Assembly: GCF_003010935.1 (NCBI RefSeq)
Contig: NZ_PGGN01000001.1
Span: 1,426,001 to 1,490,000 of the forward strand
Direction: 5' to 3'
DNA from: Phyllobacterium endophyticum
Lineage (GTDB): Bacteria; Pseudomonadota; Alphaproteobacteria; Rhizobiales; Rhizobiaceae
Length of the DNA stretch: 64,000 nucleotides
How positions within the stretch are numbered: position 1 is the stretch's first letter; each line of letters opens with the position of its first letter. The position numbers were made by a program, and so were the translations under genes. The notes below the pieces were generated by a model. The model worked only from the letters and a program-made list of their open reading frames with translations. It ran no database searches and was not told the DNA's origin. Positions 1 through 64,000 of this stretch are shown here, one piece after another.

Positions 1-357
1 GAACGGCCGATCCTGCCCGGCGCCTGAACCCAGAATAGTTTATGCGACCAGCGAAATAAATAGCCTTTGGTCTAATTGACAGCTCTGGCACAGTCTGTGC
101 AGTTTGGCGTTGCGCTCGGTTGCGCTATACGGCTTGGGAGGGCTTCGAGAAAAAGATCTGATTTTTAATGCCATGTTTCGCCGGCTGTTTTACGCAGTAT
201 CGCTGCCGCACCATTCATTTCCAACACGCTCCAAACAGATATTCATTGCAAGGGTCAACCGGGTCAGCGGGGCTATGCGCCAGCTGTCATCCGTTTCGTT
301 CGACTTGAATCAGCTTTTGCAGATCATGTTCCGGCGCGGTTTTTAGGAGGACAAATT
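1..357. other. Upstream region of the GH31 gene, no convincing gene
   Basis: No convincing coding sequence is seen here. A TTGACA hexamer at 76-81 could be a -35 element, and a perfect 13-bp palindrome, GCACAGTCTGTGC, lies just downstream at 88-100, but no good -10 box stands at the right spacing. A TTG-started frame at 104-346 is rich in Arg, Phe and Ser, resembles no family I know and is not counted as a gene. A strong ribosome binding site (AGGAGG, 345-350) precedes the GH31 start. Confidence 0.4.
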
Positions 358-3036
358 TTGAACAGGATTCATATCACCGCGCTTGGGTTGCTGCTGTTGC
401 CTGGCCTGGCAAATTGCAACGGCAAGGATTCGCATGCACCACAGAATACCAGCCAGATAGGCGGAAGTTTCGAACTTCAGAAGGGTGAACCTGGTGAAAA
501 GGGTCAAGCCGGGGACAAGGGCATCGCCGGCGACAAAGGCCCTGCGGGCGACAAAGGTGCGACAGGAGACAAGGGGGAAACGCCAGCCGAGCTCACGGCA
601 GTCCGGCCCATCAATGAGGACACCATTACGCCGAGGCCGGGCGGTTTCGATGTTCAACTGCAGAACGATGTGCTTGAGGTGCGCGCTGTCGCATCAAACG
701 CGTTTCGTGTCCATTTTCTGCCCGATGGAGTAGCAACGTCCGCCACCAGGGTAATAGACCCTTCAATAAAGTTTGGTGTGCCCTATGAAGTCAAGTCGTT
801 GCCGGGCAAAGGCGCGGATTTGATCGCTGGGCAGAATACCGCCCGCTGGATCCCCAGGACTTCCACGATCGAGATAATCAATGGCACCAAAAAGGTATTG
901 ATGTCGCTCAAAACGGAAGATTTGAAAAATCGTGATGTGATTGTCAGGCATGACCCCGAGGACACGCTTTACGGCGTCAACTCCGATGGGGCAGAGGAAA
1001 GATCCGAAAATCTGTACCGGGATCGGGCACAGGACCTGAAAGCAGGCAGACAGGGCCACGCCGGGGCACCGTTCGTCTGGAGCACGGCGGGATACGGTGT
1101 CCTCGTCGATACGATGGGCAGCCGCAAGAGCACGGTCAATCTCGCCAACAAGCGATATATTGATTTTACCCGGAATTCAAAGCCCGACGTCGATGCCTAC
1201 CTCATGGTTGGAACGCCTTTTGAAATATTCGGAGCTATGGCAAAGATAAGTGGTCGCACGCCACTTTTTCCCAAGTGGGCCATGGGCTTTACCAATAGCC
1301 AGTGGGGTGCCGACGATGCATGGAATGACAAAAGAAACGGCTCGGGCCAGTTGCAAGGAATGACCGAACCCAAATTCCGCAATATTATCAAAGGATATCG
1401 CGAACGGAATATTCCGATTGATGCCTTCACGTTCGATCTGGATTGGACGTACTGGGGAGGTATGGATAGCAGCGGGACGAAGGTTCCAAACGCACAGTTC
1501 CAATGGAACACCGAGCGGTTTCCCGGTATGGGTCCCAATAGGCCACAGAATGCTGATGACAATATGCGGCTCTTTGCCGAGCAGCAAGGTATCAAGCTGA
1601 CCGCTATCTTGAAACCGCGTGTGGCGGTCGATTCCGAAGAAGGCAATTTCCTCAAGCAGAACGACTACTGGATGCCGACAGCCCCGATATTCAAGGACTA
1701 CTTCACCAGCACTCAGATGCGGCACGTGGACTTCGCCAAGCCGGCCGTCCGCTCCTGGTATTTCGGACAGCTCAAGAACGTCTTCGACGGCGGAATCAAG
1801 GGCTGGTGGAACGACGAGGCAGATTCGAGTGAAGCGACCGACGAAGGCAACGAGACCGAAGGCCTCGATATGCAGCGCGGTCTCTATGACGGTCAACGCG
1901 CTATTTCGAATGAGCGGGTCTGGTCAATCAACCGCAACTTCTACCTTGGCGCGCAGCGGCATGCCCATGGTCTGTGGTCGGGCGACATCGACAATGGCTT
2001 CGAAAGCATGGCCTTGCAGCGCCAGCGCATGTTGAGCGCAATCAATGCCGGCGCCCAGCAATGGACAATGGATGGGGGTGGTTTCAGGAATGGCAAGGGA
2101 ACGTTGCCTGGCGGCGGCACCGGCTATGAAGATTACGCCCGCTGGGTGCAATTTGCAGCCTTCACGCCGATATTCCGTGTTCATGGCGACAACGCAGTGC
2201 AGCGTCAACCCTGGTATTATAGTGAGGGAGAGGCACCCGCCGTTGCGGCGATCCGGCTGCGCTACAAGTTGATTCCCTACATTTATAGCTATGAACATCA
2301 GCGCCGGAAGAATGGCGTTGGCCTCGTGCGACCGCTGCTGTTCGACTGGCCAAACGATGAAAATGTGCGCAATCATGTCGACAGCTGGATGTTTGGCGAA
2401 TGGCTGATGGTTTCTCCCGTGGTACAACAGGGACAAAAGGATAAATGGATCTACTATCCTGAAGGTAAATGGATCGACTGGCGTTGGGGAGCCATCCATG
2501 AGGGTGGGAAGGGTGAAAAGTACGGCCTCAATAATGGTTGGACCGATCTTCCGCTTTTCATCCGCCAGGGCGCTATCATCCCGATGCAGCCGGATATGCA
2601 GTATGTCGGCGAAAAGCCGCTGACACAGCTCGATATCGAGGTCTATCCCGATACCAAGCGGACGTCGTTCGAATATTATAACGACGATGGCAAAACCTAT
2701 GACTACGAAAACGGCGTCTATTTCAGCCAGCTTTTCTCGGCACAGAAATCGGACAACAAGGTCGAGTTTGAAACGGCAGCGCCGGAAGGTAGGTACAAAC
2801 CGGAGACCGAATATTATCTTGTGAAAATATATGGTTCGACGGCGAGCGCAGTCTCGGTCAATGGTCAGCCTGCGACTTCACTGGGAACGCTGGATGCGCT
2901 CAAGCACGCCGCCGGCCCGGGCTGGGCTGCGGGCAATGAGACGGCGCCTAGCACGAGAGAAGGCCTTAAAGACCCCGTGACCTATATAAGGATAAAAGCT
3001 GGTGAAAAGCAGAACGTCGTACTAACGACCCGGTGA
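358..3036 (+). CDS. Glycoside hydrolase family 31 lipoprotein with collagen-like stalk
   Basis: Predicted secreted, lipid-anchored alpha-glycosidase of 892 residues. The start is TTG, placed by the AGGAGG site 7-8 bases upstream. A short signal peptide ends in a lipobox (LANC, Cys20). Residues 43-75 are eleven uninterrupted Gly-X-Y triplets rich in GDK, a collagen-like spacer unusual on this family. The GH31 barrel follows: FTFDLDWTYWGG, the nucleophile motif GWWNDEAD (probable Asp486) and the acid/base motif LWSGDID (probable Asp543), then the family's later IRLRYKLIPYIYS segment and a beta-rich C-terminus. Members hydrolyse or transfer alpha-linked glucose, xylose or galactose; the substrate cannot be told from sequence. 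It stands alone and is convergent with the aminotransferase, separated by a shared terminator. Confidence 0.9.
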   Translation: MNRIHITALGLLLLPGLANCNGKDSHAPQNTSQIGGSFELQKGEPGEKGQAGDKGIAGDKGPAGDKGATGDKGETPAELTAVRPINEDTITPRPGGFDVQLQNDVLEVRAVASNAFRVHFLPDGVATSATRVIDPSIKFGVPYEVKSLPGKGADLIAGQNTARWIPRTSTIEIINGTKKVLMSLKTEDLKNRDVIVRHDPEDTLYGVNSDGAEERSENLYRDRAQDLKAGRQGHAGAPFVWSTAGYGVLVDTMGSRKSTVNLANKRYIDFTRNSKPDVDAYLMVGTPFEIFGAMAKISGRTPLFPKWAMGFTNSQWGADDAWNDKRNGSGQLQGMTEPKFRNIIKGYRERNIPIDAFTFDLDWTYWGGMDSSGTKVPNAQFQWNTERFPGMGPNRPQNADDNMRLFAEQQGIKLTAILKPRVAVDSEEGNFLKQNDYWMPTAPIFKDYFTSTQMRHVDFAKPAVRSWYFGQLKNVFDGGIKGWWNDEADSSEATDEGNETEGLDMQRGLYDGQRAISNERVWSINRNFYLGAQRHAHGLWSGDIDNGFESMALQRQRMLSAINAGAQQWTMDGGGFRNGKGTLPGGGTGYEDYARWVQFAAFTPIFRVHGDNAVQRQPWYYSEGEAPAVAAIRLRYKLIPYIYSYEHQRRKNGVGLVRPLLFDWPNDENVRNHVDSWMFGEWLMVSPVVQQGQKDKWIYYPEGKWIDWRWGAIHEGGKGEKYGLNNGWTDLPLFIRQGAIIPMQPDMQYVGEKPLTQLDIEVYPDTKRTSFEYYNDDGKTYDYENGVYFSQLFSAQKSDNKVEFETAAPEGRYKPETEYYLVKIYGSTASAVSVNGQPATSLGTLDALKHAAGPGWAAGNETAPSTREGLKDPVTYIRIKAGEKQNVVLTTR

Positions 3037-3043
3037 CAACACG

Positions 3044-3081
3044 AAAAAGGGGCGGTGAAAAAACCCGCCCCTTTTATTTTT
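3044..3081. terminator. Bidirectional Rho-independent terminator
   Basis: A GGGGCGG stem (3049-3055) pairs perfectly with CCGCCCC (3065-3071). It is followed by TTTTATTTTT on the plus strand and preceded by an A-run that gives a U-run on the minus strand. It lies between the convergent GH31 and aminotransferase genes and can serve both. Confidence 0.85.
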
Positions 3082-4474
3082 AAACCGCCCGCAGGCCGTT
3101 TTTCGAAACATGGGCTTCCGTGTCGGCAAGCGCCTTTTCGAAACGGTTGAACAACTCGTTCAATTCGTCCTTCGTAATGATCATTGGAGGACAAAAGGCG
3201 ATGCTGTCGCCAATGGCGCGCAGCACAGCGCCGTGTCCCTCGAGGAAGCGCGCAAGCTGCGGGGCCACCCCATGCGCCGGATCGAACGAACGTTTCGTCT
3301 TCTTGTCGGCGACGAGTTCGACCGCGCCCATCAGACCGGAATTGCGCACTTCGCCAACCAGCGGATGATCCTTCACCTGCGCCAGCCTTGCCTCGAAAGT
3401 AGGCGTAAGTGCCCGTACTTGTTCGACAATATTGCGGCGCTGATAGATCTCTATGGCCTTGACGCCGAGCGCGCAGCCAACCGGATGACCGCCGTAGGTG
3501 AAGCCGTGGCCGAAGCTCCCGAGCTGGGAGCTGTGGTCGACATAGGCCTGGTACACCTCCTCGGGGACGAGAACCGCGCCAAGTGGTGCATAGGCCGCCG
3601 TAAGTTGTTTTGCTGCGGAAATCGTCGTCGGCGTCATGCCGACACTCTGGCTGCCCCACCAGTTGCCCGTACGGCCGAAACCATTGATGACCTCATCGGC
3701 GATGATGAGAATATCGTGTTCGCGGAGGATCGGCTCGATCGCCGCAAAGTAGGCGGACGGCGGAACCAGTACGCCCCCGGCACCCATGACCGGCTCGGCG
3801 ATGAAGGCGGCAATCGTATCCGGACCTTCCCGTTCGATCATATCTTTCAATGACTTGGCGATTCGGGCCACAAATTCCGCTTCGCTTTCGCCTTCGAGGC
3901 CGAAGCGGTAGTAATGCGGACAATCGGTGTGCAGAACGCGGTCCACCGGCAGGTCCCACCCCTTGTGGTTGCCGGGCAGGCCGGTCAGCGACGCGGCCAT
4001 CACGGTCACCCCGTGATAGGCCTTGACGCGCGAGATGATCTTCTTCTTTTGCGGCCTGCCAAGCGCATTATTGTAATACCAGGCGAGCTTGACCTGCGTA
4101 TCGTTGGCCTCGGAGCCGGAAGACGTGTAGAACACTTTCGAAATCGGCACTGGCGCGATTTCCTTAAGTTTTTCAGCAAGTTCGATCGCAGGCTCAATGC
4201 CCTTGCCGCCGAACAGATGGTAGTAGGGCAGGGTACGCATCTGCTCGGTAGCGGCGTCGATCATCTCTTCATCGCCGAAGCCCAACCCCGCACACCAGAG
4301 GCCTGACATGCCCTCGATATATTCCTTGCCCTGCGTGTCGTAGAGATAGACGCCCTTGCCGTGACCCATCACCAGCGGGCCGAGTTCGTGCAGCTTGTGC
4401 AGGGGCGTATAGGGGTGCAGAACCGCGTTCATATCGCGCTGCTGGACATTGGTGAGGGGGTGGCCATTCGCCAT
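3080..4474 (-). CDS. Class III PLP-dependent aminotransferase
   Basis: Omega-aminotransferase-type enzyme of 464 residues, full length for class III (about 450). It would move an amino group from an omega-amino acid, amine or polyamine to pyruvate or a keto acid, in the cytoplasm. The N-terminus carries the YLYDTQGKEYIEGMSGLWC segment typical of pyruvate-dependent members. The PLP-binding aspartate is in IIADEVINGFGRTG and the Schiff-base lysine in ISAAKQLTAAYAPLGA. The start ATG at 4474 gives the expected N-terminus. It is a single-gene unit. An inverted repeat at 4603-4625 upstream may be its operator. The substrate (beta-alanine, putrescine, GABA or other) is not determined. Confidence 0.9.
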   Translation of the reverse strand: MANGHPLTNVQQRDMNAVLHPYTPLHKLHELGPLVMGHGKGVYLYDTQGKEYIEGMSGLWCAGLGFGDEEMIDAATEQMRTLPYYHLFGGKGIEPAIELAEKLKEIAPVPISKVFYTSSGSEANDTQVKLAWYYNNALGRPQKKKIISRVKAYHGVTVMAASLTGLPGNHKGWDLPVDRVLHTDCPHYYRFGLEGESEAEFVARIAKSLKDMIEREGPDTIAAFIAEPVMGAGGVLVPPSAYFAAIEPILREHDILIIADEVINGFGRTGNWWGSQSVGMTPTTISAAKQLTAAYAPLGAVLVPEEVYQAYVDHSSQLGSFGHGFTYGGHPVGCALGVKAIEIYQRRNIVEQVRALTPTFEARLAQVKDHPLVGEVRNSGLMGAVELVADKKTKRSFDPAHGVAPQLARFLEGHGAVLRAIGDSIAFCPPMIITKDELNELFNRFEKALADTEAHVSKNGLRAV

Positions 4475-4602
4475 TTGAAAACTCCGGCTTTGAGAAGATG
4501 CCCGAGCTTAGCCAGTTGCGATTGAAAGCGCAAAGCGGGTCGGCAAGAAAGAGCGGTTGCAACTTTTAACACCAAAAATTCAACTCAAGGTGTAGATTCT
4601 TG

Positions 4603-4625
4603 CGCCAAATCAGACCGATTTGGCG
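4603..4625. promoter_or_regulatory. Perfect inverted repeat, candidate operator
   Basis: CGCCAAATC-N5-GATTTGGCG is a perfect 9-bp dyad with a 5-base spacer in the gap upstream of the aminotransferase. The spacing and perfection suit a dimeric repressor or activator; no U-run follows, so it is not a terminator. The cognate regulator is unknown. Confidence 0.45.
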
Positions 4626-4698
4626 TCAAAGCTGTCGAATCCCGTGTCAATTGTGCTTATTTATGTTCAGACACCTTCCGGGAAGGCCTGAAATCGAT

Positions 4699-5061
4699 CT
4701 AACTTCGGAACCGTCTGATCAGCGCGGCAAAGTCCATTCCGAGTTTCGTTGGCGAAGCAATCTCGGGCTGGTCCGGGGTCACGGTCAGGCTCGTTCCGTC
4801 GTTGCCGAGCATCACATAGACGAGCTGGTCGGAGGTGCCATCGGATACGGAGATGGCGGCGATACGTTGCTGGTCGCCATGCTCCGGCGCCCGGACATTG
4901 AAAATCACCTCGCCATTGACCAGTTCGGCCGCTTTGTGCAAAGCGCCCTCGAAACCGTCGGCGACGATATCCTGGGCGCCGAGCGCAAGCTCGATCTCCA
5001 CGACTTCGAGCGAAACCGCTTTGCCAGCCTCAGGCAGGTCGTCCGGTCCTGGTATCTTCAT
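4699..5061 (-). CDS. Hypothetical protein, 120 residues
   Basis: I do not recognise this protein. It is acidic and rich in Val, Ala, Glu and Asp, starts MKIPGPDDLPEAGKAV, has alternating hydrophobic residues suggesting a small beta-rich fold, and has no signal peptide or membrane segment. Its composition is far more protein-like than the Arg-rich frame on the opposite strand (4600-5145), which is why I favour this one. There is no clear ribosome binding site at the ATG. Confidence 0.55.
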   Translation of the reverse strand: MKIPGPDDLPEAGKAVSLEVVEIELALGAQDIVADGFEGALHKAAELVNGEVIFNVRAPEHGDQQRIAAISVSDGTSDQLVYVMLGNDGTSLTVTPDQPEIASPTKLGMDFAALIRRFRS

Positions 5062-5371
5062 TATCGCAACGCGGTCTGCACGCCGCCCTCTGGTTTCCCG
5101 AAAACAAGTGTCCGAATCAGGACGGTGATCATGTCATCACTGTGACACCGGATACCCTCATAAAGTGTAAATGGTGCCAAAAGGTTGCGGCAAGGGGCGC
5201 GAAAGTTGGCCTGACCCGCGGAAATGTCATCAGACCTTAATAAACGGGTCCTACGATGAATTATCCCCCCGCGTGGGCATCCTTGTTGTTGACCTCGCAG
5301 AACAGGATGGTACACTTTCAAGCATAGATTTTTAATCAAGCGATTTTTTGTTTTATTTCCGGAGAAGAATT
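5062..5371. other. Intergenic region before the coiled-coil lipoprotein
   Basis: No gene is supported here. The sequence becomes AT-rich toward 5320-5371 and ends in GGAGAAG (5361-5367), the ribosome binding site for the TTG start at 5372. Arg/Cys-rich frames on the minus strand were judged spurious. Confidence 0.4.
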
Positions 5372-6367
5372 TTGAGATATCGATTTTATTTATTGTTGCC
5401 GCTCGTGTTGGTTTCCGCATGCAACGCCTCGGAGAACTCAAACCAGGTTGCCCAATCCACATATGACGAACTAAAGGCTGAACTGGCGAAGTCCGAGGCA
5501 GCCAAGGCAGCGCTTGAAAAGAAGAATGCAGAATTGAAGGGACAGGTCGGCGACGCTAACACTCAGATCGAGGTGGGTGAGAAGAAACTCAAGCAATCCG
5601 ATGAAACGAGTAAGGCGATATCAAAGGACCGCGACGGCCTTGCCTCAGACAAGACGAAACTGATCGAAGACAAGTCGAAGCTGATGGAAGAACGCGACGG
5701 CCTTGCCTCAGACAAGACGAAGCTGATCAAAGAACACGACGACCTTGTCTCCGACAAGACGAAGCTGGTCGAAGAACGCGACGGCCTTGCCTCAGACAAG
5801 TCGAAGCTGATCGAAGAACGCGACGGCCTTGCCTCAGGCAAGTCGAAGCTGGTCGAAGAACGCGACGGCCTTGCCTCAGACAAATCGAAGCTGATCGAAG
5901 AACGCGACGGCCTTGTCTCCGACAAGACGAGTTTGATCAAAGAACGCGATGGTCTCCTCAAAGAAAAGTCGTCCCTTACGGCGGAACGGGATAGCGCGAA
6001 GCTGAACTTCGACGCGGCCAAGACGAAGTCCGATACCGAACTGACAACAGCCAAAAAGGACCTTGCGACAGCTGAAGGAAAGCTGACGGAGACCAGCGAG
6101 AAGCTGGCGACAACCGAAGGAAAGCTGACGGAGACCAGCGAGAAGCTGACTGCAACCGAAGGAAAGCTGACGGAGACCAGCGAGAAGCTGGCGACAACCG
6201 AAGAGACGCTGAGGGTGACCAGCGAGAAGCTGACGGCATCCGAAGTGGCGCTCAAGGAGACCGGCGAAAAGCTCGCTGCGACGGAGGATCGGCTGAAAAT
6301 ATCGGATGAAACGCTGAAGAAGGTCACAGACGCGCTGGCCAAGCTTGCCGAAAGGTCTTGCAAGTAA
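5372..6367 (+). CDS. Coiled-coil repeat lipoprotein
   Basis: Predicted lipoprotein of 331 residues. The TTG at 5372 follows GGAGAAG and gives a compact signal peptide ending in the lipobox VSAC (about residue 18). The mature protein is almost wholly predicted coiled coil. One block repeats a 14-residue unit of the type ERDGLASDKSKLIE (42-bp DNA period, about 5625-5980). A second block repeats another 14-residue unit, KLTETSEKLATTEG (about 6060-6270). Fourteen residues equal two heptads, so each block can form an unbroken coil. There is no catalytic domain; a stalk, spacer or adhesion role is possible but unproven. Like the GH31 gene it uses a TTG start and lipid anchor. Near-identical repeats mean copy number may vary between strains. 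Confidence 0.85.
   Translation: MRYRFYLLLPLVLVSACNASENSNQVAQSTYDELKAELAKSEAAKAALEKKNAELKGQVGDANTQIEVGEKKLKQSDETSKAISKDRDGLASDKTKLIEDKSKLMEERDGLASDKTKLIKEHDDLVSDKTKLVEERDGLASDKSKLIEERDGLASGKSKLVEERDGLASDKSKLIEERDGLVSDKTSLIKERDGLLKEKSSLTAERDSAKLNFDAAKTKSDTELTTAKKDLATAEGKLTETSEKLATTEGKLTETSEKLTATEGKLTETSEKLATTEETLRVTSEKLTASEVALKETGEKLAATEDRLKISDETLKKVTDALAKLAERSCK
5625..6270 (+). repeat. Two blocks of in-frame 42-bp tandem repeats
   Basis: Block one has about eight units spaced exactly 42 bases apart (for example at 5695, 5737, 5779, 5821, 5863, 5905) with a few substitutions each. Block two has about four units starting near 6074, 6116 and 6158. All keep frame and encode 14-residue double heptads in the lipoprotein. 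This is coding minisatellite DNA, not a CRISPR array. Confidence 0.85.
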
Positions 6368-6432
6368 TATTTTATCTCAAAGATTTGCCAAGAATTTTTA
6401 TTAGTATTATTTTATAAGGTGATAGAATATCC

Positions 6433-9400
6433 ATGGATAGACGTAATTTTATCAAGATGATGGGTCTTGCCGGCACGAGCGCCGCTGCCTACGCCGCCTG
6501 TTCCAACTACATGCACGAAGCGCTGGCACAATCCACCGCAATCGACGACTTGCTGAGTGCCGCGGCCCATTGCCAGAACGGATCGCTGAAGGACATTGAT
6601 CACGTGATTTTCCTCATGCAGGAGAACCGTTCGTTCGATCATTACTACGGCACGTTGCGCGGCGTGCGCGGCTTTGGCGACCCGCGGCCCTTGCAGCTGA
6701 GGGATGGCAGTTCCGTTTTCGAGCAGAAGAAAGTGCCGCCGATTTCAGCTGCGATCTATAAGATCGTTCACGCCAATTGGGCTCAGCTCGAATCTTCAAT
6801 CGCGGGCGCAGATGCCAAAACCATTAAGCACGAACTGAAACAAAAGATCAGCGAAGTTCTGCCAAACTATGCCGGACAGATAAATCCGCAAATCGACAGC
6901 TTGCGCGACGATTTCTTCGCTCACGTCATCAAGGGTCAATGGAACAATATTCTCCCGCGGGAGATGGTTGGAAAAGCTATTCCCGAACTGCTCGAGGATT
7001 TGAAGAGCGGCCTTTCATTGTTCGAAACGAAAGACATCGATGAAACATTGGCGGGCCTGGTAAAAGCCTATGTCCTCTCCTTGCTGGACAATGCTGCTGT
7101 AGCGGAGTTCATTGCCGAGCAATTGAAGAAAATGCCTGGCAGTTCCTTCGACGTTACTACAATCAAGGGATTGATAGCGAAATTTTCAGGCCAGCAAATT
7201 CTTGACATGCTGTTGAAGATGCTGGCCAATCTGATCAATGTTGACGAAGTGAAAAAAGCCTGGCCGGCCGCCGTAAAAACCCTGCCGTCACTGGCGACAG
7301 GGCTGCCGAAGCCAGCGGAAATTTTTCACCTGGTACAATCCTTCGCACGCTGGCACGAGACAACGAAGATAGGAGACGTCGTCAATCCGTTACCCAAGGA
7401 GATCGCATTCATCCCGGATTTGGCTGCCCTGCCGCTAAAGAGCATCTATTCGCTGCTGCCATATTTGAGTTCTCCTAATCTCGTTGCCGATCTTCTCGCC
7501 AAGACTCCCTTCAAATTCATCGAGCGAGAGGAGATCAAGGCATACGTTCCCAAGATTGTCGATTGGCTCGCCAATGCCGGTTACATCAAGCCATTCCAGA
7601 TCAGGCGTGGGGACAAGTCGGCTGGCGAATATCAAGCCTTCGGACTCGCGCACTCTTATGAAGACGGGAGAGACGCCATCAATGGTGGCTGGAACGATCA
7701 ATGGATGCTCGCCAAAGGGCAAGATTCCATGGCTCATCTTGATACCGCCAAGGACATTTCCTTCTATCACAAGCTCGCACAGGCCTTCACCATCTGTGAT
7801 GGCTACCATTGTTCTTCCCACGCAGGAACTGACCCTAATCGTGCACATTTCGTCACCGGAACGGCCGGTGGCTGGACGACCAACGATTTCTTCAGCAGCA
7901 TGATTGGGGAGCGCCCGGATTGGAAAACCTATCCGGAAAAACTGCAGGATTTGAAGGTCGATTGGAAATGTTACCAAAACGGCATTAGCGGCGACCTGTT
8001 TTTCGGTAATTTTGGCGATAATATACTGCTTTACTTCAAGCAATACAAAGACGAGACAACAGAAATCCGCAAGCGAGGTCTGAGCGTCAATGCTGTGCTG
8101 CGCACTGTTGCCAATGTTCCTTCGCAGTTCGAACAGGATGTAAAAAACGGCACGCTGCCGGCGGTGTCATGGATCAACGCGCCGCAAGCCTTTTGCGAAC
8201 ACCCAATGGGTATCTCGCCGCATTTTGGCGAGTATTATGTCAGCGAGATTTTAAGGGTGCTCGCTGCCAACCCGAAGGTTTTCCAGAAGACCGTATTCAT
8301 CATCAACTATGATGAGAATGATGGTTTCTTTGATCATGTCCCGCCGCCCTTGCCACCGCTTCCGGCCATGACGGGTGCGGGCAAGGTCTCGAAGGGAATC
8401 GTATTTTCAAATGATCCGAAAAACCCCGATGCCGAGCACGCCGTCAAGCTGGTGCAGGATTCGGAACCCCAGGACAAGCGTTTCTTACCCGATACGCCGA
8501 GGGATCAATTGACCATGGGGCTCGGCAATCGCGTGCCGTGCCTGATCATCTCTCCCTGGACCGTTGGCGGAAGGGTGTGCTCGGAACTATTCGACCACAC
8601 ATCGACCTTGCGCTTTCTCGATGCCTGGTTGGCCGCCAAAAACCTGCAACCGGCTGGCACGGATTTTGCAAACGTCTCGTCATGGCGCCGTGCCATTTGC
8701 GGCGATCTTACCAGTGCATTCGATTTCACCCGCAAGCTCGATACGCTTGCAAAGGAAGGTAAGGAAGGGCTGGATGCCGCGGCCAAGGTTATCGCGGCCA
8801 ACCCGGTTCCGGAATATCTCGGCCTGACAAAGATCGAGCGGGATGAACTCAAATTGAGTCAGCCAAAGTATGAAGATGCCAGCACCGATATTGCCAGGGA
8901 CAATGCCGGCGAAACCGGCAAGAAACAGGATGAGGGACAGGCCGAGCTCTTGCCACTTGGCTACGATTTCGGTGTATTCTCCTCCCTCGTCACGTCCGCA
9001 GGCGGCGAGCAGCCGGACACACTCCGCCTTTCCTTCAGCAACAGGGGGAGCAGCGGCGTTGCGCTGAATGTTTATTCCTATAACCGGTTCGAACTAGGCC
9101 GCGGAGCCTGGTTCTATGCGCTGGCAAAGGCAGGAAAAGACGGCGTGCCCGTTACGCTGTTCGACGACTATGATCTGGGTGCACAAAACCTTAAGCGTGA
9201 CGGCAATTATAAACTTGCGGTGCACGGTCCGAACGGCTTCCTGAGCGAATTCCAGGGGGACGCACGTGACTACACGCACAATCTCATTGCGGAGATCGTG
9301 AACATGACATCGCTGGACGATGGCAAGCACGTGCGCTTCGATTTAGTCTGGCCGGAGAACGCCGAGGGCAAACTGGTGATGACCAATGCCTATACGAAAC

Positions 9401-9633
9401 ATAACGTAACGCTGGATAAGGGTGCCAAGTCCATCACCATCACCACAAAAGATGGCTGGTATGATGTTTCGTTTGTCGACAATACTTCCGAAAATATCCT
9501 GGAGCCAGTCTCGACCGGTTATCTGCGCCGCTTTGCAGGGCATATCGAAAACGGCAAGATCAGCAAGACAGATCCGGCAATCGGTATGAAATACAATCGG
9601 ATTACGAGGATTTACGAGGCAGCGACAAGCTGA
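6433..9633 (+). CDS. Tat-exported phospholipase C with large helical insertion
   Basis: Bacterial phospholipase C of the phosphoesterase (PlcN/PlcH, acid phosphatase-like) family, 1066 residues, predicted to cleave phosphatidylcholine or related lipids outside the cytoplasm. The N-terminus has a twin-arginine motif, DRRNFIKMMG, and a processing site near ALAQ (about residue 34). Catalytic-family motifs follow: FLMQENRSFDHYYG, TDPNR, NYDENDGFFDHVPPP and FDHTSTLRFLDAW. The C-terminal third resembles two DUF756 domains. Between residues about 98 and 383 there is a helix-rich stretch absent from the downstream paralogue and without motifs I know; without it the two proteins align throughout. The ATG follows a weak AAGGTGA site. 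Confidence 0.9.
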   Translation: MDRRNFIKMMGLAGTSAAAYAACSNYMHEALAQSTAIDDLLSAAAHCQNGSLKDIDHVIFLMQENRSFDHYYGTLRGVRGFGDPRPLQLRDGSSVFEQKKVPPISAAIYKIVHANWAQLESSIAGADAKTIKHELKQKISEVLPNYAGQINPQIDSLRDDFFAHVIKGQWNNILPREMVGKAIPELLEDLKSGLSLFETKDIDETLAGLVKAYVLSLLDNAAVAEFIAEQLKKMPGSSFDVTTIKGLIAKFSGQQILDMLLKMLANLINVDEVKKAWPAAVKTLPSLATGLPKPAEIFHLVQSFARWHETTKIGDVVNPLPKEIAFIPDLAALPLKSIYSLLPYLSSPNLVADLLAKTPFKFIEREEIKAYVPKIVDWLANAGYIKPFQIRRGDKSAGEYQAFGLAHSYEDGRDAINGGWNDQWMLAKGQDSMAHLDTAKDISFYHKLAQAFTICDGYHCSSHAGTDPNRAHFVTGTAGGWTTNDFFSSMIGERPDWKTYPEKLQDLKVDWKCYQNGISGDLFFGNFGDNILLYFKQYKDETTEIRKRGLSVNAVLRTVANVPSQFEQDVKNGTLPAVSWINAPQAFCEHPMGISPHFGEYYVSEILRVLAANPKVFQKTVFIINYDENDGFFDHVPPPLPPLPAMTGAGKVSKGIVFSNDPKNPDAEHAVKLVQDSEPQDKRFLPDTPRDQLTMGLGNRVPCLIISPWTVGGRVCSELFDHTSTLRFLDAWLAAKNLQPAGTDFANVSSWRRAICGDLTSAFDFTRKLDTLAKEGKEGLDAAAKVIAANPVPEYLGLTKIERDELKLSQPKYEDASTDIARDNAGETGKKQDEGQAELLPLGYDFGVFSSLVTSAGGEQPDTLRLSFSNRGSSGVALNVYSYNRFELGRGAWFYALAKAGKDGVPVTLFDDYDLGAQNLKRDGNYKLAVHGPNGFLSEFQGDARDYTHNLIAEIVNMTSLDDGKHVRFDLVWPENAEGKLVMTNAYTKHNVTLDKGAKSITITTKDGWYDVSFVDNTSENILEPVSTGYLRRFAGHIENGKISKTDPAIGMKYNRITRIYEAATS

Positions 9634-9647
9634 CCTCAGCTGCGTTC

Positions 9648-9677
9648 AGCCGGACGGCAAGAGGCCGCCCGGCTTTC
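9648..9677 (+). terminator. Hairpin between the two phospholipase genes
   Basis: AGCCGGACGGC pairs with GCCGCCCGGCT (one mismatch) around a 5-base loop and is followed by TTTCCC. It may be a partial terminator or processing site that lowers expression of the second phospholipase relative to the first. Confidence 0.5.
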
Positions 9678-9709
9678 CCATGTTCAATGCATTTTTCAAC
9701 GGATGGATT

Positions 9710-12064
9710 ATGGACAGACGCGAGTTCATCAAGATGCTGGGTCTTGCCGGCACAAGTGCTTCGGCTTTCGCGGCTTGCTCCTCCTACATGCAGGAAGCGC
9801 TGGCGCAATCCACGGTGATCGACGATCTCTTGAGCGCGGCAGCCCATTGCAAGCTCGGCTCTCTCAAGGATATCGAACACGTCATTTTCCTCATGCAGGA
9901 AAACCGCTCCTTCGATCATTATTATGGCACGATGCGCGGGGTGCGCGGCTTCGGCGACCCGCGGCCGCTGCGGCTTCGCAACGGCAATCCCGTTTTCACC
10001 CAGCCCAATGGAACAAGGAAAGTCATCAAGCCCTTCCAGGTGCGGCGCGGCGAGGAGTCAGCGGGGGACTATGCATCCAAGGATTTCGGCTTGCCCCACA
10101 GCTACGACGACGGGTTGAAGGCCGTTGGATCCGGCTGGAACGACAATTGGATCGCCGCCAAGAAGAATCTCACGACAATGGCCCATCTCGATGCAGCCAA
10201 GGACCTTTCCTACTATCATAAACTTATCGAGGCGTTCACGATCTGCGATGGCTATCATTGCTCCGTGCCTGCCGGCACAGACCCGAACCGCTCGCATTTC
10301 TGGTCCGGGACCGCAAAAGGCCTTCCGGTCAATCCATATTTTACCGGGAGCAAGAATTCTGCGATCAAACCCGACTGGAAAACCTATCCGGAACATCTGC
10401 AGGATTTGAAGATCGACTGGAAATTCTATCAGAACGGCATCGATGATCTTGGCATCAACCCGGGCGAGTTCACCGGGGATTTCGGGGACAATACCGTCAT
10501 TTATTTCAAGCAATATTGGAATGACCGGACGAACGAGATTTTCAAGCGCTGCGCCAGCCCCAATACGATCCTGCGCACCGATCCGGACAAGCCATCGGAT
10601 TTCGAGCTAGATGTCGCCTCCGGAACATTGCCGGCGGTCTCATGGATTGTCGCGCCGACTGCATTCAGCGAGCATCCCGACAGCATCTCACCGCATTTCG
10701 GGGAATATTATACCAATGAAATATTGAAGGTGCTCGCCGCCCATCCGGACGTGTGGAAAAAGACGGTTTTCATTCTCAATTATGACGAGAATGACGGCTT
10801 TTTCGACCACGTTCCACCGCCCATGCCACCGCTGCCGGCGCTTGCGCCTGCTCCCGGTAAGGTTGGCGGGACCGAGGGGGTTGGCAAGGTTTCCGTTGGC
10901 ATCTCCATTCCCAAGACGGATGACGTGACGAATGTCGATGCGGAATGCGTTGTGCGGAGTACGGATGGCAGGGGGGCAGCGATAACGGATCAGAGCAAGC
11001 CAATGGGTCTTGGCACGCGCGTACCATGTGTCATCGTTTCGCCCTGGACGGTGGGCGGGCGGGTCTGCTCCGAGCTCTTCGACCATACCTCTACATTGCG
11101 CTTTCTTGATGCCTGGCTTGGCGCCAGGGGATTGCACACGGAGGGCTCGAATTTTGCCAACATTTCTTCCTGGCGCCGCGCAATTTGTGGCGACTTGACC
11201 AGCGCTTTCGATTTTACCCCCAAGCTCGACACGGCGGCAAAGGCGGGCAAAGAACGGCTGGACGCGGCAGTGGCTGCGGCAAAACCCATCCCGGCCTATC
11301 TGACCAAGGCAGAACAGGATGAACTGAAGGCCAAACTCGCCCGTTATACAACGAAGAGCCGGAACGCCGATGTTTCCATCGACCTTGAAAATGATACGCG
11401 GCGTAAACAGGCGTGGGATCAGGTGGCCCTCCTGCCGCTCGGCTATGATTTCAATGTCTTCGCCTCGATCACGGAGAATGACGGAAAAGCCGACAAACTC
11501 CAGCTGACGTTCCGCAACAGGGGCAGCATCGGTGTGGCGCTCAACGTCTATTCCTATGTAAAGGCGGACGAGGGGCGCGGCGCATGGTTCTATGCACTGA
11601 CGAAGGCCGCGAAGCCGGACGCGCCGGTCGCGCTATCGGACGAGTACGATCTTGTGAAAGATCGCGGCGGCAAATACGAATTCGCCGTTCACGCCCCGAA
11701 CGGGTATCTCAGCGAATTTCACGATGCCAACCAGAGATTGATCGCCGATATCGTTGACGTGCGGGCGGAGGCCAATGCCACAAAAGTCCGCTTCGATTTC
11801 GGCGCCTGGCCGAAAGGCAATAGCGATCTGACCATGATCAACGCCTATACGGGTGACACCGTGACGGTTGCGGCCAAAACCGCGTCGATCAGCACCGCCA
11901 CCAGGGACGGCTGGTACGACGTGGCATTCATCGACAAGGCTGGCACGAACTATCTGCGCCGCTATGCCGGGCATCTGGAAAACGGCGTCATGAGCAAGAC
12001 TGATCCCGCCATCGGTACGCGATATGACGCGGCAAGCCGGCTATACGACTGGGTGGGTGCATAG
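9710..12064 (+). CDS. Tat-exported phospholipase C, second paralogue
   Basis: Phosphoesterase-family phospholipase C, 784 residues from the ATG at 9710, which begins the twin-arginine signal DRREFIKMLG exactly as in the upstream paralogue. An in-frame ATG at 9680 would add ten residues ahead of the Tat motif and is less likely. The same motifs are present: FLMQENRSFDHYYG, TDPNR, NYDENDGFFDHVPPP and FDHTSTLRFLDAW, then a DUF756-like C-terminal region with WYDVAFIDK. It lacks the roughly 285-residue insertion of its neighbour and so has the usual family architecture. The pair is a tandem duplication that has diverged; separate lipid substrates are possible. Export would be folded, through Tat. 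Confidence 0.92.
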   Translation: MDRREFIKMLGLAGTSASAFAACSSYMQEALAQSTVIDDLLSAAAHCKLGSLKDIEHVIFLMQENRSFDHYYGTMRGVRGFGDPRPLRLRNGNPVFTQPNGTRKVIKPFQVRRGEESAGDYASKDFGLPHSYDDGLKAVGSGWNDNWIAAKKNLTTMAHLDAAKDLSYYHKLIEAFTICDGYHCSVPAGTDPNRSHFWSGTAKGLPVNPYFTGSKNSAIKPDWKTYPEHLQDLKIDWKFYQNGIDDLGINPGEFTGDFGDNTVIYFKQYWNDRTNEIFKRCASPNTILRTDPDKPSDFELDVASGTLPAVSWIVAPTAFSEHPDSISPHFGEYYTNEILKVLAAHPDVWKKTVFILNYDENDGFFDHVPPPMPPLPALAPAPGKVGGTEGVGKVSVGISIPKTDDVTNVDAECVVRSTDGRGAAITDQSKPMGLGTRVPCVIVSPWTVGGRVCSELFDHTSTLRFLDAWLGARGLHTEGSNFANISSWRRAICGDLTSAFDFTPKLDTAAKAGKERLDAAVAAAKPIPAYLTKAEQDELKAKLARYTTKSRNADVSIDLENDTRRKQAWDQVALLPLGYDFNVFASITENDGKADKLQLTFRNRGSIGVALNVYSYVKADEGRGAWFYALTKAAKPDAPVALSDEYDLVKDRGGKYEFAVHAPNGYLSEFHDANQRLIADIVDVRAEANATKVRFDFGAWPKGNSDLTMINAYTGDTVTVAAKTASISTATRDGWYDVAFIDKAGTNYLRRYAGHLENGVMSKTDPAIGTRYDAASRLYDWVGA

Positions 12065-12239
12065 AACGCTGTTGGCCGAGACGACACGGATTTGCTGGTT
12101 CTACTCTCGCGCAAGGGCGTGCGGACGAGGCCAGCCTCCTCGCGGCATGCCGCGCAATAATGCACATCCGGTTCGATTGCTTGTCTCCCGATGCGTTTGC
12201 TTGTAGCTGTTATATTGTTATCAGCAATGCCAGGAACTC

Positions 12240-13037
12240 ATGCGACCGCACATTCGACGCCGCCGATCGATCTCCGCCACATGGTCGGTGCGCATCGCAT
12301 TCCTCAGCGCGATACTCTTCGTGCTTTCAGGGCTTGGCCACCGCTTCGAACGTATCGAAACGCCGGAGTTTCTCTGGCTCCTCGCCATTGTCGCCGGCCT
12401 CGCCCTGCTTGCGCTTCTTCTCGCATTCAACGGTTTCACCAGCGTCTGGCGCCGCGGCGATCGCGGTTTTCCGAGTGCCTTCTGGGGGGTGGTGATCGCG
12501 CTCATCGTCCTCGCGCCCTTCGCAACGACGCTCTATCAGGCGCTGGCACTGCCGACGATCTATGACGTGTCCACTGATATCACCGATCCGCCTGACTTGT
12601 TTGCCGCGGGGCAGCGAACCGAGCGCATGAACCCGCTGGTCAATGACCGGGGGAGCCGCGCGCTTCAATCGACCGCCTATCCACAAGTGACGGGGCGCCG
12701 CTATGACGGTTCGCCCGACCGAATTCTTTCGGCAGTAACCAAGGTCATCGGCAATAATGACTGGAAGATCGCGAGCCAGAAGGGCGAGCCCGGTGTCGAT
12801 GAGGAAATCTTGCTCGAAGTGGTCGCGAGAACCTGGCTCCTGGGCTTCACCAGCGACGTGGTTATCCGCCTCTCCGACGAGGGCGACACGACCTATGTCG
12901 ATATGCGCTCTGTCTCCCGCTACGGTATTCACGATCTCGGCGAAAATGCCGACCGGATCACCGCATTCATGACCGCGCTCGACGCCGAGGTTCAGAGCGT
13001 CCAGCCGGAAGAGGAAACAGCCGAGCCGGCGCAGTGA
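12240..13037 (+). CDS. DUF1499 membrane protein
   Basis: Membrane protein of 265 residues. Three hydrophobic segments lie in the first 110 residues (about 18-35, 44-62, 80-100), followed by a soluble domain of the DUF1499 type beginning about residue 140 (PQVTGRRYDGSPDRI...) and ending with the family's DVVIRLSDEGDTTYVDMRS and IHDLGENADRI segments. DUF1499 has no settled biochemical role. The gene stands alone between the phospholipases and the convergent hexosaminidase. Confidence 0.85.
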   Translation: MRPHIRRRRSISATWSVRIAFLSAILFVLSGLGHRFERIETPEFLWLLAIVAGLALLALLLAFNGFTSVWRRGDRGFPSAFWGVVIALIVLAPFATTLYQALALPTIYDVSTDITDPPDLFAAGQRTERMNPLVNDRGSRALQSTAYPQVTGRRYDGSPDRILSAVTKVIGNNDWKIASQKGEPGVDEEILLEVVARTWLLGFTSDVVIRLSDEGDTTYVDMRSVSRYGIHDLGENADRITAFMTALDAEVQSVQPEEETAEPAQ

Positions 13038-13082
13038 ACTTGAAGGGGCGCTTTACACCCCGTCAAATGCCTGGATTGTGAT

Positions 13083-13106
13083 TATCCCCCCACGAAGGGG
13101 AGGAGA
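13083..13106. repeat. Short GC-rich palindrome, CTCCCC-type repeat
   Basis: TCCCCCCACGAAGGGGAGGA is one of several similar palindromes in the window (also near 19446, 35108, 35222 and 37841). It lies in the gap between convergent genes. Such short palindromes are common dispersed elements in Rhizobiales genomes. Confidence 0.5.
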
Positions 13107-13172
13107 TGATCAAGTCACTGTTCTATCCACGACCGGCCGCGAATGCGTCTGCCAAGGAAAGCTGTCACGCCA

Positions 13173-15469
13173 TCAATCATAATATTCAACTGTGCCGCCG
13201 GCAAAAGTCGGGCCACGCTTGTTGAAATCGCTGCTGCGCGGCAAAAGGAGCTTACCGTCATACAGGCCGAAATACCCGTTGAAAGCCTTCGGCTTGACTA
13301 ATTTAAGCGTTCCAGCGCCACTCTTTTCTATGGCGGTCAGATTCTTGACCTCTAGCGGCTCGGTCCATGTATCGGTGTCGCAGGCGGATTGTTTCCGTTC
13401 ACCCAGTGCAAAACCAATATCGCGACAAATAAACCCTGGGCGGTAATAAGACCCATTACCTTCGCCTGGCAGTTCAAGAGCAACGAACCCGCCGGATGAA
13501 GATTGTGGGTTCCTGGTAATCCAAGCACCATCAAGTCGCTTTGGTCCGCGGAAAGCACGGGTCATATCTTCCATATCCCAGGCCATCCAGTCCCAAGCGG
13601 ATTTTTCGTAGGTCGTCTGCGTAAAAAGGCTCAACCTAAGATCGGTAAAGGGTATGTTGATCTGGATGGGCGTCTGCAACTTCAGATGCCGCGAAGCATC
13701 CAACAAGACCTGCAACGCCTGACCGCCGTCAACGTAGGGAAAACGATCACGCACCCAATAAGATGACAGTTCCTGGGAAACCGATATCAAATTACCGAAA
13801 CCCGACATGCTTATGGGAACAACCTTATTGCTGCCATCGTAAATGAGACCCCGCCAGGAGACGAATCCCATGGCGGCGATGCTCTTCCCCAATGTGGCGT
13901 GATTTCATCCGAGGTCAGCCCATTTAGCTTGGATACATCGTTCCATAGCGATAGTTGAATACCATCAGGGATGGTTCCCTGGTTTTGGTATCGCTTCAGC
14001 CTTTCCCCGTAATAGGCATAGGCCTCGCCGGGATCAATGCCATCCGGTGAGAACCCGGCGGGCATTTTCGGAACGACATAAAACGATAGGCCCTCACCGT
14101 CGATCCACTTGGCTGGTCGTTTCTTGATTTCTTCGAGCCTGCTGTTTTTGGTCGGCAAAGGGTCCACGGTCGCCCAATAGGCGATATTGATATTTGGATT
14201 GATGTCGTTGATGGACTCGGTGAATTTACCGTTGGCAAGCTTGGCTTCATACCATATCCAGACATGCTTGAATCCCTCAAGATTTCCCGTTGGTTTGAGT
14301 AGGTTGGTGTATAGCTCGTTGATGTAGTTTACAGTCGAAACGTGCTTGTTTCCCCAAGCTTCGTCGCCGCCAATATGGATTGTGTCCGATTTAAACCATG
14401 GCCGGAACTCCATAATGAGCGTCGTGAAATAATCCACAGCTACTTTTGAATCGCTGGTATCGATAGTGTCTTTGTTCGCGGCGTATCGTAATTTGGGTTC
14501 GTCTTTAGCAAATGCCATCGCGTGGCCTGGCGCGTCAAATTCCGGTATGATCTTTATACCGTAGCGGAGGGCGGCCGCCTCAAGTTTTGCCCAATCTTTC
14601 TTGGTGTAGACGAGCCCGTCAGAGGGCCAAAGTTTCGGTCTGGGTTTGTCCTCATTGTAAAGCCGGAAAAATCCAGCTTTTGGCGGGTTGCCACCTGGAT
14701 TGAGCAAGTCGGCAAGCCCCATTTCTCGCACACTGTCGTTCAAGTGCAGATGGAGCTCGTTCAACTTGTGCATACTCATCTTGTCCATGATGCCAATGAG
14801 CTGATCCGTAGGGAGGTAAAAGCGCGCAACGTCGAGCATGATGCGTCGGTTTTCATAAAGCGGATAATCGAATACATCCGCCGCCCCGATAGTCCGGTGG
14901 TTGCCGGCGGTTTTGCCATCGGTCATCAGCATCAATGTCAGGGATTGCAGCGCGCGCAGGGCTCCCATGGTTTCAACATAGGTCACATCGGCGCGATCCT
15001 TGCCGATGGCAAGCAAGTAGCCTTCTTGCAGTACATTGCTGCCGATGTTTTTTTTCGTGGCTTTGCTATTGCCTGGCTGCGTCGACAACACTGCAGATTT
15101 GGCCATTTCCGCGAGTTTTCCGCCTGAGTCCTTGTCGAGAACGATGTCACCGGCCACGGGAGCAGAATCAACGATTATCTTAAGCGGGAAACCCGTTGCG
15201 TAGCGTAGCTTCTCGGCCCAACCGCGCGGGGCGTTTAGAACAGCAACAAGCTGCGCATCATCCTTTTTCAGAACGATGCGGCTTTCATCCTTGAGAGTGA
15301 ATTCGCCATCAAGCGACTTTATTTGCTGAAAGGTCGGCAAATGGAACCGCTTGTTAGGGGGCGCTTTACCCGCAAATGCCGGCTGAACCAATAACGCCAA
15401 CGCAAGACAAATGTGAATGACGAACCGGGCGGGGTATTCTATTGCACCTTTGAATTTTCTCTTCATCAA
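13173..15469 (-). pseudogene. GH20 beta-N-acetylhexosaminidase, frameshifted
   Basis: Secreted hexosaminidase (chitobiase type) that would release terminal GlcNAc or GalNAc. The signal peptide ends at about QPAFA (residue 33). The barrel holds the GH20 catalytic pair in HIGGDEAWG (Asp-Glu) and MHKLNELHLHLNDS upstream. The reading frame breaks at the run of four C at 13887-13890: the first frame (13811-15469) reads TPHWG then nonsense, while the continuation GKSIAAMGFVSWRGL is one frame away (13173-13892). Adding one base to the run restores one protein of about 765 residues. It is either a real inactivating deletion or a homopolymer sequencing error; the downstream part stays highly protein-like, which favours a recent event or an error. 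Confidence 0.85.
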
Positions 15470-15962
15470 ATGAAACCTCTTACTTAATTACCATTGTGAA
15501 ACATCGCTTCGTATAAATTGAATGGCCGCAAATCGGCCTTGTGGTGTGCTGCCTGAACCATGACAGTCTTGAATAACCGAAATCAAAATTGCCCGGCCTA
15601 AGCGTGCGGATTGGTCTTAGATTGGATTTTTGGACAACCGCACGCAATCCGACGAAAGTCGCGGATATTGCGATTTTCGACAATGTTTGAAAAATCGTCT
15701 TCCCGCGTGCTGTTCATGCAGCAGACCAATTGGCTAAAAAGCAATACCAATCAAATCTTGGTGCTGGCTGGAGCCAATAATCCCCGTCAACAGCTGGGTT
15801 GGCTTCGCTCTGCAGTTGGGCAGATTGCTGTGCGTGGTTCACAAGCTCACCATGAGGGAGGCCCAGGGTCTGAGGCCGCGCTCAACCAGATCTTCAAGGG
15901 TTGGTCGCGGCTCAAACACTTTTCCGCTCAATATTACGGCCCATAATGTTCGCTGCGGGCAA
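15470..15962. other. Intergenic region with repeat element and duplicated gene end
   Basis: No gene is supported. It holds the hexosaminidase upstream region, one arm of the dispersed palindromic repeat (15831-15862) and, directly after it, a 28-bp copy (15872-15899) of the 3' part of the neighbouring MBL-fold gene (16009-16036) with a single mismatch. The rest shows no recognisable feature. Confidence 0.6.
15831..15862. repeat. Dispersed palindromic repeat, single arm
   Basis: GTGCGTGGTTCACAAGCTC followed by ACCATGAGGG matches the arms found at 23403-23433, 23484-23515, 24447-24478 and 25169-25198, with one base missing after GGTTC. Elements of this type are widespread between genes in alphaproteobacteria. 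Confidence 0.7.
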
Positions 15963-16862
15963 CTACCAATAGATGCCGTCGACCGCCGGGTTACCTTCGG
16001 TCTGCACGAGGCCGCGCGCAACCAGATCTTCAAGGTGGGCGAGTACGGACAGGGCGGCGGCGCCGTGCAGGCGAGGATCGGTTTCGCGATAGATTACCCT
16101 GACCATCTCGGCGATGGTGCGGTCGCCTCGTTTCACCCGCTCCAGCACGGCACGCTCGCGCATTTTCCGGTGTGCTTTCAAGCCGCGCATGAATGTTTTC
16201 GGCCTGGTGACCGGGCCGCCATGACCAGGAAGGAAGACGCGGTCCTGGCGTGCGAGCAGCCGGTCCAGCGAGGCCATGTAGTCGGACATCGAGCCATCGG
16301 GCGGCGCGACGATGGATGTTGCCCATGCCATGACATGGTCTGCCGAGAAAAGGATGCCCGAGCCTTCAAGCGCGAAGACCACGTGATTTGCCGTGTGGCC
16401 AGGCGTGTGAATGGATCGAAGCGCCCAGCCATCGCCTTCGATCAGCGCATCGTCGTCGACGCGTATGTCCGGCATGAAACCGGTGTCGCCGCTTGCATCC
16501 AGAAGATTGACTTCGCCGAGGTGCAACGCACGGGAGGGCCGATGCGGCCCTTCGGCAACGACGAGAGCGCCGAGTTCATCTTTCAGAACGCTGGCCAAGG
16601 GTGAATGATCGCGATGGGTGTGGCTGACGAAAATGTGGCTGACCGGGCGCCCGCCGATCGCCCGCAGAAGAACGGCCTTGTGCGCTTCATCGATCGGGCC
16701 CGGATCGATCAGCGCGAGGGAATTTTTTCCGATCAGGTAGGAATTCGTGCCGTGGAAGGTGAAGGGGCTCGGATTGTTGACCGTGATACGTTTGACATTC
16801 GGCGCGATATCAATGGCTTCGCCGTAGTGCGGCGCAAATACCTTGTCGAAAACGAGATTCAT
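15963..16862 (-). CDS. MBL-fold metallo-hydrolase
   Basis: Metallo-beta-lactamase-fold hydrolase of 299 residues, cytoplasmic. The metal-binding motif is HTHRDHSPL (HxHxDH), with further ligands in IHTPGHTANHV and VFLPGHGGP. A C-terminal helical winged region (IAEMVRVIY...HLEDLVARGLVQ) resembles that of LACTB2-like or glyoxalase II-like members. The substrate is unknown; it is not a true beta-lactamase on this evidence. It is divergent from bioY, whose start is about 105 bases away. Confidence 0.85.
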   Translation of the reverse strand: MNLVFDKVFAPHYGEAIDIAPNVKRITVNNPSPFTFHGTNSYLIGKNSLALIDPGPIDEAHKAVLLRAIGGRPVSHIFVSHTHRDHSPLASVLKDELGALVVAEGPHRPSRALHLGEVNLLDASGDTGFMPDIRVDDDALIEGDGWALRSIHTPGHTANHVVFALEGSGILFSADHVMAWATSIVAPPDGSMSDYMASLDRLLARQDRVFLPGHGGPVTRPKTFMRGLKAHRKMRERAVLERVKRGDRTIAEMVRVIYRETDPRLHGAAALSVLAHLEDLVARGLVQTEGNPAVDGIYW

Positions 16863-16968
16863 TTTTTCGAATACACCTGGTTATGCGGCTTTCGACGTAT
16901 TGCAGCGCGGCATGATCCTCAATATACATTTTCATGAACTGGCGAAAGCCATTGTGGAGGTTAAGAAA

Positions 16969-17556
16969 ATGATTGCTGCCCGGACCCGCTCGCTCGCCGA
17001 AACGTTCCAGCCGGAAGGCCAACTTGCGAAAGCAGTATGGTTTGTCTCTCTGGCCCTCGCCGGCACTGCGCTGATGACCCTTGCCGCCAAGACCAAAGTG
17101 GACATGGTCTTCGTCAACGTGACGATGCAGACTTTCGCGGTCTTCGCAATATCGGCAGCCTATGGCTCGCGCCTTGCCGTGGCGACCATGGCGCTCTACC
17201 TCCTCGAGGGGGCACTCGGCATGCCCGTATTCACCGGAACGCCGGAAAAGGGCATTGGTCTTGCTTATATGGTCGGCCCGACTGGCGGTTACCTCTTGTC
17301 CTATATTGCCGCCGCCTGGATCGTCGGCCGTGCTGCCGACAAGGGTTTTGCGCGCAGTCCGCTGATGCTCGGCGCGGCCATGTTCGCCGCGGAACTGGTT
17401 ATCCTCGGCATGGGCTTCCTGTGGATGGCCTATCTGTTCGGCTTCGACAAGGCGCTGGCCTATGGTGTCGGCATTTTCATCGTTGGAGATATGCTGAAGC
17501 TCGCGCTGGCTGCTGCGACCGTTCCGGCGGTGGGCTCCTTGCTCAAGCGCCGGTGA
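16969..17556 (+). CDS. bioY: BioY biotin transporter substrate-binding subunit
   Basis: S component of the biotin ECF transporter, 195 residues, within the usual 180-200. The ATG at 16969 follows TGGAGG (16955-16960); a longer in-frame reading from 16843 would add 42 residues unlike the family. Six hydrophobic segments are seen. BioY hallmarks are TMQTFAVFAISAAYGSRLA, the LEGALGMPVFTG segment and YMVGPTGGYLLSY. The EcfAA'T partners BioM and BioN are not adjacent, so it may act alone or with a shared module elsewhere. No clear BioR box was found upstream. Confidence 0.92.
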   Translation: MIAARTRSLAETFQPEGQLAKAVWFVSLALAGTALMTLAAKTKVDMVFVNVTMQTFAVFAISAAYGSRLAVATMALYLLEGALGMPVFTGTPEKGIGLAYMVGPTGGYLLSYIAAAWIVGRAADKGFARSPLMLGAAMFAAELVILGMGFLWMAYLFGFDKALAYGVGIFIVGDMLKLALAAATVPAVGSLLKRR

Positions 17557-17564
17557 TACAGCAG

Positions 17565-17592
17565 AGCGCCGGCTAGACCGGCGCTTTGTTTA
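17565..17592 (+). terminator. Rho-independent terminator after bioY
   Basis: AGCGCCGG (17565-17572) and CCGGCGCT (17578-17585) form a perfect 8-bp stem with a 5-base loop, followed by TTGTTT. It separates bioY from the purine cluster. Confidence 0.85.
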
Positions 17593-17659
17593 TAATCCGC
17601 CGTTTTTTCACTATGTATTTTTTATAATTGTCGCTTTTGACTGGTGTTATATTGGACGT

Positions 17660-17881
17660 TTGGCGACGGTTTATAATGAGCAGAGAAAGCTCACGGCGAC
17701 TTGGCTCAATGGATTATCTGTTGCCTTGTGGGCCGTGGGCGGTTTGGCGCCGCTGGCTTCAAGTATCTATAATGCAAATGGGCCAAGTGCTTTGATCGTA
17801 ATCGGCGCAGCCATTTGTGTTATGGCCGCGACTGCACTACATTTATGCGCAAGACAGACATTGAAAGGGTTAAAACCGTGA
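17660..17881 (+). CDS. Small membrane protein heading the purine cluster
   Basis: Protein of 73 residues with two hydrophobic segments (about 16-35 and 44-63) and a basic C-terminus, so a probable two-pass inner membrane protein. It starts with TTG; no strong ribosome binding site is visible, so the start is uncertain. Its stop overlaps the GTG of the next tiny gene by four bases (GTGA), which argues that both are real and translated together. I recognise no family. Position suggests a link to purine or allantoin handling, but that is inference. Confidence 0.6.
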   Translation: MATVYNEQRKLTATWLNGLSVALWAVGGLAPLASSIYNANGPSALIVIGAAICVMAATALHLCARQTLKGLKP

Positions 17882-18000
17882 CAGTGGAACAGTTTATGCT
17901 CTTCATGATAATGCCGGTAAGCGGGCTGCTTATGGTGGCCTTTGTGATGTTCGTCACACGCGATGAACGTCGCGACGACAAGCCAAAGCATTCCAAGTAA
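17878..18000 (+). CDS. Tiny single-pass membrane protein, 40 residues
   Basis: Starts at GTG in a GTGA overlap with the gene before it. One hydrophobic segment, FMLFMIMPVSGLLMVAFVMF, is followed by a charged tail (TRDERRDDKPKHSK), a topology with the tail in the cytoplasm. No family is recognised. The coupling and clean membrane-plus-charged-tail pattern support it as a real small protein, possibly an accessory subunit of a transporter. Confidence 0.6.
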   Translation: MTVEQFMLFMIMPVSGLLMVAFVMFVTRDERRDDKPKHSK

Positions 18001-18013
18001 CACCACTCCCTCA

Positions 18014-18931
18014 ATGCCAGACTATCCCCGCAATCTGATTGGCTATGGCCGTAATCCGCCCGACCCGAAATGGCCGGGTGGCGCCAAGCTCGCCCTGCAG
18101 TTCGTGATCAATTACGAGGAGGGGGGAGAAAGCTCGATCCTCGACGATGATCCCGCATCCGAATCGCTGCTGTCGGAGATTGTCGGCGCGCAACCCTGGG
18201 CGGGCCAGCGCAATCTCAACATGGAATCGATCTATGAATTCGGATCGCGCGCCGGTTTCTGGCGGCTGTGGCGCATGTTTACCCACCGCAATCTGCCCGT
18301 GACCGTCTATGGCGTTACACTCGCCATGGCCCGCAATGCGGAAGCTGTTGCCGCGATGAAGGAGGCCAATTGGGAAATCGCCAGCCATGGGTTGCGCTGG
18401 CTGGAGTACAAGGATTTCCCTGAGGAACTGGAGCGCCGACATATCCTTGAGGCGGTGCGGCTGCACACGGAGATCACCGGGTCGCGTCCGCTCGGGATTT
18501 ATCAGGGCAAGCCCTCCGACAATACGCTGAAGATCGTCATGGAAGAGGGTGGCTTTGTCTATTCCTCGGACAGCTACGCCGATGAACTGCCCTATTGGGT
18601 CGAGGGGCCAAAGGGACCGCACCTGATCGTGCCCTATACGCTCGACGCAAACGACATGCGCTTTGCGACGCCTCAGGGATTCAACTCCGGCGACCAGTTC
18701 TTCACCTACCTGAAGGACACGTTCGACGTGCTGCATCGCGAGGGCAAAGATGGGGCGCCGAAGATGATGTCGGTCGGGTTGCACTGCCGCCTGGCCGGGC
18801 GTCCAGGCCGGGCAGCAGCGCTGGAGCGTTTCCTTGATTATGTGCAGCACCACGAAGATGTGTGGATAACGCGGCGGATCGATATCGCCAATCATTGGCA
18901 CGAACATCAGCCTTTTGACGGCGGCGCATGA
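18014..18931 (+). CDS. puuE: Cofactor-independent allantoinase PuuE
   Basis: Polysaccharide-deacetylase-fold allantoinase of 305 residues, opening allantoin to allantoate. Homologues begin near [18 protein letters not shown], which favours ATG 18014; an in-frame ATG at 17963 would add 17 residues and overlap the previous gene. Family segments include [35 protein letters not shown] and the late [20 protein letters not shown]. It overlaps allA by four bases (ATGA) and belongs to the purine degradation operon running to uraH. Confidence 0.92.
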
Positions 18932-19428
18932 GAACCGTCACCCTCGAGGCCCGGCCACTGACCAGGGCAGCGTTTGCACCCTTCGGTGATGTGATCGAGA
19001 CGGCAGGGGCTGACATGCGCCTGATCAACGGCGGCACCACCGAGCGTTATCACGATCTCGCTCATGTCGATATTACGGGCGAAAGCGCGCGGGTGCTCGT
19101 GAATATCTTTCGAGGCAAGTCTTTTGCGCCTCCCATCGACATTAAAATGCTGGAGCGTCATCCACTTGGCAGCCAGGCGTTTTTTCCATTGAGCGGGCGC
19201 CCGTTCCTTGTGGTGGTGGCCAAGGACGAAGGCGGCAGGCCGGGTACGCCATCCGCCTTTCTGTGCCAAGGCCATCAGGGCGTCAACTATGCCCGCAACA
19301 CCTGGCATCACCCACTGATTTCCCTTGAGGAAACCTCGGATTTTCTCATTGTCGATCGTGGCGGCGAAGGTGACAATCTCGAAGAGCACGTCTTCGGCGA
19401 TGTGGTTTACAGGATTGCGAAGTTATAG
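18928..19428 (+). CDS. allA: Ureidoglycolate lyase
   Basis: AllA-family enzyme of 166 residues, the usual length, converting ureidoglycolate to glyoxylate and urea in the cytoplasm, downstream of allantoate breakdown. Motifs include [14 protein letters not shown] near the N-terminus, [32 protein letters not shown], and [11 protein letters not shown], whose histidines belong to the cupin-like active site. The start ATG overlaps the puuE stop by four bases, so translation is probably coupled. The intermediate allantoate amidohydrolase step is not encoded in this window. Confidence 0.92.
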
Positions 19429-19442
19429 ATAGCCCGCAATCG

Positions 19443-19470
19443 CTTTCTCCCCCACAAGAGGGGAGATAGA
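19443..19470. repeat. Short GC-rich palindrome, CTCCCC-type repeat
   Basis: CTCCCCCACAAGAGGGGAG, in the short gap between allA and xdhA, is similar to the elements near 13085, 35108 and 35222. It can form a hairpin in the operon message. Confidence 0.5.
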
Positions 19471-19516
19471 TGGCATTTCCCTTGACGCCCAAGCCCGGCC
19501 GGTTGAAGCTGGAGCT

Positions 19517-21070
19517 ATGTCACAAACGATACGTTTTTTTCTAAATGGTCAAAAGCAGGAAGCTTCGGTTCGGCCGGATACGACAGTGCTTGACTGGCTG
19601 CGGAGCGGGCCGCGACTGACCGGCACGAAGGAGGGCTGCGCAGAAGGTGATTGCGGTGCCTGCTCGGTGCTGATCGGTGATCCCCGGTCTACCCTTCAGC
19701 AAGCCCGGGGTGAGGACGATGGGGACGGCGAGGTACAGTACCAGGCGGCCAACAGCTGCATTCTCGCCATGGGACAGATCGACGGCCGCGCGCTGGTGAC
19801 TGTCGAAGGATTGAAATCCGAACATTTGCACCCGGTCCAGGCAGCCATGGCCGAAAACGGCTCTTCGCAATGCGGCTTCTGCACGCCCGGCATCGTGATT
19901 TCACTGGCAGGTCTTGCAGCGCGAAAAAGCGCTGCGGGGGCAGGTCTTGCAGCGCGAAAAAGCGCTGCGGGGGCAGGTCTTGCCGCCGGGAAGAGCGCCG
20001 CAGAGCCAGAGATTGCAGCGTCAGGTCCTGCAACCATGGCGGAGGTCAATGACGCAGATATCCACGATGCGCTGGCCGGCAATCTGTGCCGCTGTACCGG
20101 GTATCGACCGATCGTCGAAGCAGCGCGCAAGGCCGGGATTACGGCGATAGACGGTCCGCACGCCGCTGCCTTCGCGAAAATCGAGCCCCGCAAGACGATT
20201 TCCGCCTCCGGTTCGACGTTTCACCAGCCCCAGACACTCAATGACCTGCTTGAACTGCGCCAGGAGAAACCGGGTGCCATCCTGCTCGGCGGCGGAACGG
20301 ATCTCGGCGTTGCCCTTGCGGACTACCATTCCGACTGGGACGAAGTCATTTCGCTTGCCCATGTACGTGAGTTGCGCGCCATTCGCGAAACTGAAAATCA
20401 TCTGAGCTTCGGTGCGGCGGTAACGTGGGAAGAGATTCTCTCCAGCATCGCCGATTATTATCCTTCCTTCGCGACGTTGATTCGCCGTTTCGGTTCGACC
20501 CAGATACGCTCCATGGGAACGATTGGCGGCAATATAGGCACGGCAAGCCCGATCGGCGATGGACCGCCCGCGCTGATAGCGCTCGGAGCCGAAGTCGAGC
20601 TTGCCTCCTCGAGCGGTCATCGCTTTATGGCGCTCGAAGATTTCTTTCTGGATTATCGCAAGACTGAACTGCGAAACGACGAGGTGATCGCGTCCGTGTC
20701 TATCCCGAAGCCTGTCGAGGGGCAGGAGTTTCGCGTCTACAAGATCTCCAAGCGTTACGACCAGGATATTTCGACCGTCTGCGGCGCCTTTTCCATCATA
20801 CGGGAAGAGGGGCAGGTTCGCAGCGCGCGCATCGCTTTCGGAGGAATGGCCGCGACGCCGCAGCGTGCTGCACGCGCCGAACTTGCGCTGGTCGGCACGA
20901 ACTTCGACCAGAATGCGATAGAAGCCTGCGCCGCTGCCATCACCGCGCGATTCCAGCCGCTTAGTGACTGGCGCGGCAGCGCCGAGTATCGATTGCGGGT
21001 CGCAGCGAACCTCGCCGAGCGCTTCTGGCGCGATGTAAACGGAGAGACAGTGGAGGTCATCGCGCTATGA
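19517..21070 (+). CDS. xdhA: Xanthine dehydrogenase small subunit with repeat insertion
   Basis: XdhA of 517 residues, carrying the iron-sulfur and FAD parts of xanthine dehydrogenase. The first 2Fe-2S cluster uses the cysteines of EGCAEGDCGACSVL. The second uses CGFCTPG and CRCTGYRP. The FAD domain shows GGGTDLGV and TIGGNIGTASPIGD. Between the two halves of the second cluster motif, residues about 132-165 are a low-complexity insert made of an 11-residue unit (GLAARKSAAGA) repeated twice exactly and once loosely. This lengthens a linker that is normally short. Start ATG 19517 is preceded by GGAG. It overlaps xdhB by four bases. Confidence 0.95.
   Translation: MSQTIRFFLNGQKQEASVRPDTTVLDWLRSGPRLTGTKEGCAEGDCGACSVLIGDPRSTLQQARGEDDGDGEVQYQAANSCILAMGQIDGRALVTVEGLKSEHLHPVQAAMAENGSSQCGFCTPGIVISLAGLAARKSAAGAGLAARKSAAGAGLAAGKSAAEPEIAASGPATMAEVNDADIHDALAGNLCRCTGYRPIVEAARKAGITAIDGPHAAAFAKIEPRKTISASGSTFHQPQTLNDLLELRQEKPGAILLGGGTDLGVALADYHSDWDEVISLAHVRELRAIRETENHLSFGAAVTWEEILSSIADYYPSFATLIRRFGSTQIRSMGTIGGNIGTASPIGDGPPALIALGAEVELASSSGHRFMALEDFFLDYRKTELRNDEVIASVSIPKPVEGQEFRVYKISKRYDQDISTVCGAFSIIREEGQVRSARIAFGGMAATPQRAARAELALVGTNFDQNAIEACAAAITARFQPLSDWRGSAEYRLRVAANLAERFWRDVNGETVEVIAL
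19910..20008 (+). repeat. In-frame 33-bp hairpin-forming tandem repeat in xdhA
   Basis: Units at 19910-19942 and 19943-19975 are identical over 33 bases; a third at 19976-20008 is diverged. Each exact unit contains GCAGCG...CGCTGC, able to form a 6-bp stem hairpin. The repeat keeps frame and lies between the cysteine pairs of the second 2Fe-2S cluster, so it is tolerated as a protein linker. Confidence 0.9.
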
Positions 21071-23385
21071 ACATTGATGCCAAGATTGTCCAGCGCAGCA
21101 TAGTCGGCAAAGGCATCGCCCATGATTCCGCGGCGCGTCATGTGGCGGGCGAGGCAAATTACATCGACGATATGCCGGAATTGCCTGGGACGTTGCATGC
21201 GGCTTTCGTCCTGTCGCCGGTCGCCCATGGCAGGCTGAACGGCTTTGATGCCTCCGACGCGCTGGCGATGGAAGGTGTTGCCGGTGTCTGGGCCGCGAAG
21301 GATGTCCCCGGCCACAATGAAGTCGGCCCGATCCTTCATGGGGAGACGCTTTTTGCCGAAGGTGTCGTCGATCACGAAGGACGGGTAATCGCGGTCGTCG
21401 CGGCCCGCGATTTTGAAACCGCCTATCGCGCCGCAAAAAAGGTAAAGCTCGATATCGAAGCGCTCGAGCCCATTCTCGATATCGAGGAGGCACACAGGCG
21501 CAAGTCTTATGTGCTGCCGCCGCAGGAAGTCGTCGAGGGTGATGTAGACAAGGCGCTGGCGAGTGCGCCGCATGTCTTATCCGGCACATTGCGGATAGGC
21601 GGACAGGATCATTTTTATCTGGAAACCCATATTGCCTATGCCATTCCCGGCGAAAACGGGGAAATGCTGGTGCATTCCTCGACCCAGCACCCGACCGAGG
21701 TGCAGCATCACGTTGCGGGTATTCTCGGTGTGCATGCCAACGCGGTCGAATGCCAGGTACGGCGCATGGGCGGCGGATTTGGCGGTAAGGAAAGTCAGCC
21801 GACGATCATTGCCGGGGCGGCCGCGCTGGTAGCTGCAAAGACCGGCAGGCCATGCAAGATGCGCCTGAAACGCCGCGATGACATGATCGCGACCGGCAAG
21901 CGCCACGACTATGTCGCCAACTGGAAAGTCGGCGTGAATGAAAGAGGCCAAATTCTCGGTCTTGACGTTGAATACCTGGCTCGCGCCGGCAATCTTCCGG
22001 ACCTGACGGGACCGGTGATCACGCGTACACTGACCCATACGGACAATTCCTATTTTATCCCGAATGCCCGCTTCATCGGCCATGCCTGCAAGACCAATAC
22101 GGTATCGAACACGGCATTCCGAGGCTTTGGCGGACCGCAGGGGATAATCACCATCGAGGCGGTTATCGATACGATTGCCCGGGAACTGAGGCTCGATCCC
22201 AATATCGTCCGTGCGGTCAACTATTATGGCGAGGGGACGGGCGACATGACGCCCTATGGCCAGCAGGTGGAGGATAATCGCCTTGCCGAAGTGACGGACG
22301 CGGTGCTGAGTTCGGCGGAGTGGCACTACCGCCGCGCCGAGATCGACGGGCACAATGCCACCAATCCGCTTATCCGGCGCGGCCTCGCGATGATGCCGAT
22401 CAAATTCGGTATCTCGTTCAATCTGACCTCGCTCAACCAGGCAGGTGCCCTTGTCCATGTATATCTCGACGGGTCGATCTTCCTCAATCATGGCGGCACC
22501 GAAATGGGGCAGGGCCTTTTTGTGAAGGTCGCGCAGGTGGTGGCCGAAGTGTTCCAGGTCGAGCTCGACATGGTGCGCATTTCGTCCACCGCGACAGGCA
22601 AGGTGCCCAACACAAGCGCAACGGCGGCCTCCACTGGGTCCGATCTCAACGGCATGGCTGCCTTCAAGGCAGCGACGGCAATAAAGTCGCGCATGACACG
22701 TGTGGCGGCCGAATATTTCGACGTCGAAGAGGAGGTCATCATCTATCGCGAAGGCCGTGTTCACGCTGGCAATCGATCGATATCGTTCGGTGAGCTGGCC
22801 AAGATGGCCTGGGCCAAGCGCGTTCAGCTTTCCGAAGCCGGACACTACGCGACGCCGAAGATCCATTGGGATGGCAAGACGATGAAGGGGCGGCCGTTCT
22901 TCTATTTCAGCTATGGTGCTGCCGTGGCGGAAGTTGCTGTCGACACGCTGACAGGCGAAACCCGCTGCCTGCGCGCCGACGTCCTGCAGGATGTCGGTTC
23001 CCCGCTCAACCCGGCCATCGATCTTGGCCAGATCGAAGGCGCTTTCGTGCAGGGCATGGGATGGGTGACTTGCGAGGAACTTTGGTGGGACAAGGCTGGA
23101 AAACTGCGGACCGTGGGGCCTTCGACGTACAAGATTCCAGGATCGCGCGACGTGCCGCCTCAGTTCAATGTGCGTATTCTCGACAATATGCCGAACCGCG
23201 AGGAGACTGTTTTTCGCTCCAAGGCGATCGGCGAACCGCCGCTGATGCTGGGTATTTCTGTCTGGCTGGCCATTCGCGACGCCATCGCCTCGATCCATGG
23301 CCGGGTGCCGCAGCTGGATGCACCGGCGACGCCGGAAGCGGTCTTGCGGGCGGTAAGTCATGCAAAGGGAGCAATCCGAGTATGA
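21067..23385 (+). CDS. xdhB: Xanthine dehydrogenase molybdopterin-binding subunit
   Basis: XdhB of 772 residues, the catalytic molybdenum-cofactor subunit that hydroxylates hypoxanthine and xanthine to urate. Hallmarks are MGGGFGGKE, FRGFGGPQG, GGTEMGQGL and the late KAIGEPPLMLG, which holds the catalytic glutamate. It pairs with XdhA, translated just upstream through an ATGA overlap. The XdhC chaperone normally needed to load sulfurated cofactor is not adjacent, and no urate oxidase gene is seen here, so the pathway must be completed elsewhere in the genome. Confidence 0.95.
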   Translation: MNIDAKIVQRSIVGKGIAHDSAARHVAGEANYIDDMPELPGTLHAAFVLSPVAHGRLNGFDASDALAMEGVAGVWAAKDVPGHNEVGPILHGETLFAEGVVDHEGRVIAVVAARDFETAYRAAKKVKLDIEALEPILDIEEAHRRKSYVLPPQEVVEGDVDKALASAPHVLSGTLRIGGQDHFYLETHIAYAIPGENGEMLVHSSTQHPTEVQHHVAGILGVHANAVECQVRRMGGGFGGKESQPTIIAGAAALVAAKTGRPCKMRLKRRDDMIATGKRHDYVANWKVGVNERGQILGLDVEYLARAGNLPDLTGPVITRTLTHTDNSYFIPNARFIGHACKTNTVSNTAFRGFGGPQGIITIEAVIDTIARELRLDPNIVRAVNYYGEGTGDMTPYGQQVEDNRLAEVTDAVLSSAEWHYRRAEIDGHNATNPLIRRGLAMMPIKFGISFNLTSLNQAGALVHVYLDGSIFLNHGGTEMGQGLFVKVAQVVAEVFQVELDMVRISSTATGKVPNTSATAASTGSDLNGMAAFKAATAIKSRMTRVAAEYFDVEEEVIIYREGRVHAGNRSISFGELAKMAWAKRVQLSEAGHYATPKIHWDGKTMKGRPFFYFSYGAAVAEVAVDTLTGETRCLRADVLQDVGSPLNPAIDLGQIEGAFVQGMGWVTCEELWWDKAGKLRTVGPSTYKIPGSRDVPPQFNVRILDNMPNREETVFRSKAIGEPPLMLGISVWLAIRDAIASIHGRVPQLDAPATPEAVLRAVSHAKGAIRV

Positions 23386-23402
23386 TCAACAGCAATGATG
23401 TC

Positions 23403-23515
23403 GTGCTTGGTTCGACACGCTCACCATGAGGGAGGTAAGTGCGTTGCAGGGAGTCAGTTCGACGATGGTTGTGCAATCTACCACTTCCCCATGGTGAGCT
23501 TGTCGAACCACGCAC
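23403..23515. repeat. Dispersed palindromic repeat, complete two-arm copy
   Basis: Left arm 23403-23433 (GGTTCGACACGCTCACCATG core) and right arm 23484-23515 (CATGGTGAGCTTGTCGAACC core) are inverted copies about 50 bases apart, so the 113-bp element can fold into a long hairpin. It lies between xdhB and uraD inside the operon. Single arms occur at 15831, 24447 and 25169. Confidence 0.8.
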
Positions 23516-23549
23516 AGCAGCATCGCTATCCTGCGATATTGGAACGTCT

Positions 23550-24062
23550 ATGCAGCATATGACATTGGACAAACTCAACTCCCTTGACGCCACGCGCTTC
23601 GTTGCGGCGCTTGGCGGCGTATTCGAGCATTCGCCCTGGGTGGCGGAGGCCGCCGCGCGGTTGCGGCCCTTTGCAAGTATCGACGATCTGCACAGGGCGA
23701 TGGCCGCTGCTGTGAACGCGGCGGGGCAGGTGGCGCAACTCAGGCTTATTCGCGTGCACCCGGACCTTGCGGGCAAGGCAGCACGCCAGGGTGACCTGAC
23801 AGTGGAATCGACGAGCGAACAGAAGAGCGCAGGCCTGGACCGTCTGTCCGCCGCCGAGTTCGAGGAGTTTCACCGCCTGAACAATGCCTACCAGAGCCGT
23901 TTTGGTTTTCCGTTCATTCTTGCCGTGCGGGGCCATGACAAGCATTCCATAATGGCGGCCTTCCGCCAGCGCCTGAACAACAATTCGGGCGAGGAAGTGA
24001 GCGAAGCGCTGCGACAGATCGCTTTGATCGCACGCTTTCGCCTCGATGATTTAATTGCATGA
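23550..24062 (+). CDS. uraD: OHCU decarboxylase UraD
   Basis: 2-oxo-4-hydroxy-4-carboxy-5-ureidoimidazoline decarboxylase, 170 residues, giving S-allantoin after UraH. The catalytic histidine is in RVHPDLAGKA. Family segments include GVFEHSPWVAEAA near the N-terminus and NNAYQSRFGFPFILAVRG before the C-terminal RLNNNSGEEVSEALRQI. ATG 23550 follows GGAACG; the in-frame sequence upstream is the palindromic repeat translated (GELVEPRT) and is not part of the protein. An alternative ATG is at 23559. Confidence 0.92.
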   Translation: MQHMTLDKLNSLDATRFVAALGGVFEHSPWVAEAAARLRPFASIDDLHRAMAAAVNAAGQVAQLRLIRVHPDLAGKAARQGDLTVESTSEQKSAGLDRLSAAEFEEFHRLNNAYQSRFGFPFILAVRGHDKHSIMAAFRQRLNNNSGEEVSEALRQIALIARFRLDDLIA

Positions 24063-24071
24063 GAGGCTTTA

Positions 24072-24425
24072 ATGGGAAAGTTATCCACACATGTGCTCGA
24101 TACGGCGGCGGGAAAACCGGCTGCCGGCATGGCGTTGACGCTGCACCGGATCGACAGGAACGGCCGCCACCTGCTCAAGACCCTTGTCACCAATGCTGAC
24201 GGCAGGACCGATGACCTGCTGCTATCACCGGATGAGATGACGGCTGGACAGTACGAACTCACGTTTTTCGTCGAAGATTATTTCAAGGCATCGCAAATTG
24301 CGCGAGACAATCCGCCGTTCCTTAACGACATCCCTATCCGGTTTTCGATAGCGAATGCAGACGGCAACTATCACGTGCCGCTGCTGGTGACGCCGTGGGG
24401 ATATTCGACCTACCGCGGAAGTTGA
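24072..24425 (+). CDS. uraH: 5-hydroxyisourate hydrolase
   Basis: Transthyretin-related hydrolase of 117 residues that converts 5-hydroxyisourate to OHCU. It starts [20 protein letters not shown] and ends with the family signature YRGS. The conserved His of STHVLD, Arg of RTDD and the tail tetrapeptide make up the active site. ATG 24072 follows GAGAGG, nine bases after the uraD stop, so it is the last gene of the operon. A Rho-independent terminator lies at 24633. Confidence 0.95.
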
Positions 24426-24446
24426 GAGGATTTTTCCTGCATTACT

Positions 24447-24478
24447 ACTGTGCGTGGTTCGACAAGCTTACCATGAGG
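24447..24478. repeat. Dispersed palindromic repeat, single arm
   Basis: GTGCGTGGTTCGACAAGCTT then ACCATGAGGG; matches the left arm of the complete element at 23403-23515. The opposite arm is degraded or absent. Confidence 0.75.
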
Positions 24479-24632
24479 GTTGTTTGTGGTTTTGCAGGAG
24501 CCACGAACACCGAGGCGAGTGACTATCGTGCAATCAGCCCACCTCCCTCTGCAATCAGCCCACCTCCCTCATGGGGCGTTTTCCACCTTCCTAACATGAT
24601 ATCACACCGAAAATAAATGTTTTGGTTTTTCG

Positions 24633-24668
24633 TCCCACTGCCTGTCCTAGTGGGATATTTTTTGTTTG
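24633..24668 (+). terminator. Rho-independent terminator of the purine operon
   Basis: TCCCACT (24633-24639) pairs with AGTGGGA (24649-24655) around a 9-base loop and is followed by TATTTTTTGTTT. It lies about 200 bases after uraH with no gene between. Confidence 0.85.
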
Positions 24669-25097
24669 ACCGCCTTTGCGCACGGGTTATCCACAGATCG
24701 GTGAATATCGGTAATTGCCGTTGGATAGGTCCTTTGAGGCATTGCTTCATCAGCGTGAGTCACCGAGAGTGACCGTGCTGAACGAGACCTGCGGCGTCTC
24801 CTTGCAAAAGACTATAAAAACCGCAGGCCCTCGCCTCAGTTGGCTCCCCCACTTGTCCGGGGACTGGAGGGGTGATCGACGCAAATCGGTTGCCCCTCTT
24901 GCTTTGCCACTGTGTCACCCAAAGCAGGGATTCGCAACAGCGACCGACCGTCGCAAATTTAGATCACAGCTTTTCCGCCAAGCCGTTTGCTGCTGACCGT
25001 TTTCATTCACCATTTGTGGTGATTGAGTTCCGGCTTGTTTTTGTTCCTGACCTGATCCGTTTTTTTATGCATACAACACTAACGACACTACTGACAA

Positions 25098-25126
25098 GGA
25101 AAAGCCCAGTAAATGCTGGGGTTTTG
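25098..25126. terminator. Hairpin with U-runs on both strands
   Basis: AAAGCCCAG...CTGGGGTTTT forms a short stem with T-runs on the plus strand and, read on the minus strand, CTGGGCTTTT. It lies about 85 bases beyond the stop of the minus-strand DUF2793 gene and may end that message. Confidence 0.6.
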
Positions 25127-25168
25127 GACACACATGACACCAATGATGAGGGTGACAATATGCGAAAG

Positions 25169-25198
25169 CGCCCTCATGGTGAGCTTGTCGAACCACGC
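25169..25198. repeat. Dispersed palindromic repeat, single arm (inverted)
   Basis: CCTCATGGTGAGCTTGTCG then AACCACGCAC; matches the right arm of the element at 23403-23515. It ends 14 bases before the stop codon of the DUF2793 gene. Confidence 0.75.
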
Positions 25199-25211
25199 AC
25201 TGCAGCAACTT

Positions 25212-26399
25212 TCACCCGTAAAATCCGATCACGCTGAAGCTGCGGGTCTCATCGATCTTGAAATAGACGAGGTTGCAAGCGGACGCGGGCGACGGATCAC
25301 TGCAGGCGAGGGTGATATTCCCCCCATCGCCCGTATCAAGCAGAAGTGCATCCTGCCCAAAAGCACTGCCCAAGATGTTCTGCATGACGGGCGAAACATC
25401 AACGGCGATGAGGCTGGCAAGCGGATCGCCAAGCTGGATCGTATCGCCCGCAGACCATGCCGCGACATCGCCGGCGCTGCTCACCTGCAACTGGTTGGCC
25501 GCACTATCCCATTTGGCGAAGGCTGATTGCGCGGGTGTCTTTGTCACATTCCAGATACGCACCATCGACCGGCCGCGCATTGCAGGGCTGAAGAATTCTC
25601 CGGCGGCATTGGTCGTGAAAGTCACGATATCTGCGCCGATCGAGGCGAGTTTGGCCGCACCCGTGCCTTGGCTGCGAGGCTGGAATATTGCGGTGCCCAT
25701 TGGGGCTCCGGGAAGGAGCATGAGCCCGGACTGCCGTTTGCCCGTTGCTGCATGAATGATGCCGGATGGAAAGCGCGCTGCCCCGGTCGAACTGTCCGCG
25801 ACCATGACTTCATGCCACTGAACGCCGTCTGCACTGGTCTTGATGCGGAACTCGCGCCCCCACATCGTACCCATCTCGGCCCGGCCCTCGTAGTTTGACT
25901 GGAAAAGCAGGGAGGCGACTTGCGTGTCATCAGCCTTGTTGATCTTCATTTGATGGCTGCCGTCAACATGGTCGAACAGCGAAGCGGGGCTCCTCACCGC
26001 CAGCCGATTGTCCTCGCCGGCGACCATGTTGATACCGACGGCTTCCACGGGATTGGTACCGCCCGCCACTTCACGCCAGGACGCGCGATCGAACACCACG
26101 AACCTGTGTTCGTCGATGACGAAGGCATGCCACCCCTCCTGCGGCTGGAAGAACGCCCAGGCGCCATCCTGCCATGAGGCGATCTGGCCGTTCCTGCCTG
26201 CCCAGGGTGCCGATGCCTCTGGCGCCACGACATAACGATCGCCTTCGACAGGTTCCTGCGGCGGCGCGGCGACGCGGCGGCTTCGCACCGAAAGCTGAAC
26301 CAGCGCATCGAGCGCGCGGAGGGCTTCATTGTGGGTGACATGCTTCTGCGCCTGCGCCGGCGCAATATAGGGCAAATTAAGGTTCGTTGTCTGGTCCAT
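25212..26399 (-). CDS. DUF2793 domain protein
   Basis: Protein of 395 residues starting MDQTTNLNLPYIAPAQAQKH, the typical beginning of DUF2793 proteins, which also occur among phage tail or fibre-like proteins. The ATG at 26399 has a good GGAAGGA site; the longer in-frame extension upstream is unlike the family. The DUF2793 part covers about residues 1-110 (HNEALRALDALVQLSV, WQDGAWAFF, GWHAFVIDE). The remainder is beta-rich with no motif I know. No signal peptide is visible. It is a lone gene with no other phage genes near, flanked by palindromic repeats. Confidence 0.8.
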   Translation of the reverse strand: MDQTTNLNLPYIAPAQAQKHVTHNEALRALDALVQLSVRSRRVAAPPQEPVEGDRYVVAPEASAPWAGRNGQIASWQDGAWAFFQPQEGWHAFVIDEHRFVVFDRASWREVAGGTNPVEAVGINMVAGEDNRLAVRSPASLFDHVDGSHQMKINKADDTQVASLLFQSNYEGRAEMGTMWGREFRIKTSADGVQWHEVMVADSSTGAARFPSGIIHAATGKRQSGLMLLPGAPMGTAIFQPRSQGTGAAKLASIGADIVTFTTNAAGEFFSPAMRGRSMVRIWNVTKTPAQSAFAKWDSAANQLQVSSAGDVAAWSAGDTIQLGDPLASLIAVDVSPVMQNILGSAFGQDALLLDTGDGGNITLACSDPSPASACNLVYFKIDETRSFSVIGFYG

Positions 26400-26697
26400 C
26401 AGGCTGTCCTTCCAGTCACTATCGGGAGCGCCGAGTTTAATGCCGCCGAAGAATTGTTGGATAAACCGCCAGCGAGGGAAGGCGCGGGACAACAACCCGC
26501 AAGGTGTTTCGGGCCGATGGATACAACCATGCATTCGCTGTGCAGAACGTGCATTCAACTCATGCTTCAAGGGTTACAGGCGAAAGCAGCAGCATCGAGC
26601 CAGCGAGGCATTTGGAGGGGATTGGCCGCTCCGACCGAGGCGAGGGCCTCGCCGGTGAACGGAGGTGAACTGTGTGGTATTTACCATTTAGCATCAC

Positions 26698-26797
26698 CCT
26701 AGAATTGAAAAAGACCCGGACGAGCTGGTCTCTCGTGATCCGGGTCCATTTCATAACCTAGGAAGGGAGGGGTGGACGAAAGTCTGCCGCTTACTCC
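26698..26797 (-). ncRNA. Candidate small RNA A, copy left of capD
   Basis: On the minus strand a CTTGGA -35 (26829-26834) and a TATGAT -10 (26805-26810) with 18-base spacing predict a start near 26797. The RNA would carry an unpaired pyrimidine stretch, CCACCCCTCCC, complementary to ribosome binding sites, then a long hairpin bounded by CCTAG...CTAGG (26761 to 26698) whose tip is GACCCGGA...TCCGGGTC, with TTTTTC on its descending arm. Sequence and structure match the copy at 29897-29998, including stem changes on both sides. Similar layouts occur in anti-Shine-Dalgarno sRNAs of Rhizobiales (AbcR, MmgR, cuckoo types); no specific name is claimed. Confidence 0.7.
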
Positions 26798-26804
26798 AGA
26801 CCGT

Positions 26805-26834
26805 ATCATATCTCGGTTTCTGTTGATTTCCAAG
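26805..26834 (-). promoter_or_regulatory. Promoter of small RNA A
   Basis: CTTGGA-N18-TATGAT on the minus strand, a good alphaproteobacterial housekeeping promoter; the same -35 hexamer precedes small RNA B. It is divergent from capD, which starts at 26959. Confidence 0.65.
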
Positions 26835-26958
26835 CACGCCCTGGTTGAGGGGCGAAACCGCCATTGCATTTATAACGCCCTATGTTACTGGTCTTGCATT
26901 TGTATTAGGTGAGGACTCACCGAACCGACATGCCTTTATTCTCCAAAGCCGAGGATCA

Positions 26959-28827
26959 ATGAAATTGGAAAACTATCGGCAAAGCATCTCGATGATGCCG
27001 CGTCGTTACAAGCAGGTACTCCTTGTCGGTTTCGACATGGTCACGCTGACTTTCGCCGTTTGGCTCAGCTATCTGCTGAGGTTCAGCGAGTTTTTCGTGC
27101 CCAATAGCGAACAGGCTCTCCTCATGATAGCTGCACCGCTGATCGGGGTGCCGGTGTTCGTGCGATTCGGGCTCTACCGCTCCGTCATCCGATATCTGCC
27201 GGACAAGGCGATCTGGACGATGATCCAGGCAGTGACAATATCGGTTATTCTCTGGGTCTGCCTCGCCTTCCTGACGCTGATGACCGGTGCCGAGGGTGTG
27301 CCCCGGGCCATACCGTTCCTTTACTGGGTACTGAGCATCGCGCTCATCTGTGGCAGCCGGTTTGCCGCCAAGTGGCTCTTGTGGAGCCCGATGCGTGAAA
27401 AACTCCTGGCGCGGCAGTGTCTCATCTTTGGTGCGGGCGATGCGGGGAGGCAGCTTGCCAATGCGTTGAGATCACAGAATGAGGTTTTCGTTGCGGGTTT
27501 CATCGACGATGACAAGAGCCTGCATGGCATGGATATTCTTGGCATACGCGTTTACCCGACATCGCAGCTCGAAACCCTGATCGATAATTTTGGCATCAAC
27601 GAGTTGATCGTGACGACCTCGGCCTTGAGTGGAATAGAGCGCCGTCGTTTGATCGGCAGGTTGAAGCTGCTGGACGTAAAGGTCCGGATTCTTCCTGCGA
27701 TCTCCGATCTGACCGCAGGAAAATACCTGATCAGTCATTTGCGCGACATCGATATCGATGATCTGCTTGGCCGCTCGCCCGTACCGGCTGATCCTGCCCT
27801 GCTCGACAAGACCGTGGAAAACCGCTCCGTTCTCGTTACCGGCGCCGGCGGGTCGATCGGCTCGGAACTTTGCCGTACCATCGTAAAGCTTGCCCCGGCA
27901 AAGCTGGTGATCTTCGACGTCAACGAGCACAGTATCTATCAGTTGCATCGGGAACTCGCCGCGGTCAGCGATTGCACTGTCATTCCGGTGCTTGGCTCGA
28001 TCGCCGATGCGCCGCTAATCAGGACCGTGCTTGCGACGCACGGCATCGAGAATGTCTATCACTGCGCGGCCTACAAGCATGTGCCTCTGGTGGAAGAAAA
28101 CGTTGTCGAAGGTGCCCGCAACAACGTGATCGGCACGGAAGTACTCGCCAGACTGTCGCGCGAGGCGGGAGTACGGAACTTCGTGCTTATCTCGTCGGAC
28201 AAGGCGGTTCGGCCCTCGAATGTCATGGGCGCCACCAAGCGTTGGGCCGAGCTCATCGTCCGCTATCATGGCGACGAAGCGAGCAAGCAGGGGAGCGGTC
28301 AGATATTCGTCTCCGTTCGCTTCGGCAACGTGATCGGTTCAAGCGGCTCGGTCGTCCCATTGTTCCGCGAACAGATTGCCCACGGCGGACCGTTGACCGT
28401 TACGCATGATGAAATGACGCGTTACTTCATGTCGGTGCGCGAAGCCGCGGAACTGATTATTCAGGCGGGCGCGATTTCGGAAGGAGGCGATATCCTCCTA
28501 TTGGAAATGGGCGAGGCCGTGCGTATCCGCGATCTTGCGGAAAACATGATCCTGCTGGCGGGCCTCACGATCAAGGACAACAAAAATCCCGAGGGGGATA
28601 TCGAGATCGTCACCGTCGGCATCCGCGACGGGGAGAAGCTGCATGAAGAGCTCTTTTACGACCCGGTTTCAGTCTCGCCGACTATTCATTCGAAGATTCT
28701 ACGCGCCAAGCGCAACGTCAATTCCGTGGGTCATCTGCCCGGCGCCGTGGCTGAATTGAAGGAACTGATCGAGAGGCAGGATGCGGATGCCGTTCGCAAG
28801 CTGCTGTTCGACTGCGCCAGTTCCTAA
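26959..28827 (+). CDS. CapD/FlaA1-type nucleotide-sugar epimerase/dehydratase
   Basis: Membrane-anchored nucleotide-sugar 4,6-dehydratase/epimerase of 622 residues, the large PglF/WbpM/CapD class. The ATG 26959 follows GAGGA. Four hydrophobic segments occupy about residues 15-130. A first nucleotide-binding domain has GAGDAGRQLANAL, and a second, the catalytic SDR domain, begins VLVTGAGGSIGSEL. The LISSDKAVRPSNVMGATKR segment holds the active-site lysine region in the Ser/Lys arrangement of this class. It would modify UDP-GlcNAc for lipopolysaccharide or capsule. Its tail overlaps the convergent WecA-like gene by four bases; the pairing matches WbkD and WbkF of Brucella O-antigen synthesis. 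Confidence 0.92.
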   Translation: MKLENYRQSISMMPRRYKQVLLVGFDMVTLTFAVWLSYLLRFSEFFVPNSEQALLMIAAPLIGVPVFVRFGLYRSVIRYLPDKAIWTMIQAVTISVILWVCLAFLTLMTGAEGVPRAIPFLYWVLSIALICGSRFAAKWLLWSPMREKLLARQCLIFGAGDAGRQLANALRSQNEVFVAGFIDDDKSLHGMDILGIRVYPTSQLETLIDNFGINELIVTTSALSGIERRRLIGRLKLLDVKVRILPAISDLTAGKYLISHLRDIDIDDLLGRSPVPADPALLDKTVENRSVLVTGAGGSIGSELCRTIVKLAPAKLVIFDVNEHSIYQLHRELAAVSDCTVIPVLGSIADAPLIRTVLATHGIENVYHCAAYKHVPLVEENVVEGARNNVIGTEVLARLSREAGVRNFVLISSDKAVRPSNVMGATKRWAELIVRYHGDEASKQGSGQIFVSVRFGNVIGSSGSVVPLFREQIAHGGPLTVTHDEMTRYFMSVREAAELIIQAGAISEGGDILLLEMGEAVRIRDLAENMILLAGLTIKDNKNPEGDIEIVTVGIRDGEKLHEELFYDPVSVSPTIHSKILRAKRNVNSVGHLPGAVAELKELIERQDADAVRKLLFDCASS

Positions 28828-29816
28828 AGTCTTCCCCGAAATCTGCAAATGACAAGCACAACGGCCGCGAGTGCCGCAACGATAGAAGCGGCGCGAAGCG
28901 CGCCCTCCTGTGCTCCGCCAATAGCGCTGACGCCGAGAACGAGATTGAGCAGGCTGACGCCGAAGATGATGCTCCACACGTGCCAGCCCGCTCGTTTGGC
29001 AACCTGGTAGGCGTGTTTGGAATGGGCGGCGAAGATATTGTCGCCGGCCGCCAGCCGCATCAAGAGTGTGGACGTGGCATCGGCGATGAAGAACAGCGGC
29101 AGAATGATCCCGGCCCAGATGGACAGATCATGACCAAGCCGAAAGAAGGCGAGGCCGCCGAGAAGGCCAAGGGGCAGGCTGCCGCTGTCGCCGAGAAAAA
29201 CGCTCGCTTTCGGCCGGTTGAAAAGTGCGAACCCCGCAAGTCCCCCGGCAATCGAAGCGGCGAGACTACCGGTCGGAAGCGAGGCGAACCCGAGTATGAC
29301 GAAACCGGCAAGCAGGGCGAGGGGTATGCCGAGGCCCGAGACGACCATGAGATCGAGCCCGTCCATGAAGTTCGTCAGGTTGATGAAATAGACGAGGGCG
29401 AGAATGAGAAGCCCGCGCTCGACCAGGAACGGCAAAAATTCCGGCAGCAATTGAAAGTCTTCCCCGAGCCCATACACGGCAATCGCCGAAGCAACGAGTT
29501 GCGAAGCGAGCCGGATTGTCTCCGGCAGATGATGGCGGTCATCAAGGAAACCCACGATCCACAACAAGGCAGACGCAAGGGTTGTCGCATAAAGGAACTG
29601 CCGGTCAAGGCCGGCTGCGGAGCCAAAGACCCATAGTGATGCAATAATCACGGGAACAATGGCGAGCCCGCCCAGTTGCTGCGCCGGCTGCGTGTGATTC
29701 GAACGTTCGGTGACCGCCGCACCAAGGAAATCTGCAGGAAGCGCCCGCATGATGATCGCCAGCAAGACCGCACTCGAAACGGCAGCGACAAGAAAAGTAG
29801 TGATGATGGCAGCCAA
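28824..29816 (-). CDS. WecA/MraY-family undecaprenyl-phosphate glycosyltransferase
   Basis: Polytopic membrane enzyme of 330 residues that would transfer a sugar phosphate from a UDP-sugar to undecaprenyl phosphate and so start O-polysaccharide synthesis at the inner membrane. About ten hydrophobic segments are seen. Family motifs are FMDGLDLMVV (DD-type Asp region) and FNRPKASVFLGDSGSLPLG. It is closest in layout to WbkF/WbpL types. It is convergent with the CapD-like gene, their stop codons overlapping. The divergent promoter of small RNA B begins 46 bases upstream of its start. Confidence 0.9.
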   Translation of the reverse strand: MAAIITTFLVAAVSSAVLLAIIMRALPADFLGAAVTERSNHTQPAQQLGGLAIVPVIIASLWVFGSAAGLDRQFLYATTLASALLWIVGFLDDRHHLPETIRLASQLVASAIAVYGLGEDFQLLPEFLPFLVERGLLILALVYFINLTNFMDGLDLMVVSGLGIPLALLAGFVILGFASLPTGSLAASIAGGLAGFALFNRPKASVFLGDSGSLPLGLLGGLAFFRLGHDLSIWAGIILPLFFIADATSTLLMRLAAGDNIFAAHSKHAYQVAKRAGWHVWSIIFGVSLLNLVLGVSAIGGAQEGALRAASIVAALAAVVLVICRFRGRL

Positions 29817-29861
29817 TGCTGATTCCCGTAATATACGACCTCGGAGTGGTCACTTAGCACT

Positions 29862-29890
29862 CTTGGAAAATTCTTGAGAAGTGTTATATT
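29862..29890 (+). promoter_or_regulatory. Promoter of small RNA B
   Basis: CTTGGA (29862-29867) and TATATT (29885-29890) with 17-base spacing. This is close to the alphaproteobacterial consensus and shares its -35 with small RNA A. Confidence 0.7.
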
Positions 29891-29896
29891 CCAGCT

Positions 29897-29998
29897 TGGA
29901 TAGGAGGCAGGCAGAAGCCCACCTCCCATTCCTAGGTTAGTGTGAATGAGACCCGTACTATGAGTAGCCAGCTCGTACGGGTCTTTCGCACTTCTAGG
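29897..29998 (+). ncRNA. Candidate small RNA B, copy right of the WecA-like gene
   Basis: Predicted start near 29897 from the promoter above. It carries an unpaired ACCTCCCA stretch (29921-29928), then a long hairpin from CCTAGG (29931) to CTAGG (29998). The inner stem AGACCCGTAC pairs perfectly with GTACGGGTCT and the tip is GAG-TAGCCAG-CTC. Compared with copy A, the stem bases differ on both arms yet pairing is kept, and the flanks (CCTAGGTTA and TTCTAGGGTGATGC) are the same. The two copies are inverted and transcribed outward from the capD/wecA pair. Both stems could also act as terminators. Confidence 0.7.
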
Positions 29999-30333
29999 GT
30001 GATGCGCAGCGGTCGATACCACATTCGCTTCACTCCAAGTTTTGACAGCATATTGGCCGTATGCCTCAGCCAGGGAGGCCCATCCCCCTGATTGCACGGC
30101 TGGCACGGTGCTGCTGCTTTGCCGTCAAAACACAATATCGCTCCAGCCTATCGATATGTATTTCTGAACAGAACCCCGACTTAAGTTCAAAGCCCCGCCG
30201 TGCCGGCATGGAAAATATCTGGAAACAAGTGCCAGAAGGTACAAACTCTCCGATCATTCACATTGCACAAGCGGGAAGCAGAGGTTATAAGGCCGCGCTG
30301 TCACGCGGATAATCAAAATCGGCGCTGATACTT
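29999..30333. other. Spacer between small RNA B and tRNA-Gln
   Basis: 335 bases in which I see no gene or clear signal. Short frames here have no protein-like composition. The tRNA promoter is presumably just upstream of 30334 but no strong hexamers stand out. Confidence 0.4.
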
Positions 30334-30408
30334 TGGGGCGTAGCCAAGTGGTAAGGCAGCGGTTTTTGGTACCGCCATTCGGAGGTTCGAACCCTCCCGC
30401 CCCAGCCA
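30334..30408 (+). tRNA. tRNA-Gln (anticodon UUG)
   Basis: 75 bases including an encoded CCA end. The acceptor stem TGGGGCG pairs with CGCCCCA. The anticodon stem GCGGT/ACCGC encloses loop TTTTGGT, giving anticodon TTG, which reads CAA. The T arm holds GGTTCGAACC. The cloverleaf is complete, so the gene is intact. No integrase gene is near. Confidence 0.97.
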
Positions 30409-30561
30409 GTGATCCTGTCGCGCACACCGCATCGATACGCGTACCGAAAGCGGCTTTGACGGCTACATTTCACAACCGACCGCAGCAAGACCTGTTCCCT
30501 TCCCGCCAATCATTGCTATAGAACGGGTGCAGAAAGACTATTGCCCGTAGAGGAATCACAC

Positions 30562-31488
30562 ATGGTGCGTCGCATAGCGGTCGTCGGCAGCAATATGACT
30601 GACCTCGTCACCTCGATCATCCGTATGCCTGCCCCCGGGGAAACCCTGGAGGCGCCGGCATTTTCGATGGGCTTCGGCGGCAAGGGTGCCAACCAGGCGG
30701 TCGCCGCGGCGAGGCTTGGCGCCAAGGTGATGATGGTCTCCAAGGTTGGTGATGACGTTTTTGGCCAAAGCACCATCGACAACCTCAAGAGCAACGGCAT
30801 CGACATTTCCCATGTCGGGACTGTCATTGGCAAGTCGAGCGGTGTCGCACCAATCTTCGTCGACGCGAGCGGCGAGAACTCGATCTTTATCATCAAGGGC
30901 GCGAATAATGACCTGAAGCCCGCCGATATCGATGCAGCGGCCGAGGACCTGAAGCAGTGCGACCTGATCCTGATGCAACTGGAAGTGCCGCTCGAGACCG
31001 TCTATTACACAATCGATTTCGCCGATCGGCATGGCATAGAAACTATCCTCAATCCCGCGCCGGCTGCACCTGACCTCGACCCGACGCAGGTCACCAAGGC
31101 TACCTTCCTCGTCCCCAACGAAACCGAACTGGCATTGCTGACCGGCATGCCCACCGGGAGCGATGCAGAGATCGAGGCTGCGGCGCGATACCTGATCGGC
31201 AAAGGCATTCGCAGGGTTATCGTCACGCTTGGCTCGCGCGGCGCGCGCCTGATCACAGCGGAATCCTCGACCTTGATTGAGCCTGTCAAGGTCAAGCCGA
31301 AGGACACGACGGGGGCCGGCGACGCTTTCATCGGCAGCTTTGCGCGCTATTATGTCGAGAGCCGCGAACTCGAAGCCTCGCTGAAGAAAGCGGCGCTCTA
31401 TGCCGCCGACTCTATCACTCGCGAGGGAACGCAGAAATCCTATGCGACGGCCGAAGAATTCGACCGGTCCGTGACACAGACAAGATAA
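30562..31488 (+). CDS. rbsK: Ribokinase (PfkB family)
   Basis: Cytoplasmic carbohydrate kinase of 308 residues, the usual ribokinase length. ATG 30562 follows GAGGA; an in-frame TTG at 30541 is less likely. The substrate-binding GFGGKGANQAVAAARLG motif is near residue 39 and the catalytic/anion-hole motif DTTGAGDAFIGSF is in the last quarter. It would phosphorylate ribose or a similar sugar. It precedes the FucU/RbsD-like mutarotase by about 20 bases, so the two probably act on the same sugar. No sugar transporter is adjacent. Confidence 0.9.
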   Translation: MVRRIAVVGSNMTDLVTSIIRMPAPGETLEAPAFSMGFGGKGANQAVAAARLGAKVMMVSKVGDDVFGQSTIDNLKSNGIDISHVGTVIGKSSGVAPIFVDASGENSIFIIKGANNDLKPADIDAAAEDLKQCDLILMQLEVPLETVYYTIDFADRHGIETILNPAPAAPDLDPTQVTKATFLVPNETELALLTGMPTGSDAEIEAAARYLIGKGIRRVIVTLGSRGARLITAESSTLIEPVKVKPKDTTGAGDAFIGSFARYYVESRELEASLKKAALYAADSITREGTQKSYATAEEFDRSVTQTR

Positions 31489-31508
31489 CCAGTTCATCGG
31501 GAGGAAAC

Positions 31509-31967
31509 ATGCTCAAGAACCTCGATCCATTGCTGAATGCGGACGTACTCTATGCTCTCAGGGCAATGGGACACGGCGACCGGCTGGTCATATGCGATAC
31601 CAATTTCCCTGGCGATTCCATCGCGCGGCAGACACGACTCGGCCGATTGTTGCGCATCGACGCTGTTACAGCGCCAAGGGCCGCGCGTGCCATTCTCTCG
31701 GTGATGCCGCTTGATACGTTCATCGATGACGCTGCAGCGCGCATGGAAATCGTCGGTAGTCCCGATGAGATCCCCGATGTCCAGGTGGAGATGCAGGCCG
31801 AGATCGACCAGGCAGAAGGCAAGCACTGGCCTATGGTCTCGATCGACCGGATGGATTTCTATGAGCATGCCAAGAACGCCTACTGCGTCATCGCGACCGG
31901 CGAACGGCGATTTTATGGCTGCTTCATACTGACGAAGGGCGTGATTCCTCCGGAAGAGGCCCGATAA
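31509..31967 (+). CDS. RbsD/FucU-family sugar mutarotase
   Basis: Mutarotase of 152 residues that interconverts sugar anomers, supplying the right form to the kinase upstream. It has the family's N-terminal MGHGD (catalytic His region) and a C-terminal FYEHAKNAYCVIATGERRFYG segment closer to FucU (L-fucose mutarotase) than to RbsD. The ribosome binding site GGGAGGAAAC is excellent. Co-transcription with the ribokinase is likely. Whether ribose or fucose is the sugar is open. Confidence 0.85.
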   Translation: MLKNLDPLLNADVLYALRAMGHGDRLVICDTNFPGDSIARQTRLGRLLRIDAVTAPRAARAILSVMPLDTFIDDAAARMEIVGSPDEIPDVQVEMQAEIDQAEGKHWPMVSIDRMDFYEHAKNAYCVIATGERRFYGCFILTKGVIPPEEAR

Positions 31968-32237
31968 TGCGAGCGGCGGGATTGATTTTCCGCTGATTGC
32001 CGGTTTCAGAATTACCGAGTTCCGGCCTTGCCTTGCACTGGAATTGCATTCTGATAAAATGTCGTTCGCGGCAATAAATTGGCGCGGATTTTGTGTCCGT
32101 TGTTAAACCATCCTTTCCTATGTCAGGGCCGTTCCACTATGTTGCGCGCAGTAATGGCGCCATACCAAACGCCGCATGAGTCAGACGGAATTTTATTGCG
32201 TCCGATTTTCCGGCATCGAAAGTGGATAGTAGTTTTC

Positions 32238-33143
32238 ATGACCAAGTACCTGACGCATCTCCAGCGTCTTGAAGCCGAAGCAATCCATATTTTTCGTGAG
32301 GTCGCGGCGACTTTCTCCAATCCTGTGATGCTCTATTCGATCGGCAAGGATTCGTCCGTCATGCTGCATCTGGCGATGAAGGCGTTCTATCCTGCCAAGC
32401 CGCCATTTCCCTTCCTGCATGTCGATAGTACGTGGAAATTCAAGGAGATGATCGCGTTTCGCGATTCAGAAGCTCAGCGGCTGGGCTTTGATCTGCTTGT
32501 CCATAGCAATCAAGAAGGCATAGAACAGGGGATTGGTCCCTTCACGCATGGGTCCAACACCCATACCCACATCATGAAAACCGTCGCGCTGCGCCAGGCG
32601 CTCGACAAATATGGCTTCGACGCAGCCTTTGGCGGCGCCCGGCGCGACGAGGAAAAGTCGCGCGCCAAGGAGCGGATTTTTTCGTTCCGCAACCCCCAGC
32701 ATTCCTGGGACCCGAAGAACCAGCGGCCGGAAATGTGGAAGATTTACAATACCCGCGTCGCCAAGGGTGAGTCGATACGGGTGTTTCCGATCTCCAACTG
32801 GACCGAACTCGATATCTGGCAGTACATCATGCAGGAGGAAATTCCGATCGTACCATTGTATTTTGCTGCAAGCCGTCCGGTCGTCGAACGCGATGGCATG
32901 CTGATCATGCGTGACGATGAACGGATGGAAATGCTTCCAGGGGAAGTGCTGCAACAGAAGATGGTGAGGTTTCGCACGCTTGGCTGCTATCCGCTGACCG
33001 GCGCAGTCGAATCCGGCGCTACGACCTTGCCGGAAATCGTCAGCGAAATGCTGGTTTCGCGGACATCGGAACGACAGGGCCGGATGATCGACAAGGACGA
33101 GGCGGGCTCAATGGAAAAGAAGAAGCGCGAGGGCTATTTCTGA
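32238..33143 (+). CDS. cysD: Sulfate adenylyltransferase subunit 2
   Basis: CysD of 301 residues, the catalytic subunit that joins sulfate and ATP to APS. ATG 32238 gives the conserved beginning [20 protein letters not shown]; a longer reading from 32079 is unlike the family. The PP-loop is [12 protein letters not shown]. Other conserved segments are [16 protein letters not shown] and [15 protein letters not shown]. The stop overlaps the cysNC start by one base (TGATG), so the two subunits are made together. No separate sulfate transporter is nearby. Confidence 0.95.
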
Positions 33144-35092
33144 TGAGCAAGCTGGCCCAAATCGACCTGTCGCCGCCAAATTCGGCTGCCGAGGAAATCA
33201 GCGCCTATATGGCCGAACAGGAAAAGAAATCGCTGCTGCGTTTCCTCACTTGCGGCTCGGTCGATGATGGCAAATCCACGCTCATCGGACGCTTGCTCTA
33301 TGACACCAAGCTGATCTTCGAGGACCAGCTGGCGGCGCTCACCAAGGACAGCCGCAAGCACGGCACCAATGGCGAAGACATCGATTTGGCATTACTGGTG
33401 GACGGGCTGGAAGCCGAGCGCGAACAAGGCATCACCATCGATGTCGCCTATCGCTTTTTCTCGACGCCAAAGCGGAAGTTCATCGTTGCCGATACGCCGG
33501 GTCACGAGCAGTATACGCGCAACATGGCCACTGGCGCTTCGACGGCTGACCTCGCCATCGTGCTGGTCGACGCGCGCCAGGGCATACTACGCCAGACGCG
33601 ACGCCACAGTTTCATCGCGTCGCTGCTGGGCATCCGCAATATCGTCCTCGCCGTAAACAAGATCGATCTCGTTGGTTATTCGCAGGAGGTGTTCGATGAA
33701 ATTGTCGCGGATTATCAAACGTTTGCGAGCAGACTCGGATTCAATACGATACAGGCGATTCCTCTATCGGCGCGCTTCGGGGATAATGTCATTGGTCCTT
33801 CGGAAAACCTCGACTGGTACAAGGGACCGGCGCTCTTGCAGCATCTGGAAACTGTCCCTCTGGATAGCGCCGACACTGCGCGCCCGTTCCGTTTTCCGGT
33901 GCAGTTCGTCAACCGGCCCAATCTGGATTTCCGCGGTTTCTCGGGTACCATAGCATCGGGGACCGTTTCGGCGGGCGATGAGGTCGTGGTTGCCAAGTCG
34001 GGCAAATCCTCGCGGGTCAAGCGTATCGTCACATGGGATGGGGATCTTGAAAGTGCTGGCGAGGGCGAGGCGGTTACGATCGTTCTCGATGACGAGATCG
34101 AGGTTTCGCGTGGCAACATGCTGGTGGCACCGGAGGCGAGGCCCGAAGTCGCGGACCAGTTCGCCGCCAGCGTTGTCTGGTTCGCCGAGCACGCGCTTAT
34201 TCCCGGTCGTTCCTATATCCTGCGCACAGAGACCGATCAGGTCACCGTGACAATCACCGATCTCAAATATAGAATCGATATCAATAGTTTTGCCGAGGTT
34301 CCGGCGAAATCGCTTGATCTGAACGAAGTGGGCGTGGTCAATATCTCGACACAGGAGCCTGTCGCTTTCGACCCTTACAAATCGAACCGCTCGACGGGTT
34401 CGTTCATCCTGATCGACCGGCTGACCAATGCGACAGTCGGCGCTGGAATGATCGATTTCGCCTTGCGCCGCGCCTCTAACGTGCATTGGCAGGCGCTCGA
34501 TGTCGACAAGGCTTCGCGCGCCGCGCAAAAGGACCAGAAACCGGCTGTCGTGTGGTTCACCGGACTCTCGGGCTCAGGTAAATCAACCATAGCCAACCTT
34601 GTCGAGAAGCGCCTGTCGTCGCTTGGCAAGCACACCTACATTCTTGACGGAGATAATGTCCGTCACGGTCTCAACCGCGATCTTGGCTTCACCGAAGAGG
34701 ACCGGGTCGAAAATATCCGCCGCGTCGGCGAGGTTGCCAAGCTGATGGTGGATGCCGGGCTGATTGTTCTGGTCTCATTCATCTCGCCATTTGCCGCCGA
34801 GCGCCGCATGGTGCGGGAGCTTCTCTGCGAGGGCGAATTCCTGGAGATCTTTGTCGATACGCCGTTCGAAGAGTGCGCGAAACGAGACCCGAAAGGTTTG
34901 TATGCCAAGGCGCTTCGCGGCGAGATCAAGAATTTTACCGGAGTGGATTCGCCCTATGAGGCGCCGGACGATCCGGAACTGCACTTGGAGACCGTTGGCC
35001 GGACGACAGAAGAGCTTGCTTCCGAGGTTGAAAAGCTTCTTGTAGAGCACGGCATCATCTTCAACTACGATCAGAGTTCGTGGTCGATTTGA
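33143..35092 (+). CDS. cysNC: Bifunctional sulfate adenylyltransferase subunit 1 / APS kinase
   Basis: CysN-CysC fusion of 649 residues (NodQ-like), common in Rhizobiales. The N-terminal GTPase (about residues 30-250) has [18 protein letters not shown] and NKIDLV and drives APS formation by CysD. Beta-barrel domains follow to about residue 450. The C-terminal APS kinase (about 460-649) starts [15 protein letters not shown] and makes PAPS, with the family's [15 protein letters not shown] segment. PAPS can feed sulfation or cysteine synthesis. It is directly followed by palindromic repeats and then cysQ. Confidence 0.95.
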
Positions 35093-35102
35093 GCTCTGCT
35101 CT

Positions 35103-35245
35103 TTACCCTCCCCTTGTGGGGAGGGACGGACCGCAGGTCCGGGGAGGGGCTTTTCTCGAAAACTAAGGTGGATGCACTGGTTGACAGTTGCAGAGAACCC
35201 CTCCCTGCTGTTTCGCAGCCTCCCTCCCCACAAGGCGGAGGGTCA
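35103..35245. repeat. CTCCCC-type palindromes, two arms
   Basis: CCCTCCCCTTGTGGGGAGGG (35107-35126) is a near-perfect palindrome, next to GGACCGCAGGTCC. About 95 bases on, CCTCCCTCCCCACAAGGCGG lies at about 35219-35238. Together they form a composite element between cysNC and cysQ, a typical Rhizobiales intergenic repeat. Confidence 0.65.
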
Positions 35246-35280
35246 GGCGGCAATTCTCGCAGCATAATCTGGACCCGTTT

Positions 35281-36090
35281 ATGAAATCTCCTCAGCTTCT
35301 TGACCACTCCAATCTTCTCACGACCTTCGAATCCACAGCGATCGCCGCCGGACGCGAAATTCTGCGCATCTATGAAGAGGGATGTGATGTCGAACTCAAG
35401 GACGACAGGTCGCCGGTAACGGCAGCTGACCGGGCGGCGGAAGTCATCATTACCAAAGCACTGCGCGATGCAACGCCCGAAATTCCTATCGTGGCGGAGG
35501 AGGAAATATCCGGTGGGCACGTTCCCGGCGATCTCGGCGCTCGCTTTTATCTGGTCGATCCGCTTGATGGCACCCGCGAATTCGTCAATCGCAATGGCGA
35601 CTTTACTGTCAATATCGCGCTGATCGAACATGGGGCTCCGGTTATGGGGGTCGTCTATGCTCCAGTGCGGGGTTGGCTGTTTACTGGCGGACCGGAGGGT
35701 GCGCAGGAAGTGATCGTCGATCATGCCGGACGCATCATCACGCGCAAGAATATTGCGTGCCGGGCAGCGCCCAAGGAAATGGTCGCTGTCGCCAGCCGCT
35801 CGCATCGTACGACCGAGACCGATGATTATCTAAATGATCATCCCGTCGCCGATTGCGTGTCGGTGGGTTCTTCCATCAAGTTCGGCCTGCTCGCACGGGG
35901 CGAGGCGGATATATATCCACGGCTCAGCCGTACGATGGAATGGGACACCGCGGCGGGTGATGCAGTGTTGCGGGCCGCGGGCGGAATGACAATGACACTC
36001 GACGGGAAGCCGCTGACCTATGGCCGCCGTAACCAGGCCAATGACGCCGACTTCGCCAATCCGAGTTTTGTCGCGCGCGGCAAGCTATAA
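35281..36090 (+). CDS. cysQ: 3'(2'),5'-bisphosphate nucleotidase CysQ
   Basis: Inositol-monophosphatase-fold phosphatase of 269 residues that removes 3'-phosphate from PAP (and PAPS), recycling the product of PAPS use and keeping the pool safe. ATG 35281 gives the usual length. Metal-binding motifs are VAEEE, DPLDGTREF and WDTAAGDAVLRAAGG. Its place after cysDNC fits sulfate assimilation control. The 3' end overlaps the convergent vapC stop by six bases. Confidence 0.93.
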   Translation: MKSPQLLDHSNLLTTFESTAIAAGREILRIYEEGCDVELKDDRSPVTAADRAAEVIITKALRDATPEIPIVAEEEISGGHVPGDLGARFYLVDPLDGTREFVNRNGDFTVNIALIEHGAPVMGVVYAPVRGWLFTGGPEGAQEVIVDHAGRIITRKNIACRAAPKEMVAVASRSHRTTETDDYLNDHPVADCVSVGSSIKFGLLARGEADIYPRLSRTMEWDTAAGDAVLRAAGGMTMTLDGKPLTYGRRNQANDADFANPSFVARGKL

Positions 36091-36486
36091 CCAATTCTCG
36101 GTTCGAAGGCCCGGAACCCTGCTGAACTCCCGCAGATTGTCGGTGACGAGTATTGTTCCTGTGGCGCAGGCATGCGCAGCTATCAGGAGATCGTTGGCGC
36201 CGATGGGTGTCCCTAACGCCTGCAACTCGGCCCGTATTCTACCGTAGTGATGATCCGCCGGGTGATCAAACGGCAAGATATCGATTGCAGAAAAGATCGC
36301 CTCAATCCTCACGCGTAGTTTGTCCGATTTCTTCTTGGCCACTCCATAGCGAATTTCAGCAGCCACTATGATGCTTGTGCAGAATCGTGGCCCTTCGTTG
36401 TCGTTCACTTTACTGGCGACGTCGCCATGGGGACTACGAACGAATTCTGAAATGATGTTGGCATCGAGCATATAGATGTGACTCAT
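36085..36486 (-). CDS. vapC: VapC-type PIN-domain toxin
   Basis: PIN-domain ribonuclease toxin of 133 residues. The acidic metal-binding residues lie in MLDANIISEF (Asp8), AAEIRYG (Glu), and the late IGANDLLIAAHA and LVTDNLREF segments. The start overlaps the vapB stop by four bases (ATGA), the usual antitoxin-first arrangement. VapC toxins usually cleave tRNA or rRNA; the target here is unknown. Confidence 0.92.
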   Translation of the reverse strand: MSHIYMLDANIISEFVRSPHGDVASKVNDNEGPRFCTSIIVAAEIRYGVAKKKSDKLRVRIEAIFSAIDILPFDHPADHHYGRIRAELQALGTPIGANDLLIAAHACATGTILVTDNLREFSRVPGLRTENWL

Positions 36487-36722
36487 AGGTCAACATCATC
36501 AAGTGGGAGCAGATCGTCGTCACTAATGTCAGGGAAATCTTCGTCTAAAGGCTCGAGGCTTGCCAACACTTCACTCAACGTCTGCCGCTTCACAGGTTCG
36601 ATGATCAAGCGGTTACCCTCGCGATGCATGATCGCGGTGTCACCGGGCATTTCAAATTCGACCGGAATTCGAACGGCCTGGTTGCGGCCGTTGCGAAACA
36701 ATTTCACCTGGCGTTCTCGCAT
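36483..36722 (-). CDS. vapB: VapB-type antitoxin
   Basis: Antitoxin of 79 residues with an AbrB/MazE-type N-terminal DNA-binding domain (VKLFRNGRNQAVRIPVEFE, typical of VapB) and an acidic C-terminal tail (EDFPDISDDDLLPLDDVDL) that would wrap the toxin. It is first in the pair and likely represses its own promoter. The module is wedged between cysQ and the cobalamin transporter genes. Confidence 0.92.
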   Translation of the reverse strand: MRERQVKLFRNGRNQAVRIPVEFEMPGDTAIMHREGNRLIIEPVKRQTLSEVLASLEPLDEDFPDISDDDLLPLDDVDL

Positions 36723-36787
36723 GGCTGCACCTCACCACTTGTTGGCATATGCCTGAACATATGCCGCAGTTCGGGCCTTTGCAAGAC

Positions 36788-37798
36788 CTACCGCCTGCGC
36801 AGCAGCAGCGTCACGACGAAGAAAGCTCCGACGGAACTGGTAACGATACCAATAGGCAGTTCCTGCGGGGCAAGCAGCAGGCGTGCTGCCAGATCGCTCA
36901 GGAGGATCAGCATTGCACCCAGCAGTGCGCAGGTTACGACAAGACCGGCGTGCAGCTGTCCGCCAAGATGCCGTGCGATATGCGGGATCATCAGTCCGAC
37001 AAAGCCGATCACGCCTGCGACGGAGACGAAGATTGCCGTCGAGAACGCGCAGATGATGAACACGATGTTGCGCGTGTGGTGGACGCGTACGCCAAGGCTT
37101 TCGGCCGTGTTTTCTCCCGCGAGGAATGCGTCGAGGTTGCGGTGGTTCCGAAGCGCGTAGGCGAGGATGACGGCCAGACCAAACGCTGCCAGCGGCAGGT
37201 TTTCCCAGCGCGCGAGACCGAGCCCGCCAAGCGTCCAGAACATGACCGAGTGCGCGGCCCGCTGATCACCGGAAAACACCATGTAATTGGTCAGAGCTGC
37301 AAACAGGAAGGATACGGCAAGTCCTGCCAGGATCATCCGTTCCGGGCCTTGGCCAAGTACTCGCCGCACCAGCAGCAGCACAATCGTGGCCGCGAGCATG
37401 CCGCCGCTGAACGCTGCGACCGGTAGCGTCCAGATGCCGAACCGGTCACCGAACAGGCTTATCACCGAGACGGCGCCGGCCGCGGCACCCGAGGACAGGC
37501 CGAACAGGAACGGGTCGGCCAGATCGTTGCGTGTGACAGTCTGCAACATTGCGCCGACAATGCCGAGACCGGCGCCCACGCAGATGCCCAATATGACGCG
37601 GGGCAGGCGCAGATCTACGATGATACGCTCGACCGGCGTCGTGGCCGTCAGATCGGCAAGCCCAGCCGCATGGGCGAGGGCATTCAGAACGTCCGGCAGG
37701 GGCACGACCGTGGAACCATAGGCAATGGACAGCAACGCCAGGATGACGACGAGGATCGCACCTGCGGCAAGTATCATGCGTTTGTGGAAACGATCCAT
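36788..37798 (-). CDS. BtuC/FecCD-family ABC permease (probable cobalamin importer)
   Basis: Permease of 336 residues with about ten membrane helices. FecCD-family segments include PRVILGICVGAGLGIVGAMLQ, DPFLFGLSSGAAAGAV and the late GVIGFVGLMIPHIARHL. The family serves iron-siderophore, haem and cobalamin importers. Here the operon lies behind a cobalamin riboswitch, which points to vitamin B12 or a corrinoid. It is the third gene in the order ATPase, binding protein, permease, separated from the binding protein by 68 bases that contain a CTCTCC palindrome. Confidence 0.88.
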   Translation of the reverse strand: MDRFHKRMILAAGAILVVILALLSIAYGSTVVPLPDVLNALAHAAGLADLTATTPVERIIVDLRLPRVILGICVGAGLGIVGAMLQTVTRNDLADPFLFGLSSGAAAGAVSVISLFGDRFGIWTLPVAAFSGGMLAATIVLLLVRRVLGQGPERMILAGLAVSFLFAALTNYMVFSGDQRAAHSVMFWTLGGLGLARWENLPLAAFGLAVILAYALRNHRNLDAFLAGENTAESLGVRVHHTRNIVFIICAFSTAIFVSVAGVIGFVGLMIPHIARHLGGQLHAGLVVTCALLGAMLILLSDLAARLLLAPQELPIGIVTSSVGAFFVVTLLLRRR

Positions 37799-37835
37799 TG
37801 GAACAAGTTCTCATATCGTAGGGATGTCAGATGCC

Positions 37836-37862
37836 GGTCCTCTCCCCTTGCGAGAGGAGCGA
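37836..37862. repeat. Short CTCTCC-type palindrome inside the transporter operon
   Basis: CCTCTCCCCTTGCGAGAGG folds into a small hairpin between the binding-protein and permease genes. It may adjust relative transcript levels. Confidence 0.4.
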
Positions 37863-37866
37863 ACTC

Positions 37867-38817
37867 TCAGAAGGCTTCCGGATGCAGGGCTTTGGCGATC
37901 TTCGCTATGGCTTCGATATTGGCTGGTCCGGGTGTGAGTTCGGCATAGCGAAGCGCGACAAAGCGGTTGTTCTTCACGGCGTCCGTTTCTTTCATCACCG
38001 GGTGCGCGTGAAGAAAGTCGAGCAGTTTTTTATAGCCTGCGCCGTCCTGATAATCGAGCAGGATGAGAAACTGCGGGTTGCGCGTTGCAACTGTCTCCCA
38101 TGAGGTGGTGCCCCAGCTCGTCTCCATGTCAGACATTATGTTCATGCCGCTTGCCTCATGGATCAGGGCCGTCGGCATCGCAAACTTGCCAGCCGTGAAC
38201 GGCTTGTCCTCGCCGGAATCGTAAAGAAAAACCCTGGTCTGACCATTGCCGCCGATTTTCTTCCCGATTTCGGCAAGCTCGGCCTTCCAACCGGAAATCA
38301 GCGCCTCCGCCTGCTGTTCCTTGCCGAATATCTTGCCGAGCTTCGCCATGTCGCCATAGAGCAGGTCCATGGAGGCCGGCGGGCGGGTTTTGTCGAGATG
38401 GACGCAGCTTTCCGTCAGGACAAGCGTCTTTATGCCGTAAGGTGCGAGTGTATCGGGCGTCACATCACCGCCCGGTTTCATCCCGTAGTACCAGCCGGCG
38501 AAGAAGAAATCGGGGTCAGCCGCAACGAGGTTTTCCAGCGTCGGCTCTTTCGACGCGAGCTCCGGGATCGCACCAAGCTTGCTCTTGAAAGTGTCGTCCA
38601 CTTTGTACCAGCCGGTGATACCTGTTACTCCGACCATCGAAGATTGCAGACCAAGCGCGAAGGCCATTTCGCTCATATTGAGATCCTGGATAACGGCTCG
38701 CCTGGGAGCGGCATCGAAAGTCAGGGGCTTTCCGCAGCTGTCGACCGTAACCGGAAAGGCCAGGGCGGGCGCCGGCACGAGGCTCAGCGCCAAGGCGAGA
38801 ACGATCTTTTTCATCAA
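37867..38817 (-). CDS. Periplasmic cobalamin-type binding protein (BtuF-like)
   Basis: Secreted substrate-binding protein of 316 residues; signal peptide about 1-20 (ending PALA). The Peripl_BP_2 fold is shown by RRAVIQDLNMSEMAFALGL near the start, LENLVAADPDFFF in the middle and NPQFLILLDYQDG later. The start overlaps the ATPase stop by four bases. Such proteins are often labelled iron-binding; the riboswitch upstream makes a corrinoid more likely, though the ligand is not settled by sequence. Confidence 0.88.
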   Translation of the reverse strand: MMKKIVLALALSLVPAPALAFPVTVDSCGKPLTFDAAPRRAVIQDLNMSEMAFALGLQSSMVGVTGITGWYKVDDTFKSKLGAIPELASKEPTLENLVAADPDFFFAGWYYGMKPGGDVTPDTLAPYGIKTLVLTESCVHLDKTRPPASMDLLYGDMAKLGKIFGKEQQAEALISGWKAELAEIGKKIGGNGQTRVFLYDSGEDKPFTAGKFAMPTALIHEASGMNIMSDMETSWGTTSWETVATRNPQFLILLDYQDGAGYKKLLDFLHAHPVMKETDAVKNNRFVALRYAELTPGPANIEAIAKIAKALHPEAF

Positions 38818-39620
38818 GCGCTCCGTGCGTGGGGATGGGACAACAAAGATGGTACCTGCGTCTCGAAGACCATGAGGTCGCGATCGTGCGAGGGATGGCG
38901 CAGGCGCAGGATTTCGAGGTTGAAGACGTCCCCTACGATCAACGGGGTGAGCGTCTCGTCGGGGGTGCCAGTGGCTACCACCCGCGACCGATGCATGACT
39001 GCGACCTGGGTGGCGAAGGGCGCGACCAAGGGCAGGTCGTGCAGGACTGCGATGGTCGTGACGTTCAGCCCTGCAACCAGCGACAGCAGTTCACTGCGCG
39101 CCCCTGGGTCAAGATGATTGGTTGGTTCATCGAGAAACAGCACGGCCGGCTGCTGGGCAATTGCCCGCGCCAATTGCACCCGCTGACGCTCACCACCCGA
39201 GAGCGAGCCGATGGCCCGTCGCGCAAACTGGGAAACCTTCGCGCAGTGCAACGCTTCCGCAACGATCTCGCGGTCCATGGCCCTGGAGAAAGCACCCGCA
39301 TGCGGGATGCGTCCAAGCGAGACGTAGTCTTCAACGAGAAGCCGCAGTTCGGGCGCATCGCTCTGGCCGACAAAGGCAAACATCCGGGCGCGCTCGCGTG
39401 CCGTCAGGCGAACTGAGCTGGCGCCATTGAAATATATGGCGCCTGACGTGGGTGCCAGAAGTCCCGCAAGCATCCGCAACAAAGTCGATTTGCCGGCGCC
39501 ATTGGGACCGATAATCGCAAGGCGGGTCCCGCATTGGACGGTCAGGGAGGCCTCGGCGACCAAGGTTTCCCCGGCGATACGATAGGTCGCGCCATCGGCG
39601 TTGAGTACTACATGGCCCAT
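38814..39620 (-). CDS. ABC transporter ATP-binding subunit (BtuD/FecE-like)
   Basis: ATPase of 268 residues energising the importer. Walker A is GPNGAGKST, the signature LSGGERQRVQLARA and Walker B AVLFLDEPTNHLD. It is first in the operon, with GGAGAG ahead of the ATG at 39620. The long leader (39621-40066) holds the cobalamin riboswitch and a possible Zur-like box, so expression is probably shut when corrinoid is plentiful. Confidence 0.9.
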   Translation of the reverse strand: MGHVVLNADGATYRIAGETLVAEASLTVQCGTRLAIIGPNGAGKSTLLRMLAGLLAPTSGAIYFNGASSVRLTARERARMFAFVGQSDAPELRLLVEDYVSLGRIPHAGAFSRAMDREIVAEALHCAKVSQFARRAIGSLSGGERQRVQLARAIAQQPAVLFLDEPTNHLDPGARSELLSLVAGLNVTTIAVLHDLPLVAPFATQVAVMHRSRVVATGTPDETLTPLIVGDVFNLEILRLRHPSHDRDLMVFETQVPSLLSHPHARSA

Positions 39621-39660
39621 GAGCGAAACTCTCCGGAAGGTGAAACACTGCGGCTTTTAC

Positions 39661-39680
39661 GTAACGTTATAACATTTGTA
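39661..39680. promoter_or_regulatory. AT-rich dyad resembling a Zur box
   Basis: GTAACGTTATAACATTTGTA is centred on GTTATAAC and is an imperfect dyad. Its ATGTTATAAC core resembles zinc-repressor (Zur) operators of proteobacteria. It lies between the riboswitch and the ATPase start, about 40 bases upstream of the ATG. The match was judged by eye only. Confidence 0.35.
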
Positions 39681-39878
39681 AAGGGCAGATATAACTGGAG
39701 GGCAGTACATGAGCATAGCGAGGGGATTCTTGAGGCGTTCATTCCCGTCCTTTCCAGGGACAGGATCAGGAACGCACGATGCATCGCCGCCATCGAGGCA
39801 TAGAGACCCGGGGTCGGGCCTGAAGCGAGAAACATCGCATCGCTCCCGGCACACCCCGTCCGGTTCGAATTTCAATTG

Positions 39879-40066
39879 GCGATGGCAGGTCTCCTGGCTC
39901 GCGGGTCTCAGCTTTGCCTTGCCTTCCCGATCTGCGATCAGTGGCATAGTCGGGCATCGCTCGCCGCTTACAGTTGCGGGGGCAGCCACGGTTTCGGTCC
40001 CTTATGGGTACGCCTCACCGTGTTCCCTTTTCATCCCCGGATTAGTCATGCCGGAGAAACCATCGC
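39879..40066 (-). promoter_or_regulatory. Cobalamin riboswitch
   Basis: Read on the minus strand the element starts with GCGATGG (P1) and ends with CCATCGC (P1'), a perfect 7-bp closing stem. Between them stand the hallmark blocks in order: GGGAACACGGTGAGG, CCCGCAACTGTAA, GCCACTG with GGGAAGGC, and the B12 box GCCAGGAGACCTGCC (39884-39898). All main conserved parts are present, so it should bind adenosyl- or other cobalamin. It controls the downstream ATPase, binding protein and permease genes; about 260 bases separate it from the first start codon. Confidence 0.95.
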
Positions 40067-40154
40067 GATAATCAGTAGATGAAAGAACGCCCGAATGGAA
40101 CCTCTTTTGGTGAAACACACATTGGAGAGCGGTCGCGGCTCATGGAGCCGCTGG

Positions 40155-41702
40155 TCAATGTGCCGCTACGGCAGACTCGTCTATATGTGACGTTGCATAA
40201 ACCTTGCGCGCAATGACAGCCAACAGAACCAATGTAACAGTTGCCAAGGCACAGCAGACGGCGAATCCGAGCGAGAAACCGCTGCGCGCGGTGTCCAGCC
40301 AAACCGGCGAGACTTCATTGCCCAAGGTCTTGGCAACTTCGACTGCACCGGTAAGGGTGGTTGAAACAGCGAGCGCCTGCGCATCGCTAAGCCCCGAAAG
40401 GTCAACGTCCTGCATCGACATGCGATAGACGATGGTTCCAATGCTGCCAAGCAGCGCGACACCCAGCGCCCCGCCGAATTCCGCGCCGGTCTCGGACAGG
40501 GCCGAGGCGGAGCCTGCCCGCTCCGGCGGAGCGGTACCGACGATCAGGCCGGTCGTGGTCAGTATGACCGGAACGAATCCCAGGCCGACCAGCATGCTTG
40601 AGCCCAGTACGCCGAGGAGGCTCTCCATATAAGCCGCAATCGCCATGGCGGCCGTTCCAATGGCATTGACCAGCAAGCCCAGAAGAATGGTTTTAACCTG
40701 GCCAAAGCGATTAATGACCCGGTAGGATTGAAGGGACATGATCGTGAAGATCAAAGCTGACGGTATGGACCAGAGCGCCGCTTCGAGCGGCGAAAGGCCA
40801 AGCACGAGCTGAAGAAACAGGTTCTGGAAAAGAAACACGCCGAAAACGAAGAATACGCCGGCAAGATTGACCATCAACGAGGCGGTGAAAGCCGGGATGC
40901 GGAAGAGCGCGAGATCGATCAAGGGATGCTCAAGCTTTTTCTGCCGGCGTACAAACCATGCGCCCACCAGGATTCCAATCGCGATTGGTACCAATTGGCT
41001 GACCTCGAACCCATAGGCGGCCATGTGCTTGAAGCCGTAGATGACCGGAAGCACTGTCGCCAGGGAAAGAAGAACACTTAGAAGGTCGAGCTTGCCCCCT
41101 TCATCGTTCTTGTATTCCGGTAGCAGGAACGGTGCCGCGATGAGAAGCGCTGCCATGACCGGGATGTTGATCAGGAATACAGATCCCCAATGGAAATACT
41201 GCAACAGGCCCCCGCCGATCAACGGCCCGACAAGGCCACCCAATGCGAAGGCCGTACCCCAGATGCCGATGGCGCGGGTTCGCTCGGCCTCATTCTGGAA
41301 AAGGTTGACGACGAGAGAAAGAGTTGAAGGAGCGATCGTTGCTCCCGCAATGCCGAGGAGGGCTCGCGAGATGATCAGTTGCTGTGATGTGCTTGAGAAT
41401 GCGGCCAAGGCCGATGCCACACCGAACGCGAAGGCGCCGAACAGCAGAACGCGTCTTCTGCCAATCCTGTCTCCAAGCGTGCCCATCGTAACGAGAAAGC
41501 CGGAGACCATGAATCCGTATATGTCGTTGATCCACAGGAGCTCCGAAGCAGATGGATCAAGATCCGCCATGATCGCCGGCATTGCAAGAAACAGCACTGA
41601 CAGGTCCATGGAGTAGATCAGGCAGGCAATGGATAGCACGCACAGCCCGATCCATTCGCGACGCCCGGCGAGCTGCCCGCCTTTCGGAAATTCTTCATGC
41701 AT
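40155..41702 (-). CDS. MFS drug transporter, DHA2 (14-helix) type
   Basis: Proton-driven efflux pump of 515 residues from ATG 41702, which has a strong GGGGAGG site; the in-frame sequence upstream to 41801 is unlike a membrane protein. About fourteen hydrophobic segments are present. Motif A between helices 2 and 3 is GTLGDRIGRRRVLL, and motif C-like LGGLVGPLIGGGLL follows. The sequence is close to SmvA/QacA-type exporters of cationic compounds such as dyes, biocides and bile salts. No regulator gene is adjacent; DoxX lies upstream on the same strand. Confidence 0.9.
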   Translation of the reverse strand: MHEEFPKGGQLAGRREWIGLCVLSIACLIYSMDLSVLFLAMPAIMADLDPSASELLWINDIYGFMVSGFLVTMGTLGDRIGRRRVLLFGAFAFGVASALAAFSSTSQQLIISRALLGIAGATIAPSTLSLVVNLFQNEAERTRAIGIWGTAFALGGLVGPLIGGGLLQYFHWGSVFLINIPVMAALLIAAPFLLPEYKNDEGGKLDLLSVLLSLATVLPVIYGFKHMAAYGFEVSQLVPIAIGILVGAWFVRRQKKLEHPLIDLALFRIPAFTASLMVNLAGVFFVFGVFLFQNLFLQLVLGLSPLEAALWSIPSALIFTIMSLQSYRVINRFGQVKTILLGLLVNAIGTAAMAIAAYMESLLGVLGSSMLVGLGFVPVILTTTGLIVGTAPPERAGSASALSETGAEFGGALGVALLGSIGTIVYRMSMQDVDLSGLSDAQALAVSTTLTGAVEVAKTLGNEVSPVWLDTARSGFSLGFAVCCALATVTLVLLAVIARKVYATSHIDESAVAAH

Positions 41703-41869
41703 GAAATGCCTCCCCATCTGGAAGATGTTTGGTTCAGAACGTCCATGACGGGCACGTCGGGAGATCCGCTGGTGCCGGCCTTCGAAAACCGGCGCCCGCA
41801 TGGACTGATTTTGCCCCGACCGTCAATCGCCGTGGTGACTAAAATTTATTGCTGCGGGGGCGAGGTCCC

Positions 41870-42310
41870 CTATGCGGTTGCTTCGAGGGCGGCTGGCCCC
41901 GCATCTTGTGCCACATGTGTAGCGGGGCGGAAAGGGAATACCGCCCTTAGCCGTGCATCACGCAGCCAGAGGCCGCCCCACATGAACAAGCCAAGATAGA
42001 GGCTAAAAAAGACGTGACTGAAGAGGGGGCTCTCGGCTCTTATCTGGGTTGCCATCGCTCCACCAAGCAGGCCCATCATCAAGATTGCGCCGAGGACGCT
42101 TGTTCGCGGCAAAAGGTAAAGAACGAGGCAGCCCAATTCTATGAGGCCGATGAGATGAGAGTAGCCTGCGGGCCAGCCCAATTGTGCCATCGTTTCTTCG
42201 GCCACCGGCAGGCCCAACAATTTCGGGGATATCGATGCCAGCAGCATAAAAAGCGCAAACAATGACGTAAGCGCGCGGCCTGACCATAACATGGCGGATC
42301 TATTCATCAT
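41870..42310 (-). CDS. DoxX-like membrane protein
   Basis: Four-helix membrane protein of 146 residues of the DoxX family, whose roles range from thiosulfate-quinone oxidoreductase subunits to redox stress proteins. It begins MMNRSAMLWSGRALTSLFAL and carries the family pattern of a conserved Ser-Pro-Lys (ISPKLLG) after helix 1 and an IELGCLVLYLLPRTSVLGAI helix. AAGGAGAG precedes the ATG. It is on the same strand as the MFS pump, 168 bases upstream of it. Confidence 0.85.
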   Translation of the reverse strand: MMNRSAMLWSGRALTSLFALFMLLASISPKLLGLPVAEETMAQLGWPAGYSHLIGLIELGCLVLYLLPRTSVLGAILMMGLLGGAMATQIRAESPLFSHVFFSLYLGLFMWGGLWLRDARLRAVFPFRPATHVAQDAGPAALEATA

Positions 42311-42674
42311 CTACTCTCCTTGTCCAAGCGGATGAACGGTCAAGCCGACGACCTGCCGATCAGCTTTGGCAGTCGATTCTGCCTTCAAGCCTTCGTCCTG
42401 CAACAAGGACGGCGAACGCCGCGCCAATCCTACAATGTGGAGAGTATTTTTTTCACCGATGCGCGAATTGAAAGACTTCGCACCAAGCTGCCAGTTCTGT
42501 TATCCGGGCAAATATGCAGGCGGACCCTGTCAACCACGGCGACCTTCAAGTCTCCCGCTGAGGGCTAGAACGACTGGCTGCGAAGCAACCTCGATCACAC
42601 CGAAGGTCATGCTTCCCGTTCTACGGAGACAGGAAGACGACGGCCAGAGATAGAACTGGCCGCCGTCATAGCTC
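42311..42674. other. Intergenic region between DoxX and the peptide transporter
   Basis: No gene is supported; short frames have no protein-like composition. Near its right end a strong hairpin (42637-42668) follows the stop of the peptide-binding protein gene. Confidence 0.4.
42637..42668 (-). terminator. Probable terminator of the peptide transporter operon
   Basis: On the minus strand GACGGCGGCCAG pairs with CTGGCCGTCGTC (one mismatch) around an 8-base loop, seven bases after the stop codon. The following TTCCTGTC is a weak U-tract, so termination may be partial. Confidence 0.6.
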
Positions 42675-44189
42675 TTAGTTTTTCACCGTGTCCTCCAGGA
42701 AGAATCTTCCCAAGGGGTTTTGGTAGAAGTTCTCGATGTTCTTGCGTGTCACATTGATGTAGGGGCTGTAGTAAAGATCGATCCAGTTGACGTCGGCTTT
42801 CGCCATCTTTTGCAAATCAACATACATCGCCTCACGTTTTGCCGGGTCCTGTTCGAGACGGGCGGCCGCGACGAGATCCTTGACCTGATCGTTCTTGTAG
42901 CGGGTCATGTAGTTCATGTTGGTGTCGTGGCCGAGAACGAATGTTGTCTTCTGGTCCGGATCCAGGATATCGTTCGTCCAGTACATCACCGAGATGTCGT
43001 AATCGCCGGCAATCAGCATATCCCAGCTTTGGCTCGGGTCCACCTTTTGCAGGTTCACCGTCACGCCGGCCTTCAGCAATTGCTGTTGCAACAATACGGC
43101 GATTTGCTCGTCGGTTTCGTTGCCTGCATTGACGACGTAGTTCAGCGACAAGCCGCTGGCGCCCGCATCTGCGAGCATCTGCTTGGCCTTTTCCGGATCG
43201 TAAGGCCGCTGAAGATTGTCGGCGTAGTGATAGAGCGACCCTTTTGGAACATAGGAGTATGCGACCTCACCGAGATTGAAGGTCACCGTGTCGACGATGG
43301 CTTTCTTGTCGATCGCCATATCGAGCGCCTGGCGAACCTCCTTCTTGGCCAACGCACCATGTTCGTGATTGATCAGAAGATGATCTTCGCGGGTCGATGT
43401 GTCGATCTCGACGTTGAGATTCGGGTCCTTCTTCAACTCTTCCACGCGGGAAAAAGGAACGAAAATCGCCGTATCGAGCTGACCAGCCTGAACGTTCAAC
43501 ATTCGTGTGTTGTCATCGGGAACAGAAATCCATTCGACCCCATCGAGCTTGACGCGATCAGCCTGCCAGAAGTTCGGGTTTTTCTCAAGGATGACGCGGT
43601 CGCCGCGACGCCATTCCTTGACCACAAATGCTCCGGAAGCGATCGGCTTTTCAGCGAAAGCTTCCTCGCCGAGCGCTTCCATACCCTTCTGCGGTATGAC
43701 GGACACGTTTGGCAGCGCCAAGGTGGAGAGGAATGGTGCCGATGGAGTCTTCAGCTTGACGACAAGTGTCTTGTCGTCCTTGGCCTCAGCGGTTTCGATG
43801 ACTTTGAAGGAATCACTCCAGAGCGAACCTTGGTTGTCGCGGATGCGCAGCAACGTGAATGCAGCATCCTTGGCCGTTATCGGCGAACCATCGGAGAACT
43901 TTGCGTCGCGCATCGTGAATGTGTAGGTCAATCCGTCTTCGGAGATCGTCCAGCTTTCTGCAAGACCCGGTTCCAGTTTCGTTCCGGTCTTGTCGACGCG
44001 CACGAGAACGTCAAAGACATTCGAGAACACCCAATTGTCGACGTTCTGTGCCGACTTGATTGGATCGAACGTCGTACTGTCTTCGCGCCTGCCGATGGTA
44101 AGAACGCCTTGAGCTTCGGCAATACTGGCGCCAAATGTCAGCATCGCCAAGGCTGCCGCGATTTCAATCCTCATCCATTTCCTGTTCAT
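42675..44189 (-). CDS. Peptide ABC transporter substrate-binding protein (family 5)
   Basis: Periplasmic dipeptide/oligopeptide-type binding protein of 504 residues with a signal peptide (about 1-26, ending IAEAQG). The SBP_bac_5 family is shown by GLAESWTISEDGLTYTFTMR and KFSDGSPITAKDAAFTL near the N-terminus and the late YDPEKAKQMLADAG. The ATG overlaps the ATPase stop by four bases (ATGA) and has GAGGGAA upstream. It is the last gene of an operon that begins with a proline iminopeptidase, suggesting uptake of proline-containing peptides or a peptide-like plant compound. Confidence 0.92.
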   Translation of the reverse strand: MNRKWMRIEIAAALAMLTFGASIAEAQGVLTIGRREDSTTFDPIKSAQNVDNWVFSNVFDVLVRVDKTGTKLEPGLAESWTISEDGLTYTFTMRDAKFSDGSPITAKDAAFTLLRIRDNQGSLWSDSFKVIETAEAKDDKTLVVKLKTPSAPFLSTLALPNVSVIPQKGMEALGEEAFAEKPIASGAFVVKEWRRGDRVILEKNPNFWQADRVKLDGVEWISVPDDNTRMLNVQAGQLDTAIFVPFSRVEELKKDPNLNVEIDTSTREDHLLINHEHGALAKKEVRQALDMAIDKKAIVDTVTFNLGEVAYSYVPKGSLYHYADNLQRPYDPEKAKQMLADAGASGLSLNYVVNAGNETDEQIAVLLQQQLLKAGVTVNLQKVDPSQSWDMLIAGDYDISVMYWTNDILDPDQKTTFVLGHDTNMNYMTRYKNDQVKDLVAAARLEQDPAKREAMYVDLQKMAKADVNWIDLYYSPYINVTRKNIENFYQNPLGRFFLEDTVKN

Positions 44190-45946
44190 AATGATAGTTC
44201 CCTCGTTGTTATTTTATTGATCGTGGCGGGGAATTCGTCCCCCATGGAAAAGACGACCTGCTCAGCCTGCAGAACTTGATCCAGACGCGCCAACCGCTTG
44301 TCGGGGTTGATATCCGGAATCGCGCTGATCAGCGCGGCGGTATAGGGATGACCTGGATTTGCGAAGATCTCGTCGGATCTGCCTTGTTCGACGATCGTCC
44401 CGCGATGCATCACCACCACCCGCTCACAAAGATTGCGCACGATGGCGAGGTCATGGGCGATGAAAATCAGGGTCAGGTTCATTTTCTGTTTCAGGTCGCG
44501 GAACAGATCAATGATTTGCGCCTGAATTGTAACGTCAAGCGCAGCAACGCATTCATCGGCGACGATCAGCCTTGGGTCCACCGCCAATGCGCGCGCGATG
44601 CCTGCACGCTGGCATTGTCCCCCACTCATGGTGGATGGTTTCCGGCCGGCGAATGCGCGCTCCAGACCGACGAGGTCAAGCAGTTCGTTGATCCTGCTCT
44701 GGAGCTTGTCGCCGGTGGTTTTGTTCTGGACCTTGAGCACTTCCGCCAGCATGTCGCCAACCGTCAACCGCGGATTGAGCGCGTTGTATGGATCCTGAAA
44801 CACCATCGCTGTTTCCCTGCGCAAGTGCGCCAGCGCCTTGGCACGGTGCAGCGCAAGGTCGATACCATCGAAAGTGACATGTCCTGAAGTGAGTGGCGTG
44901 AGGCCGAGGATTGCGCGGGCAAGCGTGCTTTTGCCGCTACCGGATTCGCCGACGATGCCAATCGTATCGCCATGCATGACTTGGAGGCTGGCGCCGTTGA
45001 CCGCAGTGACAAACTTCCCGGTACCACTGAAAAGACCGTTACCGGATGCTGGGAACCGGACAACGAGATCATCAATCTCGAGCAAGGGCGCAGAAGGCGT
45101 GCGGATAGGTGGCGCCGCCTGCGGCTTCTCCTCGGGAGCGTCGCCGCCAGGTGCCGGCATGGAAGGATGGCTTGCTATAAGGTCTATCGTGTATGGATCT
45201 TTCGGCGCTGCCAGAAGCGAGCGTTTCGGTCCATGTTCCAGCAGTTTTCCGCCACGCAGCACAGCTATGGAATCGCATGTCTGTGCGACGATGCCGAGAT
45301 CGTGCGTGATGAGGATAATCGACAAGCCCCGCTGATCACGTATGTCCAGAAGCAGGCGCAGGATTTGCGCCTGGACCGTTACGTCAAGTGCCGTGGTTGG
45401 TTCGTCAGCGATAAGGATTTTCGGGTTGCAGGATAGAGCAACTCCAATCATTACGCGTTGACGCATGCCGCCTGAAAACTCATGCGCATAATTGTCGTGT
45501 TGCCTTGTGGGATCCGGTAAGCCGACTTGCTGTAAAATCTGGATGGCAGCCTTCTTCGCCTCCGCTCTCGAAGCCCCCTGATGATAGCGGATGCCTTCAG
45601 CGATCTGGTCTCCGACCCGCATCACCGGGTCGAGATGGCTCGTCGGATTCTGAAAGATCATGCCTATCTCGCTGCCGCGGATCGTGCTCATCGTGGCCTC
45701 GTCGAGTGTAGTCAGGTCGCGCCCCTCGAACATGACAGCGCCGCCTGAGATCTTGATGGCGCGCGAGGGCAGGAGTTGCACCAGGGAGCGGCAAATCATG
45801 CTCTTGCCGGAACCGCTTTCACCGACGAGACCCAGAATTTCCCCTTGGGCGAGATCGAGAGAAACATGGTCGATGAGAGTGCGCGTTTCACCTGCGAGTT
45901 GCGCGGTGATAGTCAGGTCCTGGATCGACAGCAAGGGAGATGTCAT
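44186..45946 (-). CDS. Peptide ABC transporter, fused double ATPase (DppD-DppF type)
   Basis: Two ABC ATPase domains in one chain of 586 residues. The ATG at 45946 overlaps the permease stop by four bases. Domain one (about 1-260) has Walker [10 protein letters not shown], signature FSGGMRQRV and [11 protein letters not shown]. Domain two (about 300-586) has [24 protein letters not shown] and [11 protein letters not shown]. Each is followed by an oligopeptide-type C-terminal extension ([12 protein letters not shown] and [12 protein letters not shown]). The fusion replaces the separate D and F subunits of Dpp/Opp systems. In domain one Walker A ends in Met rather than Thr/Ser, worth noting but seen in similar importers. 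Confidence 0.9.
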
Positions 45947-46794
45947 TGGCGCGCACCCAGTGTTTCGCTGAGTCCGTCGCCCAACAGGCTGAGGCCGAAG
46001 GCGAGAACGACAATGGACAGGCCCGGGAAAAAGGTGATCCACCAAGCTGTGCTGATGAAGCTTTGACCTTCCGCCACCATCACGCCCCATTCGGCAAGAG
46101 GAGGCTGTACACCAAGTCCGAGATAACTGATCGCAGCGCCGTTCAAGAGAACAAGAACAGCGTCCGACATCGAGAATACGATCGAGCCGGCTATCGCGTT
46201 CGGCAACAGGTGCCGGAACATGATGCGTGAATTGCTGAAGCCGAGGCTTACTGCCGCGACAGCATAATCGCTGTTCTTGAGGACGAGCATCTGCGTCCGG
46301 ATCAATCGCGCATAAGATACCCAGCCGACGAGCGCCATGGCGATGTAGAAACTGCTGAGGCCAGGTCCGAGGATGGCAATGATCGAAAGCATCAGGACGA
46401 GGAAAGGGAAGGCCAGTACGACATCGATCAGCCGCATGAAGATGATATCGACCATACCACCGAAATAGCCGGAGATCGTTCCAAGGATGGTGCCGATGAG
46501 GAAAGGAAAGATGACCCCGAGAAAGGCGATCTGCAGATCGATGCGGGTCGCCCATATGACGCGTGACAGGATATCACGCCCGAAATTATCTGTGCCGAAG
46601 GGGTGAAACAGGGACGGAGGCACGAGGCGCAGTTCACTATTGTGCACGATAGGATCATAGGGCGCGATCAATGGTGCAGCGATGGCGGCAAAGATGAACA
46701 ATGCCAGGATGGACACTCCAGCGGCAAGCGTCACGCGTTGGCCCAGCCACCGGCTCCAGCGCAAGTTCCAATCGGAAACATGGACAGTGCTCAC
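45943..46794 (-). CDS. Peptide ABC transporter permease (DppC type)
   Basis: Inner membrane permease of 283 residues. It starts with GTG at 46794, overlapping the upstream permease stop by four bases (GTGA); a longer frame extending to 47541 is a translation of the wrong frame of the neighbour. The N-terminal PLIAPYDPIVHN and HPFGTDNFGRDILSRVIW segments are typical of DppC/OppC. About six helices follow, and the EAA loop reads SLGFSNSRIMFRHLLPNAI. It forms a pair with the upstream permease. Confidence 0.9.
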   Translation of the reverse strand: MSTVHVSDWNLRWSRWLGQRVTLAAGVSILALFIFAAIAAPLIAPYDPIVHNSELRLVPPSLFHPFGTDNFGRDILSRVIWATRIDLQIAFLGVIFPFLIGTILGTISGYFGGMVDIIFMRLIDVVLAFPFLVLMLSIIAILGPGLSSFYIAMALVGWVSYARLIRTQMLVLKNSDYAVAAVSLGFSNSRIMFRHLLPNAIAGSIVFSMSDAVLVLLNGAAISYLGLGVQPPLAEWGVMVAEGQSFISTAWWITFFPGLSIVVLAFGLSLLGDGLSETLGARQ

Positions 46795-47729
46795 AGTTTC
46801 ACCCTCGGATCGATGGCGACCGTCAGGATGTCTGCGATAAAATTCACCAGCATCGTGCCGCAGGCAAAGATCATCGCCACGCCTTGAACCACCATGTAGT
46901 CGCGCGAGAAAATCGCCCGCACGAGCAACTGACCCATGCCCGGAATGGCGAATACACTCTCGACAACGACTGTTCCGCCGATCAGCCAGCCGATGTTGAC
47001 CGCCAGGAGGTTGACGGCGGGAGCAAGCGAATTCGGCAGCACGTGGCGCCAGAAGACGATACTCTCCGGCATGCCACGGGCGCGCGCCGCCGTTGCAAAA
47101 TCCGATTGCAACTCGGTAATCATGCTTGCACGCAGGCTGCGCGTGAGAACCGACGAAAGCGAGAGCGCGATCGTCAGGCAGGGAAGTACAAGATGTGCCA
47201 GCTTGTCGCCGAAGGTTTCCCCGTAACCCGAGACCGGCAAGATACCGAGCTTGACGCTGAAAAGGATCATGAGCATCAGGCCCAGCCAGAACGGCGGGAA
47301 GCCGATACCCAAGGTGGAGAAGATGCGTACCGTATGGTCCGGTAAACTGCCTTGATTGCGTGATGCTATCGCGGCAAGGGGTAGGGCTATGAGAATAGAC
47401 AATATAACGCTGCACAGTATGAGAGTGACGGTCGGCTCTATTCTGGTGGCGATCAACGGCAAAACGTCGATTTTGTAGAGGATGGACTTCCCCATCTCGC
47501 CATTGACCAGGTTTTTGAGAAAGTAAAAATACTGGAGCCACAGGGGCTCATCCAAACCGTACTGAGCGCGAATATTCGCAAGCGCTGCCGGTGTCGAACG
47601 TGCGCCGAGCAGTACGCGTGCCGGATCGCCTGGAATGAGTCTCACGAGGATGAACGTGATCAGGCTGACACCGAAAATGACGGGCAAAAACTGCACCGGC
47701 CGATGAAGGATGAACTTATAGCGATGCAT
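46791..47729 (-). CDS. Peptide ABC transporter permease (DppB type)
   Basis: Inner membrane permease of 312 residues from ATG 47729; an in-frame TTG at 47771 would add 14 polar residues. Six helices are seen. DppB-type signatures are VIFGVSLITFILVRLIPGDPA near the N-terminus and the EAA loop ARGMPESIVFWRHVLPNSL. It follows the iminopeptidase gene by about 57 bases on the same strand and begins the transporter part of the operon. Confidence 0.9.
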   Translation of the reverse strand: MHRYKFILHRPVQFLPVIFGVSLITFILVRLIPGDPARVLLGARSTPAALANIRAQYGLDEPLWLQYFYFLKNLVNGEMGKSILYKIDVLPLIATRIEPTVTLILCSVILSILIALPLAAIASRNQGSLPDHTVRIFSTLGIGFPPFWLGLMLMILFSVKLGILPVSGYGETFGDKLAHLVLPCLTIALSLSSVLTRSLRASMITELQSDFATAARARGMPESIVFWRHVLPNSLAPAVNLLAVNIGWLIGGTVVVESVFAIPGMGQLLVRAIFSRDYMVVQGVAMIFACGTMLVNFIADILTVAIDPRVKL

Positions 47730-47786
47730 CGATAGGCATCCAGCTGTTTCGTCTGCTGTTTCTGGTCTCAAACGGTCTTGCCGGAC

Positions 47787-48680
47787 TCATTGTACAGTCC
47801 CGTGTCGCGAGAGGAAATCCAACAGAACAGGATAATAGTCCTGCGGCTGTTCATAGAATGGCATATGACTGGCATTGGCAAAGACTTTCAACTCTGCGTC
47901 GGGAAGCGCAAGTTTCATGCGCAGGGCACAGGCAGGTGTAAGCTCGTCATGTTCTCCGACAATGATAAGTGTTGGAACGTGCATGTCGGCGAGATCGGGT
48001 ATTCTGTTCCAATCCTTCAGATTGCCAGTGTAAAGGAACTCGTTCGGTCCCTGCATGGTGCCATAAGGGCCCATGTTCCAATCTTCCAGCGAACGGCGCA
48101 CGGGAGCCGGCCAGTCTGGCAGCCGGCAGACGTGACGATAATTGAGAATGGTGACTGCCGCCTGGTATTCCGGATGATCGAGCGTGCCTTGCGCTTCGTG
48201 CTTTTGCATCATGGCTACCGTTTCCGAGCCGAGGGCTGATCGTAACCGGTCAAGCTCGGAGATCAGATGGGGCATGTCGGCTACGGTGTCCGCCAGAACC
48301 AGGGACTTCAGATTTTGCGGGTAGGCCAGAGCGTAGTCGATGCCAAGCCAGCCGCCCCAGGAGTGTCCCAGCAGATGCACTTTCCCGAGGCCAAGCGCCT
48401 TGCGCACGGTTTCGGTCTCTTCGACATATCGGCTGATTGTCCACAGCGTGTCGTCATGCGGCCGGTCGGAAGCGCCAGTGCCAAGCTGATCGAATGCGAC
48501 GACCCTGTAGCCGCGATCGATGAGGCAGGAGTGGGCTTCACGCAGATAATCGCAAGGCAATCCCGGCCCCCCGTTGAGACAGAAGACCACTTCATCACCG
48601 CTGCCAAAGCTGTAGGCGACGACGCGATAGCCATCAACCTGTACCTCGAACCGATCGTCCGGCGGAATTTCACGCCACAT
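47787..48680 (-). CDS. pip: Proline iminopeptidase-like alpha/beta hydrolase, first copy
   Basis: Serine peptidase of the S33 (prolyl aminopeptidase) type, 297 residues from ATG 48680 (a longer in-frame start at 48704 is possible). It would release N-terminal proline or act on a related amide. The oxyanion region is NGGPGLPCDYL, the nucleophile elbow GHSWGGW, the acid EHDELTP and the final His in ASHMPFYEQP. It heads the operon leading to the peptide transporter and is divergent from the LuxR-type gene. The shared gap holds a 16-bp dyad (48761-48776). Confidence 0.88.
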   Translation of the reverse strand: MWREIPPDDRFEVQVDGYRVVAYSFGSGDEVVFCLNGGPGLPCDYLREAHSCLIDRGYRVVAFDQLGTGASDRPHDDTLWTISRYVEETETVRKALGLGKVHLLGHSWGGWLGIDYALAYPQNLKSLVLADTVADMPHLISELDRLRSALGSETVAMMQKHEAQGTLDHPEYQAAVTILNYRHVCRLPDWPAPVRRSLEDWNMGPYGTMQGPNEFLYTGNLKDWNRIPDLADMHVPTLIIVGEHDELTPACALRMKLALPDAELKVFANASHMPFYEQPQDYYPVLLDFLSRHGTVQ

Positions 48681-48760
48681 CGTCCTGTCCCCCGCACGGC
48701 CCACGCTTGCTCAAGAAATAAGCATGGTTAAATTTTAGATATATCTGCTCTCAACACCAG

Positions 48761-48776
48761 CTATAAGAAGTGATAG
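48761..48776. promoter_or_regulatory. Candidate lux-box-like operator, copy 1
   Basis: CTATAAGAAGTGATAG lies between the divergent pip and LuxR-type genes. It matches copy 2 at 49591-49606 at 13 of 16 positions, with CTATAA and TGATAG ends identical. The shared dyad in the only two gaps beside the regulator makes it the best candidate binding site. Confidence 0.55.
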
Positions 48777-48815
48777 GGTCGAACCCGGGCGGATTTTCTG
48801 AGCGTGGGACGCAGA

Positions 48816-49577
48816 ATGCTAAATGACATTCATGACATCAAAGTTCGTTTCGATGCGCCGGAGACGCTGGAGGGCAGAATTGACAGAGCTTTCGAAGCGA
48901 TAAAGGTCTTTGGCTTTGATGCGCTGATCTACGACTATACGCCAGTTCCTTTCGACCACACGGGCGCATTGATGATACCGTCGCTGCTCGAATTGCGAAA
49001 TATTCCGGACGAAATGCGCGAATATTGGTGCGAAAGAGAGTATTTCCGCATCGATCCGGTTCAGCAACAGGCGGTTGGAACAACCACGCCGTTTTTCTGG
49101 AACTATAGCGTTGAAGCGGATACTGTCATCAACCGGTTCATGAACGACGATCATGCGCCCGTGGCGCATTATCTGCGTGAACGGAACATGCTTTGCGGCA
49201 CGACCGTACCGATCCACCTGCTTCGCGGGGATTATGCGACGGTGACAGGCGTACGCTTTGGCGCGGACAAGGGCTTCGAGCGGGACGCCACACGTTACCT
49301 TGCCGATTTCGGCCTACTGGCAAATATATTTCATGAGGCAGCATTTTCATTGTTCGGCGAGGAGGCGCGAAGTTGCGCTGCCATTCGTCTGACCGCAAGG
49401 GAGCGCGAATGCATGCGCTATTCTGCCGATGGTCTGTCGGCCAAGGAGATCGCACGGCAAATCCAGCGGTCCGTGCCCACGGTCGTCATGCATCTGAATG
49501 CCGCTGCAAAGAAACTCGGAGCAAAAAACCGGGTCCAGGCAGTTGTTCGCGCTGCCCATTACCGGTTGCTGGATTGA
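48816..49577 (+). CDS. LuxR-type solo regulator of the plant-signal class (PipR/OryR-like)
   Basis: Transcription regulator of 253 residues from ATG 48816. The N-terminal autoinducer-binding domain (about 20-165) keeps Asp80-Pro81 and Trp95 (LuxR/TraR D70, P71, W85), but has Met67 and Trp71 where quorum-sensing members have Trp57 and Tyr61. That double change is the mark of plant-associated LuxR solos (OryR, XccR, PsoR, PipR), which answer to plant compounds rather than acyl-homoserine lactones. The C-terminal LuxR helix-turn-helix is LTARERECMRYSADGLSAKEIARQIQ. No luxI synthase is in the window. It is flanked by two iminopeptidase genes, the classic setting for this class. Confidence 0.9.
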   Translation: MLNDIHDIKVRFDAPETLEGRIDRAFEAIKVFGFDALIYDYTPVPFDHTGALMIPSLLELRNIPDEMREYWCEREYFRIDPVQQQAVGTTTPFFWNYSVEADTVINRFMNDDHAPVAHYLRERNMLCGTTVPIHLLRGDYATVTGVRFGADKGFERDATRYLADFGLLANIFHEAAFSLFGEEARSCAAIRLTARERECMRYSADGLSAKEIARQIQRSVPTVVMHLNAAAKKLGAKNRVQAVVRAAHYRLLD

Positions 49578-49590
49578 CCGGTGACCTATC

Positions 49591-49606
49591 CTATAACTAT
49601 TGATAG
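49591..49606. promoter_or_regulatory. Candidate lux-box-like operator, copy 2
   Basis: CTATAACTATTGATAG is an imperfect 16-bp palindrome 67 bases upstream of the second pip start. It is nearly the same as copy 1. Confidence 0.6.
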
Positions 49607-49672
49607 CTGCCGTCCGTAGGCCTTGCCCGCTATCATTTTCTCCACTGGATCAGATCGGATGGAGAAGAGAAC

Positions 49673-50581
49673 GTGGAAGCGGTCAGTTCAACAGAAGCCT
49701 ACATGCCCTTTCGCGACTACCAGACCTGGTACCGTGTAACGGGATCGCTCGACTCCCCCAAACTGCCGCTTGTCGTTATACATGGCGGACCGGGCTGTAC
49801 CCATGATTATGTCGATTCCTTCAAAGGCATAGCCTTGGCGACGGGTCGCGCAGTCATTCACTACGATCAACTCGGCAACGGCAACTCGACGCGCTTGCCG
49901 GAGAAGGGAGCGGACTTTTGGACCGTCTCTCTTTTCCTGGAGGAACTTGACGCGCTGTTGCACCATCTTGGCATTCACCATCGCTACGCGCTTCTTGGTC
50001 AATCCTGGGGTGGTATGCTCAGCGCTGAACACGCGGTGCGTCAACCGGATGGCTTGAAAGCACTCGTTATCGCTAACTCTCCGGCCTCCATGCACACGTG
50101 GGTTTCGGAGGCCAATCGACTGCGCCGCGAGCTGCCGAACGAGATTCAGTCTGCTCTTTTGCGACATGAACAAGCAGGAACGCTGACCGATCCGGAATAT
50201 CTTGCAGCGTCCCGTGCCTTTTATAATCGGCATGTTTGCCGGATTGTGCCCTGGCCACCAGAAGTCGCCCGGACATTTGCGATCATGGACGAGGACTCCA
50301 CGGTCTACCGCAACATGAACGGTCCGACCGAGTTCCATGTCATCGGAACAATGAAAGATTGGAGCATCGTAGATCGTTTGCCTCTTATTACGGCGCCGAC
50401 GCTTGTCATTTCCGGCCGCCATGACGAAGCGACGCCGGAAGTTGTACGCCCTTATGTGGAAAAGATCTCCGGTGCAAGGTGGGTCGTCTTCGAGCAATCC
50501 AGTCATATGCCGCATGTCGAGGAAAAGGAATTGTGTCTTGGCACAGTAGGGGAATTTCTGAATTCGAATGATCTTCCGTAG
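49673..50581 (+). CDS. pip: Proline iminopeptidase-like alpha/beta hydrolase, second copy
   Basis: S33-type peptidase of 302 residues starting at GTG 49673 behind GGAGAAG. Motifs are [12 protein letters not shown], the nucleophile elbow GQSWGGM, the acid GRHDEATP and the last His in SSHMPHVEE. It is related to but clearly diverged from the first copy, and matches the usual pip partner of plant-signal LuxR solos. A lux-box-like dyad lies in its promoter gap, so activation by the LuxR-type protein is likely. It is a monocistronic unit as far as visible. Confidence 0.9.
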
Positions 50582-50849
50582 AGCCGTTGCAAGATGATAT
50601 CGCACTTGGCCACAAGGCCGTGTAAATACAACTTGTACGTTCCTGCCCATCCGCATTATCGAGGAGGGACCGACCTCGACGATCTTCGGCAATCCGAGCC
50701 ATGCCTATTCACACAGTCTGCTGGGCAACGCCGGCGCGGCTCACGCACTTGCGGTACCGAATTCCATTTGTGCTCGGCCTATGCTAACCGGCAAGCCAAG
50801 GATAAAGAATCGAAAGTAGCGGAATGTGCTTGCTTTCGAGAAGGGTGAA

Positions 50850-51872
50850 ATGGCTCAAAAACCGGCGACATTGAAGGATGTGGCAGCCTTTGCAAACGTC
50901 TCACGCGCGACGGCTGCTCGTGCTCTTAACAGCTATGGTTATGTCGGTGATGAGACGGCTCAGAGAGTTCGTGACGCAGCGGAAAAGCTCGGCTATCGGG
51001 GCAATCGCCTGGCGCAGGCCCTGCGTAACGGCCAATTGCCGATCATTGGCTGCATTCTGGGAGATATACAGAACCCTTTCTTTGCCCGGATTGCGCACGA
51101 TATCGAGGTGCTGGCTCGTGGCAATCGATACAATCTCATTATCGGCAGCAGCGAAGAACAATTGGAACAAGAAGTCTCTTTGCTGGCGAGCCTCCAGTCG
51201 CTCAGCATTCGGGGTTTTATCGTCGCGCCCACCTCTGACGAGAACAATTTCCATCTAAGGCGCCTCATAGAAGAAAACGTACCGCTTGTCCTGATCGACC
51301 GCGTGGTGCAAGGCATCGAATGCGATAGTGTCCTGGTCGACAACGAAGGGGGCGCGCGCAAGGCCATAGAATATTTGATCTCGATGGGGCATCGCCGCAT
51401 CGGCCTTTTGCAGGACGACACGCGCATCTTCACCTCCCGCGAGCGCTTGAGCGGGTATCAGCACGCGCTCGTGGCCGGTGGTATCACTCCCGATGACAGG
51501 ATGATTTCCGTATCTCAGTCAACTGTGGAACACGCGATCGATGCAACCATTCGTTTGTTCAGCCAGAAGGTTCCGCCAACCGCGCTTTTCACCGTCGACA
51601 GTTTGATGACCCAAGGTGCTCTGCTGGCCTTTCGCGCGATGGGAATTTCGATACCGCATGACGTATCGCTCGTCGGTTTCGATGACTTCAATCTGGCGAC
51701 GTTTACCGATCCCCAAATTACAGTCGTGGCACAGCCTGTTTCGGAAATCGGCCTTGCAGCAGCTCGGCTCCTGTTCGAAAAGCTCTCTGGACAAAGCCGT
51801 CCATCCGAACAAATTCGGTTTGAAACCAGGCTGTTAGTACGAGGGTCGGTCAGCCGCAGACCCGAGGGTTAA
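50850..51872 (+). CDS. LacI-family transcription regulator
   Basis: Regulator of 340 residues from ATG 50850 (GAGAAGG upstream). The N-terminal helix-turn-helix TLKDVAAFANVSRATAARAL is followed by the hinge helix, then a periplasmic-binding-like sensor domain (LPIIGCILGDIQNPFFARIA, GHRRIGLL, LVGFDDF). It lies upstream of and on the same strand as the Amadori-compound operon. An 18-bp palindrome with a central CG (51946-51963) sits between them and is its likely operator. The effector is expected to be a sugar-amino acid or its phosphate. Confidence 0.9.
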   Translation: MAQKPATLKDVAAFANVSRATAARALNSYGYVGDETAQRVRDAAEKLGYRGNRLAQALRNGQLPIIGCILGDIQNPFFARIAHDIEVLARGNRYNLIIGSSEEQLEQEVSLLASLQSLSIRGFIVAPTSDENNFHLRRLIEENVPLVLIDRVVQGIECDSVLVDNEGGARKAIEYLISMGHRRIGLLQDDTRIFTSRERLSGYQHALVAGGITPDDRMISVSQSTVEHAIDATIRLFSQKVPPTALFTVDSLMTQGALLAFRAMGISIPHDVSLVGFDDFNLATFTDPQITVVAQPVSEIGLAAARLLFEKLSGQSRPSEQIRFETRLLVRGSVSRRPEG

Positions 51873-51912
51873 GGCACGTCCAGTCGACACGAAAAAAATC
51901 CAAGAAAGCCAC

Positions 51913-51963
51913 TTGTCAGCCATAAAATCTTGTGCGTTAAATATATGTGAGATCGATCTCACA
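51913..51963 (+). promoter_or_regulatory. Promoter and operator of the frl-like operon
   Basis: TTGTCA (51913-51918) with TTAAAT (51937-51942) make a plausible promoter. TGTGAGATCGATCTCACA (51946-51963) is a perfect palindrome with a central CG, as in LacI/GalR operators. It sits on the predicted start site, where a bound repressor would block transcription. Confidence 0.6.
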
Positions 51964-52041
51964 CGGTTTAACGAACATTCGCACAAGACCGGATCATGCC
52001 CTTGGGGGCGGATCTTGAAATGCGCAAACGGGAAGGTTTTA

Positions 52042-53055
52042 ATGCTCAACTTCGATAAAGATCGCTTTGTGAACATACAACGTGGCGCAGTTGCAGTTGC
52101 GGAAGACGTACGCGTCTTGATGCGCAAATTGCTTGATGATGGTCTGGAACGCGTGTTCTTCATGGGAACGGGCGGTGTGCAATTTCTGACACAGCCAGCG
52201 ATCGAGCTTGCGCGTGCCTCGACAGTCTTTCCGGTAGCGGCAGCGTTTCCTGCTCAGGTCGTTCTTGAAGCCCCCGCCGGTCTGGACGAAAAAGCCCTGG
52301 TCATTTTACCGTCTCTATCCGGAACGACCAAGGAAAGCGTTCAGCTTCTGTCGTTCCTGAAGGAGAGGGGCGTCAAGACACTATCGCTTACCGGGCACAA
52401 GAACACGCCGCTGGGTCTCGATGCCGATTACAACTTCACCAATTTTGCCGAAGACGATACGTCCTCGGAGTCCTTCTACCTGCAAACGTTGTTGATCGTT
52501 CTCGCGCTCCTTGCTGAACGTGGCGAATACGCCGATTTCGACAAGACCGTGGCGGAACTCAAGCTGCTGCCGGAACTGCTGGTCTCTGTGAAAGAGAACT
52601 ATGAGGCGAGCGCTGCGACGCTGGCGAAAGAGATCAAGGACGAGAATTATCACATTTTCACGGGTGCCGGTTCGGTCTGGCCTCAGGCGCACTATTATGG
52701 AATGTGCATTCTCGAGGAGATGCAGTGGATACGCACGCGTCCGGTGCATGCGTCCGATTTTTTCCATGGCACGCTCGAACTGGTTGAGCCCGGCGTGAGC
52801 CTGTTCATTTTCAAAGGCGAGGATGCCTGCCGCCCGTTGGCCGACCGCGTCGAAAACTTCGCAAAACGCTACACGGACAAGGTGCGTGTTCTGGATGCAG
52901 CCTCAGTGCAGCTGCCAGGCGTCTCCGACCAGACGCGCAAGCTGATCTCTCCCGTCATACTTGCCACCATGCTGGAGCGCTTGAGCGCCCACCTGGAAGT
53001 CCTGCGCGACCATCCACTCACGACGCGCCGCTATTACAAGCGCGTCGAATATTGA
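52042..53055 (+). CDS. frlB: FrlB/FraB-family fructosamine-6-phosphate deglycase
   Basis: SIS-domain enzyme of 337 residues from ATG 52042 (GGAAGG upstream). It resembles FrlB and FraB, which split 6-phosphofructosyl-amino acids into glucose 6-phosphate and the amino acid. The tail RDHPLTTRRYYKRVEY and the HGTLELVEPG block match the family closely. Glu226 and His242, sixteen residues apart, fit the spacing of the catalytic Glu/His pair described for FraB. Two SIS domains span about 30-160 and 195-320. It leads an operon with an importer, FrlC-like epimerase and FrlD-like kinase, which strengthens the call. The amino acid part of the substrate is not known. Confidence 0.85.
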   Translation: MLNFDKDRFVNIQRGAVAVAEDVRVLMRKLLDDGLERVFFMGTGGVQFLTQPAIELARASTVFPVAAAFPAQVVLEAPAGLDEKALVILPSLSGTTKESVQLLSFLKERGVKTLSLTGHKNTPLGLDADYNFTNFAEDDTSSESFYLQTLLIVLALLAERGEYADFDKTVAELKLLPELLVSVKENYEASAATLAKEIKDENYHIFTGAGSVWPQAHYYGMCILEEMQWIRTRPVHASDFFHGTLELVEPGVSLFIFKGEDACRPLADRVENFAKRYTDKVRVLDAASVQLPGVSDQTRKLISPVILATMLERLSAHLEVLRDHPLTTRRYYKRVEY

Positions 53056-53061
53056 GCTGTT

Positions 53062-53086
53062 CCCGATCCGGCAATCCCGGATCGGG
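53062..53086 (+). other. Perfect 10-bp hairpin between frlB and the binding protein gene
   Basis: CCCGATCCGG and CCGGATCGGG enclose loop CAATC. No U-run follows, so it is more likely a message-stabilising or processing hairpin ahead of the abundant binding protein than a terminator. Confidence 0.6.
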
Positions 53087-53137
53087 GATCGCACATGCAA
53101 TCAAAGAAAACGAAAGACCAAAGAGAGGAACTGCGAA

Positions 53138-54463
53138 ATGAAAAGCAACACGTTTTTGAGCACCACAAGTCTGGCTTCTTTCGTGGCAGCCGGGCTGATT
53201 GCCGGGGGCGCCAGCGCCGCATGGGCAAAGGATCCGGTTGTTGCGGATCCCGATGCAAAAGTCGAATATTCGGGGACTGTCAGCATTTTGACCAAGTTCG
53301 GTCTACAGCAACTTTCCCCGTTTTTCGTGAATGTGGCGAAGGAATATGAAAAGCTGCACCCGGGAGTAAAAGTCGAGCTCATCCAGGAGAGCGACGACAG
53401 TGTGAAGGGCAAGACAAAGGCGCTTGTGGCTTCCAATTCCCTGCCAGACATTTACTTCACGTGGACTGGGAGCTGGGGCGAAAACTTCGTGCGTGGCAAT
53501 CGCGCTGTCGACCTGACAGAGGTGATCGGTCCGAACACCGCATGGGGCAAGGAACTCGCGACGGCCGCGGTTTCCGCCTTCCAGTACAATGGCAAGCTCT
53601 TTGGCATTCCACTATACCTTGACGCCAAGTTCATGGGCTATAGCAAGCCGCTCTTCGAAAAGGCAGGGGTTTCGGAGCCGAAGAGTTTCGATGAATTGCT
53701 CAGCGCCTGCGCAACCTTGCGCAAGTCAGGCGTCACGCCGATTTCGTTCGGCAACAAGGAAGGCTGGCCGGCCGTCCATTATGCGGGGCAGCTTCTGGCC
53801 TATAACGTGCCACAGGCGACTCTCGAGAAGGACTTCAAACCAGCCACAGCCGATTATACCGACCCGGGCTATATCGTCAGTCTGACGCAATTCAAGCAGC
53901 TGATCGACGAATGCTCGGACGGAGCAGGGACAAATGGCTCGTCATATGCATCGGCGTTGCAGCAATTCAGCAATGCCAAGTCTGCGATGTACTATCAGGA
54001 AATCATCGAATTCGATCAGAGTACTGCTGATGGTGCTTTGAAGAGAGAGGATTTCGGCTACTTCAAATTGCCAGCTCCGAAGGATGCCAAAGGCGACGTG
54101 AAGTCGATCGAAGGCGCGCCGGAAGGATACATGATCAATGCCGCATCCAAGAACATTCCGCTCGCCATCGATTTCATGAAGTTCGCCACTTCGGCTGAAA
54201 ACGGCAAAATCCTTTCGGCTCCGCCCTACGGTCAGCCAAGTGCGACAGTCGGGGGCTATTCTGCGGACACGATGAACCCGGCGGTCGTTGGCGGCCTGAA
54301 GATCATCGCCGACTCTTCGTATCTGATGCCATGGCTGGATACCGCCAATCCACCGCGGGTGGCGGCTGCTTGGCTTTCGGGTCTGCAGGCACTCATTGGC
54401 GGCTCGCAGACTCCCGAGCAGGTCATGGAACAGGTGAAGAAAGCTGCGGCCTCTTCAAAGTAA
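53138..54463 (+). CDS. Sugar-type ABC transporter binding protein (family 1)
   Basis: Periplasmic solute-binding protein of 441 residues with a signal peptide (about 1-30, ending SAAWA). Family 1 features include VAKEYEKLHPGVKVELIQE near residue 65, LPDIYFTWTGSWGENFV and YNGKLFGIPLYLDAKFMGY. AGAGGA precedes the ATG. It delivers the substrate to the two permeases downstream. Given the catabolic genes, a fructosyl-amino acid is the likely ligand (FrlO-like role). Confidence 0.92.
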   Translation: MKSNTFLSTTSLASFVAAGLIAGGASAAWAKDPVVADPDAKVEYSGTVSILTKFGLQQLSPFFVNVAKEYEKLHPGVKVELIQESDDSVKGKTKALVASNSLPDIYFTWTGSWGENFVRGNRAVDLTEVIGPNTAWGKELATAAVSAFQYNGKLFGIPLYLDAKFMGYSKPLFEKAGVSEPKSFDELLSACATLRKSGVTPISFGNKEGWPAVHYAGQLLAYNVPQATLEKDFKPATADYTDPGYIVSLTQFKQLIDECSDGAGTNGSSYASALQQFSNAKSAMYYQEIIEFDQSTADGALKREDFGYFKLPAPKDAKGDVKSIEGAPEGYMINAASKNIPLAIDFMKFATSAENGKILSAPPYGQPSATVGGYSADTMNPAVVGGLKIIADSSYLMPWLDTANPPRVAAAWLSGLQALIGGSQTPEQVMEQVKKAAASSK

Positions 54464-54478
54464 GAAAGCTGCCAGGCA

Positions 54479-55444
54479 ATGACTGTCATGAAGCAGGACT
54501 ATAAGGGTGAAGCCGCAAAGGCCGGCTTCACCTTGCGAGGTAAGGCCGATCCGGATCACGCGGGCATGCTGGCGACGTTGCTGTCGTTGCGCTGGGTATT
54601 CATAGCCTTCGTGCTCATCCTTTGGTTCGTCTATTATCCGATCATCGATAATTTCGTGGTAAGCACCAAGAGCCAGGATATTTTCACCGGCGAGACGGCA
54701 TTCATCGGTCTGGACAATTACCGGCGTCTGCAGGACGACCCGATCGTCTGGACGGCGATGCTCAATAATACGCTTTATGCCGTCATATCGATCATATTCC
54801 AGGTGTTCGGAGCATTCGTACTGGCAGCGATAATCGAGGGGCTAGACAACGAAAAATGGCGTCGGTTCTGGAGGGCCGTCTACTTCATACCCTCTGCGAT
54901 TTCGATCACCGTCACGGGCCTTTTGTTCTATTTCATCTATCAGCCGGACATCGGTCTGCTCGACTCGGCTCTTACGCAAATTGGATTGGAGAACTGGTCA
55001 CGTGCGTGGCTGGGCGAAGAGCAAACGGCGATCTATGCGATCATAGCCATGAGCCAATGGCAGGGTTTCGGCTATTCGACGCTGCTGTTCGGGATTGCGA
55101 TCCAGAAAATACCGCGGGAACTATACGATGCAGCGATCATGGACGGAGCAGGCACCTGGCGCCGGCTGTGGAGCATCACCATGCCTCTTACCCGAGAAAT
55201 GACGGCGCTTATGGTGATCGTCACGATTACCGGCGCCTTCCAGGTCTTCAACGAAGTCATGGTCATGACGGCTGGCGGGCCCAACAATAGCAGCCAGGTA
55301 CTGGGAACATGGCTGTATCAACAGGGCTTCATCGAGAATGACTTCGGTTATGGCGCGGCCGTTGCATCCCTCATTTTTGTCATAACTCTGCTGACCGGCT
55401 TCGGACAGCTTTGGTACACGAAGCGGCGGAGGGTTCATCTATGA
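54479..55444 (+). CDS. Sugar ABC transporter permease (MalF type)
   Basis: Inner membrane permease of 321 residues with six helices from about residue 35. The EAA loop is ELYDAAIMDGAGTWRRLWSI, and AGGPNNSSQVLGTWLYQQGF before the last helix is typical of MalF/UgpA-type subunits. It ends in an ATGA overlap with the second permease, so the pair is translated together (FrlN-like role). Confidence 0.92.
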   Translation: MTVMKQDYKGEAAKAGFTLRGKADPDHAGMLATLLSLRWVFIAFVLILWFVYYPIIDNFVVSTKSQDIFTGETAFIGLDNYRRLQDDPIVWTAMLNNTLYAVISIIFQVFGAFVLAAIIEGLDNEKWRRFWRAVYFIPSAISITVTGLLFYFIYQPDIGLLDSALTQIGLENWSRAWLGEEQTAIYAIIAMSQWQGFGYSTLLFGIAIQKIPRELYDAAIMDGAGTWRRLWSITMPLTREMTALMVIVTITGAFQVFNEVMVMTAGGPNNSSQVLGTWLYQQGFIENDFGYGAAVASLIFVITLLTGFGQLWYTKRRRVHL

Positions 55445-56301
55445 GCGTTGACCTTAGATCCCTCGAGACGGAGCGCACCGATTTTGTTCAGGTGCTGGCG
55501 AAAGCCTGCCTCGTCACCTTTCTTGTCAGTCTCGGCGTCGTCGTCATTTATCCTCTTATCTGGATGGCGCTGAACGGCTTCAAGAGCAACTCGGAGATTT
55601 TCGGAAATCCTTTCGCGCTCCCGACGAACTTCACGCTTGGCAACTACATATCCGCGTGGAACCAGGGCATACGCAATTACATTGCAACGAGCATAATCGT
55701 CACTCTTGGGTCGGCGGTCTGCACGGTGCTGATCAGCGCCTGGACTGCCTATGGCCTGACGCGCTCGAAGCTTCCGGGAAAGCCGTATTTCGTCGGCATC
55801 GTGCTCGGCGGCCTCATGCTGAGCCCGACGGTGGCCGTCATTCCGCTTGTGCGCATGATGCAGGATCTGGGCCTCTATAATACCTATTGGGCACTGATCA
55901 TCCTTTATACTGCCTTCCGCATACCATTCACGACCTTTCTCATCCGCGCCTATATGCTCGGCCTGCCACGTGATCTCGACGAGGCAGCCGTCATGGATGG
56001 TGCGAGCGAAGGACAGATATTCTGGCGCGTGATCTTGCCGCTGTGCAAGCCGATACTGGTGTCCTGTGTCATTCTGCACGTTCTGTTTGCATGGAACGAA
56101 TATCTCTTCGCGATGATATTCACGAGCGGTGCCGATCTTCAGACACTGCCTGTCGGCCTGACATCGATCATGTCGAAACACGGAACAAACTACGCCGTGG
56201 TTTTTGCCGCTATGACCTTGTCGGCACTTCCCATCGTCATCGTATTTTTTGCCGCGCAACGCTTCTTCATTCGAGGCCTCGCCGAAGGCATCGGGAAATA
56301 A
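55441..56301 (+). CDS. Sugar ABC transporter permease (MalG type)
   Basis: Inner membrane permease of 286 residues from ATG 55441, which overlaps the previous stop by four bases; an earlier in-frame start is not needed. Six helices are seen, with the EAA loop DLDEAAVMDGASEGQIFWRV and LPLCKPILVS after it. It completes the importer channel with the MalF-type partner (FrlM-like role). Confidence 0.92.
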   Translation: MSVDLRSLETERTDFVQVLAKACLVTFLVSLGVVVIYPLIWMALNGFKSNSEIFGNPFALPTNFTLGNYISAWNQGIRNYIATSIIVTLGSAVCTVLISAWTAYGLTRSKLPGKPYFVGIVLGGLMLSPTVAVIPLVRMMQDLGLYNTYWALIILYTAFRIPFTTFLIRAYMLGLPRDLDEAAVMDGASEGQIFWRVILPLCKPILVSCVILHVLFAWNEYLFAMIFTSGADLQTLPVGLTSIMSKHGTNYAVVFAAMTLSALPIVIVFFAAQRFFIRGLAEGIGK

Positions 56302-56314
56302 TGGAGCAGCCGGA

Positions 56315-57157
56315 ATGTTAAGACATGAACAGCTTATCGGAGCGAATTTCTCTTTTCAGCACCATCCGTTTCGATGGGTGGCGGAGCAGATTCACCACAT
56401 GGGCTTCAAGCGAATGGAACTTTGGGGAATTGCGCCTCATCTCGATCTCTTCCACGACAGCCGGTCGCGCCTCTTGGAGGTAAGATCCATTCTCGAAGAC
56501 AATCAGCTGACGGTTCATTGCTTCACGCCGGAGCAGGTGCTCTATCCCATCAACATTGCCTCGGGTGACAGGGCCTATCGCGAGGAGAGCGTAGAGCGCT
56601 TCCTCCGAGCCGCGGAAATCTGTGCGGAACTGCAGGCAAAATATCTGTTTCTCACGCCTGGTCGCGGTTTTGAATGCGAGAGCCGTGAGCATGCATGGGC
56701 CAATTCGATTGAGTCCGTCAGCAAGATCGCCGCTCACGCCAAGCGCCTTGGAATATCCTGTCTTCTCGAACCCTTGCAGCGCACCGAAAGCAACATCGTC
56801 AACAACGCCGATGAACTCTCGACCTTCTGGCGTGAGATCGACGCCGACAATATCGACGTGGTCCTCGATCTGGTTGCGATGGCAACGGCGAAGGACGATG
56901 TCGCTGCTTATATCGACAGGTTCGGCAAGCGCCTTACCCATGTACACATTGTCGACGGGACGCCGGCAGGTCATCTGGTCTGGGGCGACGGCAACCTGCC
57001 TCTGCACGACTATCTGGCCCAACTCGATGCGAGTTCCTTTGCGGGGACACTGACGTTCGAGCCCTTTGGCAATGGCTCATATGCACTCGATCCCGTTCCA
57101 GCCTGGCAACGCTCCTTGAAAGCAATTGCCCCTCTTCTCGATCGTGCGGACCAATAA
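56315..57157 (+). CDS. frlC: FrlC-like sugar epimerase (TIM barrel)
   Basis: Xylose-isomerase-like TIM-barrel protein of 280 residues from ATG 56315. It resembles FrlC, which interconverts fructoselysine and psicoselysine. Matching segments are MGFKRMELWGIAPHLDLF, the LLEPLQRTESNIVNNADEL metal-site glutamate region, VVLDLVAMA and the RLTHVHIVDG histidine. Its stop shares one base with the kinase start (TAATG). This is homology at the level of family motifs, so the exact epimer is uncertain. Confidence 0.8.
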   Translation: MLRHEQLIGANFSFQHHPFRWVAEQIHHMGFKRMELWGIAPHLDLFHDSRSRLLEVRSILEDNQLTVHCFTPEQVLYPINIASGDRAYREESVERFLRAAEICAELQAKYLFLTPGRGFECESREHAWANSIESVSKIAAHAKRLGISCLLEPLQRTESNIVNNADELSTFWREIDADNIDVVLDLVAMATAKDDVAAYIDRFGKRLTHVHIVDGTPAGHLVWGDGNLPLHDYLAQLDASSFAGTLTFEPFGNGSYALDPVPAWQRSLKAIAPLLDRADQ

Positions 57158-58017
57158 TGAGCGCTAGTCCCACCCTGATCGCTGTCGGCGATAATTGTCT
57201 TGATGCCTATCTGACCAAAGGATTTGTCACGGTCGGAGGAAATGCCCTCAATGTTGCGGTCCAGTGGAAGCGACAGGGTTACAATGCCCGTTATTTCGGT
57301 GCCTTGGGGCGTGATGAGGAAGCGCAGATCATGCTTGAGGCGATCGAGCATGCGGGCCTGGAGCGAAGCGACGTGGAGATAGCCGACGGCAGTTCAGCGG
57401 TGACATTGCTGGCGGATGACGCGGGTGAGCGGCGTTTCCTGCTCGAGTCGCTCGGTGTCGGCGCGAACTTCTATCCAAGAAGCGAATACTACGACGAACT
57501 TCTCAGTGCGGATTGGGTTCATCTCGGTACGAATTCAAACGAAAATCTGGTGCGCAAGCTCGTGGCGGACGGCGTGAGATTCAGCGTCGACCTCTCGACA
57601 CGGCATCTTGACTTGCCCCTCGACGACGTTCCGCTCGTTTTTGCATCCGGGCCTGACGATCCGGCGGAACCGGTCGAACCGCTGGTCCAAACCTTCAAGC
57701 GGGCAGGTGCGCAGCAGGTGGTGATTACCTGCGGCAAGCGCGGTTCGTTCTATGACAATGGCAGCGAGTTATTTTCCGCGGGCTCGGTGCCGGTAGCCGT
57801 CGTCGACACATGCGGTGCGGGTGACAGCTTTATCGCGACATTTCTCGCGTCGCGTTTTGTTGAAGGACAAGCCGAGGCAGCCTCACTGCATCGCTCGGCC
57901 ATGCGAGCGTCGGAGACATGCACGCATCTTGGCGGGTTCCCGCAAGAGATCCTGCCAATTCCGCAATGGCTTCTGGAAAAATACGACAGCGTCATCCGCA
58001 CGGCGCAAAGGGCTTGA
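57157..58017 (+). CDS. frlD: FrlD-like fructosamine kinase (PfkB family)
   Basis: PfkB-family kinase of 286 residues, similar to FrlD, which phosphorylates fructoselysine at C6 before FrlB cleaves it. It starts AVGDNCLDAYLTKG then VGGNALNVAVQWKRQG, the same pattern as FrlD; the catalytic motif is VVDTCGAGDSFIATFL. Its size and missing lid segment fit FrlD more than ribokinase. It is tightly packed between the epimerase and the FAD oxidase genes. Confidence 0.83.
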   Translation: MSASPTLIAVGDNCLDAYLTKGFVTVGGNALNVAVQWKRQGYNARYFGALGRDEEAQIMLEAIEHAGLERSDVEIADGSSAVTLLADDAGERRFLLESLGVGANFYPRSEYYDELLSADWVHLGTNSNENLVRKLVADGVRFSVDLSTRHLDLPLDDVPLVFASGPDDPAEPVEPLVQTFKRAGAQQVVITCGKRGSFYDNGSELFSAGSVPVAVVDTCGAGDSFIATFLASRFVEGQAEAASLHRSAMRASETCTHLGGFPQEILPIPQWLLEKYDSVIRTAQRA

Positions 58018-58019
58018 GC

Positions 58020-59423
58020 ATGAATAGCATCAAAATGAGACCACCTGTTGTGGCAGCACAAGGAGACCGCTCTTTTTGGCTGCAGAGTATAGGCGCGGAT
58101 GCCGTTACTCCTCCTCTTCAAGGAACCCAGGCGTGCGACGTCGCAATCGTCGGCGGAGGTTACGCTGGGCTCTGGACGGCACTGCGCATAAAGGAGCAAA
58201 CCCCGGACGCGCGCATAACAATTCTTGAAGCCGATTTTTGCGGTTCCGGTGCTTCAGGCCGAAACGGAGGTCAGGTCCATAGCTGGTTCGCAGAGATCGA
58301 TATGATGCGGGATCTGGTGGGTAAAGATGATGCACTGATGCTATGCCGCGCCACGGCCGACGCCATCGAGGAACTCAAGTCCCTGCAGGATACCGGCATT
58401 ATCGACATGGATTTGCGGCTCGATGGCTGGTTGTGGACCGCAAGCTCGACTGCTCAGGAGGGAGCCTGGTCGAAAGCCTACGACCTTTGCCGGTCATTGG
58501 GCGAGGGGCATTTTCGGAAGCTTGATAGCGCGGACATTCTGCAGCGCACAGGGTCATCAGCATCCTATACCGGTATCATCGAGGACAGAGCAGGTACCGT
58601 CCAGCCCGCCAAGCTTGCGGTAGGTCTGCGTCAACTCGCACTTTCAAAAGGGGTTGTGATCCATGAACGCAGCCCCGTTCTCGAAATTACCCCGGGGCAG
58701 ACAGCCAGGTTGCGGACAGCCCAAGGCACATTGTCCGCCAACAAGGTCGTTCTCGCCGCCAATGCATGGCTTTCGGCCATACCGGAATTGCACCCCTATC
58801 TCTATGTGGTCAGCAGTCAGGTCATCGCTACGGCACCCGCCGCCGACATACTGAACGAGATCGGCTGGGTTGGCGGCGCATCCATCTGCGATGCACAGCA
58901 GCATGTACTGTACTATCAGCGCACACCGTCAGGTCAGGTCATCTTCGGTCGGGGGACGGGCGGCATCTCCTATCGGGACCGCATAGATTCAAGCTTCAAC
59001 CGCAGTGGAGACAATGGTCTCGACAATATTCGTGAGCTGCATCGGGTATATCCTCAGCTCAAGAAAATCCCGGTCCATTACGATTGGAGCGGGCCGATCG
59101 ACTGCACGGCTGAGCATCTTCCGGTTTTCGGCCATTTGAGAAACGAGCCGAACATTTTCTACGCTGTAGGGTTCAACGGTACGGGAATTGCCCAGGCGCC
59201 TGTCGCCGGACGCATCATGGCGAGCCTTGTGCTGGCAAAGGATGACAGATGGAGCAGGTGCGGACTTGTCGGCATCGAGCGTCGCACGAAGCTGCCCCCG
59301 GAGCCCTTGCGCTATGTGGGCGCCAAAATTGTCCGCCGGGCCATTCGACGCAAGAACGATGCAGAAATCATCAACCGAAAGCCAGACTTCATTACGCGGT
59401 TCCTGGCCAGCCTGGCTCCCTGA
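58020..59423 (+). CDS. FAD-dependent amine oxidase (DAO family)
   Basis: Flavoprotein of 467 residues from ATG 58020, two bases after the kinase stop; a longer frame from 57918 overlaps that gene. The FAD-binding motif VAIVGGGYAGLWTAL is at about residue 40, followed by SGASGRNGGQ, and the late NIFYAVGFNGTGIAQAPVAG binds the cofactor. The family includes PuuB, DadA, sarcosine oxidases and amadoriases. In this operon it may oxidise the released or intact amino compound, giving an alternative route to FrlB, but the substrate is unknown. Confidence 0.88.
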   Translation: MNSIKMRPPVVAAQGDRSFWLQSIGADAVTPPLQGTQACDVAIVGGGYAGLWTALRIKEQTPDARITILEADFCGSGASGRNGGQVHSWFAEIDMMRDLVGKDDALMLCRATADAIEELKSLQDTGIIDMDLRLDGWLWTASSTAQEGAWSKAYDLCRSLGEGHFRKLDSADILQRTGSSASYTGIIEDRAGTVQPAKLAVGLRQLALSKGVVIHERSPVLEITPGQTARLRTAQGTLSANKVVLAANAWLSAIPELHPYLYVVSSQVIATAPAADILNEIGWVGGASICDAQQHVLYYQRTPSGQVIFGRGTGGISYRDRIDSSFNRSGDNGLDNIRELHRVYPQLKKIPVHYDWSGPIDCTAEHLPVFGHLRNEPNIFYAVGFNGTGIAQAPVAGRIMASLVLAKDDRWSRCGLVGIERRTKLPPEPLRYVGAKIVRRAIRRKNDAEIINRKPDFITRFLASLAP

Positions 59424-59460
59424 ACGTCGCGCGGTTGAAAGCAATTATAGGAACGGAACC

Positions 59461-60597
59461 ATGGCCGACTTGTCACTGAGAAGCATACGCAAATCCTACG
59501 CGAACCTCGAGGTTCTCCACGGGATAGACCTCGACATACGATCGGGTGAATTCATCGTCTTTGTCGGCCCTTCGGGCTGCGGGAAATCCACACTGCTCCG
59601 CTCTATTGCGGGTTTGGAAACCATCACGTCAGGCGATCTGATCATTGACGGCGAGCGTATCAATAATGTGGCGCCGTCCAAGCGCGGCATCTCCATGGTG
59701 TTCCAGTCATATGCTCTCTATCCGCACATGACGGTTTTTGAAAACATGGCGTTTGGGTTGCGAATAGCCGGCTTGTCGAAGGCTGAAATCGACAAACGGG
59801 TGCGCAATGCGGCGGCAATTCTGCAATTGGAGAACTATTTGCAAAGGTTGCCAAAGGCGCTCTCCGGGGGACAAAGGCAGCGGGTTGCTATTGGCCGCGC
59901 AATCGTTCGCGATCCGCGCGTCTTTCTGTTTGACGAACCATTGTCCAACCTTGATGCCGCCTTGCGGGTTGCCACTCGGATCGAGATTGCAAAGCTGAAG
60001 CAAAGCATGCCCGAGGTGACGATGATCTACGTGACCCATGATCAGGTCGAAGCCATGACGCTGGCCGATCGCATTGTTGTATTCAAGGACGGATATATCG
60101 AGCAGGTTGGAACGCCCATCGAACTCTACAAGAACCCGGCCAACCTTTTTGTCGCCCAGTTCATAGGATCCCCATCGATGAACATACTGGACGGCAAGGT
60201 GGAAAGGGAGGCGAACGGCGCAGCAAAATGCTCATTGGATTGCGGTGTCGCTCTTGATTTTGGGCAACTGCCCGATGGCATTTCCGCTGGAGACCGGATC
60301 AGCATCGGTGTTCGTCCTGAGAATACCCGGATCGCTGATGCAACAACGGATGGCCCGGTGTTTACAGGTATCATCGATTTCGTAGAGCACCTCGGAGAAG
60401 TGCAAATTCTCTATGTCGATATGAAGGCCTCCGAGCGAAAATACCTGATCAAGGTTGACGGCAGCGGCTCCTACGCAAGGGGCGACACAATCCGCTTTAC
60501 CGCCCGCGCGCAGGACATCCACGTCTTCGATGCCAATGGCTCCGCGACCACGAGGTGCGTAGCGCAAATCAAACCACACGTCTTGGAAGTGATGTGA
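59461..60597 (+). CDS. Sugar ABC transporter ATPase (UgpC/MalK type)
   Basis: ATP-binding subunit of 378 residues from ATG 59461 (GGAAC just upstream). Walker A GPSGCGKST, signature LSGGQRQRVAIGRAI and Walker B VFLFDEPLSNLDAAL are intact; the C-terminal third is the TOBE-type regulatory domain (SIGVRPENTRI). It is the last gene of the operon and supplies energy to the MalF/MalG-type permeases above. Confidence 0.92.
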   Translation: MADLSLRSIRKSYANLEVLHGIDLDIRSGEFIVFVGPSGCGKSTLLRSIAGLETITSGDLIIDGERINNVAPSKRGISMVFQSYALYPHMTVFENMAFGLRIAGLSKAEIDKRVRNAAAILQLENYLQRLPKALSGGQRQRVAIGRAIVRDPRVFLFDEPLSNLDAALRVATRIEIAKLKQSMPEVTMIYVTHDQVEAMTLADRIVVFKDGYIEQVGTPIELYKNPANLFVAQFIGSPSMNILDGKVEREANGAAKCSLDCGVALDFGQLPDGISAGDRISIGVRPENTRIADATTDGPVFTGIIDFVEHLGEVQILYVDMKASERKYLIKVDGSGSYARGDTIRFTARAQDIHVFDANGSATTRCVAQIKPHVLEVM

Positions 60598-60836
60598 TTT
60601 GGTCCGGTGATTGAGCGCGAAACCACTGCTGGCCGGAGAGTGATCGCGTTCTGGAGACGACCTTCAGCATAACCATACATGGAGCTTGGTCTGGGTCTCA
60701 TGGAGCCCGAATTGCAAGCCCGTTAATGCGGCACGGGCCTGATGTGCTAAATTTATTGGCACAGGACATTTAACAAAGACATGGAGTAGGCTACGGTCCC
60801 TCAAGACAAGCATTTCACAAAAAAATTTGAGGCGAC

Positions 60837-63800
60837 ATGGCAATCCACGCAGCAGTCTATCACCTGACCCACTATAAATATGACCGCCCGATCATGCTCG
60901 GGCCGCAAGTGATCCGCCTGCAGCCTGCCCCTCATTCACGCACAAAGGTACTCAGTCATTCACTGAAGGTCAGTCCAGCTAACCATTTCGTCAATCTGCA
61001 GCAGGACCCTTATGGCAATTTCCTTGCCCGCTTCGTCTTTCCGGATCCCGTCACGGAATTGAAGATCGAAGTCGACCTTATTGCCGATATGACTGTCTAC
61101 AATCCGTTCGACTTCTTCGTCGAGCCGGTGGCCGAAACGTGGCCATTTGCCTATCCCGAAGACATAAGTGACGACCTGTCGATCTATCTCAAGCCGGAGC
61201 CGATTGGCCCGCTTCTGTCGAACTTCCTCGCGACAGTCGATCGCACGCCGACCAATACGGTGAATTTCGTGGTAGACCTCAACGCGCGTATCCAGCGCGA
61301 AGTCGGCTATGTCATCCGCATGGAAACCGGCGTGCAGGAGCCCGAAATTACTCTTGGCGTGCGCACGGGCTCGTGCCGCGATTCGAGCTGGCTGCTCGTC
61401 CAGGCGCTTCGCCACCTCGGGCTCGCCGCGCGCTTCGTATCCGGCTATCTGATCCAGTTGAAGCCCGACCTTGTTTCGCTGGACGGACCGGCCGGCACCA
61501 GCCAGGATTTCACCGATCTCCATGCCTGGTGCGAAGTTTATCTGCCGGGTGCAGGATGGATAGGTCTCGACCCGACGTCAGGTCTCTTGACCGGTGAAAG
61601 TCACGTACCGCTTGCCGCGACACCACATTATCGCAACGCTGCGCCCATCTCCGGCATGGCGGAACCCGCAAATGTCGAGTTTGGCTTCGACATGCGCGTT
61701 ACCCGTGTCTCCGAACACCCGCGCATCACCAAGCCGTTCTCCGATGAATCGTGGACTGCACTGGACGCTCTCGGTGAGAAGGTCGATGCGCTTTTAAACG
61801 AGCGCGACGTGCGCCTGACAATGGGCGGCGAACCGACATTCGTATCGATCGACGACTTCGAATCCGGTGAGTGGAACACGGACGCTGTCGGCCCGACGAA
61901 GCGCGAGAAAGCCGACACGCTGATCCGCCGCCTGCGAGAACGCTTCGCTCCGGGTGGTTTCCTGCACTATGGGCAGGGGAAGTGGTATCCGGGAGAAAGC
62001 CTGCCGCGCTGGACCTTCTCGCTCTACTGGCGCAAGGATGGGAAGCCTATCTGGGTCAATCCGGATCTGATTGCTACCGAAAACAGCGAGGTCAGGATCG
62101 AGCCGGATGATGCAGGCAAGCTTCTCACCGGCATGGCCGAGGTGCTTGGCATCGAACACGAGATGGTGGCTCCCGCCTATGAGGATCCCGCGGAGTGGAT
62201 CGTCAAGGAAGGCAATCTCCCGGCCAATGTCGACCCATCCAATTCAAAGCTCAAGGACCCGGAAGAGCGCAGCCGCATGGCACGCGTCTTCGAGCGGGGA
62301 CTAACCGAGCCGACGGGCTTTGTCCTGCCCGTGCAGCGCTGGAACAGCCAGGCGGCTGCGGGTCCGCGCTGGCGCAGCGAAAAATGGACAACACGGCGTG
62401 GCAAGCTTTTTCTGGTGCCGGGCGATAGTCCCGTCGGCTATCGCCTGCCACTCGGTTCCTTGCCGCATGTGCCGCCTTCGCAATATCCCTTCATCGTTCA
62501 GGTCGATCCATCTGTTGAGCGGGGTCCTCTGCCGGATGCAGGCGTCGAGACCGAAGCAGCAGCTGCGCGGGATGCACCGCAGGCTGTAGCCTCGTTCACG
62601 GCGGCCGAAGGCAATCAACAGGAGCGGGTTGAACAGGAACTCGGTGAAATCGGCGGCGCGGTGCGCACAGCCATCTCGGTTGAACCGCGCAACGGACGGC
62701 TGAGCGTATTCATGCCGCCGGTCGAAGCGCTGGAAGATTATCTCGAACTCGTCGGCGCGGCGGAAGCGGCAGCAGCAAGACTGGGTCTTCCTGTCCATAT
62801 CGAAGGTTATGGTCCACCGCAGGATTCTCGCATCAATGTCATTCGCGTTGCGCCTGACCCCGGTGTCATCGAGGTGAACATCCATCCGGCATCGAACTGG
62901 CGGGAATGCGTCGAAACGACGACTGCGATCTACGAGGAAGCGCGGCAGACGCGTCTCGGCGCCGACAAGTTCATGATCGATGGCCGCCATACGGGAACCG
63001 GCGGTGGCAATCACGTCGTCGTTGGCGGCGAGACACCGAACAACAGCCCATTCCTGCGCCGGCCCGATCTTTTGAAAAGCCTTGTCGTGCACTGGCAGCG
63101 CCATCCTTCGCTATCCTATCTTTTTTCGGGCATGTTCATCGGACCGACCAGCCAGGCGCCACGTTTCGACGAGGCACGCCACGACAGTCTCTACGAGCTG
63201 GAAATCGCCATGGCGCAGGTTCCGCTGCCGGGCAAAGGCACGCCGCCGCTGCCCTGGCTCGTTGACCGGCTGTTCCGCAATCTGCTCGTGGACGTAACGG
63301 GCAATACGCACCGCTCCGAGATTTGCATCGACAAGCTGTTTTCGCCGGATGGCCCGACAGGGCGTCTGGGCCTTGTCGAGTTTCGCGGCTTCGAGATGCC
63401 ACCCAATGCGCGGATGAGTCTCGCGCAGCAACTGCTGGTCCGGGCACTCATCGCGCGGTTCTGGAACAAGCCCATTGAAGGTAGCTTTGTGCGCTGGGGT
63501 ACCACGCTGCATGACCGCTTCATGCTGCCCGCCTTCGTCTGGCACGACTTTCTGGACGTACTGGCCGATTTGCGGCAGAACGGCTTCGACTTCCGCCCGG
63601 AATGGTTTGAGGCGCAGCTGGAGTTTCGCTTTCCGTTCTGCGGCGAGATTGAAAATGAAGGCGTCAAGCTCGAACTCCGGCAGGCGCTGGAGCCTTGGCA
63701 TGTCATGGGCGAGCAGGGCGCGATAGGCGGAACCGTCCGCTTCGTCGACAGTTCGGTCGAGCGGCTGCAGGTAAGGGTGGAGGGGTTCAATCCGGCCCGG

Positions 63801-64000
63801 CACAGCGTTGCCTGCAATGGCCGCGAAGTTCCGCTGAAAATGACCGATACGCAGGGTACCGCCGTCGCCGGCGTCCGATATAAAGCGTGGCAGCCGCGAT
63901 CAGGTTTGCATCCTATGATCCCGGTCAACACGCCATTGGTTTTCGACATCTATGATCAATGGTCGGGACGCGCCATCGGCGGCTGTGTCTATCACGTCGC
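60837..64000 (+). CDS. Transglutaminase-like protein with DUF2126, cut by the window end
   Basis: Open frame from ATG 60837 (GAGG upstream) to the last base, at least 1054 residues and incomplete at the C-terminus. The N-terminal part is a bacterial transglutaminase-N domain ([19 protein letters not shown]), then the core with Cys in [18 protein letters not shown] and His/Asp in [20 protein letters not shown]. The rest is DUF2126 ([28 protein letters not shown]), the usual fusion in Proteobacteria, about 1100 residues in full. Function is unproven; peptidase or cross-linking activity is possible. It is probably a separate transcript from the frl-like operon, 239 bases downstream. Confidence 0.92.

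Follow-up and report, generated by a model that had tools for sequence, protein, structure and literature searches.

Gene content, conserved palindromes and probable regulation of a NesR/PipR-type LuxR solo locus in Phyllobacterium endophyticum

A gene for a LuxR-type regulator enclosed by two peptidase genes and linked to a peptide importer raises the question of what kind of compound the regulator responds to, and which genes it controls. Such a locus is present in P. endophyticum, within a 64-kb stretch of DNA referred to as the window. It consists of seven genes at 42675-50581, the importer genes and pipL on the minus strand, luxR and pipR on the plus strand. The regulator gene luxR (48804-49577 from a GTG, or from an ATG at 48816) specifies a LuxR-type solo of the NesR/OryR/PipR family with Autoind_bind and GerE domains. 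To its right lies pipR (49673-50581), encoding a proline iminopeptidase that scored 478 bits against PDB 7a6g, 'Putative Proline iminopeptidase'. To its left, pipL (47787-48704, alternative ATG at 48680) specifies a hydrolase of the proline iminopeptidase family, which also matched solved proline iminopeptidases. The cut-off of 168 bits for TIGR01250, the proline iminopeptidase model, was passed by both products (271 bits for pipL, 266 for pipR). Further along the minus strand are the genes for permease B (46791-47771; BPD_transp_1 with the associated N-terminal domain), permease C (45943 to about 46794; when 45943-46875 was translated, BPD_transp_1 and OppC_N were detected), a fused double ATPase of 586 aa with two ABC_tran stretches (44186-45946) and, last in the importer operon, a periplasmic solute-binding protein of the SBP_bac_5 type, an ortholog of AapF (42675-44189). 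Permease C probably starts at a GTG at 46794, judging from the 4-base overlap with permease B. Open reading frame and domain searches thus bore out all gene positions of the original prediction, the iminopeptidase genes on both sides of the regulator, and the peptide-type ABC importer next to pipL that ends with its binding protein. The place of pipL is that occupied by aapA in Pseudomonas GM79.

A homolog scan returned 80 loci, and in 79 of them all seven genes are present with order and strands preserved; the remaining one, L084, is a chance match and was left out of the counts below that refer to 79 loci. Since order and strands are alike in all 79 matched loci, the arrangement goes beyond chance. 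Within the genus, the locus was detected in three of the 20 genomes searched, and when two relatives were compared, sharing was limited to the 7.9-kb block itself. The cluster is also present in Ciceribacter selenitireducens, C. lividus, Brucella pituitosa, and Pararhizobium antarcticum. An alphaproteobacterial host had been considered new, but according to Table 1 of PMC10134790 and to PMC4338825, NesR of S. meliloti is surrounded by the same genes, and the family includes rhizobial genera. Moreover, the arrangement around PipR was called similar to nesR by its authors (PMC4981722). The locus is therefore a well-preserved, ordinary member of a described family, in its known rhizobial version, with a predicted role in the uptake of plant compounds and the response to them. 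Phyllobacterium appears to be an added genus, as it was not found among the hosts named in this literature, supplementary tables aside.

In alignments to solved LuxR proteins, the Trp and Tyr of LasR correspond to Met71 and Trp75 of the 257-aa regulator frame. These are Met67 and Trp71 when counted from the ATG at 48816, and Asp80-Pro81 is intact. The predicted Met and Trp at the positions of TraR W57 and Y61 were therefore confirmed, and Met57/Trp61 (TraR numbering) are found in all 79 orthologous loci. The further claim that this pair defines plant-sensing solos could not be maintained, since PipR, itself a member of the family and described as the first one with a known ligand, has W/W and not M/W (PMC4981722, PMC7301841). 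Because PipR keeps W57, the regulator of the window is closer to NesR than to PipR.

The palindrome CTATnA-N4-TnATAG occurs twice in the window, compared to 0.01 copies expected. One copy, in the same orientation, is located upstream of each iminopeptidase gene: CTATAAGAAGTGATAG at 48761-48776, whose centre precedes the pipL ATG (48680) by 88.5 bases, and CTATAACTATTGATAG at 49591-49606, whose centre precedes the pipR start by 74.5 bases. Over the loci, a box was detected upstream of pipL in 79 of 79 and upstream of pipR in 77 of 79, and nowhere else in their 1,574,171 bases; in loci from other classes the exact box was not present. The most common spacings, 71.5 and 88.5, are near those reported for GM79, -71.5 (pipA) and -91.5 (aapA). 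Conservation by itself is not proof that the boxes are bound by the regulator. They provide a precise operator candidate for the rhizobial circuit. When a 20-base form of the box was searched in the entire genome, no third site with fewer than three mismatches was found; the seven matches beyond the two local sites had three mismatches each, and the reversed-pattern control yielded 4 and 14. A wider regulon in this genome was rejected on these grounds, and the predicted direct regulon comprises only the two local units. The 16-base core was detected at two further places, on C7 and C10, neither of which fits the 20-base form. The site on C10 is of a type found in most members of the genus (CTATCAGAAATGATAG and the like) and, judging from the open reading frames, is located between a sugar-isomerase-like gene and one for a LacI-type regulator; it was set aside as unrelated.

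The binding protein of the importer is identical to AapF of PDB 7kz8/7kz9 in 362 of 479 aligned residues (76%). The entry 7KZ9 shows AapF from Pseudomonas sp. PDC86 together with HEHEAA (PMC11168924). Because this component is strongly conserved, the question arises whether receptors of the M/W type sense the ethanolamine-derived compound of PipR, and the locus bears on it. The fused ATPase, originally regarded as a distinguishing mark, turned out to be the rule among the alphaproteobacterial loci examined: a single open frame was present in 78 of the 79 loci with conserved gene order, and in 82 of 86 checked.

Taken together, the locus probably constitutes a self-contained, import-dependent, ligand-inducible switch of two operons, orthologous to nesR/pip. 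The genes, the residues, the boxes and their conservation, and the lack of a third 20-base site with fewer than three mismatches are established here. In the proposed mechanism, the LuxR-type receptor, having no LuxI partner, would sense a small hydrophilic compound, which by analogy to PipR would enter the cell through the neighbouring AapF-type ABC importer. The ligand-bound regulator would bind the two palindromic boxes, one for each divergent unit (pipL with the importer, and pipR), and as with PipR this may turn on both, pipR probably more strongly. More importer could then deliver more ligand, a positive feedback also modelled on PipR, while the two aminopeptidases may degrade or use the ligand and thereby exert negative feedback, as proposed for GM79. 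Several points count against this proposal. In GM79, the effect of the regulator on the aapA (importer) promoter was reported to be small and pipA alone to be strongly controlled (PMC4981722); therefore, control of the two units in the window may be lopsided as well. The pocket of the regulator has I, M, and R at TraR positions 53, 57, and 58, where T, W, and H are present in PipR, and PsrR of Kosakonia, also an M/W receptor, is described as unresponsive to HEHEAA, to ethanolamine, and to macerated rice roots (PMC7301841). NesR, in turn, is described in connection with stress survival and the use of various carbon sources (PMC3824090).

The regulator could instead be an ordinary AHL-binding LuxR solo eavesdropping on AHLs. 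Asp70, Pro71, Trp85, and a Gly are kept, as in all 102 aligned rows, and a LuxI is encoded elsewhere in the genome. Nevertheless, such a function is highly improbable. Met57, Trp61, and Gln73 replace W, Y, and V/I/Y of the seven W57/Y61 rows, and for OryR and PipR, PMC4981722 reports no answer to AHLs. When 35 of the 102 rows were placed in a tree, 28 PAB-type rows were split from seven other LuxR proteins with support of 100/99; only this deep split was used, as several branches are long and treekit warned of possible false joins. The regulator of the window falls among the alphaproteobacterial rows, including that of S. meliloti 4H41, and thus does not group with AHL-type LuxR proteins, as had been anticipated, with relatives used for the named OryR, XccR, and PipR and with proven AHL receptors not among the rows. 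A profile search of the genome with PF00765 revealed no luxI in the window, in agreement with the original prediction; the single match is on another contig (C11:84103), and two further Autoind_bind proteins are encoded in the genome. No partner was seen beside orthologous loci either, the organism's own LuxI having no tblastn match in L005-L084, a weak test given the strong divergence of LuxI proteins. Among 17 genomes with the locus, a LuxI match was obtained in 14, a point for the AHL reading, and none in three, a point against it and for the preferred switch. The M/W pair, an adjacent pip gene, the lack of a local luxI, and the grouping are the sequence features of PAB LuxR solos ('subgroup 0', the OryR/NesR family), and the pip promoter carries an inverted repeat as a candidate lux box.

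Alternatively, the genes could act as a nutrient-scavenging switch, by which peptide-like or ethanolamine-derived food of any origin is sensed, imported, and hydrolysed, a plant signal being only one natural source. The mechanism is for the most part that of the preferred reading, so that the odds of the two overlap, and this one may be entertained tentatively. The only 20-base sites with fewer than three mismatches precede importer and peptidase units, as expected of a catabolic operon, although weak direct targets could have been missed by the search. The cluster is also harbored by strains whose names, taken alone, do not suggest plants, such as the Ciceribacter, Brucella, and Pararhizobium strains listed above. 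PipR is reported to respond to peptone and Ser-His-Ser as well, but according to the same source homologs elsewhere regulate further traits, among them motility, the production of adhesin and biosurfactant, and antifungal synthesis (PMC4981722). That the genes form a portable, closed cassette for nutrient sensing and not a master regulator for plant signals seems rather unlikely. Differing neighbourhoods of the locus within one genus were counted toward it; across the family, receptors of one type stand with importers that would be interchangeable, an AapF-type ABC importer in the window, a different ABC importer in L140, and an amino-acid permease in L139, and the only strong candidate sites of the regulator in the genome are the two before its own importer and peptidase units.

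The ligand-inducible two-operon switch preferred here can be placed among the systems described so far. In Xanthomonas (OryR/XccR) and Kosakonia (PsrR), a pip gene is adjacent as in the window, and the M/W pair is reported for OryR and PsrR, a comparison by description and not by aligned sequences (PMC10134790, PMC7301841). In Xanthomonas, an APC-type permease is described, without a linked ABC importer (PMC4981722). The resemblance to the PipR locus stated in the original prediction holds for the peptidase-flanked regulator and the AapF-type importer. As reported for PipR/AapA-F of Pseudomonas sp. GM79, two peptidase genes surround the regulator and AapB-F form the importer, and the boxes in the window are positioned close to those of that strain. 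The resemblance does not extend to W57/W61 and the two separate ATPase genes of GM79, which in the window are M/W and one fused gene. The PipR-like rows, taken as Pseudomonas by residues and gene order, have regulators 46% identical to that of the window and a related but different repeat, CTAG replacing CTAT in a half-site. Closest is the NesR locus of Sinorhizobium meliloti. In strain 4H41 (L064), gene order and box pair are alike, the regulator is 66% identical in the alignment and has Met57/Trp61, and the ATPase is encoded in a single frame as in the window; no structural difference was found, and the two loci are distinguished by sequence divergence alone.

All genes named in the original prediction were found at 42675-50581 of the window (G000:C4:1426001-1490000, from a genome of 5.5 Mb in 12 contigs). 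The minus-strand unit consists of pipL, permease B, permease C, a fused ATPase gene and the binding protein gene, in this order, and the plus-strand unit of luxR followed by pipR; pipL and pipR specify proline iminopeptidases. Because gene coordinates give four-base stop/start overlaps at three junctions of the minus-strand unit, one depending on an inferred GTG start of permease C at 46794, these five genes are very probably transcribed as one operon. Left of the locus and outside the conserved block, genes for an MFS efflux-type transporter and a DoxX-like protein are located on the minus strand (40155-42310). On the right (50746-55498), five genus members lacking the regulator share a conserved block of genes that encode a LacI regulator, a SIS-domain protein, and a sugar-type binding protein. 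The best NCBIfam match of the SIS-domain protein, fructoselysine 6-phosphate deglycase, was below cut-off.

The luxR product contains Autoind_bind and GerE domains. Aligned to solved LuxR proteins, its 257-aa frame has Met71/Trp75 opposite the pocket Trp/Tyr of LasR, which confirms the predicted substitution pair. TraR numbering follows the published equivalence and a count from Asp70-Pro71. For comparison, 102 regulator rows were aligned, some representing one gene fetched twice; eight fetched loci were excluded (L084, L085, which is the window itself, L086-L090, and L092). Met57/Trp61 is present in 90 rows, including all 79 of L005-L083 from the homolog scan, Trp57/Trp61, the published PipR pair, in four, Trp57/Tyr61 in seven, and Leu57/Tyr61 in one. 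In a tree of 35 rows chosen from these, 28 rows of PAB type, the plant-compound-linked LuxR solos of the OryR/NesR/PipR family, are separated from the other seven (support 100/99). The window regulator groups with L141 and L005 (100/99), nested in 22 alphaproteobacterial rows including S. meliloti 4H41. This tree places it among the PAB-type proteins, apart from the other LuxR proteins included.

As predicted, no luxI is present at the locus; the only one in the genome is on contig C11, the locus being on C4. LuxI matches were detected in 14 of 17 genomes chosen from those with the 79 orthologous loci, one of them weak, and were absent from P. sophorae and two Brucella species. A luxI beside orthologous loci, which had been named as evidence against the prediction, was not found by tblastn of the own LuxI against L005-L084, a search whose sensitivity is limited by the strong divergence of LuxI proteins.

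A single-protein scan with the regulator, covering 84,980 species genomes and reaching close relatives only, revealed at least 80 loci among the matches listed, and in 79 of these 80 the seven genes have identical order and strands. In L047, pipR is cut by a contig end, and in L065, L069, and L078 one or two genes are in pieces. The nearest named locus is L005 of Phyllobacterium sophorae (NZ_PGGM01000003.1). L084 was ruled out, as its match lies in the DNA-binding part and is due to chance. Of 398 genomes drawn evenly across the phylum, 18, the window's own included, matched with E <= 1e-15; twelve stand apart with at least 207 bits, the others reaching at most 67 bits, and pocket residues were inspected in ten of the twelve. 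Within the genus, the regulator is present in three of 20 genomes, again counting the own one. DNA homology of L141 and L142 to the whole window is confined to 42674/42677 to 50560 (19.5 kb; hits of more than 150 bases). In L156-L160, five of seven other genus genomes with the SIS gene (two with 57-58% identity were left out), all without the regulator, homology starts at 50746-50777, and none was detected to the left across the 11-12 kb fetched. By these homology limits, therefore, the locus forms a separate block of roughly 7.9 kb whose surroundings differ between genomes. Since its G+C content (0.557) differs little from the window's (0.566), there is no compositional trace of recent transfer.

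Among solved proteins, the binding protein matched AapF of PDB 7kz8/7kz9 with 830 bits (362 of 479 aligned residues identical), the next one with 170 bits. 7KZ9 is described as AapF of Pseudomonas sp. PDC86 with HEHEAA bound (PMC11168924). The ATPase is a single open frame of at least 520 codons in 82 of 86 loci, namely L005-L083 and those of L135-L144 with more than 55% ATPase identity (L135-L138, L141, L142, and L144, of which L142 and L144 appear to repeat L005 and L066; L140, with 41%, was left out). L065 has two frames in that assembly, and in L136-L138 the halves are in separate frames. The latter genomes have no rank below the phylum in common with the window and are taken to be gammaproteobacterial. 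The importer of Pseudomonas strain GM79, which carries the PipR/AapA-F locus, also has two ATPase genes (PMC4981722), in contrast to the fused one here. From these reading frames, therefore, the fusion is a mark of the alphaproteobacterial form and not, as originally suggested, a special trait of the window locus.

Aligning both intergenic regions from 80 sequences (79 loci and the window) revealed one almost invariant stretch in each, both holding CTATnA-N4-TnATAG; the window copies are at 48761-48776 (pipL side) and 49591-49606 (pipR side). The motif precedes pipL in 79 of 79 loci and pipR in 77, with near matches in L067 and L078, and is found nowhere else in these loci (1,574,171 bases). 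Read toward each target gene, the two boxes fit one sequence, CCTATnACTTnTnATAGCTG, with one mismatch in the pipR copy of the window. The commonest distance of a box centre is 71.5 bases to the start of pipR and 88.5 to the ATG of pipL (window, 74.5 and 88.5); for GM79, -71.5 and -91.5 were reported (PMC4981722). Shuffles predict 0.01 copies in the window instead of two. A search of the own genome with the 20-base form gave two sites with no more than one mismatch, both at the locus, and seven with three mismatches each, within the range of the reversed control. The 16-base core occurs at two further places, on C7 and C10. The C10 palindrome (G000:C10:97899-97914; L143:4900) is of a type, CTATCAGAAATGATAG, present in most genus genomes searched, and is flanked in the own genome by genes identified by eye as encoding a LacI-type regulator and a sugar-isomerase-like protein; it is probably an unrelated operator. 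PipR-like loci of other classes lack the exact core, with related repeats, judged by eye, at the same places, e.g. ACCTAG...TTATAGGT. That pip promoters of the family carry a 20-bp inverted repeat has already been stated in print (PMC7683790). The rhizobial box was not found in the literature searched, which did not cover the original NesR description, so it is not claimed to be unpublished.

Two variant loci were also noted. L140:3495-11151 (G386, same class as the window) specifies a PAB-type regulator with Met57/Trp61 next to pipR, but neither pipL nor an AapF-like protein was detected in the stretch fetched. On its other side, a different family-5 ABC importer is present (binding protein about 25% identical), with one box, CTATCAAAAATGATAG, between it and the regulator. 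In the second variant, L139:7947-10994 (G356, same phylum), the regulator, also of PAB type, is divergent from an amino-acid permease gene, resembling the arrangement described for Xanthomonas; its other neighbour encodes a DUF1348 protein, and no iminopeptidase hit was obtained within the 19.5 kb fetched.

For the window locus itself, only anatomy, conservation and operator candidates are observed. By analogy to PipR, the ABC transporter would import the ligand, the pip promoters would be activated, and the peptidases would damp the response. In GM79, a transporter mutant did not respond and peptidase mutants were over-induced (PMC4981722). Since PipR had only a small effect there on the promoter at the importer side (PMC4981722), the pipL box of the window may likewise have a weak influence, although it is almost perfectly conserved. 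A ligand resembling HEHEAA or a peptide is suggested by the importer, but the receptor pocket and the lack of response of Kosakonia PsrR to HEHEAA call for caution. At TraR positions 49, 53, 57, 58, and 62, the window regulator has E, I, M, R, and C and Kosakonia PsrR E, V, M, R, and C, whereas PipR has K, T, W, and H at the first four (PMC7301841), so that the variable residues are nearer to PsrR. Most orthologs, however, share K49 and many H58 with PipR, and the residue comparison is therefore mixed.

An alphaproteobacterial host, initially regarded as unusual, is not exceptional: published lists of PAB LuxR solos associated with pip genes name Rhizobium, Agrobacterium, Mesorhizobium, Shinella, Aureimonas, Rhodobacter, and other hosts, along with Sinorhizobium and its NesR (PMC10134790, PMC4338825). 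The NesR locus is likewise listed as having pip and transporter genes on one flank and pip on the other (PMC10134790). In view of these listed rhizobial loci and NesR, the window locus represents an already described system in one more genus.
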